DNA of 44,772 bases from NCBI GenBank assembly GCA_003154195.1, contig PMCS01000018.1, forward strand, positions 1-44,772, written 5' to 3'. Under the pieces are notes generated by a model. The model was not told the DNA's origin. It saw nothing but the letters and a program-made list of their open reading frames with translations, and searched no databases. Origin of the DNA: Candidatus Omnitrophota bacterium (GTDB lineage Bacteria > Omnitrophota > Gorgyraeia > Duberdicusellales > 4484-171). Both the position numbers and the translations under genes were made by a program. Each line of letters begins with the position of its first letter. Position 1 is the first letter of the stretch. Below are positions 1 to 44,772 of the stretch, piece by piece.

Positions 1-120
1 AGTTAGGGCGGCATGGGCGTAGTTGACGCCTAAGCTTGTGCCTAAAAACGAGAATAAGACGAGGATCAACGTCAACTTGGAAAATAACTTCTGTTTTGGT
101 TTAGCGAGAAAAGAAAGCAT
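1..120 (-). CDS. Secreted protein of unknown function, N-terminal fragment (runs off left edge)
   Basis: The first 40 codons of a protein whose remainder lies beyond the left edge; it is too short for the ORF track. The reading begins MLSFLAKPKQKLF and continues through a hydrophobic stretch (LILVLFSFLGTSLG) to AHA, a good signal-peptidase I site, so export is likely. A GGAGG sits upstream; two adjacent ATGs follow, and the second gives the better 5-nt spacing, so it was chosen over the one at 123. A weak promoter-like pair lies upstream (see 238-266). Nothing of the mature protein is visible, so no family can be named. Seen: start, ribosome site and signal peptide. Inferred: export. Confidence 0.65.
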   Translation of the reverse strand, partial: MLSFLAKPKQKLFSKLTLILVLFSFLGTSLGVNYAHAALT

Positions 121-237
121 CATTTCCTCCGTTGAGATCGTCCACCACAAATGCTACGCTAAGCATGCCGCAGGCTAAAAAACTTGATTCATATAGCCTT
201 CTTGTGCGCGTCGAAAGCGATTACATTGCAGTATGAA

Positions 238-266
238 GATATAACATATTTTTCAGGGAAAAACAA
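238..266 (-). promoter_or_regulatory. Possible sigma70-type promoter for the left-edge secreted protein
   Basis: On the minus strand TTGTTT, 17 nt, TATATC. Four of six bases match in each hexamer, and the site faces the secreted-protein start about 115 nt downstream. Weak; offered only because position and spacing fit. Confidence 0.25.
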
Positions 267-289
267 GGGCGGGAAATAAAATATTTGTA

Positions 290-427
290 AGCGCTACAGT
301 CATGGGCTATGGTGAGGGTAACGAGGCCAGCATGGGCTAAAAATTTGGATAGGGTAATGGTAAAGAAGCCCGTATGGGTTAGGGCCAAAGTAAAGGTTTA
401 AGAAATTGTTTTAAGCCCTGGCCTTTA
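290..427. repeat. Repeat family F, copy 1 (GGGTTA/GGGTAA-word palindromic spacer)
   Basis: The 304-bp gap 124-427 contains no gene. Its right part is built from short variants of ATGGGCTATGG, TAGGGTAATGG and TTAGGGCC, closing with the complementary CCTGGCCTTTA, so it folds back on itself imperfectly. The same words recur at 17700-17825. Diverged enough that its borders are uncertain. Confidence 0.5.
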
Positions 428-1276
428 TTATTCAAAATCGCTCAAGAGTCCGCTGATGTCGACCGGCGAACAATTCCGGCAAAGAGGCAAGGCGGTATCG
501 ATGCCGCTGAGTTGTTCGTAACAAGGCCTGTCTTTTTGGTAGATTATTCCTAACGGTATGCGCTCGCCCCACTCCTCGGCTTTCGCGTAGGCAGCGGTTC
601 GGTCGAGCGGGTCGTAAGTTTTATCCAGTTTGTACACTCGTTTCGAATACCAATCGTGCGTGTTCTTTTTATTAAACGTGACGCAGGGCTGGAGGACGTC
701 GATCAGGGCGAAGCCTTTATGCCGGACGCCCTCAGCGATGAGTTCGCTGAGATGCTCCGGGTCACCGGAAAATCCCCGCGCCACAAACCCGCAGCCCAAA
801 GCGATCGCCGCAGCCAAAGGGTGGAACGGTTCAAGGATCACGCCGTTAACCTGGACCTTCGTCGCATAGCCGGTGTCGGTAGTCGGCGAAGCCTGGCCTT
901 TGGTAAGGCCGTATATCTGGTTGTCGCAGACGACGACGGTGATATCGCAATTGCGCCGGATATTATGAAGAAAATGGTTCCCCCCTTCGCCGTAGCAATC
1001 GCCGTCGCCGGTAGTCACGATTACCGTCAGGTCGCGGTTGGCGATTTTTGCCCCGGCCGCGGCCGGCAGCGCCCGGCCGTGCAAACCGTTAAAGCAATTG
1101 GCGTTTATATAATGCGGCAGTTTAGCGGCCTGGCCGATCCCGGAAACTAAAAGGATCTCATGAGGTTTTTTATCAAGCTTTACCAGGGATTTTTTTAAAG
1201 CGTTGACGATGCCGAAATCGCCGCAGCCCGGGCACCAGGCGATCGGGTCATTGCTTTTAAAATCGTTTGCGTTCAT
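428..1276 (-). CDS. korB: 2-oxoacid:ferredoxin oxidoreductase, beta (TPP-binding) subunit
   Basis: Thiamine-diphosphate half of a KorAB-type enzyme that oxidatively decarboxylates a 2-oxoacid with CoA and reduces ferredoxin in the cytoplasm. Visible motifs: CPGCG at residues 15-19 (cluster/TPP region), GDGD at 90-93 with a following GGNH (Mg-TPP site), and NQIYGLTKGQ at 119-128, which is typical of the KorB/OorB branch. The ORF-track start adds 19 residues that overlap korA. The ATG at 1276 has GGAG seven bases upstream and lies 4 nt after the korA stop, so it was chosen; this gives 282 aa, normal for the family. The substrate (2-oxoglutarate, pyruvate or a branched/aromatic oxoacid) cannot be read from sequence alone. 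Confidence 0.93.
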   Translation of the reverse strand: MNANDFKSNDPIAWCPGCGDFGIVNALKKSLVKLDKKPHEILLVSGIGQAAKLPHYINANCFNGLHGRALPAAAGAKIANRDLTVIVTTGDGDCYGEGGNHFLHNIRRNCDITVVVCDNQIYGLTKGQASPTTDTGYATKVQVNGVILEPFHPLAAAIALGCGFVARGFSGDPEHLSELIAEGVRHKGFALIDVLQPCVTFNKKNTHDWYSKRVYKLDKTYDPLDRTAAYAKAEEWGERIPLGIIYQKDRPCYEQLSGIDTALPLCRNCSPVDISGLLSDFE

Positions 1277-1280
1277 AGGT

Positions 1281-2978
1281 TTACTCCGGTATTTTTTCCT
1301 GCGCGTCTTCCATGCTGAATGGCCGCCCGTCAAATTTAAGTATCGAGCCTTCTGCGGTTATCCCTGTCTCGCGGCGCAAAAGTTTTGCCAGCTGCGCTCC
1401 GGCGTTATTTTCCAGAGTAAATATTCTTTTGTGCCCTTTGAGCAGGCCGGCCATGATTTCTGAGGGGAAAGGCCAGGCCTGGCTCAAATGGACCGCCCCG
1501 ATTTTTCTTTTGCCGGAGGCGAGCGATAATTCGCGCAGCAGGCCATAGGTAGAGCCGAAGCCGACGAGCACGATATCGGCGCCATCCAGGGAAAAAGCCG
1601 TAGGCGCGACGATTTCCCGCGTTAAACCAGCCATTTTTTTATATAATCTTTTTTCTACCATCTGTACGCGAATCGCCGCGTCTTCGGTTATATGGCCTTC
1701 CGGGGTATGCTCATCACTGTCGGCGTAGATCGCTTCTTTTATCCAGCCCGGCACCGCTTGCGGCGAGATGCCGGAATCGGTTAAGCAATACCGTTTGTAA
1801 TTATTGACGGTTGCCGATTCTTCAAAGGATATGATGCGCCGTTTTTCTACCGGGGATTGAAAATCGAGTTCCGCCGCATCGCAATAGGAATCCGCTAAAT
1901 ACTGGTCGCTTAAAATAAAGGCGGGGATCTGGTATTTTTCCGCCAGGTCAAAGGCTTTCAGGGTAAGGGCAAAAGCTTCCTGGGGCGTGCCGGGGGTAAA
2001 AATAAGCCGGGCAAATTCGCCGTGGCCGGCGCTTAACAAAAAATCGAGGTCAGCCTGTTCGGTGCGGGTGGGAAAACCCGTTGCCGGCGCGGGCCGCTGG
2101 ATATCCGCCACGACCAGGGGAGTTTCCGTCATGCCGGCCAGGCTTACCCCTTCCATCATCAACATGAAGCCGCCGCCGGAAGTCGCGGCCATAGCCCGGG
2201 CCCCGGCGAAAGAAGCGCCGATCGCCATATTCACTGCCGCAATCTCATCTTCCGCCTGCTCTACTAAAATACCGCAGCGCGACGCGTATTCGGCGATTGT
2301 CGTCATTATGCCGGTTGACGGCGACATGGGGTAAGCGGTATAAAATTTGCATCCGGCGCGTATCGCCGCCAGGGCGATCGCGTCATTGCCGTTTAAAAGA
2401 TATTTTCCGGCAGCGCTCGGCGCGCAGTCAAATCTTTGCCCTTTAAAATTTGCCGCGGCGTATTTGTACCCCGCTTCCGCCGCCTGGCAGTTTTTCGCGG
2501 TAATCTCCCCGCCCTTGGCGGAAAATATTTTATTAAAAACCGCGCCAAGCGCCGGCAGTCCCAGAGCGCAAATGTACGCCGCAATCCCGGCGGCCGCGGA
2601 GTTGATATACATCTCGTCGCCGAATCCGGCCGCGATCGTGTATAGCGGAACATCAAATATCCCCGGCTGGTTAGCATCGAGAAGAAACTTTTTACAATCC
2701 GCGATGATTACCCCGCCCGGTTCAAGGCTGGCGGCATGAATACGCGGGCTGGCTTTATCAAGAGTTATGATCAGGCGGGATAGCCGCCGCGGGCATGAAA
2801 CCGGCTGGTGGGATGCTCTTAATTGGAAAAAATTATTTCCGCCGCGGATACGGGACATGAAATCCTGGATGGCGAAAACGTGATAACCACTGTTTTTAAA
2901 AGCCAGGCACAGGGCGTTGCCGATCGTCTGTGTCCCCTGCCCCGCCTCACCGCATATTTTAACGCTGAATTCAACCAT
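1281..2978 (-). CDS. korA: 2-oxoacid:ferredoxin oxidoreductase, fused gamma-alpha subunit
   Basis: Partner of KorB. Residues 1 to about 190 form the gamma (CoA-side) domain, seen in GEAGQGTQTIG and SRIRGGNN. From about 195 comes the alpha (pyrimidine-binding) domain with YPMSPS at 216-221 in place of the more usual YPITPS, then EQAEDEIAAVN and TSGGGFMLM. The gamma-alpha fusion at 565 aa is the common KorA architecture. No ferredoxin-like delta subunit is encoded beside it, so a free ferredoxin must take the electrons, plausibly the one that feeds the hydrogenase encoded further right. The ATG at 2978 has only a weak AAAGG upstream. The substrate is uncertain; the enzyme type is not. Confidence 0.92.
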   Translation of the reverse strand: MVEFSVKICGEAGQGTQTIGNALCLAFKNSGYHVFAIQDFMSRIRGGNNFFQLRASHQPVSCPRRLSRLIITLDKASPRIHAASLEPGGVIIADCKKFLLDANQPGIFDVPLYTIAAGFGDEMYINSAAAGIAAYICALGLPALGAVFNKIFSAKGGEITAKNCQAAEAGYKYAAANFKGQRFDCAPSAAGKYLLNGNDAIALAAIRAGCKFYTAYPMSPSTGIMTTIAEYASRCGILVEQAEDEIAAVNMAIGASFAGARAMAATSGGGFMLMMEGVSLAGMTETPLVVADIQRPAPATGFPTRTEQADLDFLLSAGHGEFARLIFTPGTPQEAFALTLKAFDLAEKYQIPAFILSDQYLADSYCDAAELDFQSPVEKRRIISFEESATVNNYKRYCLTDSGISPQAVPGWIKEAIYADSDEHTPEGHITEDAAIRVQMVEKRLYKKMAGLTREIVAPTAFSLDGADIVLVGFGSTYGLLRELSLASGKRKIGAVHLSQAWPFPSEIMAGLLKGHKRIFTLENNAGAQLAKLLRRETGITAEGSILKFDGRPFSMEDAQEKIPE

Positions 2979-3102
2979 GAAATTAGGGTAACCTTTTTGG
3001 GGATTTTTCCGGCTTGCCGCCGTTCATTCTCCTTCGCCGAATCTGCCTAGGCTAAAGCTTCGGAGAAATGAAGCTGGATACCCCGCGGCTCGCAAGTTCC
3101 TG

Positions 3103-3216
3103 CGAAGTTCTCCTGCGCTTAAGCTTCGGAGAAATCTCGCCGAAGTTCTCCTGCGCTTAAGCTTCGGAGAAATCTCGCCGAAGTTCTCCTGCGCTTAAGC
3201 TTCGGAGAAATCTCGC
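3103..3216. repeat. Tandem repeat, three 38-bp units
   Basis: Three consecutive near-identical units beginning CGAAGTTCTCCTGCG and containing the hairpin TTCTCC...GGAGAA around a TGCGCTTAAGCTT loop. The loop resembles the reverse complement of the loop in repeat family A (AAGCGCAGG). Together with the next array it fills most of the 347-bp gap between the flavodiiron gene and korA. ORF 3157..3339 is a translation of these repeats, not a gene. Confidence 0.9.
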
Positions 3217-3221
3217 CGAAG

Positions 3222-3285
3222 CCTTGGCGAAGGCGGACCTTGGCGAAGGCGGACCTTGGCGAAGGCGGACCTTGGCGAAGGCGGA
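3222..3285. repeat. Tandem repeat, four 16-bp units
   Basis: Four exact copies of CCTTGGCGAAGGCGGA, each with a CCTT/AAGG mini-hairpin. The array abuts the 38-bp array and ends about 40 bp beyond the flavodiiron stop codon. Confidence 0.92.
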
Positions 3286-3325
3286 CTTCAGCAAAACATG
3301 ATGCCGCGGGGGGTACATTTGTGCT

Positions 3326-4495
3326 TCATAACCTCGCATGTTTTTCTTTGATTTTATCAGCCAGGGCGTCTAAGGCCGCGAGGTCTGTTTCCCGCGGCAG
3401 GCCTTTGCATAATACTGAGCCCAGGACTTCTACTGTGAGGTTGGGGATCAGGGCGGAAATCTGCTCCGCGGCTTTAGTCCCCCAGCCATACGAACCGATA
3501 ATGGCGGCGTGTTTCAACTTAGGGCGCAGGGCATTGGCAAGGTTGGTCGCGGAAAAAACACTGGGGTGAGGGCCGAAATGCACGGTCGGCGTGCCGATGA
3601 CGATTGTGGCGGCGTCGACTAAGGAGATGGCAAGTTTGCCCAGGTCGGTCACGGAAAGGTCAAACTTCTGGACTTTGACGTTTCTCTGTGTGAGAGAGTT
3701 CATCAAATGATCGACCATGATTTGCGTGCTTCCATGCATCGAAATATACGCGATTATCGCCAGGTTAGAAACTCTATCTGATACCCAATTCCTGTATTCA
3801 TTGAGGATGTAATCCGGGTTGTCGTAAATCGGCCCGTGGCTGGGCGCGATCAGGTCAAACTTAAGGCCGCTGATTTTTTTAAGATTGTTTTGAATTGCCT
3901 TGCGGAACGGCATCATGATTTCCGCGTAATATCTTTTCGCGGCCTCAGCGACAAAGGGGTTTCCTCCGGCGTAGAGGTCTGAGGTGGCAAGGTGCGAGCC
4001 GAAAAAATCGCAGGTGAAAAGGATTTTGTCCTCCGGCAGGTAGGTCACCATTGTTTCCGGCCAATGGACCCATGGTGTATGGACGAATTTAAGTGTCTTG
4101 TCGCCCAGGGATATCGTTTCATCGTCTTCGACGGTGCGGATCCGGCCGGCCGCAATACCGAGATGGTCGATCAGCATCTCTTTGGCTTTGGGCGTGCAGA
4201 GCACTTGTGCGCCGGGGTATTTTCTTAAGACTGCGGGGATCGCGCCGGAATGGTCTTGTTCGGCGTGGTGCGAAACGATATAGTGAATATCCGGTATGCC
4301 GTCTAACTGAGCCATCAGGATGTGCTCCATGGCCGGGTCGACGCTGTCGATCAGCGCGGTTTTCTCAGACCCCTGTATGAGATAGGCGTTGTAGCTGGTC
4401 CCATCCGGAAGAGGGATCAGCGAATCAAACAATCGGCGGTTCCAGTCGATCGCGCCCATCCATTGGATTCCATTTTTTATCGGCCTTGCTTTCAT
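3326..4495 (-). CDS. Flavodiiron protein (FprA type, no rubredoxin domain)
   Basis: Class A flavodiiron protein that reduces O2 to water (or NO to N2O) with electrons from rubredoxin or a similar carrier; a cytoplasmic defence enzyme of anaerobes. The metallo-beta-lactamase domain (about 1-245) shows the expected diiron ligands H77, E79, D81, H144, D163 and H220, within HHAEQDHSG, HWPETMV, CDFFGSH and PSHGP. A flavodoxin domain (about 250-389) follows, with an FMN loop at MHGSTQ. The length of 389 aa is standard and no rubredoxin tail is present. AAGGAG eight bases upstream supports the ATG. It appears to be a single-gene unit with its own extended -10 promoter. O2 versus NO preference cannot be told. 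Confidence 0.93.
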   Translation of the reverse strand: MKARPIKNGIQWMGAIDWNRRLFDSLIPLPDGTSYNAYLIQGSEKTALIDSVDPAMEHILMAQLDGIPDIHYIVSHHAEQDHSGAIPAVLRKYPGAQVLCTPKAKEMLIDHLGIAAGRIRTVEDDETISLGDKTLKFVHTPWVHWPETMVTYLPEDKILFTCDFFGSHLATSDLYAGGNPFVAEAAKRYYAEIMMPFRKAIQNNLKKISGLKFDLIAPSHGPIYDNPDYILNEYRNWVSDRVSNLAIIAYISMHGSTQIMVDHLMNSLTQRNVKVQKFDLSVTDLGKLAISLVDAATIVIGTPTVHFGPHPSVFSATNLANALRPKLKHAAIIGSYGWGTKAAEQISALIPNLTVEVLGSVLCKGLPRETDLAALDALADKIKEKHARL

Positions 4496-4588
4496 AGCGG
4501 CTGCTCCTTAGGGTAAACCAGGATTTATACGCTATATTTTCCGACAACCTGGATAAAAAATCTTCATAAAACCGTTCGTTTAACTAAT

Positions 4589-4597
4589 ATTATAACA
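4589..4597 (-). promoter_or_regulatory. Extended -10 promoter for the flavodiiron gene
   Basis: On the minus strand TGTTATAAT, a consensus extended -10 (TGnTATAAT), about 90 nt upstream of the start codon. No recognisable -35 is present, which extended -10 promoters tolerate. Confidence 0.45.
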
Positions 4598-4683
4598 AAC
4601 TCGGCGGATTTGGGTAGGGGTTCTTTGCCTTTTTTTAGGGAATAAAACAATAAAAGTGAATCATCCCCCGTGAAACGCTGGGC

Positions 4684-4785
4684 TTATTCTGGATGATCCC
4701 GCCAAACTGCGGCGGCCTGCCTCGCTTTGCTCGTCAAGGCGGGGATCATTCATTTCCGCTTTAAAAAGCGGAAATGAATAAAAAG
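4684..4785. repeat. Repeat family H, copy 1 (double hairpin)
   Basis: ATCCCGCCAAACTGCGGCGG, then a long stem closing with GGCGGGGATCATTC, followed by a second perfect stem, TTTCCGC...GCGGAAA. The second stem overlaps the last codons and stop of the DUF1646 gene. The same modules recur at 39655-39800. It could also end transcription of the DUF1646 operon. Confidence 0.8.
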
Positions 4786-5795
4786 AAATACCCCGTCATT
4801 ACCGCCAGCCCCAGGGGTACGCCGAACGCGGCCCACTCCGAGCTTCTTATTTTAAGCTTTCCTGCCGCGATGATATTGGGAATATTTCCGGGGATGAGCA
4901 TTCCTCCCGCGAGCAAAAGCCCCATCAGCGCCGATTTTATCTGCAGTAAGCCCATGCTTGGCCCGATCTCGGCCGCCGCGAGAGTCGCGTTGTCGACAAT
5001 CGCCGAAATCGTATTGACCCAGTAAAGCCCTTGATGGGACATCGTGGATATATATGTGTCGATGATCGGTTTAAAACCTTTGCCTAAAAACACGAGGGCG
5101 ATAATAAAGAGGTAAACTTTGCCGGCCCTCAGGGAGATATCTTTTAAATTTTCTTCTTTTTCTAAGGCCAAGCCGTGTTTATTACGGCACTTGGCGGGGA
5201 TCAAGGCCAGGCCCAGTAAGCCGAACATGACGATCCCGGCCGCGAGATAAAGCCATAAATGCCGGAACAGGAACAAAAAGCCGGCATGATAAGGCGCTCC
5301 TTTAAGCTTAGCCGTGACAATGGTAGAAAGCGGTTCGCCGATGGGCGTTAACGCCGCGCCCAGGCCGATGGAAAAACAGGCAAGTATTGTCAGGTAAATC
5401 TCATATTTTCGCTCGAGCGTCAGGAGAGTGATTATTTCTACCAGCGCCAGGGCCGCGATAATCGCGGTGATCACGCTGGATAAGAATCCCAGGAGAATGA
5501 TGAGCAGGAAAACGAACAGTTTCAGCCCCAGCGCTTCGGCTATCCGGTTCAGGTTACGCGCGATGGGTTTGCGGCTGAGTTTAAAAAGGTATCCGGCGAT
5601 AAAAACTGCGGCACTTATCTTTATCGGTTCGCTTAAGGCTTCTCCGGCCAGGGCGGCGCTCCATTGCGAGGTGATGGTAACGCCCAGGCAGCCCATGACG
5701 AAGAGAAAAATCTCCAGTTCCTCCTCGACCTTTTTTACCAGGAAAGGCAGGAATAAAGCCGCCGCTAAAATAATAAATAAACCCGCGATAATCAT
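4761..5795 (-). CDS. DUF1646 family membrane transporter (putative Na+/cation transporter)
   Basis: A 344-aa polytopic inner-membrane protein with about ten hydrophobic segments. The N-terminal VEEELEIFLFVMG and the GLGAALTPIGEPLSTI segment match my memory of the DUF1646 family, which is related to NhaD-type ion transporters and often linked to Na+ homeostasis. It follows the PiT gene after a 54-bp gap that carries a 13-bp hairpin, so they are probably cotranscribed. The start has no clear ribosome site and the last codons lie within repeat family H. Transport of Na+ is inferred from family association; no substrate residue is identifiable. Confidence 0.72.
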   Translation of the reverse strand: MIIAGLFIILAAALFLPFLVKKVEEELEIFLFVMGCLGVTITSQWSAALAGEALSEPIKISAAVFIAGYLFKLSRKPIARNLNRIAEALGLKLFVFLLIILLGFLSSVITAIIAALALVEIITLLTLERKYEIYLTILACFSIGLGAALTPIGEPLSTIVTAKLKGAPYHAGFLFLFRHLWLYLAAGIVMFGLLGLALIPAKCRNKHGLALEKEENLKDISLRAGKVYLFIIALVFLGKGFKPIIDTYISTMSHQGLYWVNTISAIVDNATLAAAEIGPSMGLLQIKSALMGLLLAGGMLIPGNIPNIIAAGKLKIRSSEWAAFGVPLGLAVMTGYFFLFISAF

Positions 5796-5818
5796 CGAAT
5801 ATGTTGTTTTGAGATTTA

Positions 5819-5846
5819 CCCGTTAGAGAACGAAGTTCTCTAACGG
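5819..5846. repeat. Perfect 12-13 bp hairpin between the PiT and DUF1646 genes
   Basis: CCGTTAGAGAAC, a three-base GAA loop (TTC on the transcript strand), then GTTCTCTAACGG. It begins a few bases after the PiT stop. No T-run follows, so it is more likely an mRNA-stabilising or attenuating hairpin than a full terminator. Confidence 0.75.
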
Positions 5847-5849
5847 GGT

Positions 5850-6833
5850 TTACCTGCCGACCAGAAGGTAGGCGGCGGCTGATATTGCTGCGGCGCAGGG
5901 TATTGTCAAGATCCACGCCCAGACGATTGTTCCGGCCATTCCCCAGTGCACGGCGCTTAAGCGTTTAATCGAACCGATACCCATGATCGAGCCGGTGATC
6001 GTATGGGTTGTGCTTACCGGTATGCCCAGGGCCGAGGAAAAAAATAGAGTGATTGCCGCGCCAACTTCAGCGCAAAATCCATCTACGGGTTTGAGCTTGG
6101 CTATTTTTTGCCCCATTGTCTTAACGATGCGCCAGCCGCCGAACATCGTGCCTAAGGCGATGGATAAATAGCATGAGATTACTACCCATAACGGTATGTG
6201 AAAGGTTTTACCGGACAGGCCGGCGCTAAAAAGCAAACTGGCGATGATGCCCATGGTTTTTTGGGCGTCATTGCCGCCGTGGCCTAAGCTATAAAAAGCG
6301 GCGGAAACAAGCTGCCCCTTGCGGAAAATATGGTCTACTTTCGTCGGCGCGCTCCGGGAAAATATCCAATAGACGGCAACGCCGATCACCGACCCTAAGA
6401 TAAGGCCTAAGACCGGCGCGATGAAGATAAACGCGACGGTTTTAAAAACTCCGCCTAAGACCAGCGCCTTGGGCCCGGCTTTAACTAATGCCGCGCCGAT
6501 CAGTCCGCCGATCAAAGCGTGGGAAGAACTGGTAGGTAATCCGAAATACCAGGTGATGATGTTCCAGCCGCAGGCGCCCATCAACGCGCCAAAGATAATC
6601 GCTTTATCGATGATGGTGATATCGATAATTCCTTTGCCGATTGTATTGGCGACGTGCAGCCCGAAAAAAAGAAAAGCGATAAAATTAAAAAAAGCCGCCC
6701 AGACCACCGCCAGGCGCGGCGAAAGCACCCGCGTCGAGACAACGGTGGCGATAGAGTTAGCGGAATCATGAAAGCCGTTAAGAAAGTCGAAAAGCAGGGC
6801 GAGTAATATTAAAAAAATGATTTCGATAGGCAT
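5850..6833 (-). CDS. PiT family inorganic phosphate transporter
   Basis: Low-affinity phosphate:cation symporter of the inner membrane. The two inverted PiT signatures are clear: NGFHDSANSIATVVSTR near the N terminus and HGGNDAQKTMG in the second half. The loop motifs LPTSSSHALIGG and PVSTTHTITGS are also present. The ORF-track start would translate 43 residues of palindromic repeat, so the ATG at 6833 (MPIEIIFLILL) was chosen; this gives 327 aa, typical for short bacterial PiT proteins. No strong ribosome site is visible. The DUF47 gene upstream is the usual partner. H+ or Na+ coupling cannot be read. Confidence 0.92.
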   Translation of the reverse strand: MPIEIIFLILLALLFDFLNGFHDSANSIATVVSTRVLSPRLAVVWAAFFNFIAFLFFGLHVANTIGKGIIDITIIDKAIIFGALMGACGWNIITWYFGLPTSSSHALIGGLIGAALVKAGPKALVLGGVFKTVAFIFIAPVLGLILGSVIGVAVYWIFSRSAPTKVDHIFRKGQLVSAAFYSLGHGGNDAQKTMGIIASLLFSAGLSGKTFHIPLWVVISCYLSIALGTMFGGWRIVKTMGQKIAKLKPVDGFCAEVGAAITLFFSSALGIPVSTTHTITGSIMGIGSIKRLSAVHWGMAGTIVWAWILTIPCAAAISAAAYLLVGR

Positions 6834-6844
6834 ATAGTCAAATA

Positions 6845-7107
6845 TATTATTTGGGGTATCCGGCGACCAGGATATCGGTGTTTGGGTATCAGGGTATCGG
6901 GAAGTTTGGTGCAAATATCCCCAAGCTCCTGATTCCCCAATTGCCAAATCCTGATTTCCCAATAAACCAATATCCGCTTTTACAATACGGTAATCCGGTG
7001 GTTAGGATATCGGGATTTGGGGATTGGGAAATTGGAGGATCAGGCTTGTTGCCGAATATCCTAATATCCTGATATCCAAATACCAATTTCCCGGTCGCCC
7101 AATTCCC
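6845..7107. repeat. Repeat family E, copy 1 (GATATCGGG/GGATTTGGGG palindromic spacer)
   Basis: About 260 bp of short words such as GGTATCGGG, GATTTGGGGATTGGG and their complements CCCAATTTCC and ATATCCTGATATCC, forming at least two large imperfect hairpins between the DUF47 and PiT genes. Related words fill 7760-7915 and 14830-14955. ORFs 6851..7072 and 6889..7086 are translations of this repeat. Confidence 0.75.
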
Positions 7108-7112
7108 TTAAT

Positions 7113-7739
7113 TCAAGCCTGTTTTATCAGTACGGAATTGACCACATGAGCCAGGTCTTCGCATATATCGAGGACCGTTTCGGAGTCCTGATAGATTTCT
7201 TTTAATTTAATTACCATGATCGGGTCTTTAGCCGTTTCAAAAAGCTCGGCTAAAACATCGTCGCGCAGGCTGTCGCCGACATTTTCCAGGCGGTTGATCT
7301 CGACGCAAGCATCGGTAACTGCCTTCAAATGTTTTTTATCGCGCAGGCCTTTTATTACGATAACAACGGCCTGTACCGATTGTCCGATGACTTCGGCAAA
7401 TTTTATCATATTTTTGTCGATCCCCGTTAATTTATATACTTTCATCCGGCTGACAATCGTATCGATCATATCGATGACGTTGTCCAGTTCCATCGTAAGA
7501 GTATGGATGTCTTCGCGGTCAAAAGGCGTGATGAAGGTTTTATCAAGCCGGCTTATGATTTCGTGCGCGACATTATCTCCTTCATGCTCGATATCGTGCA
7601 TTCTTTGCAAGGCTTTTTCATCGATATTTCCCCCGGCAACCAATTCTTTAAAATAAGCGGCGGCATCGACGGCGATATTGACCTGTTTGTCGAAGAGGTT
7701 AAAAAAACTGAATTCATGGGGTAAAAATTTGCTAAACAT
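7113..7739 (-). CDS. DUF47 / PhoU-like phosphate transport accessory protein
   Basis: A 208-aa cytoplasmic all-helical protein of the DUF47 (Pit accessory) family, which pairs with PiT transporters and is thought to modulate them. Recognisable features are HDIEHEGDNVAHEI near residue 48 and a second PhoU-type acidic helix pair, TPFDREDIHTLTMELD. The three-helix repeat pattern and length are standard. AAGGAG lies seven bases upstream of the ATG. It is the first gene of the DUF47-PiT-DUF1646 unit. The regulatory role is known for the family; regulation here is inferred. Confidence 0.9.
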   Translation of the reverse strand: MFSKFLPHEFSFFNLFDKQVNIAVDAAAYFKELVAGGNIDEKALQRMHDIEHEGDNVAHEIISRLDKTFITPFDREDIHTLTMELDNVIDMIDTIVSRMKVYKLTGIDKNMIKFAEVIGQSVQAVVIVIKGLRDKKHLKAVTDACVEINRLENVGDSLRDDVLAELFETAKDPIMVIKLKEIYQDSETVLDICEDLAHVVNSVLIKQA

Positions 7740-7759
7740 GATTTTTCTCCTTAAATTAA

Positions 7760-7915
7760 GGAAATCGGGATATCGGGTAATTGGGATTGGAAAATCAGGG
7801 TATTGGGTTACTTGGTTACCGATTATCGCTTCCTTGCCGTTTCCCCTGATTTCCTAACTTTCCAATCCCCAAATCCTGATACTCTAATTCCCCGATATCC
7901 TAAAAAGAAATTCCT
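7760..7915. repeat. Repeat family E, copy 2
   Basis: GGAAATCGGGATATCGGG on the left, with ATTCCCCGATATCC on the right as its complement. Its right end, ATATCCTAAAAAGAAATTCC, is almost identical to that of copy 3 (14930s). It fills the space between atpC and the DUF47 gene. Confidence 0.8.
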
Positions 7916-7921
7916 ATACTT

Positions 7922-9817
<1,896 letters not shown>

Positions 9818-9819
9818 TC

Positions 9820-10677
9820 TTACGCATTTTTCAACGCTTCACAGGAACTTGTAACTTCCATGATATCCTGCGTAATCGTGGCTTGCCGTATTTTATTCCT
9901 TTTAAGAATCAATTGCTCAAGCAACTCTTCGGCGTTATCGGTTGCGGTTTTCATCGCGATAGTCCTGGCCGCGTGTTCGCAGGTAAACGCTTCAAGAAGC
10001 ATAAGCTTCGTTCTGGCCGAGAGGTATTTGGGAATCAGCTCTTCGCCGACCCTGTCTTTATCCGGCTCCAGGATGCAGGGCATATCTTCTACCAATGGGA
10101 TGTCCAGGCTGAGTAATTTGTTTATGGTGGGGATGTAGACCATGGCGGATTTGTAGTGCGTATAGGCGACATAGATTTGGGAAGCCTGTCCGGCCGCAAA
10201 AACTTCGATAAGGCTGCTCGCCAGTTTCCCGGCGGTTTCTTCCGCGTATCGCCCGCGCAGTTCCGTGTATGAATCTAATATCAAAACATCCCGTTTCCGG
10301 AAATAGGTCAAGCCTTTTTTTCCCACGGCAACCAACTGTATTTTGTCCTTGCCGCATTTACCGATAAATTCTTCGGCGACGCGGATAATATTATGGTTAT
10401 AGGCGGCGCACAGGCCGCTGTCGGAAGTAATCAGGCAAAGAACAATCTTGCCCCCGGGATTTCCTTCTCTCAAGAAAGGACTGGACAGTTTCCCGGCGTT
10501 GCCAAAGAAGCTATTCAATGCCGCATCTAATTTCGCGTAATAATTTCTCAGCGCCGGGAGAAAGTTATTCGCGGAGTTTAATTTAGATACCGAAATCATC
10601 TCTAAAGCGCGCGTCACCTTTTTGGTATTGCCGATGCTGCGGATTCTATTTTTTATAATTTTAAGCGATCCGGCCAT
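9820..10677 (-). CDS. atpG: F-type ATP synthase gamma subunit
   Basis: Rotating central stalk of F1. The conserved N terminus (LKIIKNRIRSIGNTKKVTRALEMIS, quoted only in part: KKVTRALEMIS) and C terminus (ATITQDIMEVTSSCEAL) form the coiled coil inside the alpha-beta hexamer, and TSDSGLCAAYN marks the Rossmann-like domain. The length of 285 aa is standard. AGGAGG three bases upstream of the ATG marks the start. Downstream, the repeat pair G/A separates it from atpD. Confidence 0.97.
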   Translation of the reverse strand: MAGSLKIIKNRIRSIGNTKKVTRALEMISVSKLNSANNFLPALRNYYAKLDAALNSFFGNAGKLSSPFLREGNPGGKIVLCLITSDSGLCAAYNHNIIRVAEEFIGKCGKDKIQLVAVGKKGLTYFRKRDVLILDSYTELRGRYAEETAGKLASSLIEVFAAGQASQIYVAYTHYKSAMVYIPTINKLLSLDIPLVEDMPCILEPDKDRVGEELIPKYLSARTKLMLLEAFTCEHAARTIAMKTATDNAEELLEQLILKRNKIRQATITQDIMEVTSSCEALKNA

Positions 10678-10689
10678 GTCCCTCCTGCA

Positions 10690-10775
10690 AAACTAAATTT
10701 ATCATTTTTTAAATTTTAATCTTAGTGTCCTTGGTGGTAAAATCTTTATGGTTTTGTTATTATTTGTGGTTGCCT
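10690..10775. repeat. Repeat family D, arm (CTTAGTGTCCTTGGTGG)
   Basis: The gap between atpA and atpG holds CTTAGTGTCCTTGGTGG and TTTAAATTTTAATC. These are one arm of the CCACCAAG...CACTAAG palindromes seen whole at 13515-13740 and 23660-23870. No gene. Confidence 0.6.
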
Positions 10776-12305
10776 TTATATTTTATTATCCTGCTTAAAG
10801 CTTTTCAGGAAAAGCTTGATGGCGTCGTCCAGTTTTTTCATTAATTCGCCGCTCAGCTCTTTTTTTGTTTCGATTTCCTGTTCAAGCCCGGCGTGGTTTT
10901 TCTCCATATCTTTGAAGAAATCGGTTTTAAATTTTTTGATTGACGCTACCGGCAGGCTGTCTAAGAAACCCTGAGTCCCGGCGTAAATCATCGCCGTCTG
11001 TTTTGATACCGGAAGAGGGCTATACTGTTCTTGTTTTAATATTTCTACCATTCTTTCGCCGCGGGACAAGAGGTTTTGCGCGTTTTTATCCACTTCGGTT
11101 CCCAGCTGGGTGAACGAGACTAATTCCCGGTATTGCGCCAGGTCAAGACGCAATTTTGATGCCACCTGGCGCATGGCTTTGACCTGGGCTTTGCCTCCGA
11201 CCCGGGATACGGACAACCCTACGTTTATCGCGGGGCGCACGCCGGCATAAAAAAGATCGGTGTCTAAATAAATCTGCCCGTCGGTGATGGAAATCACATT
11301 GGTGGGGATGTAACTGGTGATGTCGCCCGCCTGGGTTTCGATTATCGGTATCGCCGTCAGCGACCCCCCGCCCAAGGCGTCATTTAATTTTGCCGCCCTT
11401 TCCAGTAAACGTGAGTGCAGGTAAAATATATCGCCGGGGTAGGCTTCGCGTCCGGGCGGCCTCCTTAACAGGAGCGATAATTGCCGGTAAGCCTGGGCGT
11501 GTTTTGATAAATCATCGTAAACCACCAGGACATGCCTGCCGGCGTACATTAATTCTTCTCCCATCGCGCAAGCCGCGTAGGGCGCCAGGTACTGTAATGA
11601 CGCCGAGGCGCGGCTGGAAGCGCTGACGATGGTCGTATATTCCATCGCGTTGTATTTCCGGAGAGTCCCGGCGATTTCCACAACATCGGAGGTTTTATGC
11701 CCGATGGCGACATAGATGCAATGTACGCCGGTATTTTTCTGGTTGATGATGGTATCGATTGTGATGGCGGTTTTGCCGGTCTGGCGGTCGGCGATAATCA
11801 ATTCGCGCTGGCCGCGGCCGATGGGGGTCAGGGAATCGATTGCCATAATCCCGGTTTGCAGGGGGTCTTTTACCGGCTGGCGTTGGATGACATTAGGCGC
11901 CGGTGATTCTACCGGCCGGTATTTATCCGTTTGCAGAGGGCCTTTTCCGTCAATCGGTTTACCCAGGGCATCAACTACCCGGCCGGCCAGGGCATCTCCT
12001 ACCGGAACCTGGACGGTTTTTCCGGTTCTCTTTACAATATCGCCTTCTTTTATATCTTTATCCGGATTATCGTCGCCGAAGATCACTATGCCGGCGCTGT
12101 CTTCTTCCAGGTTAAAAACCATACCCAGGGCATTCGAAGAAAATTCCACTAATTCTCCGATCATCGCGTCATCCAGGCCGTAAACTTGCGCGATGGCGTC
12201 CCCAACCTGCATTACGGTTCCCGTGGATTCCGACCGCAGCTGCGTCTGGTATTTTTCCAATTCTTTTTTTATTACCGAAGTGATTTCTTCCCGATGTAAT
12301 GCCAT
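10776..12305 (-). CDS. atpA: F-type ATP synthase alpha subunit
   Basis: Regulatory nucleotide-binding subunit of F1. P-loop ADRQTGKT at 172-179; [10 protein letters not shown] contains the arginine finger that reaches the catalytic site on beta; the N-terminal [17 protein letters not shown] contacts the delta/b stator. The length of 509 aa is standard. The ATG follows the atpH stop by one base (TAATATG), with a modest AAAGG upstream, suggesting translational coupling. Confidence 0.98.
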
Positions 12306-12306
12306 A

Positions 12307-12852
12307 TTATACCTTTAGCTCTTCCAGCCGGTTTTTTAGTTCCCGCAGCCTTCCTCTTATCGAACCGTCAATAACCATATTGCCGATTTGCGCCGTTATG
12401 CCGCCGAGGAGATTGCCGTCTAAATGGATATAAAATTTAAATTTTCGGTTAAAATTTTTTTCCAACCCCGCTTCGATTTTTTTTATTAATTCTAAATCAA
12501 GCGCCGAGGTGGTTTTCAGCAATAACGCTTTTTTTTCCTTGTGAATATAATTTATGATGAGAAAGTCGACAATATCGCCGAATCGGGCAATCCGTTCTTT
12601 GGCGATGAGCAACTTTATAAAATTCACGACTTCCCGGGAAATGTTTTTTCCTAACACCCGGCCGATAAAGTCATTTTTTTCGGCATAAGTTATTCTGGGA
12701 TTTTCTAAAATTTTTAAAAATTCAGGGTTGTCGTGGACAACCGCGCCGTTTAACTCCTGGAGGTCGTCAAGCGCTTTTTCCGGGCCGATTGTTTTATCGG
12801 CAAACTCCATGAATGCCTGGGCGTATCTCTTTACAATAATCTCATTGCGCAT
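12307..12852 (-). CDS. atpH: F-type ATP synthase delta subunit
   Basis: Stator protein (OSCP homologue) joining F1 to the b stalk. It begins [14 protein letters not shown], a typical helical N-terminal domain, and ends with the conserved [20 protein letters not shown]. At 181 aa it is full length. It lies one base upstream of atpA. A palindromic repeat (C1) separates it from atpF. No clear ribosome site. Confidence 0.95.
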
Positions 12853-12907
12853 AAAATGCTTTAGTCGCTAAATCACCTTGACACTAAGATTATAAATACG
12901 TAATCTC

Positions 12908-12990
12908 ATTTTAAATTGGTCATTGGCCATTAATCGTTTATCATTTTTTAAAAATTTAAAATGAAAAATGGCCAATGACCAATTTAAAAT
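12908..12990. repeat. Repeat family C, copy C1 (83-bp MITE-like palindrome)
   Basis: Perfect 24-bp terminal inverted repeats (beginning ATTTTAAATTGGTCATTGG) around an AT-rich core (TTATCATTTTTTAAAAA), between atpF and atpH. Related copies are at 13572, 21072, 23732 and 41049. No ORF inside. Confidence 0.92.
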
Positions 12991-12994
12991 AGTT

Positions 12995-13498
12995 TTATGC
13001 TTTTTCCCCTTCTTCCAACTGCTTTAAAAAATCCTCTACCAGTTTCCTATCGCTTTGGGCGGTAAGTTTTTCCATGATCAGGTTTTCCGTTGCCTTTAAA
13101 GTGAGGTCGACGATATCGTTTTTTAACTGTTGGCGCGCCTGGGAGAGTTCTATCTGGATATCTTCTTTATTTCTTTCCAGAAGCGCCTTAGCCTGGTTGC
13201 GTGCCTCATCTTTTATCTCCCGGGAAAGCTGGTCGGCGCGGGTTTCTGCCTCCTGGATTTTTTGACGCGCTTCCTCTTCGATGCGGGCAAGTTTCCCTTC
13301 GTATTCCTGTTTCAGTTTCTCGAGCTGGGCTTTAGCGCTTTCGATTTTATTGAATTCCGCGGCAATTCTCTCTTTCCTCTGGTCTAAGATGTTTAAGAAT
13401 TTCTTCCAGGCAAAAGCCCTTAAAATAAAAAAAAGGATGAGAAAACTTATAATTTGCGCGATAAGTTCCGGCGCGCTTAAAAGTTTTAATAGTTCCAT
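12995..13498 (-). CDS. atpF: F-type ATP synthase b subunit
   Basis: Peripheral stalk. One N-terminal membrane helix (LIAQIISFLILFFILRAFAW, residues 12-31) is followed by about 130 residues of charged, heptad-like coiled coil (AQLEKLKQEYEGKLARIEEE), the expected plan and length (167 aa). AAAGG precedes the ATG. Only one b gene is visible, so the stalk is probably a homodimer. Confidence 0.95.
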   Translation of the reverse strand: MELLKLLSAPELIAQIISFLILFFILRAFAWKKFLNILDQRKERIAAEFNKIESAKAQLEKLKQEYEGKLARIEEEARQKIQEAETRADQLSREIKDEARNQAKALLERNKEDIQIELSQARQQLKNDIVDLTLKATENLIMEKLTAQSDRKLVEDFLKQLEEGEKA

Positions 13499-13514
13499 AG
13501 ATTGCCTTTAATAA

Positions 13515-13740
13515 AACCAAAAGATCTGCCACCAAGACACTAAGGCACAAAGATTATGAATCCATAATTTTATTTTAAATTTTTCGCTGGACATTTAACA
13601 TTTTAAATTTTTGAAAACGATAAATGTACAATGTTTGATGATGATTTTAAAATGAATATTTACCCTACAGTTTTCCTTTGTGTCTTGGTCCCCTGCGGGG
13701 AGGCTCCGCACTGCCTTTGTGGCAAGTTTTAGGTTTTTTA
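13515..13740. repeat. Nested repeat: family D arms around family C copy C2
   Basis: The left arm GCCACCAAGACACTAAGG and right arms CCTTTGTGTCTTGG and CCTTTGTGGCAAG enclose palindrome C2 (13572-13653, inverted relative to C1). The right arm is itself interrupted by a GC-rich hairpin, CCCCTGCGGGG. It fills the 277-bp space between atpE and atpF. Confidence 0.82.
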
Positions 13741-13775
13741 GATTTCATGGTTTAGAACGGCGAAGCCGACACTAA

Positions 13776-14006
13776 CTATATTTTTGCCATAAGCTGGAAG
13801 GAAAGCACGAGCGCGTATATCGTCAGCGCTTCGATCAAGGCGCAGCCGGCAATCATATTAACTAATATTTTCATTGATGCTTCCGGTTGGCGTCCCGTTG
13901 CTTCCATAGCGGCGGAAACCGCTTTTCCTAAACCAATCGCCGAGCCAAACGCCGCTATCGCCAATCCGATAGGGATACAAATGGAAAGCGCTATCTTGTA
14001 GTCCAT
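13776..14006 (-). CDS. atpE: F-type ATP synthase c subunit (proteolipid)
   Basis: Ring-forming hairpin of F0 with two membrane helices joined by the polar loop GRQPEA. The carboxylate is in IEALTIYAL. Aligned on RQPEA with the Ilyobacter Na+ c subunit, the position of its Ser66 is Ala and that of Gln32 is Leu, so the Na+ ligand set is not conserved and the site resembles H+-type rings (MEALTIYG). The start at 14006 (MDYKIALSICIP, 76 aa) is preceded by AAAGGAGGG; the ORF-track start adds ten residues from the spacer. Ion choice is inferred by hand alignment. Confidence 0.95.
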   Translation of the reverse strand: MDYKIALSICIPIGLAIAAFGSAIGLGKAVSAAMEATGRQPEASMKILVNMIAGCALIEALTIYALVLSFQLMAKI

Positions 14007-14045
14007 ATTCCCTCCTTTAAATTTTTTGCTTAGCAAAAAATTTAA

Positions 14046-14801
14046 TTAATGTTCTTCGTGCGGCATTGCCAGGGTAAAGTATATTGTGCTCAAAAGGCAA
14101 AAAACCACCGCCTGGATAACTGAAGATAGAATTGTTAAGAACATGCTGAAAACAGCTAAGGGGATGCCGGCAAAGCCGAAACCCGTAGCAATTGTAAGCA
14201 GCGCGTCTTCCGCCCAGACATTGCTTCTTAAGCGCAGCGCCAGGCTTAACGGCCGTATCACTTCGCTTACCAGATGGATTAAAAATATTAGAAGCGGAAT
14301 AAATACGGTAAAGGCGATGATTCCGCGCGGCCTACCCATCATGTGGTCGATGTAGCCGAGCGGGCCGTTTTCCTTGATTGCCGTATATTGCACGTAAAAG
14401 AAAACGCAAAGCGCCAGGGCGGCGGTCGTCGATAGGCTGGAAGTCGGTGATTTCATAAAAGGGATAAGGCCTAAAAGATTCATTGCCAGGATATATAAAA
14501 ATAACGTACCGATGAAAGGAGTAAACTTTCTTCCCTGGGGGCCGATAATGCCGCAGACAAAATCGTCAAAAAAACCTACGATGAGCTCTACGCCGCTTTG
14601 CAGCCGGCCGGGAACCAGGCTGTGTTTGCGAGAAGCCCGGTAGGCGATAAACGATAGGATAAATCCCACGAGCAAAGAAAAGAAAATATTTTCTAAGATC
14701 GGCGCGTATTCGGGAAACTTCGCTCCGCCAAATCTTTTGCCAAGGATGCTTATGATATTGGGCAGTTCAAAATGGGTTGAAACTGAATGAGTTTCCGGCA
14801 T
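14046..14801 (-). CDS. atpB: F-type ATP synthase a subunit
   Basis: Membrane stator that conducts the coupling ion to the c ring. About five or six hydrophobic segments are visible. The essential arginine lies in the conserved helix SLALRLRSNVWAED, which diverges from the usual LRLFGNMFAGE; SEVIRPLSLALRL just before it is typical. NLLGLIPF is the conserved fourth-helix motif. The length of 251 aa is normal. The ATG lacks a clear ribosome site and follows an AT-rich repeat spacer. Confidence 0.95.
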   Translation of the reverse strand: MPETHSVSTHFELPNIISILGKRFGGAKFPEYAPILENIFFSLLVGFILSFIAYRASRKHSLVPGRLQSGVELIVGFFDDFVCGIIGPQGRKFTPFIGTLFLYILAMNLLGLIPFMKSPTSSLSTTAALALCVFFYVQYTAIKENGPLGYIDHMMGRPRGIIAFTVFIPLLIFLIHLVSEVIRPLSLALRLRSNVWAEDALLTIATGFGFAGIPLAVFSMFLTILSSVIQAVVFCLLSTIYFTLAMPHEEH

Positions 14802-14829
14802 ATTTTTTTATATTTTAAAATAAATTAAG

Positions 14830-14955
14830 TAAATTGGGGCTTGGGGGCATTCACCTCTCGCCCTTCTGCCGTTTCCTCTAATTCCCCAGTTTCCCAATCT
14901 CCAAATCCTGATTCCCTGTTATCCTGATATCCTAAAAGTAAATTCCTATAATTTT
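14830..14955. repeat. Repeat family E, copy 3
   Basis: Words of the TTTCCCAATCTCCAAATCC type, ending ATATCCTAAAAGTAAATTCC, which matches the end of copy 2 almost base for base. It occupies the gap between atpI/Z and atpB. Confidence 0.8.
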
Positions 14956-14962
14956 TAATTAT

Positions 14963-15199
14963 TCAGCTATCGCTTATTTTACTAATCAACTTGATAGTCC
15001 GCGCGGTTTCAATGCCGCCGGCAATAAATCCCACGGCAATACAAATCATGGAAACAAAACCCGGAGCATTGAATTTTGTTTTTAAATACTCTCCGGCAAA
15101 ATGTCCCGCCATCGGCCCGGTTGCTAAAATTACAGGGATGTACAGGGCAAATCCCCCAACTTTGATCTGTTTATAAATCTCTTTTTTTTTCTCGGTCAT
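14963..15199 (-). CDS. AtpZ/AtpI-like F0 accessory protein
   Basis: A 78-aa protein with two membrane helices (about 14-34 and 47-68) and the motif GPMAGHFAGEYL between them, the pattern of small AtpZ/AtpI proteins encoded at the head of atp operons. Such proteins help c-ring assembly and may carry Mg2+. Position as first gene before atpB supports the call. AtpZ and AtpI cannot be told apart reliably by eye, so no symbol is given. Confidence 0.8.
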   Translation of the reverse strand: MTEKKKEIYKQIKVGGFALYIPVILATGPMAGHFAGEYLKTKFNAPGFVSMICIAVGFIAGGIETARTIKLISKISDS

Positions 15200-15277
15200 T
15201 CCTGCCGCGTCTTTCTCGTTAATCCAAAAAATGCCTGCTAAAAAATATTTTTAACCAAACAACAAGCAGAATTTTTC

Positions 15278-15408
15278 CCTGCCGACCCGCTTCGACTCGC
15301 ATCCGCCTCGGCAAGCCGAAGGCGAGACGGGTCGAGCGAGGCGAGCAGGCAGGGCAGAGCCGGAAAAACGCGTTACGCCTGCCTACGGCAGGCAGGCGTT
15401 TTTCCGGC
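15278..15408. repeat. Repeat family B, copy B1 (cruciform plus second hairpin)
   Basis: The outer arms CCTGCC (15278) and GGCAGG (to 15353) enclose GACCCGC, CCGCCTCGGC and GCCGAAGGCG stems; a second hairpin, GCCGGAAAAACG/CGTTTTTCCGGC, spans 15359-15408. The hppA stop codon lies inside this second hairpin. The cruciform half is nearly identical to 24298-24375. Confidence 0.9.
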
Positions 15409-17685
15409 TAAGCTGAGGCTTCCGCGTTTAGAGTAAATAATCGCGCCGGAAACCAGCAGAAACGAAATAATAATCGTGGCGATTACGCCGGGATCGGTGC
15501 GGCGACAATGGATGATGATCGGTGCCGCCAGAAGCGACACGAGGTTTATCACCTTGATCATCGGGTTAAGCGCCGGGCCGGATGTGTCCTTGAGCGGGTC
15601 GCCCACGGTATCGCCGATAACCGACGATTTATGCGCTTCTGAGCCTTTACCGCCGTAAAGGCCGTCTTCGATTGTTTTTTTGGCGTTATCCCAGGCGCCG
15701 CCGGCCGTGGCCATAAATACCGCTAAAAGCTGCCCGGCAATAATTACACCGGCCAAAAATCCGCCTAAGGCTTCGACGTTTAAGACTAATCCGATCAGTA
15801 TAGGGCTGACTACGGCGATTAAAGCGAGGCTGATTAATTCTTTCTGGGCGGCAATGGTGCAGATGTCGACCGCTTTTTTATAATCCGGTTTGACTTTGCC
15901 TTCCATTAAACCGGGTATACGAAATTGCCGGCGGACTTCATCGACGATCAACCCGGAAGCTTTAGCCACCGCGTCGAGGGTAAGGCTGGAAAATAAACAT
16001 GGTACCGCCGCGCCAAGGAGCATACCGATAAAAACCATTGGTTCAGAAATACGTATTCCCGTGGCTAACAGGCGCAGGTTTTCCAGAATACCCATTTGCG
16101 CCTGGACTTTGGTTACGTCGGTGAGAAACGAGCCGAATAGGGATACTGCGGCGATTACCGCGGAGCCGATTGCTACTCCTTTGGTGATGGCTTTAGTGGT
16201 ATTGCCTACTGCGTCTAAATCGGCCATGATCTGGCGTGCTTCCGGTTCCAGGTGGGCCATTTCCCCGATGCCGTTGGCGTTGTCGGAAATCGGGCCGAAA
16301 GAATCCATGGCGACATTGTTTCCGGTAAGGGTAAGCATACCGATACCGGTCATGGCGACGCCGTAAAGGACAAATACTGTCGGCATACCCCAGTAGATCA
16401 GGACTGCCGTCAGGATTGTTAGGGCAATGACAATAAACTGCCAGGCTGACGATTCGAATCCGATGGATAAGCCTTTTAGAATTAAAGTGGCGGAACCGGT
16501 TTGGGAAGATTTCGCGATTTCCTTGACCGGCGCGTGCTGGGTATGGGTAAAATATTTAGTGATTTCGTCGATGATGATCGCCAGCAGCAGGCCTACTCCC
16601 ACGGATAAAAAAGCTCTCCATTCGTGCATATAAAACATTGCCAGGAAGAAGAACGCCACCAGGGAAATTGCCGCTGAGGCGTAGAAACCAAAATTGATAC
16701 TTTTGAAGGCGTCCCTTGATTGTATATTTTTTTCGTCGCCCTTTTTCTCGCTCCCCTTTACCAGGTAAGTACCGATGATCGAAGAGACGACGCCGATACC
16801 GCGCACCAGAAGCGGGAAAATAAGCCACTTTAATTCGTGGGTTATTGCCATCAACGCCAGTCCCAGAATCAACCCGGAGACGATGGTGACTTCGTATGAT
16901 TCGAAGATATCCGCCGCCATACCGGCGCAATCGCCGACATTATCGCCGACTAAATCAGCGATAACCGCGGCATTACGGGGATCGTCTTCAGGGATATTTT
17001 TTTCGACTTTACCGACTAAATCTGCCCCTACGTCGGCGGCCTTGGTAAAGATACCACCGCCGACGCGCATGAACAACGCCAGGAGCGTGCCGCCGAAACC
17101 AAAACCTAAGAGGACATCCGGCGAGGCAATGCCGAAAATCATAAAAATTAACGTTCCGCCTAAAAGCCCCAGGCCGTCGGTAAGCATACCGGTAATCGTG
17201 CCGGTCCGGTAGGCGATCTTTAAGGCTTCTCCGAAACTTCTTCTTGCGGCGCTGGCCACGCGGACATTACCTTCGACCGCCATGCGCATACCGAATTGGC
17301 CGACGATCAGCGAAAAAAACGCGCCCATCACAAACGCGGCGGCTCGGCCCAGGCCTACTATAAGGCGGACCATATCCGGGGTGAAAGTGCTGAAACGTTT
17401 CAGCGCTTCTTCGCTCGGTGGAATGACATATACCGAAAAAAACAAGACGCCGGTCAAAATAAAAATAAGCGGTAAAATGCTTTTTAATTGCCTTTTCAGG
17501 TAGGCATCCGCTCCCAGGCGTATCGCGTTCCAGACTTCTTGCATCGGGGCGGAACCCTTATCATGGCGCATGATTTGGATTCTCAGCATAAACGCGTAAC
17601 CCAAACCTAAAAAAGCAATAAATAAAACCGACCAGATGGAAACAACCTCGAACGTTGACGCATTAGCCAGACTGGACATTACCAT
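15373..17685 (-). CDS. hppA: Membrane-bound proton-pumping pyrophosphatase, K+-independent type
   Basis: Hydrolyses cytoplasmic PPi and pumps ions across the membrane. About sixteen hydrophobic segments are visible; active-site loops are KAADVGADLVGK, DLVGDNVGDCAGMAADIFE, SDNANGIGEM and GDTVGDPLKDTSGPALN. The marker after GNTT reads KAIT (K498, T501), where K+-dependent enzymes have Ala and Gly; Lys/Thr marks the K+-independent class, all H+ pumps as far as I know. AAGGAGG four bases before the ATG fixes the start. The final dozen residues (AGKTPACRRQA) are encoded by repeat B1, so the C terminus has been extended by the element. The gene lies directly upstream of the atp operon. Confidence 0.97.
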   Translation of the reverse strand: MVMSSLANASTFEVVSIWSVLFIAFLGLGYAFMLRIQIMRHDKGSAPMQEVWNAIRLGADAYLKRQLKSILPLIFILTGVLFFSVYVIPPSEEALKRFSTFTPDMVRLIVGLGRAAAFVMGAFFSLIVGQFGMRMAVEGNVRVASAARRSFGEALKIAYRTGTITGMLTDGLGLLGGTLIFMIFGIASPDVLLGFGFGGTLLALFMRVGGGIFTKAADVGADLVGKVEKNIPEDDPRNAAVIADLVGDNVGDCAGMAADIFESYEVTIVSGLILGLALMAITHELKWLIFPLLVRGIGVVSSIIGTYLVKGSEKKGDEKNIQSRDAFKSINFGFYASAAISLVAFFFLAMFYMHEWRAFLSVGVGLLLAIIIDEITKYFTHTQHAPVKEIAKSSQTGSATLILKGLSIGFESSAWQFIVIALTILTAVLIYWGMPTVFVLYGVAMTGIGMLTLTGNNVAMDSFGPISDNANGIGEMAHLEPEARQIMADLDAVGNTTKAITKGVAIGSAVIAAVSLFGSFLTDVTKVQAQMGILENLRLLATGIRISEPMVFIGMLLGAAVPCLFSSLTLDAVAKASGLIVDEVRRQFRIPGLMEGKVKPDYKKAVDICTIAAQKELISLALIAVVSPILIGLVLNVEALGGFLAGVIIAGQLLAVFMATAGGAWDNAKKTIEDGLYGGKGSEAHKSSVIGDTVGDPLKDTSGPALNPMIKVINLVSLLAAPIIIHCRRTDPGVIATIIISFLLVSGAIIYSKRGSLSLAGKTPACRRQA

Positions 17686-17699
17686 AATTCCTCCTTAAA

Positions 17700-17825
17700 A
17701 ACTTGGTTAGGGTAAGGGTAACGATGCCGGTATGGGCTATGGCTATGGTTAGGGCTTCAAATTCGTATCAGCCTTTACCCTTGCCTTTACCCAAACTGGC
17801 TTCCTTACCTTAGCCCTAGCCGAGT
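17700..17825. repeat. Repeat family F, copy 2
   Basis: GGTTAGGGTAAGGGTAACG and ATGGGCTATGG on the left, with CCTTTACCCTTGCC and TTAGCCCTAGCC on the right as inverted complements. It fills the exbD-hppA gap and resembles 290-427. Confidence 0.7.
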
Positions 17826-17855
17826 ATTATTACCGGTTTTCCGACCTTTATGTTG

Positions 17856-18320
17856 TCACTCTACCTTAGCCGCAGCGATGCTGAGCCGGGTAACGCCGAT
17901 ACCGCTTAACAGGTCCAGGACATTGGCGACTCCCCGGAAAGAACTTTCGTTGTCGGCGTATAACACTACCGAAATGTCGGGATTACTTTTGTATAGGGCC
18001 GACATCCGATTTTTCAATTCTTTGGCGGTCATCGGTTTATTTTCCAGATAGGTGATTCCTTCGCTGGTTATCACAATCGAAACCTGCTTGGGCGCGCCGA
18101 TCGGCTTAGCGGCGGAAGCCCGCGGCAGGTTAAAGCCGGGCTGGGAAAGCGGCGGCGCCATTTTCGCGGCCGCGGCCTTATTCAATCTTACTTTAAATCC
18201 CGCCTGGGAAAGCAACGGCGTGGTGATCATAAAGATTACCAATAAAACCAGGATTACGTCGGTAAACGGCGTAATGTTTATTTCGGCAACCGGTTTTTCG
18301 CGGCGATGGATTTTATTCAT
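17856..18320 (-). CDS. ExbD/TolR family biopolymer transport protein
   Basis: Partner of the ExbB/TolQ protein in a proton-driven inner-membrane motor. A single membrane helix (TDVILVLLVIFMIT, residues 20-33) carries the essential Asp21, followed by a periplasmic domain with the ExbD core EGITYLENKPMTAKEL and VVLYADNESSFR. A Pro/Ala-rich insert at about 55-80 lengthens it to 154 aa. The ATG immediately follows the exbB stop (TAAATG). No TonB, TolB or Pal gene is nearby, so the ExbD and TolR roles cannot be separated. Confidence 0.92.
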   Translation of the reverse strand: MNKIHRREKPVAEINITPFTDVILVLLVIFMITTPLLSQAGFKVRLNKAAAAKMAPPLSQPGFNLPRASAAKPIGAPKQVSIVITSEGITYLENKPMTAKELKNRMSALYKSNPDISVVLYADNESSFRGVANVLDLLSGIGVTRLSIAAAKVE

Positions 18321-18941
18321 TTACCTTTTTAACCCATAGAAAATAATATCTTTGATTTCCGAGGCGCAGAGTTCCATGTCGATAACAAAATTATTTATCC
18401 GCTTAACGAAATAGTTGTAGAAAACGACCGCCGGGACAGCTACCGCGAGACCGGCTGCTGTGCAGACTAAGGCTTCGGCGATGCCGTTGAGCACTACATT
18501 TATCCCGCCGGAACCGGCTTCGGAGATATCGTGGAACGCCCTGATAATACCTAAGACCGTGCCGAATAGCCCGATATAAACTGCGGTGCTGGCGATGGTT
18601 CCGGTGATGACGGTGTAGCGTTCTAATTTATTTGTTTCGATGGTGGTTTCTCGTTCCATGGCGCCGGAGACTACGGTTTCTTCGTAGCCGTGTAATCTAA
18701 GGCCGCTGTAAGCGACCCGGCCAAAAGGAGTTTTAGTATTTTTGCTGATTTCCGCTGCCTGTTTTATTCTTCCGTTTTGTATTTCCGCGCTGATGCGCGC
18801 GATAAAGTCCGGCCGTTTCACCCTTGACCGCAGCCAGAAATAGATAATCCGTTCGAAAATAATCGCCAAGGATAGAATCGAACATCCCGCGAGGACGATT
18901 ATGGTAATTCCCCCTGATTTCAGCAATACCGTTAATTCCAT
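18321..18941 (-). CDS. ExbB/TolQ/MotA family proton channel
   Basis: Inner-membrane channel subunit with three membrane helices, near residues 8-30, 107-130 and 150-175. The conserved core IASTAVYIGLFGTVLGIIRAF and the final helix EALVCTAAGLAVAVPAVVFYN are typical. The ATG at 18941 (MELTVLLKSGG) has a G-rich site upstream and was preferred over the TTG counted by the ORF track, giving 206 aa. It is coupled to exbD without a gap. It probably energises an outer-membrane or envelope process, which would imply a diderm cell. Confidence 0.92.
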   Translation of the reverse strand: MELTVLLKSGGITIIVLAGCSILSLAIIFERIIYFWLRSRVKRPDFIARISAEIQNGRIKQAAEISKNTKTPFGRVAYSGLRLHGYEETVVSGAMERETTIETNKLERYTVITGTIASTAVYIGLFGTVLGIIRAFHDISEAGSGGINVVLNGIAEALVCTAAGLAVAVPAVVFYNYFVKRINNFVIDMELCASEIKDIIFYGLKR

Positions 18942-18969
18942 TGTGCCCCCCAACTTTTGCTTGTTCTGT

Positions 18970-19110
18970 CAAAAACTAACCACAGAGATTCAATCTTTTC
19001 TCTGTCCCGGTACCCGATATAACTTATTAAGGTGCGGGACGCCCCGAACCTTAATCTACATATTTAGGAAACGGGGCTGTGCCCTCCGTGGTTGCCTTTC
19101 TATGTATTCG
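18970..19110. repeat. ACCACAGAG-type palindromic spacer with internal hairpin
   Basis: AACCACAGAG on the left and CTCCGTGGTT on the right form outer arms. Inside is the stem TTAAGGTGCGGG/CCCCGAACCTTAA (19027-19054). No gene. ACCACAGAG words are ones I remember from many unrelated bacterial genomes; I cannot verify that here. Confidence 0.65.
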
Positions 19111-19144
19111 TATTCGCCGAAAACCCTTTGATTCAGCGCTTTTA

Positions 19145-19666
19145 TCACCGGGCAGAAGCCCGGGGATTTCCGGCGCGGGGTAAAGCGCGCCCTATCGCGT
19201 TTGTCACCGATGCCGCCGCCGCGCGGGTTTTTTGCGACAATTGCGCGTAAAAACCCAATGCTTGCGGTTGTATGCCGATGATGATTGTTTCGCAAGCAAT
19301 CGATTTATAAAGGTAATCGTTCATGACCTTTATCGGTATCCGATGGGTAGAGAAAGATGCGCCTGTTTCTTTGTCGATATCGACAATTTTAACCGTGCCC
19401 GGTTTTTGGTGAAAATCCACCGCATCAGTGATGATGATATGCGTCGGCTTGAATTTTTTTATCTCGCCGGTTAGATTTTCCGGCGCGGTACCCCCGAAAA
19501 AAACCTTAACATATTTTAGCTTATTTTTTTTTATGTATGTTTTAAGATCTTGCGCGATAACAATGCCGATTGCATCATCTCCCCTGATCTCTGAGCCAAT
19601 ACCTAATAAGGCAACCCGCTTCGCGTTTCCCAGCCTATTTTTTAGAGTCGTTATCAGTCCGGGCAT
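19145..19666 (-). CDS. hycI: HycI-type [NiFe] hydrogenase maturation endopeptidase
   Basis: Cleaves the C-terminal tail of the hydrogenase large subunit after nickel insertion. It contains LGIGSEIRGDDAIG (metal-sensing Asp region), ITDAVDFHQKPG and FSTHRIPIKVMNDYL, characteristic of the HycI branch that serves group 4 hydrogenases. The start at 19666 (MPGLITTLKNR) follows AAAGGGGAC; the ORF-track start is 8 codons longer. It overlaps the ferredoxin gene by 32 nt and is the last gene of the operon. The tail (RALPRAGNPRASAR) is low-complexity and may derive from a repeat. Confidence 0.93.
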   Translation of the reverse strand: MPGLITTLKNRLGNAKRVALLGIGSEIRGDDAIGIVIAQDLKTYIKKNKLKYVKVFFGGTAPENLTGEIKKFKPTHIIITDAVDFHQKPGTVKIVDIDKETGASFSTHRIPIKVMNDYLYKSIACETIIIGIQPQALGFYAQLSQKTRAAAASVTNAIGRALPRAGNPRASAR

Positions 19667-20027
19667 TGTCCCCTTTGGCATTAAAAACAACTTTTAATTT
19701 TTCCGGGTCTAAGCCGGCCAGTTCAAACTCTTCCGTAGTCTCCAGCGCTTTTTTAAAGCAGGAATCGACGCATTGCGCGCAATAAATACATTTTCCTAAA
19801 TTGATTTCCGCTTCAAATTCTTTATCGCCGATTTTTCTGATTTCGATCGCGCCGGTCGGGCAGTCGCGCATGCACATCTTGCAGCCGACACATTTTTTTG
19901 AGTCAAATTTTAATTTCCCCCGGAAACCTTCGGCGATGCCGGATTTTTGCGCCGGATAGTTTATCGTCGCCGGTTTTTTAAACAAAGATTTTATGAGTTG
20001 TGAAGCTATTTTCCCCGGCCAGCTCAT
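19635..20027 (-). CDS. Hydrogenase 2x[4Fe-4S] ferredoxin-like subunit (NuoI/HyfH-like)
   Basis: Electron-transfer subunit linking soluble ferredoxin to the catalytic small subunit on the cytoplasmic face. Two complete cluster motifs are present: C46/C49/C52/C56 (CVGCKMCMRDCP) and C80/C83/C86/C90 (CIYCAQCVDSC). The start at 20027 (MSWPGKIASQLIK) forms an ATGA overlap with the nuoH-like stop and has AAGGAG upstream; the ORF-track start adds 25 residues antisense to biology. At 130 aa it is slightly short of NuoI (about 160-180), as usual for hydrogenase versions. Confidence 0.93.
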   Translation of the reverse strand: MSWPGKIASQLIKSLFKKPATINYPAQKSGIAEGFRGKLKFDSKKCVGCKMCMRDCPTGAIEIRKIGDKEFEAEINLGKCIYCAQCVDSCFKKALETTEEFELAGLDPEKLKVVFNAKGDNARTDNDSKK

Positions 20028-20965
20028 CGTGGCAATGCTCCTTTTAGGAATAGATTTAATAAAACCTGCGCCAGCGCCAGCGGCGCAAGATATTTCCAGC
20101 ATAAACTGGTCATCTGATCCATGCGCAAGCGCGCGAAAAGAGTCCGTAAAAAGGCGATAATCGCGACAATTAAAAAAATCTGCGCCAGGTAAACCATGAA
20201 TAATGGGGCCGGCGGTAGATTCAGGCCGAACGGCATAAATACCGCCGCCAGCAAAGAGGCCGCCGCAATCGTTTCAATGTTAATCGCCATCTTGAATAAT
20301 GCCAGCGGTTTTCCCCCGTATTCCGTGAACGCGCCGGCGACGATCTCCGTTTCTGCTTCAGGTATATCGAAAGGTACCTTTTCCAGTTTTCCCAGGAGCG
20401 CGATCAGGGCTACGGCAAACCCCGGAAGATTAAACAAGCAATATCCGGGATGACGGTTGTAGAATAAAACTATTTCACTGATTGACCATGTGTCAGCGAG
20501 TAAGGCCGGAGCCAGAACGCATAAAAAAAGCGGTATTTCGTAAGCGAATAACTGAGTGAGCGTGCGTATCGCGCCGATCATTGAAAAAACTGAGCGTGAG
20601 TACCACCCGCCTAAAAAAAAGCACAGCGTGGGAATGGTCAAGAGGTACAGGACTACGATAATGTCCCCGCTGAAATGAAATGCAGCTTGAGGCGAATAAA
20701 CCGGTATATAAAAAATAGCGGTAATCGATGCGGCCAGCGCGAATACCGGCGTTGCTTTGAAAAAAGACGCATCAGCCTCCCCGGGGATTATTTCTTCTTT
20801 GCTTACCAGTTTTATAAAATCAGCAAATGGCTGGAACCATGGCGGGCCGACTCGATTCTGGAGCCGGGCATAGAGCTTCCGGTCTGCATATTCGACGACA
20901 AAACCAAAGATGAAGAGAAATAAAAATCCGGGAAAAACCAGGATGTGGAAAAGGGCCTTGAGCAT
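20024..20965 (-). CDS. Hydrogenase membrane subunit, NuoH/HyfC-like
   Basis: Membrane subunit anchoring the catalytic arm to the ion-pumping arm, with eight or so helices in 313 aa. Diagnostic motifs: ADRKLYARLQNRVGPPW and DFIKLVSKEE in the first cytoplasmic loop, and KVPFDIPEAETEIVAG with AFTEYGG, the acidic loop at the quinone/proton junction. The region before its ATG is the end of repeat A3 (GTCTCATTAATAAATT), and no Shine-Dalgarno is visible. Four-base overlap with the ferredoxin subunit. Confidence 0.95.
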   Translation of the reverse strand: MLKALFHILVFPGFLFLFIFGFVVEYADRKLYARLQNRVGPPWFQPFADFIKLVSKEEIIPGEADASFFKATPVFALAASITAIFYIPVYSPQAAFHFSGDIIVVLYLLTIPTLCFFLGGWYSRSVFSMIGAIRTLTQLFAYEIPLFLCVLAPALLADTWSISEIVLFYNRHPGYCLFNLPGFAVALIALLGKLEKVPFDIPEAETEIVAGAFTEYGGKPLALFKMAINIETIAAASLLAAVFMPFGLNLPPAPLFMVYLAQIFLIVAIIAFLRTLFARLRMDQMTSLCWKYLAPLALAQVLLNLFLKGALPR

Positions 20966-20971
20966 AATTTA

Positions 20972-21071
20972 TTAATGAGACTTCGCCGAAATCAAGCGCA
21001 GGGTGCGTAGATTGAGGCGGTAGTCGAATTATCAGCACTAATTTTGCTAAGGCACAATTAGTGCTGATATA
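20972..21071 (+). repeat. Repeat family A, copy A3 (shared head, different hairpin)
   Basis: The head ATTAATGAGACTTCGCCG...GAGGCGGTAGTCGAATTA matches A1/A2, but the following stem is replaced by TATCAGCACTAATT...AATTAGTGCTGATA. That second stem recurs in A4 as CAGCACTAATTTTG. Confidence 0.88.
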
Positions 21072-21156
21072 CCAATATCATTCCGCAATTATCATTGGAA
21101 ATCTAGTATATCAGTTTTTTTTCATTTTAAAACGATAATTGGTCAATGCTAAATTC
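21072..21156. repeat. Repeat family C, degenerate copy C5
   Basis: ATTATCATTGG, TTCATTTTAAAACG and GATAATTGGTCAATG are diverged family C words squeezed between A3 and A2. The whole 318-bp gap between the large-subunit and nuoH-like genes is repeat-derived. Confidence 0.55.
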
Positions 21157-21287
21157 ATTAATGAGACTTCGCCAAATCCAAGCCCGAAGGGCGCAGGATG
21201 AGGCGGTAGGCGAATTAGCCCGGACTAATTTCGTAGAAATTAGTCCGGGGTCAACGTAAACCACCGACGAAGTCGGTGGTACTTCAC
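21157..21287 (+). repeat. Repeat family A, copy A2 (inverted partner of A1)
   Basis: Begins ATTAATGAGACTTCGCCA and ends GGTGGTACTTCAC. The reverse complement of A1 differs by a single base by my alignment. Its last bases (GTGAAGTACC on the minus strand) supply the TGA stop codon of the hydrogenase large subunit. Confidence 0.93.
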
Positions 21288-22522
21288 TTTTTAAAGATGT
21301 CTGCCAACTTCTTATTCAAAAGCGTGAAATCTATCCCCCGTTCTTTATGCCACTCGATTCCCTTTAGGCGCAAAGTTTCCCATATCATAGTATGTTTATG
21401 TTTTTTATCTTGAGTATCCCGGATCGCTACCAGACGGTCGGTGCAGGAAAAGCAAGGGTCGATCGCCGCTACTACAATCGGCATGTCCGCCAGGTATCGA
21501 TCTTCCAGCATTTTGGAAACCGCCTGGATATTAGCCAGCGTCGGCGCTCTTACTTTTACCCGGTCGGGTTTTTCCGTGCCGTTGGCGCGGACATAATGCA
21601 AGTCTTCTCCCCGGGGAGCTTCATAGCGGCCGATTGCTTCGCCCGGGGGAATTTTGCGCGGTACTTTTACCGTAATGGCGCCGTCGGGAATTTTTTTCAT
21701 GATCTGGCGCACGATGCTGTACGATTCCATCAGTTCTCCCACGCGCACCAGGGTCCGGCCGTAGACGTCGCATTTATCGCTGGTGATAACTTTAAAATCA
21801 AGCTCGGCGTAAGCGGCATAGGGGTCGTCTTTACGCACGTCGCGTTCAATGCCGGAAGCCCGGCCGGTCGGCCCTACGGCGCCTAAATGCTGAGCGTCCT
21901 TGCGCGACAATACGCCTACCCCCGACAAGCGTTTTATCAATGTTGTTTCGGCTTGCGCGAGTTCGATATAATATTTTGTCCTTTCTTCCAGGGCATCCAT
22001 CGCGTTCAAAACTGCTTCTTTTTGCCCGGGTTTAATATCGCGCCTTACCCCGCCGATAGTATTGATGCCGTAATTCACCCGGTTGCCGGTCAGCTGGGCC
22101 AGAAGATCCATTACGATTTCGCGGTCGCGCCAGGTATACATCAACAGCGTATCGAAGCCGATTTCGTGGCCGGCTACGCCCAGCCATAAAAGATGGCTGT
22201 GAATACGCTCCAATTCGGCAATCAGTGTGCGGATGTATTTTGCCCGGACCGGTATTTCGATTCCGGCGATTTCCTCTACTGTTTGCGCAAAGCAGGTCGA
22301 ATGGGAATGCGAGCAAATACCGCAAATACGTTCGATGAGGTATAAATCCTGGATGTAAGTGCGTTCTTCACAGGCTTTTTCGATGCCGCGATGGTTGTAG
22401 CCCAGTTTTACGCTGGCGGCGGTAATTTTTTCTCCGTGCAGGCTTATTAAAAAACTTTCCGGTTCTTTTAACGCCGGATGCTGCGGCCCGATAGGAATTT
22501 GTACGTCACCGGAATTATGCAT
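21284..22522 (-). CDS. Group 4 [NiFe] hydrogenase large (catalytic) subunit
   Basis: Catalytic subunit binding the NiFe(CN)2CO centre. Both Cys pairs that distinguish hydrogenase from NuoD are intact: C67/C70 in RICGICSHSH and C357/C360 in DPCFSCTDR. A 49-residue tail follows R363, the expected cleavage point for the HycI-type protease encoded in the same operon. At 412 aa it lacks the NuoC-like fusion of HycE; NuoC is a separate gene just upstream. It should oxidise reduced ferredoxin and release H2 on the cytoplasmic side. The stop codon comes from repeat A2. The group 4 assignment rests on the motifs and neighbours; the subgroup is undecided. Confidence 0.96.
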   Translation of the reverse strand: MHNSGDVQIPIGPQHPALKEPESFLISLHGEKITAASVKLGYNHRGIEKACEERTYIQDLYLIERICGICSHSHSTCFAQTVEEIAGIEIPVRAKYIRTLIAELERIHSHLLWLGVAGHEIGFDTLLMYTWRDREIVMDLLAQLTGNRVNYGINTIGGVRRDIKPGQKEAVLNAMDALEERTKYYIELAQAETTLIKRLSGVGVLSRKDAQHLGAVGPTGRASGIERDVRKDDPYAAYAELDFKVITSDKCDVYGRTLVRVGELMESYSIVRQIMKKIPDGAITVKVPRKIPPGEAIGRYEAPRGEDLHYVRANGTEKPDRVKVRAPTLANIQAVSKMLEDRYLADMPIVVAAIDPCFSCTDRLVAIRDTQDKKHKHTMIWETLRLKGIEWHKERGIDFTLLNKKLADIFKK

Positions 22523-22539
22523 ATTGTTTCTCCTATTAT

Positions 22540-22622
22540 AGTGTCATAGTGTCAAAGTGTCACAGCGTCATAGTTGAATTACTTTGACTCTCTGCCCCTC
22601 TGACTCTCTGACGCTTTTGTTA
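22540..22622. repeat. GTGTCATA/CTCTGAC-word palindromic spacer
   Basis: AGTGTCATAGTGTCAAAGTG on one side and CTTTGACTCTCTG...CTCTCTGACGC on the other, complementary in part, between the large subunit and the NuoC-like gene. Confidence 0.55.
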
Positions 22623-22631
22623 ATCCTATCC

Positions 22632-23099
22632 TTAAACACTGCTTGCCGAAGGCCGGCCTTTCCAGTCCTTGCGCAACGGGTGTTCGCCTTTCGGCCAGTT
22701 GTCCGGCAAGGGATAGCTATTTCCCGCGGCGAGTCCGTTGACTGCGATTCCCAGTAAATCGATCAATTCTCTTTCGAAATTGTCCGCCCCGGGAAAATAG
22801 GAAGTGACGGTGTTAACTGCTGGTTTTTCTTTGTTTAAGTCAACCTTCAAGTTTACCAGGATTTTACCTTCCCGGTGAAGGTGGTAGATTACGGTAAAAC
22901 CGTTTCCCGAATCCAGGCCGGTTATCGCCGAAAGCGCGTCAAAGCGCGACTGTTTCACGAGATAGCGGAATACTTCCTCGAATTTTTCTAAAGGTATCTG
23001 CGCGAAAATGCGTGATTCTCTTTTGATAATTACTGCGTCTTTCAGGTAATTAAACCGGTTTTCTAATTCTTCTTTTATTTTTTCTCCGTCGAGCATCAT
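22632..23099 (-). CDS. Hydrogenase NuoC-like subunit
   Basis: A 155-aa cytoplasmic scaffold subunit corresponding to NuoC and the N-terminal part of HycE. The end of the conserved family motif is clear in YPLPDNWPKGEHPLRKDW, and the central YHLHREGKILVNLKVDL is the usual beta-rich core. GGAGG lies six bases upstream of the first of two adjacent ATGs. It binds the large subunit and carries no cofactor. Confidence 0.9.
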   Translation of the reverse strand: MMLDGEKIKEELENRFNYLKDAVIIKRESRIFAQIPLEKFEEVFRYLVKQSRFDALSAITGLDSGNGFTVIYHLHREGKILVNLKVDLNKEKPAVNTVTSYFPGADNFERELIDLLGIAVNGLAAGNSYPLPDNWPKGEHPLRKDWKGRPSASSV

Positions 23100-23200
23100 T
23101 CAAATCCTCCCAGAAAATGTTTACGATAAATTTTCCCAACTAAATACGGTAACAAAACTGTAAAGATTTTACCACTTTAAAATGAAATTCGTAATAACAT

Positions 23201-23635
23201 TTATTTTTCTTCCAGGCTCTTCAGCAGTTTGACTACTCCGTCAATAATCGCTTTGGGACTGGCCGGGCAGCCGGGGATATACGCCGAAACCGGTATGACC
23301 GAATTTATTCCGCCCTTTACGTTATAGCAGCCGTCAAAAACGCCTCCCGTGCAGGCGCAGGTTCCTATTGCCACTACGAATTTTGGCTCAAGCATTTGTT
23401 CATAGATGCGCAACAGCCGGGATTCGATTTGTTTGGTTACCGGGCCGGAGCACAAAAGTACATCGGCGTGCCGGGGGGTCGCTTTGAGGACTACTCCGAA
23501 GCGTTCGATGTCGTAACGCGGCGTGAGCGAAGCGATAATCTCGATATCGCAGGCATTACAGGCGCCGGTATTAAAATGTAAGACCCAGGGAGATTTTAAT
23601 CTGGACCAGTTGATTATTTTGGTGGCGATACTCAT
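23201..23635 (-). CDS. Group 4 [NiFe] hydrogenase small subunit (NuoB-like)
   Basis: Binds the proximal [4Fe-4S] cluster that passes electrons to the NiFe site. The four ligands are visible: C26 and C29 (GACNACDIE), C93 (GTCACTGG) and C123 (PGCPASP). The common CNGCD reads CNACD here. At 144 aa it has no signal peptide and no extra clusters, as in Ech/Mbh/Hyf-type small subunits. Repeats D/C3 lie between it and the NuoA-like gene. Confidence 0.95.
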   Translation of the reverse strand: MSIATKIINWSRLKSPWVLHFNTGACNACDIEIIASLTPRYDIERFGVVLKATPRHADVLLCSGPVTKQIESRLLRIYEQMLEPKFVVAIGTCACTGGVFDGCYNVKGGINSVIPVSAYIPGCPASPKAIIDGVVKLLKSLEEK

Positions 23636-23659
23636 TTTCTACCCTATTTTAAAATTACT

Positions 23660-23870
23660 GTTTCTCTTAAAAACAAAACCATAAAGATTTTACCACCAAG
23701 ACACAAAGGCACCAAAACCAACGATTAATTCATTTTAAAATTATCATTGGGCATTGAACATTTATCATTTTTAAAAATTTAAAATGGCAGATGCTCAATG
23801 GACAATTTAAAATGAAATCACGCATTTATAATCTTAGTGCCTTGGTGGCATAAATTTCTATCATTTTTTC
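23660..23870. repeat. Nested repeat: family D arms around family C copy C3
   Basis: The left arm ACCACCAAGACACAAAGGC and right arm CTTAGTGCCTTGGTGGC are inverted complements that enclose palindrome C3 (23732-23812; ATTTTAAAATTATCATTGG ... CAATTTAAAAT). This is the clearest example of the nested plan. Confidence 0.88.
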
Positions 23871-23914
23871 CAATTGATATGATTTATGTTTTTATTGTTT
23901 TCAAATATCACGTT

Positions 23915-24247
23915 TCACTTTCGTAATAAAACAATCAACCCGGTGATTGCCCCGATTATATAGACTACGGCGATGGCAAATATTTCGGTAGTTTCTACGG
24001 GAACTGTAGCAATCGTCAGGGCGGCTACGTGTAAAATAGTAAAGAAAAAAGCAAAGGGAAAAAACTGGCTGTAGTCCGGTTGGATCATGTGGCCTTTGAA
24101 ATCTTCGCCGCAGGCGTAGGCCTCATTCGCTCCGGACGGTTTCTTTTTTTTCCGGAAAGCGTAGCATGAACAAACCCGGGACAAGGCGATGATCGTAAAA
24201 AATATTATTATAAAAGCTACCGGCGGCCAAAAAATTATTTTTTCCAT
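23915..24247 (-). CDS. Hydrogenase NuoA-like membrane subunit
   Basis: A 110-aa protein with three hydrophobic helices (about 7-28, 62-82 and 86-107) and a cytoplasmic loop with AYACGED, corresponding to the NuoA loop motif PYECG. DYSQFFPFAFFFTILHVAAL matches NuoA helix 2. NuoA homologues are hallmarks of complex I and are absent from the classic Hyc, Coo and Ech hydrogenases. Its place between the K-like and B-like genes repeats part of a nuo operon. Assignment by motif only; a search would settle it. Confidence 0.78.
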   Translation of the reverse strand: MEKIIFWPPVAFIIIFFTIIALSRVCSCYAFRKKKKPSGANEAYACGEDFKGHMIQPDYSQFFPFAFFFTILHVAALTIATVPVETTEIFAIAVVYIIGAITGLIVLLRK

Positions 24248-24297
24248 AGTTTATTTCAATGTTTTTTTGGTGCTCTATTAATTCTATGAATTTCTTT

Positions 24298-24420
24298 CCT
24301 GCCGACCCGCTTCGACTCGCGTCCGCTTCGGCAAGCCGAAGGCGAGACGGGTCACGCGAGGCGAGTAGGCAGGAGTGATCGGGAAAATCCCTGCCTTTCG
24401 GCAGGGATTTTCCCGATCAG
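24298..24420. repeat. Repeat family B, copy B2 (cruciform plus 19-bp hairpin)
   Basis: CCTGCCGACCCGCTTCGACT begins a cruciform almost identical to B1, in the same orientation. A different second stem follows: GATCGGGAAAATCCCTGCC, loop TTTC, and its perfect complement (24377-24418). The stem overlaps the stop codon of the NuoK-like gene. There is no T-run. Confidence 0.92.
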
Positions 24421-24737
24421 CCTTTCAGATTACTTAATTTTCTCGGGTCAATGCTTTCGTTATGGCGAAACGCCCATAGGATGATGCCGCCCGCGACAAC
24501 CATGACCACGATCTCGATGACGATGAGGGTGATGACGATTGCCTGCGCCAGCGCGGACCGGCCGCAAAGATAACCCGCCAGGATGATTAAAAGCGTTGCC
24601 GCTTTGATCAGGAGCTCCAAGCCGATCATGGCGCGGACCATGTTAAAAGTTGCGGCGATGCAATAGGCTCCGCAGATGAACAAAAGGATGATAAAAATCA
24701 TAAAATAGGAAAACAATCCTGCCAGGTCAGGGCTCAT
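24417..24737 (-). CDS. Hydrogenase NuoK/MnhC-like membrane subunit
   Basis: A 106-aa protein with three membrane helices. The two buried glutamates characteristic of NuoK/MnhC are present: E41 (MIGLELLIKA) and E75 (LIVIEIVVMV). AAGGAGG precedes the ATG, which forms an ATGA overlap with the NuoJ-like gene. It is expected to form part of the proton pathway in the membrane arm. Confidence 0.88.
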   Translation of the reverse strand: MSPDLAGLFSYFMIFIILLFICGAYCIAATFNMVRAMIGLELLIKAATLLIILAGYLCGRSALAQAIVITLIVIEIVVMVVAGGIILWAFRHNESIDPRKLSNLKG

Positions 24738-25216
24738 TTGTCCTCCTTAAATAAGACTACTACGCCGAAGGCGCCGGCCAGAAGAATCACGATCTGGCCG
24801 AGAAGATCCAGGTGCCGCAGGTACCAGATGATGTTACGTACATCTTCCTTCGGCCCTGCCGCCGGTAAATTAAACTGGGGTATTTTAAAACACCAGCTTA
24901 AGACCAAGCCGGCGGCAATAATTATAAAAGGTAAGTAGCGGAACCTGACCAGTCTTTCTTTGCGCGCAACGGGCAATTCTTCTTTGCTGATCCGGTGCGT
25001 AAAGCTTACCGTGGTAATAAAAATGACCGGAATGAGCCCGGCGCAGACCGAAAGCTCAAATACCGCCGCCAGCGGCGAATTGAGCCGGTAGATTACCGCG
25101 GCAAGGACCGCGCTGGTGAATGCCAGCCCTACGATTGAGCGGATGAGCCGCGTCGTCATCACGGTCCATACGGCGGCGCTAAGTAAAACAAATAAAAGAA
25201 TTAAATTAATCAACAT
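24734..25216 (-). CDS. Hydrogenase NuoJ-like / MnhB-DUF4040-like membrane subunit
   Basis: A 160-aa protein with about five hydrophobic segments. SPLAAVFELSVCAGLIPVIFIT in the first half is shared in style with NuoJ and with the DUF4040/MnhB modules of Mrp-type hydrogenases; the order J-K is as in complex I. The ATG at 25216 was preferred to the GTG two codons earlier used by the ORF track; neither has a strong ribosome site. Whether it is nearer NuoJ or MbhE/MnhB cannot be decided by eye. Confidence 0.7.
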   Translation of the reverse strand: MLINLILLFVLLSAAVWTVMTTRLIRSIVGLAFTSAVLAAVIYRLNSPLAAVFELSVCAGLIPVIFITTVSFTHRISKEELPVARKERLVRFRYLPFIIIAAGLVLSWCFKIPQFNLPAAGPKEDVRNIIWYLRHLDLLGQIVILLAGAFGVVVLFKEDK

Positions 25217-25305
25217 TGTCACACTCGATTATTCTTCTTCGCCGAATCTTTCTACTATAAAGCTACGAAGGAAAGGCGTAAGAAGAAAAAATATTTACCG
25301 ATCAT

Positions 25306-26772
25306 CTAATGCCAGATGGCTTTTAACGGTAAAAACCAGGTATTAAGCATAAACGCGTAACCAAGGCCGCCGGCGATGGTAAAGACAGCAAGTAATATTT
25401 CGGCGCAGGCTATCCCGGAAAAATTTTTTGCCGGATTCAGGCCGCGGGAAATTTGTGTTGCCGTCCCGCCTGCCGCCGGCGCCGGTTTGCCTTTATTGAA
25501 AAAAATCCGGCGTTCCAGAGAAAGAAAATAGGCCAGCGTAATGATGCTGGCGATAAGAGCCGTCCCGGCATAAATAAATCTACCTTTACTGAATAGCGCC
25601 ATGACGATAATGAGTTTACTCCAGAATCCCGACAACGGCGGGATTCCCGCCGTAGAAAGCATAGCGACTAAAGAAGTAACGCTGGTAACCGGGCATTTTT
25701 CGCCGAGGCCTTCTAATTGATTAATATCGGTTGTGCCGAACCGTTTCTCCAGGGAAGCGGCATTCACGAAAAGCAGTGTTTTAAAGATCGCGTGATTGAA
25801 AAAATGAAATACCGCGCCCACGAAGGCGAGCGGCGTGCCGCAGCCCAAGGCAAGGATGATGTAGCCTACCTGGCTGATGCTGGAATAGGCCAGCATCCGC
25901 TTGAAATCGTCCTGGGTAAGCGCCGCCAGCGCGGCAAAGACTATCGATATCGCGCCGGCGAATAAAAGTACGTTTTGCAGCGCCGGGGTCAGGGTGAATA
26001 CTGAACTGAAGAGGCGCAGCAATATGTAGACGCCGGAAATCTTAGTCACCGTTCCGGCTAAAAGTACGGATACGCAAGACGGCGCTGCTGAATAGGCGTC
26101 CGGCAGCCAGCCATGGAAAGGAACGACACCGGACTTGATCAGCAGGCCGCATAAAAATAATCCTACTGCCAGTTTAAGAAAAAAACTACCGGGAACATTT
26201 GTCAATACGTGATGAACGGCGGCGAAAGATATGTCGCCCGCGGTAAGCAGGAGAAAAGCTACGGAAGTCAGCATGAAAACACTGGCGATGGCGGAAAGCA
26301 TGAGGTATTTAAAAGCTCCCTCAATGGCGAATTTTCCTTTTTCCAGGGCAATGAGAATAAATGACGCCATTGCCGTGACTTCGATAAACACGTAGAGGGA
26401 AAAAATATCGGTCACCAGCACCGTAGCGTTCATGCCGATAAGCGCGACTAAAAGGAGATTGATAAAATTGAATTTTTGTTTTTCCCCCGCAAGGGTATCT
26501 TGCGCGGTTAAAAGTGAGACTAACGCTACGATTCCGATGACAAAAAGCATGATCAAAGCCAGATTGTCGACGGCTAAGGGAAAACCAAAAAACTGCCTTA
26601 AGCAATCCGGATAAGCGCTCCAGAAGAGCCAGGGGTGAAACGCGGCCAGCAAAACCTGAGCCAGCAGTAAGGACGCGGCCAGGCAAAAAGCGCAACGCCC
26701 TTTGAGAAACCCCAGGGGGAAATTGATAATAACCAAAAGAAAAAATGGCGCGAAAATAAATAACGAAGTCAT
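25306..26772 (-). CDS. Hydrogenase antiporter-like subunit 3 (NuoM/NuoN/MrpD-like)
   Basis: A 488-aa protein with about fourteen helices and the proton_antipo_M core. SGVVPFHGWLPDAYSAAPS and DDFKRMLAYSSISQVGYI carry the conserved lysines of the proton channel, and EVTAMASFILIAL provides the helix-5 glutamate. AAAGGA precedes the ATG. It is the third of three consecutive antiporter-like genes that would form the distal membrane arm. Confidence 0.92.
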   Translation of the reverse strand: MTSLFIFAPFFLLVIINFPLGFLKGRCAFCLAASLLLAQVLLAAFHPWLFWSAYPDCLRQFFGFPLAVDNLALIMLFVIGIVALVSLLTAQDTLAGEKQKFNFINLLLVALIGMNATVLVTDIFSLYVFIEVTAMASFILIALEKGKFAIEGAFKYLMLSAIASVFMLTSVAFLLLTAGDISFAAVHHVLTNVPGSFFLKLAVGLFLCGLLIKSGVVPFHGWLPDAYSAAPSCVSVLLAGTVTKISGVYILLRLFSSVFTLTPALQNVLLFAGAISIVFAALAALTQDDFKRMLAYSSISQVGYIILALGCGTPLAFVGAVFHFFNHAIFKTLLFVNAASLEKRFGTTDINQLEGLGEKCPVTSVTSLVAMLSTAGIPPLSGFWSKLIIVMALFSKGRFIYAGTALIASIITLAYFLSLERRIFFNKGKPAPAAGGTATQISRGLNPAKNFSGIACAEILLAVFTIAGGLGYAFMLNTWFLPLKAIWH

Positions 26773-26820
26773 AAGTTCCTTTATTTCTATGAATTAAAAC
26801 AACTATTATTGGCAGCGATT

Positions 26821-28641
26821 TTACTTAATAGCAAATAATGTTACCAAAAGTGCGCCGGTCAGCGCCCAGACAACGTAAATTATATAGTAACCGGCATGTG
26901 CTTTACGGATTATCATCGAGCATCCGCAAGCCGCTTTTACCGTAAAAAAATCATAAAACCAATCGATGCTCTTATCGATGCCGCTCAGCAAACCGGCAAT
27001 CCAGTTTACCAGTTTTACTCCCAACTCATAGGGATCGAAATATTTCTTTTCTGCCCACCGGTATATCGCCGATAATACCGGAGCGTGATGGATGTGGTCG
27101 GCGGCCTTAAGCCCGCTCCCCTTTATCTTTGCCGCGGCATAATGGTGGATAAGAGCCGCGGCTAATACCGCTATCGTGATGAGGACAAGCGGTAAACTGG
27201 ACGGCCAGCCCGCGAAATTGTGGTTTTCCGACGCCCGCCCCAGGATCGGCTGAATAAAATCATTAATTGGTATACGGTTAAATACGCCGAAAAAAACGCA
27301 GGTTAACGCGAGGATGATCATCGGGATAAGCATGGAAAGGGGCGCTTCCTTTATTCCTTTATCCTCCCGGCGCGGCTTGTCGCAAAAAGCGGCGTGCCCC
27401 AATTTTAAGAACGAAGCGGCGGTGAAAAATGAGCCGATCAGCGCCGCCAGATAAAATATCTTTCCCCGTTCCAGCGCCGCGTCGTAGATCAATTCCTTGG
27501 AGAAAAAACCGTTAAACGGCGGCACCCCGGATATGGAGGCGGCCGTTACTAAAAAGCAGAAGAACGTTACCGGCATCGTTGAACGCAGCCCGCCGAGCTG
27601 GTCAAGGTCGGTAGTGCCGGCCTGTTTTTCTACGGTTCCCGCCGTCAAAAACAGGCCGCATTTATATACGGCGTTATTAAGCATATGAAAAATACCGCCG
27701 ATTATTCCCGCCGGCAGGCAGGTGCCGATACCCAGAATCATATAGCCGACCTGGCTGATGGCATGATAGGAAAGAAGCCGTTTATAATCTTTTTGGACCA
27801 AAGCCATCATCACCGCCAGAAGTATCGTTATGGCGCCTACGGCCATAAGGACGACACTCAACGAGTTATGGCTGTCGAGTTTGAACATGTCCAGGGTAAT
27901 CCGGGTGAGGAAGTATATTCCTAAAAGTTTTTCCAGCGCCGCCGGGAAAAAAGCCATGAAGGGAAGCGGAGAATCCTGCGCGGCATCGGGGATCCAGGTG
28001 TGAAAAGGCATGGAACCGGCTTTCGCGATCGCGCCGATGATTAAAAGAATAAACGCGAGGCTGCCGAGCCGGTCAAGGCCAAGGTGGATATCTTGTATGA
28101 TCAGCGTTTTGGCGATATACCCGGTTAAAATAATCCCCGCCATCATGCAGAGATCGGAAGCGCCCACGATGATAAATGATTTAGTCGCGGTTTTAAATGC
28201 CTGTTTTCCTCCGATGGCAATCAAGCCGTAAATCGTCAGCAGTAACCCTTCCCAGAAGAAAAGCAGGGTCACCAGGTGATTCGCCAGGACCGCGCCGTTG
28301 ACGAAAGAGAGAGCCAGCAGAAAAAAACCGTAAAATTGCCGCGCGCTGCTTTTATTTTTGAGAAATTCAAGCGAATATAAGCTGATCAGTAAACTGAAAA
28401 AGGAAACCGCTAAGATAATAAAACCGCTGAAGTGATAAAGCCGGAGCGCGAAGTCTATCCCCCATCCTATCCAAGGGAAGATGATCGTAGTTTCTTTCCG
28501 GAACAATAGCACGGCAATCAAAAAATTAACGAGCGCGGCTAAAAAAGCGCAAACGCCCCGCCATTTTACCGGTAAGACAAAAGTTATGGCGGCGGCAATT
28601 AGAGGGATCAGGATAAGTGAGATCATTAATGTTTCCATCAT
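26821..28641 (-). CDS. Hydrogenase antiporter-like subunit 2 (NuoL/HyfB-like)
   Basis: A 606-aa protein, close to NuoL length. The core motifs are AGSMPFHTWIPDAAQDSP and KDYKRLLSYHAISQVGYM, with FFWEGLLLTIYGL as the helix-5 segment. After the antiporter fold, the C terminus (KYFDPYELGVKLVNWIAGL and following helix) resembles the NuoL tail that forms the lateral helix. The ATG overlaps the stop of the gene upstream by four bases (ATGA). Confidence 0.92.
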   Translation of the reverse strand: MMETLMISLILIPLIAAAITFVLPVKWRGVCAFLAALVNFLIAVLLFRKETTIIFPWIGWGIDFALRLYHFSGFIILAVSFFSLLISLYSLEFLKNKSSARQFYGFFLLALSFVNGAVLANHLVTLLFFWEGLLLTIYGLIAIGGKQAFKTATKSFIIVGASDLCMMAGIILTGYIAKTLIIQDIHLGLDRLGSLAFILLIIGAIAKAGSMPFHTWIPDAAQDSPLPFMAFFPAALEKLLGIYFLTRITLDMFKLDSHNSLSVVLMAVGAITILLAVMMALVQKDYKRLLSYHAISQVGYMILGIGTCLPAGIIGGIFHMLNNAVYKCGLFLTAGTVEKQAGTTDLDQLGGLRSTMPVTFFCFLVTAASISGVPPFNGFFSKELIYDAALERGKIFYLAALIGSFFTAASFLKLGHAAFCDKPRREDKGIKEAPLSMLIPMIILALTCVFFGVFNRIPINDFIQPILGRASENHNFAGWPSSLPLVLITIAVLAAALIHHYAAAKIKGSGLKAADHIHHAPVLSAIYRWAEKKYFDPYELGVKLVNWIAGLLSGIDKSIDWFYDFFTVKAACGCSMIIRKAHAGYYIIYVVWALTGALLVTLFAIK

Positions 28642-30083
28642 AAAGGTTTAGCCGTCATCTGTTGAACGGCTGCCGCAACTATTCTGTTGGGATATTGGAT
28701 AAAACACCCCCCCGCTAATGATAAGAACGCGAACAGGGCGACGCAAAACACCATTAACGGTGAACTTCCGGAAACGGGAACTTTGTTCATTTCTCCCAGA
28801 AAAATCATATTAAAAGTCCTGAATAAGTACATCAGTGTTAAGAGCGCCCCGAATAGAAATATGCCGGCAATCGCTAAATGTCCGGCCTGAAGGGTTCCCG
28901 CGATGACCATGTATTTGCTGAAAAATCCTCCAAAAGGAGGGATGGCCATCACCGAAAAAGCGCAAAAAAGAAACGATATGGCGGTAACCGGCATAACGTG
29001 GATCAGCCCTCCCATTTGAGTGATATCTTTTGTTTTAGTCCTCTGCTCGATTATCCCGGCGCATAAGAAAAGGCCGGCTTTGCCTAAGCCGTGCATGAGG
29101 ATATACAATAAACCGCCGGCAATGCCGATCTCGTTGCCCATGGAGAATCCCAGGAAGATAAACGCGATCTGGCTGACGGTAGAATAGGCGATGATTCGTT
29201 TCAGGTCGGTTTCGACCAGCGCCGCGCCTGCCGAAACTAAAGCGCTTAATCCGATGATGACCGGGAAAATAGCATGCCACAGGGCGCCCAGCGGCATGGT
29301 GGCGATAAACAACCGGGCAAAAACATAGACGCCGATTTTAACCAGGACGGCCGCGTGCAGCAGGGCGGTAACCGGTGAAGGCGCTACGCCGGCGTCGGGA
29401 AGCCAGGTGTGCAGCGGCAGCGTTGCCGATTTAGCTAATATTCCCGTCAGGATCAAACCGATCGCCAAGTTGGAAATAGAGTGGGCCTTGACCGCCGCTT
29501 TTATCGCCGCTAAATCAAAAGAGCCCGTTTCGCTATGGAGTTTAATAAAGCCCAAGAGCATTACCAGGGCGCCGAATACCGTAACTAAAAACGCTTTGTC
29601 GGCGCGCAAAACATGTTGTTTTTCCCTGAAGAAACCGATCAGCCGCCAACTGGTGATTGCGGTGATTTCCCAGAAAACATACAGGAGTATTAAATTAGCG
29701 GCAAAAACCAGGCCCATCATCGCGCCAAGGAACAAAACAACCATAAAGTAGTATTCCCGCTGGTTTTCGTAATGGCTGATGTACTCAAAAGAGTATAAGA
29801 TGATTATCGCGCTGATGAATGAAGAGACCATTGCCATAAATACCGCCAGGATATCGGCGGTGAGGATAAAATTAAAGCCTAAAGGAAGGTTCAGGATGAT
29901 ATTTATTTCCCGTCCGCCGATAACCGTCGGCAGGATGAAGGCGGAAAGCAAGAATGACGCGAAAACCAGGGTAAATGCCGTCAGGTTTCTTAATTTTACC
30001 GAGGCTCGGTCGATCAGGGGCAAAATGGCCGCGCCGATCAAGGGAAGGAAAACCAGTAAAAATAATGCCTGTTCTTTATTCAT
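28638..30083 (-). CDS. Hydrogenase antiporter-like subunit 1 (MrpD/NuoN-like), first gene of operon
   Basis: A 481-aa protein with about fourteen helices. KSATLPLHTWLPDAGVAPSP and TDLKRIIAYSTVSQIAF are the channel motifs; YVFWEITAITSW gives the helix-5 glutamate. As the first gene it lies downstream of the riboswitch-like leader and repeat A4. No Shine-Dalgarno is visible; the bases before the ATG (CTCATTATATGAATT) are the end of A4. The order of three antiporter-like genes ahead of the catalytic genes differs from nuo operons. Confidence 0.92.
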   Translation of the reverse strand: MNKEQALFLLVFLPLIGAAILPLIDRASVKLRNLTAFTLVFASFLLSAFILPTVIGGREINIILNLPLGFNFILTADILAVFMAMVSSFISAIIILYSFEYISHYENQREYYFMVVLFLGAMMGLVFAANLILLYVFWEITAITSWRLIGFFREKQHVLRADKAFLVTVFGALVMLLGFIKLHSETGSFDLAAIKAAVKAHSISNLAIGLILTGILAKSATLPLHTWLPDAGVAPSPVTALLHAAVLVKIGVYVFARLFIATMPLGALWHAIFPVIIGLSALVSAGAALVETDLKRIIAYSTVSQIAFIFLGFSMGNEIGIAGGLLYILMHGLGKAGLFLCAGIIEQRTKTKDITQMGGLIHVMPVTAISFLFCAFSVMAIPPFGGFFSKYMVIAGTLQAGHLAIAGIFLFGALLTLMYLFRTFNMIFLGEMNKVPVSGSSPLMVFCVALFAFLSLAGGCFIQYPNRIVAAAVQQMTAKPL

Positions 30084-30087
30084 AATT

Positions 30088-30290
30088 CATATAATGAGAC
30101 TTAGATTTTCTCAAACTCGAAGAGCGCAGAGAAAATCTGTAGTCGAATCAATAAAACTTGGCCTGCCGTAAACGGCAGGGCTTAGTTTTATTGCCAGCAC
30201 TAATTTTGCCGTAGCAAAATTAGTGCTGGGTTTGATACTTCGCCGAAATCAAGCGCAAGGCGCGTAGGTCGAGGCGGCAGTTGATGTGGC
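30088..30290 (+). repeat. Repeat family A, copy A4 (four hairpin modules)
   Basis: In order: a head with GACTTAGATTTTCTC/GAGAAAATCTGTAGTC; a hairpin AATAAAACT...CCTGCCGT/ACGGCAGG...AGTTTTATT, shared with H2 at 39766-39780; the stem CAGCACTAATTTTG/CAAAATTAGTGCTG, shared with A3; and a second head, ACTTCGCCG...GAGGCGGCAGT. A mosaic of parts found elsewhere. Confidence 0.85.
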
Positions 30291-30327
30291 ATGCGCGCCG
30301 ATTTCAGTCGGATTATTTGCTGAAAAC

Positions 30328-30354
30328 AAAAAACCAGAGAGCATTTCCTCTGGT
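30328..30354 (-). terminator. Intrinsic terminator
   Basis: ACCAGAG, an 8-nt loop, CTCTGGT, then TTTTTT on the minus strand. It ends transcription from the sensory operon or, conditionally, of the leader RNA before the hydrogenase operon. Confidence 0.85.
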
Positions 30355-30437
30355 GGTATTCTCCTCTTCGGGCCGATGAGGTTAGCTGTGCCCTGGTAGC
30401 GTTTTATCCCGTTATTCTTCAGGAGGTATAGTTTATA
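30328..30437 (-). ncRNA. Riboswitch-like leader RNA upstream of the hydrogenase operon
   Basis: Starting just past the kinase stop, the minus strand reads a compact non-coding segment with hairpin CCTCATC/GAAGAGG (loop GGCCC), upstream CGGG and TACCAGGGCACAG, then an intrinsic terminator. The segment ACCAGGG (30391-30397) can pair over seven bases, one of them a G-U, with CTCTGGT, the 3' arm of the terminator, giving a ready antiterminator. That is the logic of a transcriptional riboswitch or attenuator. I do not recognise the class: the c-di-GMP-I, SAM, TPP, fluoride and cobalamin signatures are absent. It may instead be only the end of the kinase transcript. Confidence 0.5.
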
Positions 30438-30453
30438 GCAGAAAAAAATTATG

Positions 30454-32370
30454 TCAAGATTCAGATATTATCCGGTTGATTACCTCACTTAAATCGATTA
30501 CGTTATATGGTTTAGGCAGCATGCCTTTAAAACCATACTCCCGGTAGTTAGCCATGACCGGGTCGTCGCAATAGCCGCTGGAAACGATAGCTTTAACCTT
30601 GGGGTCTATTTTAATTATTTCCCGTAGCGTATCTTTTCCGCCCATCCCCCCGGGGATGGTTAAATCCATGATCAGTAAAGTAAAAGGCGTGCCTGCGTCT
30701 TTATTCTTTTTGTACAAATCAAGAGCTTCCGTCCCATTACGGGAAAATTCAACGTCGTAACCGATATATTTGATTAAATGCCCGAGAGAGCGTAAAACTA
30801 TTTCTTCGTCGTCCATGACCAGGATTCTTCCTTTTCCGGTTACGATCTCGCCGGAATATTTTCTTTCTTTGTCGGGTATAACCTGAGATGCCGGTAAATA
30901 AACCGAAACGGTTGTCCCGGTTCCCGGTTTAGATTCCACTCGGATCTCGCCGTGATGGCGTTTGATAATCGAATAGGTCACGGCAAGGCCGAGGCCTGAG
31001 CCGGTGCTTTTCGTGGAAAAATAAGGGTCAAATATTTTAGTGAGATGCTTTTCGGGGATCCCCACCCCTTCATCGTGTACGGTTATGCCGACATAGCGGT
31101 CATTTCTTAAGAAAGAAAATTTGCCTTTCCCGCCTTCAATATTTTCCAACCGTATCTCAATCGTACCGCCGGAAGGCATGGCTTGCAGGGAGTTAATCAC
31201 CAGGTTATCGATAATCTGGTTAAATTGGCCGGTATCTACTTCGACCGGATGTAAATCGTTTTTCGCAAAAATTTTATAACTGACCCTTGAGCCGCGCAGG
31301 GCAAACTTTACCTGTTCTTTTACGATATCCGTAAGGTAAACCGATCTTTTGGTCAGGATTCCGCCTTTGGAAAAAGTAACTAACTGGTTGGTGAGGCTTT
31401 TGGCTTTGATGACTGCTTGTTCCGCCTCGGTTAAAACTTCATTAACCGGAAGATTCGGGTCAAGGTTGCATTTGACATAGGCAATATTATTTAAAATGGC
31501 CGTCATGATGTTATTAAAATCATGAGCGAGCCCCCCGGCCATGACGCTGAGCGCTTCAAGTTTTTGAACTTTCATCGCTTCCGCTTCTATTTTACGTTTC
31601 TCCGTCACGTCGCGGAAAACCACAACCACTCCGATAATCTTGTTGTCCATATCGCGAAGCGGGGCTACGCTGTCTTCAATAAATAATTCCGAACCGTTCT
31701 GGGAAATAAGTATGCTGTCCAAAGGAAGAAAGGTGACATCGCCGGTTTTTACTGCTTTTTCGAAAAGATTTTCCTGCGGTTTATTGTCGGAGCTGTTAAC
31801 GATTTTAAAAACTTCCGTAAAAGGCTTGCCGGATGCTTCGGAAAATTTCCAGCCGGTAAGCTCTTCGGCAACGCCGTTCATCAAGTTTATTTTGCCGTCG
31901 GCATCGACGGCGATAACACCGTCGCCGATTGACGCCAGGGTTATTTCCAGGCGTTTCTTTTCCGCCGCGACCGCCCGTTCATAACGTTTACGCTCCAGGG
32001 CGTATAAAATCGCCCGAACCAGGAGATTCGCGTCGATCTGCCCTTTGACTAAATAATCCTGAGCGCCGCAACGCACCGCCTCCACAGCCAATTTTTCATC
32101 GGATAAACCCGTAAGGAGAAGTATCGGCGGTTCGCGGCCCAATTGCTTTAGGCGTAAAAATGTATCGAGGCCGTGGCTGTCGGGTAAGCTCAAATCGAGC
32201 AAAACAACGTCGATATTGCCGCGTTCAAGGCGTCCGATACTTTCATCCAGGCGGCCCAGGCATTCAAGCTCAAAAGAAAATCTTCCTGCTTCCTTAAGCA
32301 TTTCCCTGATAAGGCGCGCGTCGCCCGGGTTATCTTCGACCAGCAATATTCGTATATTGGCGTTATTCAT
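30454..32370 (-). CDS. Hybrid histidine kinase: REC-PAS-HisKA-HATPase-REC
   Basis: A 638-aa cytoplasmic sensor kinase with no membrane helix. N-terminal receiver with D59 (VVLLDLSLPDS), PAS domain about 140-255, phosphoacceptor H283 in LAHDFNNIM, ATPase domain about 375-495 (DEGVGIPE, GSGLGLAV), and C-terminal receiver with D569 (LIMDLTIPGG). The C-terminal two thirds closely resemble the 761-aa kinase at 35556, so they are paralogues. The start overlaps the Rcp1-like regulator gene by 8 nt, and it is the last gene of the four-gene unit. It probably receives phosphate from that regulator or the upstream kinase. Confidence 0.93.
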   Translation of the reverse strand: MNNANIRILLVEDNPGDARLIREMLKEAGRFSFELECLGRLDESIGRLERGNIDVVLLDLSLPDSHGLDTFLRLKQLGREPPILLLTGLSDEKLAVEAVRCGAQDYLVKGQIDANLLVRAILYALERKRYERAVAAEKKRLEITLASIGDGVIAVDADGKINLMNGVAEELTGWKFSEASGKPFTEVFKIVNSSDNKPQENLFEKAVKTGDVTFLPLDSILISQNGSELFIEDSVAPLRDMDNKIIGVVVVFRDVTEKRKIEAEAMKVQKLEALSVMAGGLAHDFNNIMTAILNNIAYVKCNLDPNLPVNEVLTEAEQAVIKAKSLTNQLVTFSKGGILTKRSVYLTDIVKEQVKFALRGSRVSYKIFAKNDLHPVEVDTGQFNQIIDNLVINSLQAMPSGGTIEIRLENIEGGKGKFSFLRNDRYVGITVHDEGVGIPEKHLTKIFDPYFSTKSTGSGLGLAVTYSIIKRHHGEIRVESKPGTGTTVSVYLPASQVIPDKERKYSGEIVTGKGRILVMDDEEIVLRSLGHLIKYIGYDVEFSRNGTEALDLYKKNKDAGTPFTLLIMDLTIPGGMGGKDTLREIIKIDPKVKAIVSSGYCDDPVMANYREYGFKGMLPKPYNVIDLSEVINRIISES

Positions 32371-32815
32371 TGTTTACCGGCAGTTTAACGATTATAAACC
32401 AAAAGTCTTTTATCTTGCCTATAGTTTTTATGAACTCGTCCAGAGTGACCGGTTTAACGATATAGCAATTGGCATGATTATTGTAGGTTTGCAGAATATC
32501 CTGATCGGTTTTCGAACTGGTTAAGATAATAGTAGGGATGGAACATAAAACGGGGTCATTTTTGATTACCGCTAATACTTCATGGCCGTTTTTTTTTGGC
32601 AAATTTAAATCAAGCAGGATTAAATCAGGCCTTATCGCCGCAGCGTGTTGGCCGCGTTTAAGCAAAAAATCAATAGCGGCTTCGCCGTCTTTCGCCACAA
32701 TCAGTTCATTTTTAACCTTACCTTCCTTAAGCGCTTCCTCGGTCAATCGTATATCTCCGGGGTTGTCTTCGACCAGTAAAATTCTTATCGGTTCGCCATG
32801 ATCATTTTTGTTCAT
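32363..32815 (-). CDS. Single-domain response regulator (Rcp1-like)
   Basis: A 150-aa receiver with no output domain. Acidic pocket in LLVEDNPGD, phosphoacceptor D69 (ILLDLNLPKKNG), and conserved Lys in VKPVTLDEF. The long loop around LKRGQHAAAIRP is typical of the Rcp1 group that works with bacteriophytochrome-like kinases. The start at 32815 has GGGAGG six bases upstream and an ATGA overlap with the kinase gene; the ORF-track start is 35 codons too long. Acts as a phosphate relay between the two kinases. Confidence 0.93.
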   Translation of the reverse strand: MNKNDHGEPIRILLVEDNPGDIRLTEEALKEGKVKNELIVAKDGEAAIDFLLKRGQHAAAIRPDLILLDLNLPKKNGHEVLAVIKNDPVLCSIPTIILTSSKTDQDILQTYNNHANCYIVKPVTLDEFIKTIGKIKDFWFIIVKLPVNNE

Positions 32816-34563
32816 ATCAATCCTCCCTTTTTGGGGATAGTAAAATAAAACGTTGCTCCCCGGCCGACCGCGGAATCCACCCAAATATTTCCGCCGTGAC
32901 GCTCTACTATTTTTTTGCATACCGCAAGGCCTATTCCCGTACCGGGATACTCTTCCCGGGAATGCAAGCGCTGGAAGATAACAAAAATCTTATCTTTATA
33001 TTGCAAATCAAAGCCGATTCCGTTGTCTTTTACCGAAAAGAGCCACTGCGCGCCGTCATCGCGCGCGGTAAGATGAATGCGCGGCGCGTCAGCGCCTTTA
33101 AACTTAATGGCGTTGCTGATGAGATTCTGGAATAACTGGACCAGCAAAATCTCATCGCCGATTGTCGTGGGCAAAGGGTCGTGGGTTATTTGCGCCTGGG
33201 TTTCTTGAATTGCTACTTCTAAATTGCTCAAGGCTCGTTGTAAAACTGTTTCGTAGTTAACGGCAGTCATGGGTTCGCGATGGCGGCCCACGCGCGAGTA
33301 CATTAAAAGCGCGTCGATCAAGCTCTGCATGCGGCTGACTCCATCTACGGCAAAGCCGATAAAAACATCGGCATCATCATCCAGTTTACCCTGATAGCGG
33401 CGTTGTAAAAGTTGGACGTAGCTGGCAACCATACGCAGCGGTTCTCGCAAATCGTGGGAAGCCACATAGGCAAATTGTTCAAGTTCGGCATTACTGCGTT
33501 CCAGTTCCTGGGTAAACATTTTCATTTTTTCCTCGGCAATTTTGCGTTCGCTGATATCCTGGGCCACGCAAACATAACCTTCCGGCCGGCCGCTTTTGTC
33601 TTTCATCAGCGATACGGAAAATAAAACCGGTTTGACGCTGTTGTTTTTAGTCAGAAAAGCAGTCTCGACGTTTTTAATATTTTTGAATGTTCCCCTTGCG
33701 GGAGGCGCCCCGGCAAAAATATTTTCAATCGATTTGCCTATGAGATCTTGTGTGTTATAACCTAAAAGATTGACGGTGGCCGCGTTGACCAGGGTAATCT
33801 CCCGCTGATGGTTTAAAACCAGAAGGCTGTTGAACATCGAATATAAAATATTATCCAGATATTCTTTGGAAACGTGCGTTTGATCAAGCTCGCGGGCCAT
33901 GCTGTTGAAGGATAACGCCAGCTGGCCGATTTCGTCGCGGCTTTTAATTTTAACCTGGTAGGAAAGATCGCCGGTTCGTATTTTTTCAATACCTTTCAGG
34001 AGCGGTAACAGCGGCCGCCGGACTACATAATTAACCGCCAAAAATATACTCAGCGAAGCAGGAAAGATAACCGCCAGGACTATGGCGAAACTCACCATTT
34101 TGACGTCGGCGGTTTTACGTTTAACTACATCGAGGGCAAAGCCTAAACTTACTTCGCCGATTTTATCCATATTTTTGTCGTTTTCCGCGAGAGCGGAAGA
34201 TTCGCCGGGTGCTGATTTTTTTTCGACGAGAATGGGAATATTGTAAATATTGACATTGCGGTCACGACGATGGTCAATGTTTACGTCTAAGCTTTCCGTA
34301 TTTTTGATGCGGACATACACCACATCTTTTTCATTTTTCATTACGTCCGATATTATCTTACGTAAGCCTTCGCTGTCGCTGGCAAGCACACTCCAGACGC
34401 TGTTAACCGCCACCTGTCTGGCTAAAGTGTTGCCCAGGCTATTTACGTTGTTCATGATCTCTCTGGATTCATGTTTGACAAAATACCAACCCAGAAAAGA
34501 GGTGGAAAGCGCGACCAGGAAAATGGTAATCAGGATAATCTTAGTGGTTAGATTAAAACGCAC
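32812..34563 (-). CDS. Membrane histidine kinase: sensor-HAMP-PAS-HisKA-HATPase
   Basis: A 583-aa inner-membrane kinase. Helix 1 at about 8-28, an extracytoplasmic domain at 29-155, helix 2 at about 156-182, HAMP about 183-235, PAS about 240-345, phosphoacceptor H370 (YVASHDLREPLR), ATPase about 470-580 (DNGIGFD, GTGIGLAV). The HisKA/ATPase type is that of phytochrome-like kinases, which matches the Rcp1-like regulator encoded next. The gene starts 3 bp after the solute-binding protein gene, so that protein is the likely sensor partner. Confidence 0.94.
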   Translation of the reverse strand: MRFNLTTKIILITIFLVALSTSFLGWYFVKHESREIMNNVNSLGNTLARQVAVNSVWSVLASDSEGLRKIISDVMKNEKDVVYVRIKNTESLDVNIDHRRDRNVNIYNIPILVEKKSAPGESSALAENDKNMDKIGEVSLGFALDVVKRKTADVKMVSFAIVLAVIFPASLSIFLAVNYVVRRPLLPLLKGIEKIRTGDLSYQVKIKSRDEIGQLALSFNSMARELDQTHVSKEYLDNILYSMFNSLLVLNHQREITLVNAATVNLLGYNTQDLIGKSIENIFAGAPPARGTFKNIKNVETAFLTKNNSVKPVLFSVSLMKDKSGRPEGYVCVAQDISERKIAEEKMKMFTQELERSNAELEQFAYVASHDLREPLRMVASYVQLLQRRYQGKLDDDADVFIGFAVDGVSRMQSLIDALLMYSRVGRHREPMTAVNYETVLQRALSNLEVAIQETQAQITHDPLPTTIGDEILLVQLFQNLISNAIKFKGADAPRIHLTARDDGAQWLFSVKDNGIGFDLQYKDKIFVIFQRLHSREEYPGTGIGLAVCKKIVERHGGNIWVDSAVGRGATFYFTIPKKGGLI

Positions 34564-34566
34564 GAG

Positions 34567-35496
34567 TTATTCTCCGAAAACGAACGAGGCGTCGTTTTCG
34601 ATATCTTTTGATATTTCTATTGCCAACCGTTTAGCCATAGCTTTATTAACATAATGCTTTAGCTTACGGCAAAAAGCCATTGGTATGTCTGCGGGTTTTT
34701 CACCGTTTATTATACGTAAAGCCGCCCCTCCCGCTTGGGCGCCGTTATCCTCATAGTCGGGTTCGGTTGCCAGGATTGTTCCCGCCTGGGCATAAGCTTG
34801 GGAAATACCCACAACGGGGACTTTACATTGAAACGATGATAAGATAATATTTTTAAGGACCAATGCTTGGCAAACAAAAGTATCGGGTATTAGCAATAAA
34901 ACATCCATATTGCCATATTCGACACTATTGATCTCTTTTATAGTGGTAACCGAAAATTTGGTTATGCTTAAACCAAGCGCGCCGGCGGCGCTGCCGTATT
35001 CGTCAATCGTTTCGCTATTTTGCTGAGGTTCGTAGATTATCCCTATTTTTTGCGCGCGGGGCAAGGCCTTTTTAACAAACTGCAGGCGTAACAGCGGCTC
35101 GATACTCAGGCTCACTATGGCCAGGCGTTTATTTTCTTCGACCGTTTTATTTTTTCGGACAAGTTCCGAGCCTACGACGGGGATGTTTTCAGTATTTTTT
35201 AATGATGTCAGGATTTGGTCTTTACCGATAGCAAAAATAACGCGGGGATTAACCGCGCCGGTATTATTAAAAATCCTGTTGTCTCCGGTAAATATTTCTT
35301 CGCTGATTGACGCCGCGCCGGGATGCGATTCAAAAAACCTATAGAAGCCTTTTATTATTTGGGCAAAAACGGGGGCATTGACGCTGGGCTTTACAATTAC
35401 AACTTTAGCTTCTTCGCAGGGTGAAGACAGGGGCCAGGAAAATAAAAACAAAATCAACAATCCATAAAAGAGTTGCGGAGGTTTTTTGTATATCAT
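34567..35496 (-). CDS. Periplasmic solute-binding protein, ABC_sub_bind type, no cognate permease
   Basis: A 309-aa secreted protein. Signal peptide at 1 to about 28 (LFYGLLILFLFSWPLSS); the Cys at its end (SSPCEE) lacks a proper lipobox. The mature part has the two-lobed periplasmic-binding-protein pattern (VVIVKPSVNAPVFAQ, PRVIFAIGKD, KIGIIYEP, GTILATEPDYEDNGAQAG), typical of the ABC_sub_bind family. No permease or ATPase gene is near; instead a sensor kinase follows after 3 bp. Its job is probably ligand delivery to that kinase. The ligand is unknown. Confidence 0.82.
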   Translation of the reverse strand: MIYKKPPQLFYGLLILFLFSWPLSSPCEEAKVVIVKPSVNAPVFAQIIKGFYRFFESHPGAASISEEIFTGDNRIFNNTGAVNPRVIFAIGKDQILTSLKNTENIPVVGSELVRKNKTVEENKRLAIVSLSIEPLLRLQFVKKALPRAQKIGIIYEPQQNSETIDEYGSAAGALGLSITKFSVTTIKEINSVEYGNMDVLLLIPDTFVCQALVLKNIILSSFQCKVPVVGISQAYAQAGTILATEPDYEDNGAQAGGAALRIINGEKPADIPMAFCRKLKHYVNKAMAKRLAIEISKDIENDASFVFGE

Positions 35497-35520
35497 ATAT
35501 AATATTTTTCCGTATACGAT

Positions 35521-35548
35521 ATTATACGATGATAAGAGGGTATTGCAA
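35521..35548 (-). promoter_or_regulatory. Sigma70-type promoter of the binding protein-kinase operon
   Basis: Minus strand TTGCAA, 16 nt, TATAAT, about 25 nt before the binding-protein ATG. The hexamers and spacing are identical to the promoter at 39378-39405. Confidence 0.7.
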
Positions 35549-35555
35549 TATTAAT

Positions 35556-37841
35556 CTATTTGTCTTTCATCAACTGAGATAAAACATCATGAAGCATCTG
35601 TAAATCGTAAGGTTTGGGCATGCGCGCTTTAAAACCGTATTCCTGGAAATTGGTCATTACCGGGCTGTCGAAAGACCCGCTGGAGATAACGGTTTTCAGG
35701 TTCGGGTCGATCAGGAGCAATCGTTTCACGATTTCCTTCCCGTCGAGCGAGCCGGGGATGTTTGAATCGATGATCGCCGCGTCAAAGGGTTCGCCGGCTT
35801 CCTGGGCCTGGAGAAATTTTTCAAACGCTTTTTGCGCGTTAGGGGCAGTTTCTACCTGGTAATTCAGCGCTTTGATCATATTGACGGCGGTGGTCCGTAT
35901 CAGTTCTTCGTCGTCGATGACTAATATCTTGCATCTGCCGCTATAGGTTTTGATGTCGGCTTTTTCTTTCTGTTCCGCCAGCTGGCGTTCCGAGGCCGGC
36001 AGGTAAATACTAAAAGTTGTGCCTATCCCGATTTGTGATTCTACCGCGATATAGCCGTCATGTTTTTTAATAATCGAATATACCGCGGCAAGGCCCAGTC
36101 CGCTGCCGGTCTGTTTGGTGGTAAAGTAGGGGTCGAAAATCTTCGCGAGGTACTGCGGATTTATGCCGGTGCCCTGGTCGCGCACGGTTATTTTAAGGTA
36201 TTTTCCCGGTTTCAGGGGGATTTTCGAGCCGTCCTCGAGAACAGTGTTTTCCGCGGTGATCGTTATCTGGCCGCCGTTAGGCATCGCTTCCTTCGCGTTA
36301 ATCACCAGATTCTGGATGACTTGCGAGATGTTTCCTTTATCTACTTCCGCCGGCCATAAATCCAGGGCGATGGTGAAGCTGGGTTTTACCATAGAGCCGG
36401 CCAGGCTGAATTTCGCGGTATCTTTCAGCAAGTCGGAAATCTTCGCCAGGTGTTTGATGGGGGCGCCGCCTTTAGCGAAGGTCAAAAGCTGGTGCACTAA
36501 TTCGCTGGCGCGCTGTAAAGCGCGTTCCGCGTAGCTGTAAATCTTATATTCTTTTTCGTCGGGCTTATGATACATCTTGACAATCGAGATGTTTCCGATG
36601 ATTCCCGTCAGGAGGTTATTGAAATCGTGGGCGATCCCGCCCGCTAAAACTCCCAGCGATTCGAGCTTCAATGTTTTTAACAGCTCGTCCTCCATCTTCC
36701 GTTTTTCGGTAATATCGCGGAACACCACAACTACGCCGAGGATATTATGATTCTTATCCAGGATCGGCGCCGCGCTGTCGGCGATGATCTTTTCGGCGCC
36801 GTTTTTAGCGAGTAGGACGGTATGCGCGGAAAGTTCGCATGGTTTACCGCTTTTCAGAACCGTTTCCACCGGGTTGGGACAGGGTACCCGGTTTCTTTCG
36901 TCGATAATATTAAATACTTCATTAAACGGTTTGCCGATTGCTTCCGAATACGGCTGGCTGGTTATCGCTTCCGCGGCCTTATTGAACAACATGATTTGTT
37001 CCTGGGTATTGGTGGCGATCACTCCGTCGCCGATAGACCCCAGGGTTACTTCCAGCCATTGCGATTCTTCTGCCAAAGCGATTTCTACTTTTTTGCGTAT
37101 AAGGATTTGTTCTTTTAGTTCCTTTTCCGTTTTGCCTAATTCCGACGCCATATTGTTAAATGAGGAAGCCACGATGCCCAGCTCATCTCCGGAATTCACG
37201 GCCAGCCGGTAATCCAGGTTTCCCCGGGCGATCTGGGCGGCGGCTTTGGTCAGTTCATCGAGGCGCTTTAAGATGATGGCCTGGGCGAACATATGCGTAA
37301 AAAAATATGAAATCGCCAGCCCGATGATGTTTAGCAGCAGAATGAAGTAAAAATATACTTTTATCCGGTCATTGATCCGCCGGCACGATAGTTCCAGGTA
37401 AAATACGCCTACTGATTTATGATTGACGGTTATCGGATAGGAATAGACTAAAATCGGTTTATTATTCCTTGTTTCGTTGGAGATGATCATGTACCCTTGC
37501 AGGGCTTCGTCGATGGATTGTTTTTCCTGGGGCAAAACTGCGTTGCCGCCGGTACTGTAGGCGACGTTGCCGTCCCGGCGCACGAGCTTTGCGGTTAAGA
37601 CTTCTTCGTCGAATAATCGTTCCAGTTCGTCTTTATCCTTAACGCTTTCGAAATTTATTACTCCGCTTTCCAGGAGGTTAGCGTAAGAAGCGATGCGGTT
37701 GATGACCAATCCCCTTTCGTATTTTATCTTATTCTGGATGGTCAGGGCGCTGATCAGCAGGATTACCGTCAGGAACGGCACCATGGTGAATAAGAATATC
37801 TTTTTTTTCAGGCTGTAGCCGGAGCGTTTGATGTTAGTCAT
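35556..37841 (-). CDS. Membrane hybrid histidine kinase: sensor-HAMP-PAS-HisKA-HATPase-REC
   Basis: A 761-aa protein. Helix 1 at about 14-34, periplasmic domain 35-162, helix 2 at about 163-188, HAMP about 189-243, PAS about 262-380, phosphoacceptor H405 (GIAHDFNNLL), ATPase about 500-615 (DQGTGIN, GSGLGLAA), and receiver with D692 (AAIIDSNIPG). The receiver ends in SSGSFDSPVMTNFQEYGFK, nearly the same as in the 638-aa kinase. The gene follows the MalE-like binding protein after 100 bp of repeat. No DNA-binding regulator is adjacent. Confidence 0.94.
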   Translation of the reverse strand: MTNIKRSGYSLKKKIFLFTMVPFLTVILLISALTIQNKIKYERGLVINRIASYANLLESGVINFESVKDKDELERLFDEEVLTAKLVRRDGNVAYSTGGNAVLPQEKQSIDEALQGYMIISNETRNNKPILVYSYPITVNHKSVGVFYLELSCRRINDRIKVYFYFILLLNIIGLAISYFFTHMFAQAIILKRLDELTKAAAQIARGNLDYRLAVNSGDELGIVASSFNNMASELGKTEKELKEQILIRKKVEIALAEESQWLEVTLGSIGDGVIATNTQEQIMLFNKAAEAITSQPYSEAIGKPFNEVFNIIDERNRVPCPNPVETVLKSGKPCELSAHTVLLAKNGAEKIIADSAAPILDKNHNILGVVVVFRDITEKRKMEDELLKTLKLESLGVLAGGIAHDFNNLLTGIIGNISIVKMYHKPDEKEYKIYSYAERALQRASELVHQLLTFAKGGAPIKHLAKISDLLKDTAKFSLAGSMVKPSFTIALDLWPAEVDKGNISQVIQNLVINAKEAMPNGGQITITAENTVLEDGSKIPLKPGKYLKITVRDQGTGINPQYLAKIFDPYFTTKQTGSGLGLAAVYSIIKKHDGYIAVESQIGIGTTFSIYLPASERQLAEQKEKADIKTYSGRCKILVIDDEELIRTTAVNMIKALNYQVETAPNAQKAFEKFLQAQEAGEPFDAAIIDSNIPGSLDGKEIVKRLLLIDPNLKTVISSGSFDSPVMTNFQEYGFKARMPKPYDLQMLHDVLSQLMKDK

Positions 37842-37847
37842 AATTAT

Positions 37848-37935
37848 AGGTTAGTTTAGCCCGTTAGGCCTGTTGGGCCAGTTGTAGCGCTAAAATCTAA
37901 CGGACTCAACTGGCTCAACCGGCTAAACTCTTATC
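37848..37935. repeat. Repeat family G, copy 1 (intact palindrome)
   Basis: GTTTAGCCCGTTAGGCC on the left and GGCTCAACCGGCTAAAC on the right, between the MalE-like and kinase genes. It shows the family G element without the A1 insertion seen at 9598-9817. Confidence 0.75.
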
Positions 37936-37941
37936 CCTGCG

Positions 37942-39357
37942 CTACTGTTTTTTCGCTGTCTTCTTAGTTTTCGCCATAATCTCCGCGTAGGCTGCCTGCG
38001 CGGAGATTTTTCCGTCAAATAATTTACGCAGATTTGTTTCGATAACCCCTCTTAATCCGTCATTTTCTTTACCGAGGATATATCCGGTAGTTTCCGGGTA
38101 AAACAGCTGGCCGCCATATTTTTTATCGATCATATATTGAAATTTTTCGAATTGGTCGTTGCCGGCAGCCGGTTCGGAAATATTACCGAGGATACCGGTA
38201 GGGCTTTTAGTTATCCTGACCCAGCGTTCCGCGATCTTAGGCAGGGTAAACGACATTAAGAATTTTATCGCCAGGTCGCGGTTGCCTGAATTTTTCATGA
38301 CTCCCCACGCGGTTTTATAACTGCCGAGGTAATGGCCGCATTTATCCAGGGACGGTAATTCTACCGGAACCATATTGCCGGTTTTGGCTTTATCGGCCGA
38401 TTCCCAGTAGGTAAACATCCAAGTGCCGTTGACAAAAAAAAGCGCTTTATCGGAAAGGATATCGCTGAAAGTATCGCTCCATTTACCGCGTAAATTTTCC
38501 GGCGCCAACGGTTTATATTTGCCGAGCTCTTCGAACGCTTGCAAGGCTTTTAAAAGGGCGGCGTTCTTTTTGAGGGAGCCGGCTTGCGCCTGGGCTTCGG
38601 AAAAATCCGGGATCTGGGAATCGAAGAGGCGCTGGAAAAGTATGTAAATTGTGCACCAATCGGTTGATTCATAGAATGGCGCGATATGGGTGCCGTTGGT
38701 CTCGTTATATTTATTTACGGCTTTTACGCAGTGCAGGAGGTCGTTGAACGTCATATCTTCTAAAGGTATCTGCAGGCCGATTTGTTCGGCGACTTCAGCG
38801 TTATAATAAAGCGCCCAGTAAAAACCTTCGATATGCGGCCCGGCCATGACTCCGCCTATTTGTTGGCGATAAAGCGGGTTGCTGGTGATAAACGGTTTTT
38901 GCGTTTGGGAAAAACCGGGTGTTTCTTCGAAGTCTACGCAGTATTTTTTTACCCAGTCGGGGTCTTTCAACTCTTCGGCGATGCTGACATAGTTAGGCGG
39001 ATGGATTACTACGATATCCCAGGTAATATTGCCGGTGTGGATCATGTCGATGATTGCCCGGGTGTTAAAATCACGTTCTTCTTCGCGGGTCATGGTTTTA
39101 AGATTAATTTTTACGCCGGGATTCTGAAACTCAAAATCGTTTTTCACCATATTCAGAAAATCTTCTTTACTTTTTTCGCCTTTCCAGATCGACAACCAGT
39201 TGATTTGCTTAGGTTGTTCATAAGCCGGCAGGTTGAAGTCTTTACGTTTGATGATGCGGCGTTGGCCATGCAGCTCGTTCAAAAAAAGCGGTGCCAGCCA
39301 GATCAGGAGGATTAAAACCGGTAAGAATATAAGGATATACCAAAAATTTCGTTTCAT
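37942..39357 (-). CDS. Extracellular solute-binding protein family 1 (MalE/UgpB-like), membrane-anchored, no permease
   Basis: A 471-aa protein with one N-terminal membrane helix (WYILIFLPVLILLIWLAPLF) lacking an obvious cleavage site, so it is probably anchored. The mature part follows the COG1653 pattern: EEERDFNTRAIIDMIHTGN, WDIVVIHPPN, YYNAEVAEQIG, FVNGTWMFTYWE. Sugar or oligosaccharide ligands are usual for the family. No ABC permease follows; a hybrid kinase does. The ATG at 39357 is preferred over the one at 39372, because the promoter would place the transcript start at about 39371. Confidence 0.85.
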   Translation of the reverse strand: MKRNFWYILIFLPVLILLIWLAPLFLNELHGQRRIIKRKDFNLPAYEQPKQINWLSIWKGEKSKEDFLNMVKNDFEFQNPGVKINLKTMTREEERDFNTRAIIDMIHTGNITWDIVVIHPPNYVSIAEELKDPDWVKKYCVDFEETPGFSQTQKPFITSNPLYRQQIGGVMAGPHIEGFYWALYYNAEVAEQIGLQIPLEDMTFNDLLHCVKAVNKYNETNGTHIAPFYESTDWCTIYILFQRLFDSQIPDFSEAQAQAGSLKKNAALLKALQAFEELGKYKPLAPENLRGKWSDTFSDILSDKALFFVNGTWMFTYWESADKAKTGNMVPVELPSLDKCGHYLGSYKTAWGVMKNSGNRDLAIKFLMSFTLPKIAERWVRITKSPTGILGNISEPAAGNDQFEKFQYMIDKKYGGQLFYPETTGYILGKENDGLRGVIETNLRKLFDGKISAQAAYAEIMAKTKKTAKKQ

Positions 39358-39377
39358 AGTTATGACTGCCAAAAATT

Positions 39378-39405
39378 ATTATAGACAATTTGGGATAATT
39401 TGCAA
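39378..39405 (-). promoter_or_regulatory. Sigma70-type promoter of the MalE-like gene
   Basis: Minus strand TTGCAA, 16 nt, TATAAT. Same hexamers and spacer length as at 35521-35548. The predicted leader is only about 14 nt. Confidence 0.7.
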
Positions 39406-39424
39406 GAAGTTAGAGCGCGGGCAG

Positions 39425-39535
39425 AGAAAATATAAAGACCTTTTTGTCCGCAGATTGCTTAGATTGTCGCAGATTGAAAAAGGAAAAACCAAAAACCTAC
39501 CATCAAGGCACCAAGTCACAAAGAAGAAAAAATAA
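39425..39535. repeat. CGCAGATT and CACCAAG word spacer
   Basis: TCCGCAGATTGCTTAGATT followed by TACCATCAAGGCACCAAGTC. The 479-bp gap 39358-39836 contains no gene: promoter, this block, a hairpin at 39588-39646 and repeat H2. ORF 39233..39535 is an antisense artefact. Confidence 0.6.
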
Positions 39536-39587
39536 TTTTCACCGGAGAATACGAGGGAAAATTTAACAACGAATTACGGTGCGAAGC

Positions 39588-39646
39588 CTCCCCTTAGGGA
39601 CGAATGGCGCGAGTGAATCTTCCCGCGTTAAAACGCGAGGCTTCTT
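39588..39646. repeat. Hairpin with GAAGCCTC/GAGGCTTC arms
   Basis: GAAGCCTC and GAGGCTTC enclose a second stem, CGCGTT/AACGCG. It may be an independent element or a decayed piece of one. Confidence 0.6.
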
Positions 39647-39654
39647 CTAAATAA

Positions 39655-39800
39655 TCCCGCCAAACTGCGGCGGGATTATTCATTCCCGCATTCCTGTCCC
39701 GCCCATGGCGGGACGAGCCGCTTTAAAAAGCGGGCAATAAAATCAAGTCTTGCCGTTTACGGCGAGCCAGATTTTATTGTCTGCGGGAATGAATAAAAAT
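39655..39800. repeat. Repeat family H, copy 2, carrying an inserted hairpin module
   Basis: AATCCCGCCAAACTGCGGCGG and ATTCATTCCCGC and CGCTTTAAAAAGCGGG match H1 at 4684. Between the arms sits AATAAAATC...TTGCCGT/ACGGCGAG...GATTTTATT, the same kind of module as in A4. Confidence 0.82.
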
Positions 39801-39836
39801 ATTTTATCACCCTCGCTTCACATTTTATGTACTGCG

Positions 39837-40121
39837 CTATGCAAATATCGGTTCGACTTTTAACTTCAATCGATACCCAATTCGCGAAAGGACAATCTCT
39901 ACCATTTCTAAAGTAGAAAAATGCCCTTCCTCGATCTTGGAAATATATTGCTGGCTTACGCCGATTTCCGAAGCTAATTGGGATTGGCTTAAGTTGTGTT
40001 TAATGCGGTATCCAATAATCTTCCTGGCAACGTTTGCCTTTTGTTGAATAAGTTCGCGGCGGATTCTAAACGTCGGATCTTTTTTAAGTTTCTCCGCGAT
40101 ATGGTCGCTGACTTTTTTCAT
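39837..40121 (-). CDS. higA: HigA-type antitoxin, XRE family
   Basis: A 94-aa DNA-binding antitoxin. The helix-turn-helix at about 43-80 includes NLSQSQLASEIGVSQQYIS and KIEEG, typical of XRE proteins. It begins 2 bp after the toxin gene and has AAAGGGGAC upstream inside it. Toxin-first order is the HigBA arrangement. It should bind the toxin and repress the shared promoter at 40488-40516. Confidence 0.88.
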   Translation of the reverse strand: MKKVSDHIAEKLKKDPTFRIRRELIQQKANVARKIIGYRIKHNLSQSQLASEIGVSQQYISKIEEGHFSTLEMVEIVLSRIGYRLKLKVEPIFA

Positions 40122-40123
40122 GA

Positions 40124-40474
40124 TTAATGTCCCCTTTGCAAGTAGTCTTTTCTTCGTTGTCCCGCCAGCTCTATTTCTCTGGGCGGAGTTTTCTTGACTT
40201 TTTTGATGAATCCATTGGTAAATACTATTCTTCCATGGTGATAAAAGAAAAACAATACTCTCGTCTGCCCCTCTTTGCCCACAAAACGCAATTCAAAAAT
40301 TCCTTCGCCGATATTGTCGGTGTGCGGTTTGCGCAGCTGCGGCCCAAAAGTTTCCAGGAGCTCCACTTTGTAAAAGAAAGCGTCCTGAGTATCGGTATGC
40401 AGTGATTCAATAAATTCCTGAACCGGCACCCTGCCGCTTGGCAGCGTATAGTAAATGCAACTATATTTATTCAT
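40124..40474 (-). CDS. higB: HigB/Gp49-like toxin of the RelE superfamily
   Basis: A 116-aa putative ribosome-dependent mRNA endonuclease. LPSGRVPVQEFIESL near the start, ELRFVGKEGQTRVLFFFYHHGRIVFTNGF (in part: RVLFFFYHHGRIVF) in the core, and KKVKKTPPREIELAGQRRKDY at the end are typical of phage-derived Gp49-like/HigB toxins. The ATG at 40474 was chosen over the GTG at 40483. The transcript predicted from the promoter would have almost no leader. Confidence 0.88.
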   Translation of the reverse strand: MNKYSCIYYTLPSGRVPVQEFIESLHTDTQDAFFYKVELLETFGPQLRKPHTDNIGEGIFELRFVGKEGQTRVLFFFYHHGRIVFTNGFIKKVKKTPPREIELAGQRRKDYLQRGH

Positions 40475-40487
40475 CCGGCTCACCTAA

Positions 40488-40516
40488 AGCATACAACAAT
40501 TTAGTTGTAAAGTCAA
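40488..40516 (-). promoter_or_regulatory. higBA promoter with operator palindrome in the spacer
   Basis: Minus strand TTGACT, 17 nt, TATGCT. The spacer holds TACAAC-6-GTTGTA (40492-40509), overlapping the -10, an ideal place for autorepression by the antitoxin. Confidence 0.65.
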
Positions 40517-40592
40517 GGGAGGCTAAAAATATTTTTACCCATTCGACAGAAGGCCACACCTGTCAGGGCAGGCCGCCTCGCTTTACGGCTCA

Positions 40593-40982
40593 TCAAGGCG
40601 ATACGGAGTCTAGCCCGAGGATTTTAATGACTTTTTGATAAAGTTTTTGAAACTGGATCGGTTTTTGTATATAGTCGTCCGGGTTGACGTTGTTTTTGAG
40701 GATTTCTTCTTTATCGGCAGCGCTGCATAAGATAACCGGTACATCCCGTGTTTGGGGATTGCTTTTTACTGCTTTATAAACTTCAAAGCCGGTCATCTCC
40801 GGCATCATCCCATCCAGCAGGATCATATCCGGTTTATCCCGGTTAATGATTTTCAGGGCTTCTACCCCATTTTCCGCCTGGCTTACTTCAAAGCCAGCTC
40901 GTTCAAACATATTGCTCGTCGCGCGTCTTATCTCTTCTTCGTCGTCAACGACCAGGATCGTCCATTTTTTGTTTTTGTCCAT
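40593..40982 (-). CDS. Single-domain response regulator
   Basis: A 129-aa CheY-like receiver. Acidic pocket VVDDEEE, phosphoacceptor D57 (MILLDGMMPEMTG), conserved Ser/Lys at CSAADKEE and IQKPIQFQKL. The start at 40982 has AGGAGG four bases upstream; the ORF-track start is 14 codons too long. No kinase is adjacent, though the kinases to the left lack output regulators and might use it. Divergent from the small XRE gene at 41240. Confidence 0.92.
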   Translation of the reverse strand: MDKNKKWTILVVDDEEEIRRATSNMFERAGFEVSQAENGVEALKIINRDKPDMILLDGMMPEMTGFEVYKAVKSNPQTRDVPVILCSAADKEEILKNNVNPDDYIQKPIQFQKLYQKVIKILGLDSVSP

Positions 40983-41004
40983 GCGGCCTCCTATGTAAAA
41001 ACAA

Positions 41005-41130
41005 ACCAAAAGATTTACCACCAAGGCACAAAGAAAAGCCAGGGATGTATTTTAAAGTATCATTGAACATTTTGCATTTATCATTTTTTAAAAATGTAAA
41101 ATGGCCAATGATCAATTTAAAATACACAAT
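41005..41130. repeat. Nested repeat: family D arm and family C copy C4
   Basis: ACCACCAAGGCACAAAG precedes palindrome C4 (41049-41123; ATTTTAAAGTATCATTG ... ATGATCAATTTAAAAT). The right D arm is degenerate. It lies in the leader region of the response regulator. Confidence 0.8.
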
Positions 41131-41188
41131 CTAACCGAAACACACAAGCAACGATTATAAAATAATGCTCTATGCCGCAGTTATTCTA

Positions 41189-41208
41189 ACACCTTACGCG
41201 TAAGGTGT
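41189..41208. promoter_or_regulatory. Perfect 20-bp palindromic operator candidate
   Basis: ACACCTTACGCGTAAGGTGT, with every base paired to its complement, 31 bp before the XRE start and between divergent genes. Size and symmetry suit a homodimeric HTH protein, most simply the adjacent XRE regulator. Confidence 0.7.
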
Positions 41209-41239
41209 CAAATGTATTTTTTTATGTTAAATTGTAGTT

Positions 41240-41464
41240 ATGAGGAAGAAAGATATTAAAGCGAATTATGCGGTAAGGTTAAGGGAGCTGAGGAAGAAAT
41301 ACGCCTACACCCAGCAAAAACTTGCGGAATTGTCCGATATAGAATATAAGCACGTTCAGCGGTTGGAAAGTAAGAAACCCTGCGATATCAAGTTGTCCAC
41401 GTTGAAAAAACTAGCTAAAGCGTTCGGGATGCCGGTTTCGGCGTTGGTAAAGAACATCGAGTGA
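41240..41464 (+). CDS. Small XRE-family transcriptional regulator
   Basis: A 74-aa helix-turn-helix protein and the only plus-strand gene. The HTH spans about 12-66 with YTQQKLAELSDIEYKHVQRLE and LSTLKKLAKAFGMPVSALV (each a recognisable XRE element). No Shine-Dalgarno precedes the ATG (TTGTAGTT), so leaderless or weak translation is possible. It probably binds the palindrome at 41189-41208 and represses itself and perhaps the divergent response regulator. Confidence 0.85.
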   Translation: MRKKDIKANYAVRLRELRKKYAYTQQKLAELSDIEYKHVQRLESKKPCDIKLSTLKKLAKAFGMPVSALVKNIE

Positions 41465-41650
41465 GAAAAGACAAAACCTGGGCCTACCACCAAGACACTA
41501 AGAAAACAAAATCAAAAAAAATTTTCACCACCCGCTCGCTTTGCTCGCTTAAGGACACGAAGTTTACGAAGAAAGCAAAGAAAAAAATATTGTCCACAGA
41601 TTACGCAGATCTTTACAGGGAAAAATATAGAAGAATTACGCTAATAACGA
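41465..41650. repeat. Repeat words after the XRE gene (CACCAAGACACTAAG, CACAGATTACGCAGAT)
   Basis: TACCACCAAGACACTAAG, TTCACCACCCGCTCGC, GACACGAAGTTTACGAAG and CCACAGATTACGCAGAT follow one another. ORF 41461..41772 is a translation of these words and is not a gene. Confidence 0.65.
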
Positions 41651-42253
41651 TTATCTGCTTTCTTCTATTGCCCGCCTTGTTTTATCATAAAGCGGGTAAA
41701 TCGGCCAAAAATCTTCGCTGGCAAGCATTCTTGCCTTTTGATTATTTTTTTCACATAAAAAATACGGCTTAACGTCGTCGCTTGCAGAGCCGACTCTAAC
41801 AGTCACTACCTTATAAAGCACACCCTGCTCATCTTTCAGCACCAAGTAAAATTGGCTTTGTATCACCCAAAATCCATAAAAGACTTTATAGCGAACAAAC
41901 TGAATCGGCACAAATTTCTTACCGCGCGACAAACGCTCCAAGGTAAGACCATGGTCAACAAACCACTTCTCTCCGCCATAATTATCAATATATCTTTGCG
42001 TAACAATATTATGGCGGACATTGTTTAGCGTGCGCGTCTTGCTGAAAAATCCACAATACGTTTCATTGTCGCGCCCCACCGCTGCATATTGATCAGCCTG
42101 CATAGTAAGAGTAGTATCTTTTAAAAATTCCGGCATCGGCAACAAGGTCTCGGTCTGATTTTCCGGTGAACACCCCGCCAGGCAAAAAATAAAAGTTAAC
42201 GATAAAAGACAAAAGTAGGCTAAGCGCGCTTTTTTAATCTTGAAAGTAAGCAT
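41651..42253 (-). CDS. Lipoprotein of unknown function
   Basis: A 200-aa protein with a lipoprotein signal: LAYFCLLSLTFIFCLAGC, lipid-modified Cys at residue 28. The mature part has no family I recognise; it contains several aromatic beta-rich stretches (QFVRYKVFYGFWVIQSQFYL) and one PYFLCEKNNQ segment with a lone Cys. No strong ribosome site. It lies downstream of the GIDE-domain gene by 113 bp of unremarkable sequence, so the two may form a unit. A surface or periplasmic role is inferred only from lipidation. Confidence 0.75.
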   Translation of the reverse strand: MLTFKIKKARLAYFCLLSLTFIFCLAGCSPENQTETLLPMPEFLKDTTLTMQADQYAAVGRDNETYCGFFSKTRTLNNVRHNIVTQRYIDNYGGEKWFVDHGLTLERLSRGKKFVPIQFVRYKVFYGFWVIQSQFYLVLKDEQGVLYKVVTVRVGSASDDVKPYFLCEKNNQKARMLASEDFWPIYPLYDKTRRAIEESR

Positions 42254-42366
42254 ATTTATTCTCTTTTAAAGATAAACAAGACGTTCTATCCAACTAGTCG
42301 CGATATAATTAGCTACGCAACAAATATGTAAGATACCACTTGGTTTTTTCGTTACTGCGCGGTTGC

Positions 42367-43227
42367 TTATTTATGCTTGAATAAAAAAATAACAATCCCG
42401 ATCAACACTAATACCAAACCTAACTTTTCCGCGAGGCTCGACTCCCATTTGGCTTCACGTACAGAAAATTTTTTTGGCCGGTGTTCGGTAATAATAAACG
42501 GTTTTCCCAGCCCGCCTTTTTTGACAACCAGATTACCGCTGACTGGATCTGTACAGGCATCGCCTAAAACAAAAATATCATCATTCACCTTTATCGCCCC
42601 TTCGGTGATATGAAAAGGGTATTCCACAAAAATCCCGCGGCGCGCGATGCCGTTTTGATCCAAAAGCCTGGCGATATGTTCCGGCAAAGGCTTAATTTTT
42701 AACGTACCGACTTTACATTTGTAGTCTTGCAGAAAAGAATCTACCTCTGCCGAAGAGTAAGTATAGTGTATCCCTATATCAAAATCGCAACCGTGCGGTA
42801 AAATGGCAGCCGCACCGGTATTATCGCGCAATTCAAAAGGTTGGCCAAAACTATTTCCTTCAAGAACCAATTCCCAATTGGAATTCCTATACGCCCAAGG
42901 GCGGTAGCGTTCTACCAAAAAAGAATAAGCAACGCAATCGGTAAGGCTAAAAGGGGCAGTTAGTTTTGTTTTAGCTACTGCCTGGCCGTGAAGTTCAACC
43001 ATACCCTGCGGCATGGAACCAATAGTGCAAGATTTGGCACTGTCGATAATTTTTTTGCGCCTTCGCGCGAAAATATCATATAAATACAAAGCCGCTCCCG
43101 CGCAAAAGAAATAAAAGGGCCCGATGGATGTCCAGAATTTATCGGAAGAAATGACAACCGCGTAGATCAAAGCCAAAAAAACCAGCGGCAATAAAAAAAT
43201 GACAAGTATTTTTAAAGATAATCGCAT
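42367..43227 (-). CDS. GIDE-domain membrane protein (bacterial MULAN-like, no RING)
   Basis: A 286-aa protein with two N-terminal helices (about 5-26 and 36-52), a soluble domain, and a C-terminal helix (LGLVLVLIGIVIFLF). The domain shows the GIDE pattern: VELHGQAVAKTKLTAPFS, DCVAYSFLVER, FELRDNTGAAAILPHG. In eukaryotic MULAN/GIDE proteins this domain precedes a RING finger; here no RING cysteines exist. The function of bacterial members is unknown to me. The start is the first ATG, without a clear ribosome site. Confidence 0.75.
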   Translation of the reverse strand: MRLSLKILVIFLLPLVFLALIYAVVISSDKFWTSIGPFYFFCAGAALYLYDIFARRRKKIIDSAKSCTIGSMPQGMVELHGQAVAKTKLTAPFSLTDCVAYSFLVERYRPWAYRNSNWELVLEGNSFGQPFELRDNTGAAAILPHGCDFDIGIHYTYSSAEVDSFLQDYKCKVGTLKIKPLPEHIARLLDQNGIARRGIFVEYPFHITEGAIKVNDDIFVLGDACTDPVSGNLVVKKGGLGKPFIITEHRPKKFSVREAKWESSLAEKLGLVLVLIGIVIFLFKHK

Positions 43228-43254
43228 ATGTATTATCCCGCAGAAAAACTACAG

Positions 43255-43512
43255 GGTCACGAGGTCAGACCCTAAAACTACAATCTACCCTCAACCATCC
43301 CCGCTCCTTTCCAATTTTTCTCTTTTCCAATCTGTGAAAATCTGCGTAATCTGTGGATAAAAATTTTTTGTTTCTTTTTTTTATTTTTTTTCTTCAGTCC
43401 TCTTTTCTTGTTTTTCTCTGTGAACTCTGTGCGCTCTGTGGTGAAAATTTATTTTATGTTTTTATCTTCTTTGTGTCTTGGTGTTTTTGTGGCAAAGGTT
43501 TGGTTTTTCTCT
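43255..43512. repeat. Repeat-word spacer (CTGTGGTG, TGTGTCTTGGTG, AATCTGCGTAATCTGTGG)
   Basis: AATCTGCGTAATCTGTGG, TGTGCGCTCTGTGGTG and TTTGTGTCTTGGTG follow in series. They complement the words at 41465-41650 and 39425-39535 (CCACAGATTACGCAGAT, CACCAAGACAC). No gene. Confidence 0.65.
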
Positions 43513-43516
43513 CTTT

Positions 43517-44772
43517 TTACAACCCCTCCACCGCCATTTCCCTTGGATGTTCGATGGTGTAATCGAAGGTTATTTCTTTATTTTTACCCGCTTCCAGCTC
43601 GAACTCCCAGAGATAAATACCTTTGCGCGATTGCCAGTCTTTCTGCGAAGCGTCGGGACTTACCTTTAGCTGTTTTATTTTTATACGGTCGTCCTGGGAT
43701 ATCGGCATCGCTTCAAAGAGCTTCATCTTGATTTTGCGCGACTTGTAATTTTCGATTTTGATTTTGTATTTAAACGCGGTGTTCTTGTTGGGCGACAGGA
43801 TATTACCGATGATCGTCTCGTCGACCTTCTTTTCCAGCTGTTCGCGTTTTACTTTGACGTTCTCGTCGGCGCCCAGGTAAAGGTCGAACTCTTCGCCGGG
43901 GCCGACGTTATCGATTGTGGAACTGCCGACAAACTCCCCGTTTAAAAAGATATTCATATTTCCCGCTAAAAGCTGAAGGTTCGCGGCATTTTTTACCCGA
44001 CTGCCTAAATAAGCCAGGGCTGAAGCGCGCGGGAAAGAAGAGTAGGTAAAGTCGGCAGTAAGCTGTTGGGTTGAGATCGCCAATTTATTTTCGTTGTTGT
44101 CGGTGTCGATGGTGATTTTTTTCGGTAACTTATAAGTGACGGCTACGCCGTTGTCCGCCACTACACTGAGCGGCGCCGGAGCCGCAGCGGGCGCAACCGC
44201 GTACTCGACGCCTTCGTCTGCCCCTGCGCCGGCTAGGCTGGCTGTGTTAAAGGCCTCGGCCTGTTTCATGCTATCCATGTAGCTTCTTTTTTTAAGTATC
44301 GACACCTTATCTTGCATGTGGATTTCCACGGGTTTTAAAAACCACGGCGCTACATAAGGCAAACGGCCGCCGGTAACCGGCTTGGCGGTCGATACCGTCA
44401 TCTCTACGTCCTGCCACTTTTCCCCGGTTGCCTGGCGGATAAGCGAATACGATACCAGCTCAACGCGGCTTTTTTCTACATCGGCGCGGGCGTCATAGAG
44501 CGGCTGCCAGGAAGCGCCGCCGGCCATGTAAGAAACCGTGACTTCGCAGGTGACCGGCTTGGCGGCCTGTAGTTCGACTGTAATCGTACGTTTTACCTTA
44601 TTGTTTGAACCGGAAAGGGCATCGAGTTTTTGCCGCAGTGCCGTCAGGCGTTTATCGGCATCACGTCCCTTGATATCCAAAGCCGCGCTGTCTTTGTAAT
44701 TTTGTTTCAACTTACTGCTTAAAAAATTTAAGGTATTTTCCAGCTCCGGCGCCGACGGCATCTTGGTCACCA
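43517..44772 (-). CDS. DUF4139 domain protein, C-terminal part (runs off right edge)
   Basis: 418 codons of a protein whose N terminus lies beyond the right edge; the ORF-track Met is an internal GTG. The visible part starts in a coiled coil (ELENTLNFLSSKLKQ ... RLTALRQKLDAL) and continues as a DUF4139 beta-rich domain: MAGGASWQPLYDARAD, NPGDTETL-like VGPGEEFDLYLGADENVKV, and YLWEFELEAGKNKEITFDY. The family (mucoidy-inhibitor-A-like) normally has an N-terminal DUF4140 domain and a coiled coil, and is exported. Its function is poorly defined. Confidence 0.85.
   Translation of the reverse strand, partial: VTKMPSAPELENTLNFLSSKLKQNYKDSAALDIKGRDADKRLTALRQKLDALSGSNNKVKRTITVELQAAKPVTCEVTVSYMAGGASWQPLYDARADVEKSRVELVSYSLIRQATGEKWQDVEMTVSTAKPVTGGRLPYVAPWFLKPVEIHMQDKVSILKKRSYMDSMKQAEAFNTASLAGAGADEGVEYAVAPAAAPAPLSVVADNGVAVTYKLPKKITIDTDNNENKLAISTQQLTADFTYSSFPRASALAYLGSRVKNAANLQLLAGNMNIFLNGEFVGSSTIDNVGPGEEFDLYLGADENVKVKREQLEKKVDETIIGNILSPNKNTAFKYKIKIENYKSRKIKMKLFEAMPISQDDRIKIKQLKVSPDASQKDWQSRKGIYLWEFELEAGKNKEITFDYTIEHPREMAVEGL

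Follow-up and report, generated by a model that had tools for sequence, protein, structure and literature searches.

What controls transcription into the hydrogenase operon of this uncultured Omnitrophota bacterium, and does the RNA leader ahead of it belong to a new regulatory class, a known one or none? We address this question for a contig of 44,772 nucleotides, hereafter the window. A preliminary description had presented the segment ahead of the operon as a riboswitch-like leader of no recognised class, with mutually exclusive terminator and antiterminator structures and possibly an ion, a redox cofactor or an H2-related compound as its ligand.

Layout of the leader and the operon

The elements at this locus all lie on the minus strand, in the order kinase gene, promoter, leader, terminator and hydrogenase operon, and the leader runs in descending coordinates, from 30457 to 30084. 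Gene calls and domain matches place a histidine kinase/response-regulator gene upstream, in the same direction (30454–32370). The leader promoter (30430–30457) consists of the −35 box TTGACA (30457–30452), which overlaps the kinase stop codon TGA, a 16-nt spacer and the −10 box TAAACT (30435–30430), with 10 of 12 consensus matches; from its position, transcription is predicted to start at about 30424–30421. The arrangement TTGACA-16-TAnAAT also occurs at the equivalent site before the orthologous operon in four relatives (L020, L021, L022 and L023). About 95 nt of leader separate the promoter from the terminator hairpin. The intrinsic terminator (30323–30354) has an 8-bp stem, ACCAGAGG-AAAUGC-UCUCUGGU, at 30354–30333, followed by a U-rich tail (TTTTTGTTTT; UUUUUGUUUU).

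Between the terminator and the start codon lies an untranslated stretch of 244 nt (30084–30327) made of dispersed palindromic repeats in tandem. The hairpins in this insertion belong to no sensor, because the repeats match 74 sites genome-wide. The first operon gene, of the Proton_antipo_M family, begins at 30083, and twelve genes for a complex-I-like [NiFe] hydrogenase follow by gene calls and domain matches (19145–30083), in line with the preliminary description. They encode three Proton_antipo_M subunits, Oxidored_q3, q2 and q4 subunits, NuoB-, NuoC-, NuoD/hydrogenase-large- and NuoH-like subunits, a 4Fe-4S ferredoxin and, at the end of the operon (19145), a HycI maturation protease.

The leader matches the 3′ end of c-di-AMP riboswitches

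We built a profile and a covariance model (R2) from 16 c-di-AMP (ydaO, RF00379) riboswitches of the same class of bacteria, using only copies ahead of non-hydrogenase genes, most of which precede K+ and other transporters. The profile matched the window at 30389–30314 with 43.6 bits (E = 5.8e-13 in the 44.8 kb searched). Trimmed to the terminator, it scored 37.1 bits with nhmmer, against a best score of 9.1 in 100 shuffled windows (4.5 Mb). The expression platform supplies most of this score: the platform profile alone gave 30.1 bits (E = 1.7e-8) in the window against 10.8 for the best of 4.5 Mb of shuffled sequence, and the 12-nt aptamer core strand alone was weak at 5.7 bits. The covariance model R2 scored 39.1 bits (E = 1.3e-6) in the window, and the leader was its sole match in its own 2.48-Mb genome (E = 7e-5). 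Nearly all other R2 matches in 292 genomes of the class were c-di-AMP riboswitches themselves; the weak ones included another hydrogenase leader (L053/L220) and a decaying c-di-AMP riboswitch (L225). Two further R2 matches outside RF00379 (L226 and L222) were set aside as unrelated or chance by appearance.

The RF00379-type sequences align with the 3′ part of the transcribed leader only. By profile and covariance model alignment, the window retains the 3′ aptamer core strand ACAGCUAACCUC (30378–30389), in which the core CAGCUAACCUC is exact at 30388–30378; the same core is found in the crystallised ydaO aptamer sequence (PMC5393176). The core strand is followed by a 23-nt linker, AUCGGCCCGAAGAGGAGAAUACC (30355–30377), the GAGAAUA of which is the counterpart of the platform antiterminator strand (GAGAGAAUGC in relatives). 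The standard expression platform of the class, GAGAAU…ACCAGAG…UCUCUGGUUUUUU, is kept in the window, and by the platform profile its terminator is the same one that the c-di-AMP riboswitches of the class use. The core strand (30389–30378) and the terminator block are the parts that carry the signal; the preliminary description had singled out neither.

The 5′ part of the aptamer, in comparison, is missing. A 5′ aptamer profile found no match in 400 nt around the leader, and profile and alignment agree that the blocks GGGGAACC and GGGGCGAAU and the 5′ strand of P1, all parts of the two ligand pockets, are absent from the window, as is the GCCCGA strand. At least 89% of the class sequences agree at 35 aptamer positions, of which the window keeps about 10 and lacks about 25. 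RF00379 itself gave no match in the window, none at E ≤ 10 in a 221-nt stretch and none genome-wide at E ≤ 0.1. The wider Rfam scan, at gathering and lax thresholds, returned nothing usable: no family reached its gathering score in the window and none matched the leader, Na+-I (DUF1646) included. The genome does encode a diadenylate cyclase (DAC domain PF02457 at G000:C8:118533-118883, E = 1.5e-38). By its profile and covariance model matches, the leader is a homologue of a known riboswitch, that for c-di-AMP, in its 3′ end and platform. The notion of a riboswitch-like attenuator is upheld by the promoter, the terminator and a platform shared with true riboswitches; that of an unrecognised class is not upheld.

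Intact and partial forms precede the orthologous operon in relatives

To compare leaders at the same operon, we fetched orthologous operons by the first operon protein (mostly 60–72% identical) from the same family, the class and two sister families, and read the upstream DNA. The nearest named records by protein were a WOR-1 bacterium (62%) and Aerophobetes (45%). At the DNA level, the leader is single-copy in its 2.48-Mb genome; it found no relative in 37 genomes of the family and no match in a plasmid collection.

The comparison of upstream regions, which the preliminary description had proposed, brought out one locus with a complete riboswitch. In L168, an RF00379 c-di-AMP riboswitch (1324–1485, 72.1 bits) immediately precedes the orthologous operon and ends in the terminator also seen in the window. 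Its core CAGCUAACCUC is identical to that of the window, and its CCCGACAGCUAACCUC-23 nt-ACCAGAGAAAAUCAUUCUCUGGUUUUUU aligns with AGGGCACAGCUAACCUC-23 nt-ACCAGAGGAAAUGCUCUCUGGUUUUUU of the window. L149 keeps the 3′ aptamer and the platform, at a contig end, so that at least the 3′ half is present (the contig starts there). L053, like the window, has the platform and traces of the aptamer, and L054, L075, L147, L148 and L157 have the terminator block alone. Five of these loci (L149, L053, L054, L147 and L148) come from one genus (g99). Read as a sequence series, the complete form in L168, the partial form in L149, the traces in the window and L053 and the bare terminators represent stages of the same loss.

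Across the class, RF00379 riboswitches above the cut-off occur in 23 of the 292 genomes, and many end in the same platform. They precede TrkH (L171) and KdpA (L173) genes and also, as judged by eye, more genes for transporters of K+ and of other kinds. As a separate observation, L225 (1501–1593; G298:C45:8600-8692) is by eye one more copy in decay: its diverged c-di-AMP riboswitch, which RF00379 misses, precedes a K+-transporter-like gene.

A probably decayed riboswitch that may persist as an attenuator

We consider it probable that the transcribed leader (30328–30423) is a decayed, shortened ydaO/RF00379 c-di-AMP riboswitch that now acts as a plain attenuator without normal c-di-AMP control. 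In known cases, c-di-AMP binding promotes termination (PMC6488665, PMC9337991). From these other bacteria, we infer that the ancestor would have been an OFF switch between the promoter and the hydrogenase operon, terminating transcription upon c-di-AMP binding. What is left of it in this genome is ACAGCUAACCUC, from the 3′ side of the aptamer, and the platform with its terminator, still behind the promoter; the 5′ aptamer with most of the ligand pockets is absent. RNA polymerase would then start at the promoter, most of it would stop at about 30323, and read-through would supply the twelve-gene operon. Without GGGGAACC and GGGGCGAAU, neither pocket is expected to form; the loss of ligand binding, the residual attenuation and the history of decay are likewise deductions. 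Because most of the ligand-site sequence is missing, the window copy is probably a remnant that no longer works as a sensor, which also tells against the earlier suggestion that it senses an ion, a redox cofactor or H2.

As a counterpoint, the same shortened form occurs in no relative of the same family; with this form in a single genome, decay and lineage-specific re-design look alike in terms of conservation. The well-formed promoter and terminator could mean that some regulation is still selected. It is also possible that an assembly error removed part of the aptamer, the sequence being that of a single draft genome.

One rival is a c-di-AMP riboswitch that works in spite of its shortening, or a half-aptamer altered in its ligand or affinity, with the platform still under its control. 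The retained promoter and core ACAGCUAACCUC, the platform with the 23-nt spacing of L168 and the diadenylate cyclase in the genome are all compatible with it, and a one-pocket variant is imaginable in view of the pseudo-symmetry between the two pockets of the crystallised riboswitch (PMC5393176). We nevertheless regard it as unlikely: about 25 of the 35 conserved aptamer positions are gone, with GGGGAACC and GGGGCGAAU among them, the antiterminator strand of the window is poorer than in intact relatives, and no second example of the shortened form was found in the 37 family genomes (DNA search) or the 292 class genomes (R2). The specific case of a half-size, c-di-AMP-derived riboswitch, with one pocket or a new ligand, working at the hydrogenase operon is rather improbable; if true, it would represent a riboswitch class caught in the act of switching ligand or shedding a subdomain while keeping its platform.

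The leader goes with the operon

On the strand of the kinase gene, the terminator follows the stop codon of that gene by about 100 nt and must end kinase transcripts regardless of any other role, and it could accordingly be read as the plain terminator of the kinase gene, within its 3′ UTR, with no leader function. We regard this reading as unlikely. A consensus −35/−10 promoter separates the stop codon from the terminator, and the platform is homologous to riboswitch leaders. The order promoter, terminator, operon also recurs with quite different upstream genes: a promoter and an intrinsic terminator lie within 300 nt before the first gene at 28 of 55 hydrogenase loci, compared with 22 of 300 other genes on the same contigs, a count in which the relatives are not independent and in which the window itself falls beyond the 300-nt limit. 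In operons headed by a pyrophosphatase gene, it is before that gene that the leader is placed. Because of this enrichment at the operon, the position ahead of the front pyrophosphatase gene and the variation of the upstream genes by lineage, it is the operon that the leader accompanies, rather than the gene upstream.

Folding and pairing do not point to a new class

A new riboswitch class for an ion, a redox cofactor or an H2-related ligand would fit the position ahead of a hydrogenase operon and the lack of any Rfam family at threshold. The homology to the 3′ end and platform of the c-di-AMP riboswitch makes it very unlikely, and the sequence is single-copy and its fold unremarkable. The terminator within the structured segment described earlier is well formed (8-bp stem, U-rich tail), but the fold as a whole is only slightly beyond shuffled sequences: the leader has z = −1.24 against dinucleotide shuffles, 20 of 200 shuffles fold equally well, and single-sequence folding of the coding strand was not significant. 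The proposed antiterminator, ACCAGGG with CUCUGGU of the terminator 3′ arm, can indeed form seven base pairs. A run of this length is at chance level, arising in 12% of shuffled leaders against the 3′ arm and in 30% against the whole hairpin; the pairing is not present in the intact relative L168, and we do not retain the switching model built on it. The small pseudoknot suggested between CGGG and GGCCC could likewise form and finds no comparative support. The energy gap between terminator and terminator-free structures is 9–15 kcal/mol in intact and decayed leaders alike; this comparison does not distinguish working from broken switches.

ANTAR-type and other leaders in the class

Many relatives carry a different leader, for which we use the model R1. 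In it, a small hairpin with six bases in its loop, AAGAC-NNNGNN-GUCUU, and the 5′ arm of a terminator, GUCUUC…GAAGAC, overlap. A1 and G4 are present in the loops, in agreement with the description of ANTAR targets (PMC3369931). L151, L153, L154, L156 and L169 have a GAF-ANTAR gene immediately ahead of the hydrogenase operon, as judged by Pfam GAF and ANTAR matches in L151, L154 and L169 and by sequence similarity in L153 and L156. The leaders of L151, L153 and L154 have the A1/G4 hexaloop hairpin overlapping the terminator, and ANTAR antitermination of the hydrogenase operon is likely at these three loci. A leader of this kind in the window, read by an ANTAR protein as before the same operon in other lineages, would be in keeping with these sister-lineage hairpins and with the GAF-ANTAR protein encoded in the genome (G000:C17:930-1085, E = 8e-21), but it is scarcely credible: R1, excellent for other lineages, had no match in the window's genome, and the leader lacks the A1/G4 hexaloop hairpin, its only six-base loop being that of the terminator hairpin (AAAUGC).

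Other leaders of the class were noted in passing. At L126, L127, L128, L130, L132, L134, L140 and L143, R1-type leaders precede amtB-, nadE- and gltB-like genes, by eye mostly right after a GAF-ANTAR gene, and often have two hexaloop hairpins and two terminators in series; from the sequences, we read them as a putative ANTAR nitrogen regulon in the class. A third type (L060, L061, L062, L067, L069, L079, L088, L164 and L169) has a stem GAAGCC...AGGURGGCUU with a frequent C.A mismatch, and is possibly also read by ANTAR proteins, with loops such as AAAGAA and AAUGAA. In a fourth (L071, L073, L155, L161, L163, L165 and L166), ACCCAATTCGNGTTAACC and a short hairpin, CCUU...AAGG-CUUUUU, come after the promoter.

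Significance and comparison with known systems

In place of a candidate new riboswitch class, this locus offers a traceable history, with intact, partial and bare-terminator forms at one and the same energy-conserving hydrogenase across related bacteria that are uncultured. Because the decay forms of the c-di-AMP riboswitch and the ANTAR leaders share the same operon, our results suggest that an early terminator is a lasting feature of the operon and that the sensor ahead of it is exchanged or lost. Our literature search found no c-di-AMP riboswitches or ANTAR leaders tied to hydrogenase operons. Control of an ion-pumping hydrogenase by c-di-AMP, if true, would join osmotic and K+ signalling to fermentative energy metabolism.

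Among known systems, the Na+-I (DUF1646) riboswitch resembles the leader only in its general ion-related gene setting, and it had no Rfam match in the window. ANTAR antiterminator leaders of the EutV and NasR type (PMC3369931) likewise place a terminator before an operon, and other families of the class have them at the orthologous operon, but they carry the A1/G4 hexaloop hairpin that the window lacks. The c-di-AMP riboswitch of the kdpFABC operon in Bacillus thuringiensis (PMC6488665) is, like the window leader, an attenuator between a promoter and a membrane ion-transport operon, with an intrinsic terminator after the aptamer; its aptamer is complete and its response to c-di-AMP proven, whereas the aptamer of the window is incomplete. 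The c-di-AMP riboswitch as a class (ydaO/yuaA, RF00379) shares with the leader the core ACAGCUAACCUC, the platform and terminator with the spacing of L168, the position between promoter and operon and a c-di-AMP synthesis gene in the genome. The window leader differs from it in the distance between transcription start and terminator, about 100 nt against about 200, in lacking the P1 5′ strand, GGGGAACC, GGGGCGAAU and the GCCCGA strand, with a score below the RF00379 threshold, and in preceding a hydrogenase operon where the other copies in these bacteria precede K+ and other transporters.
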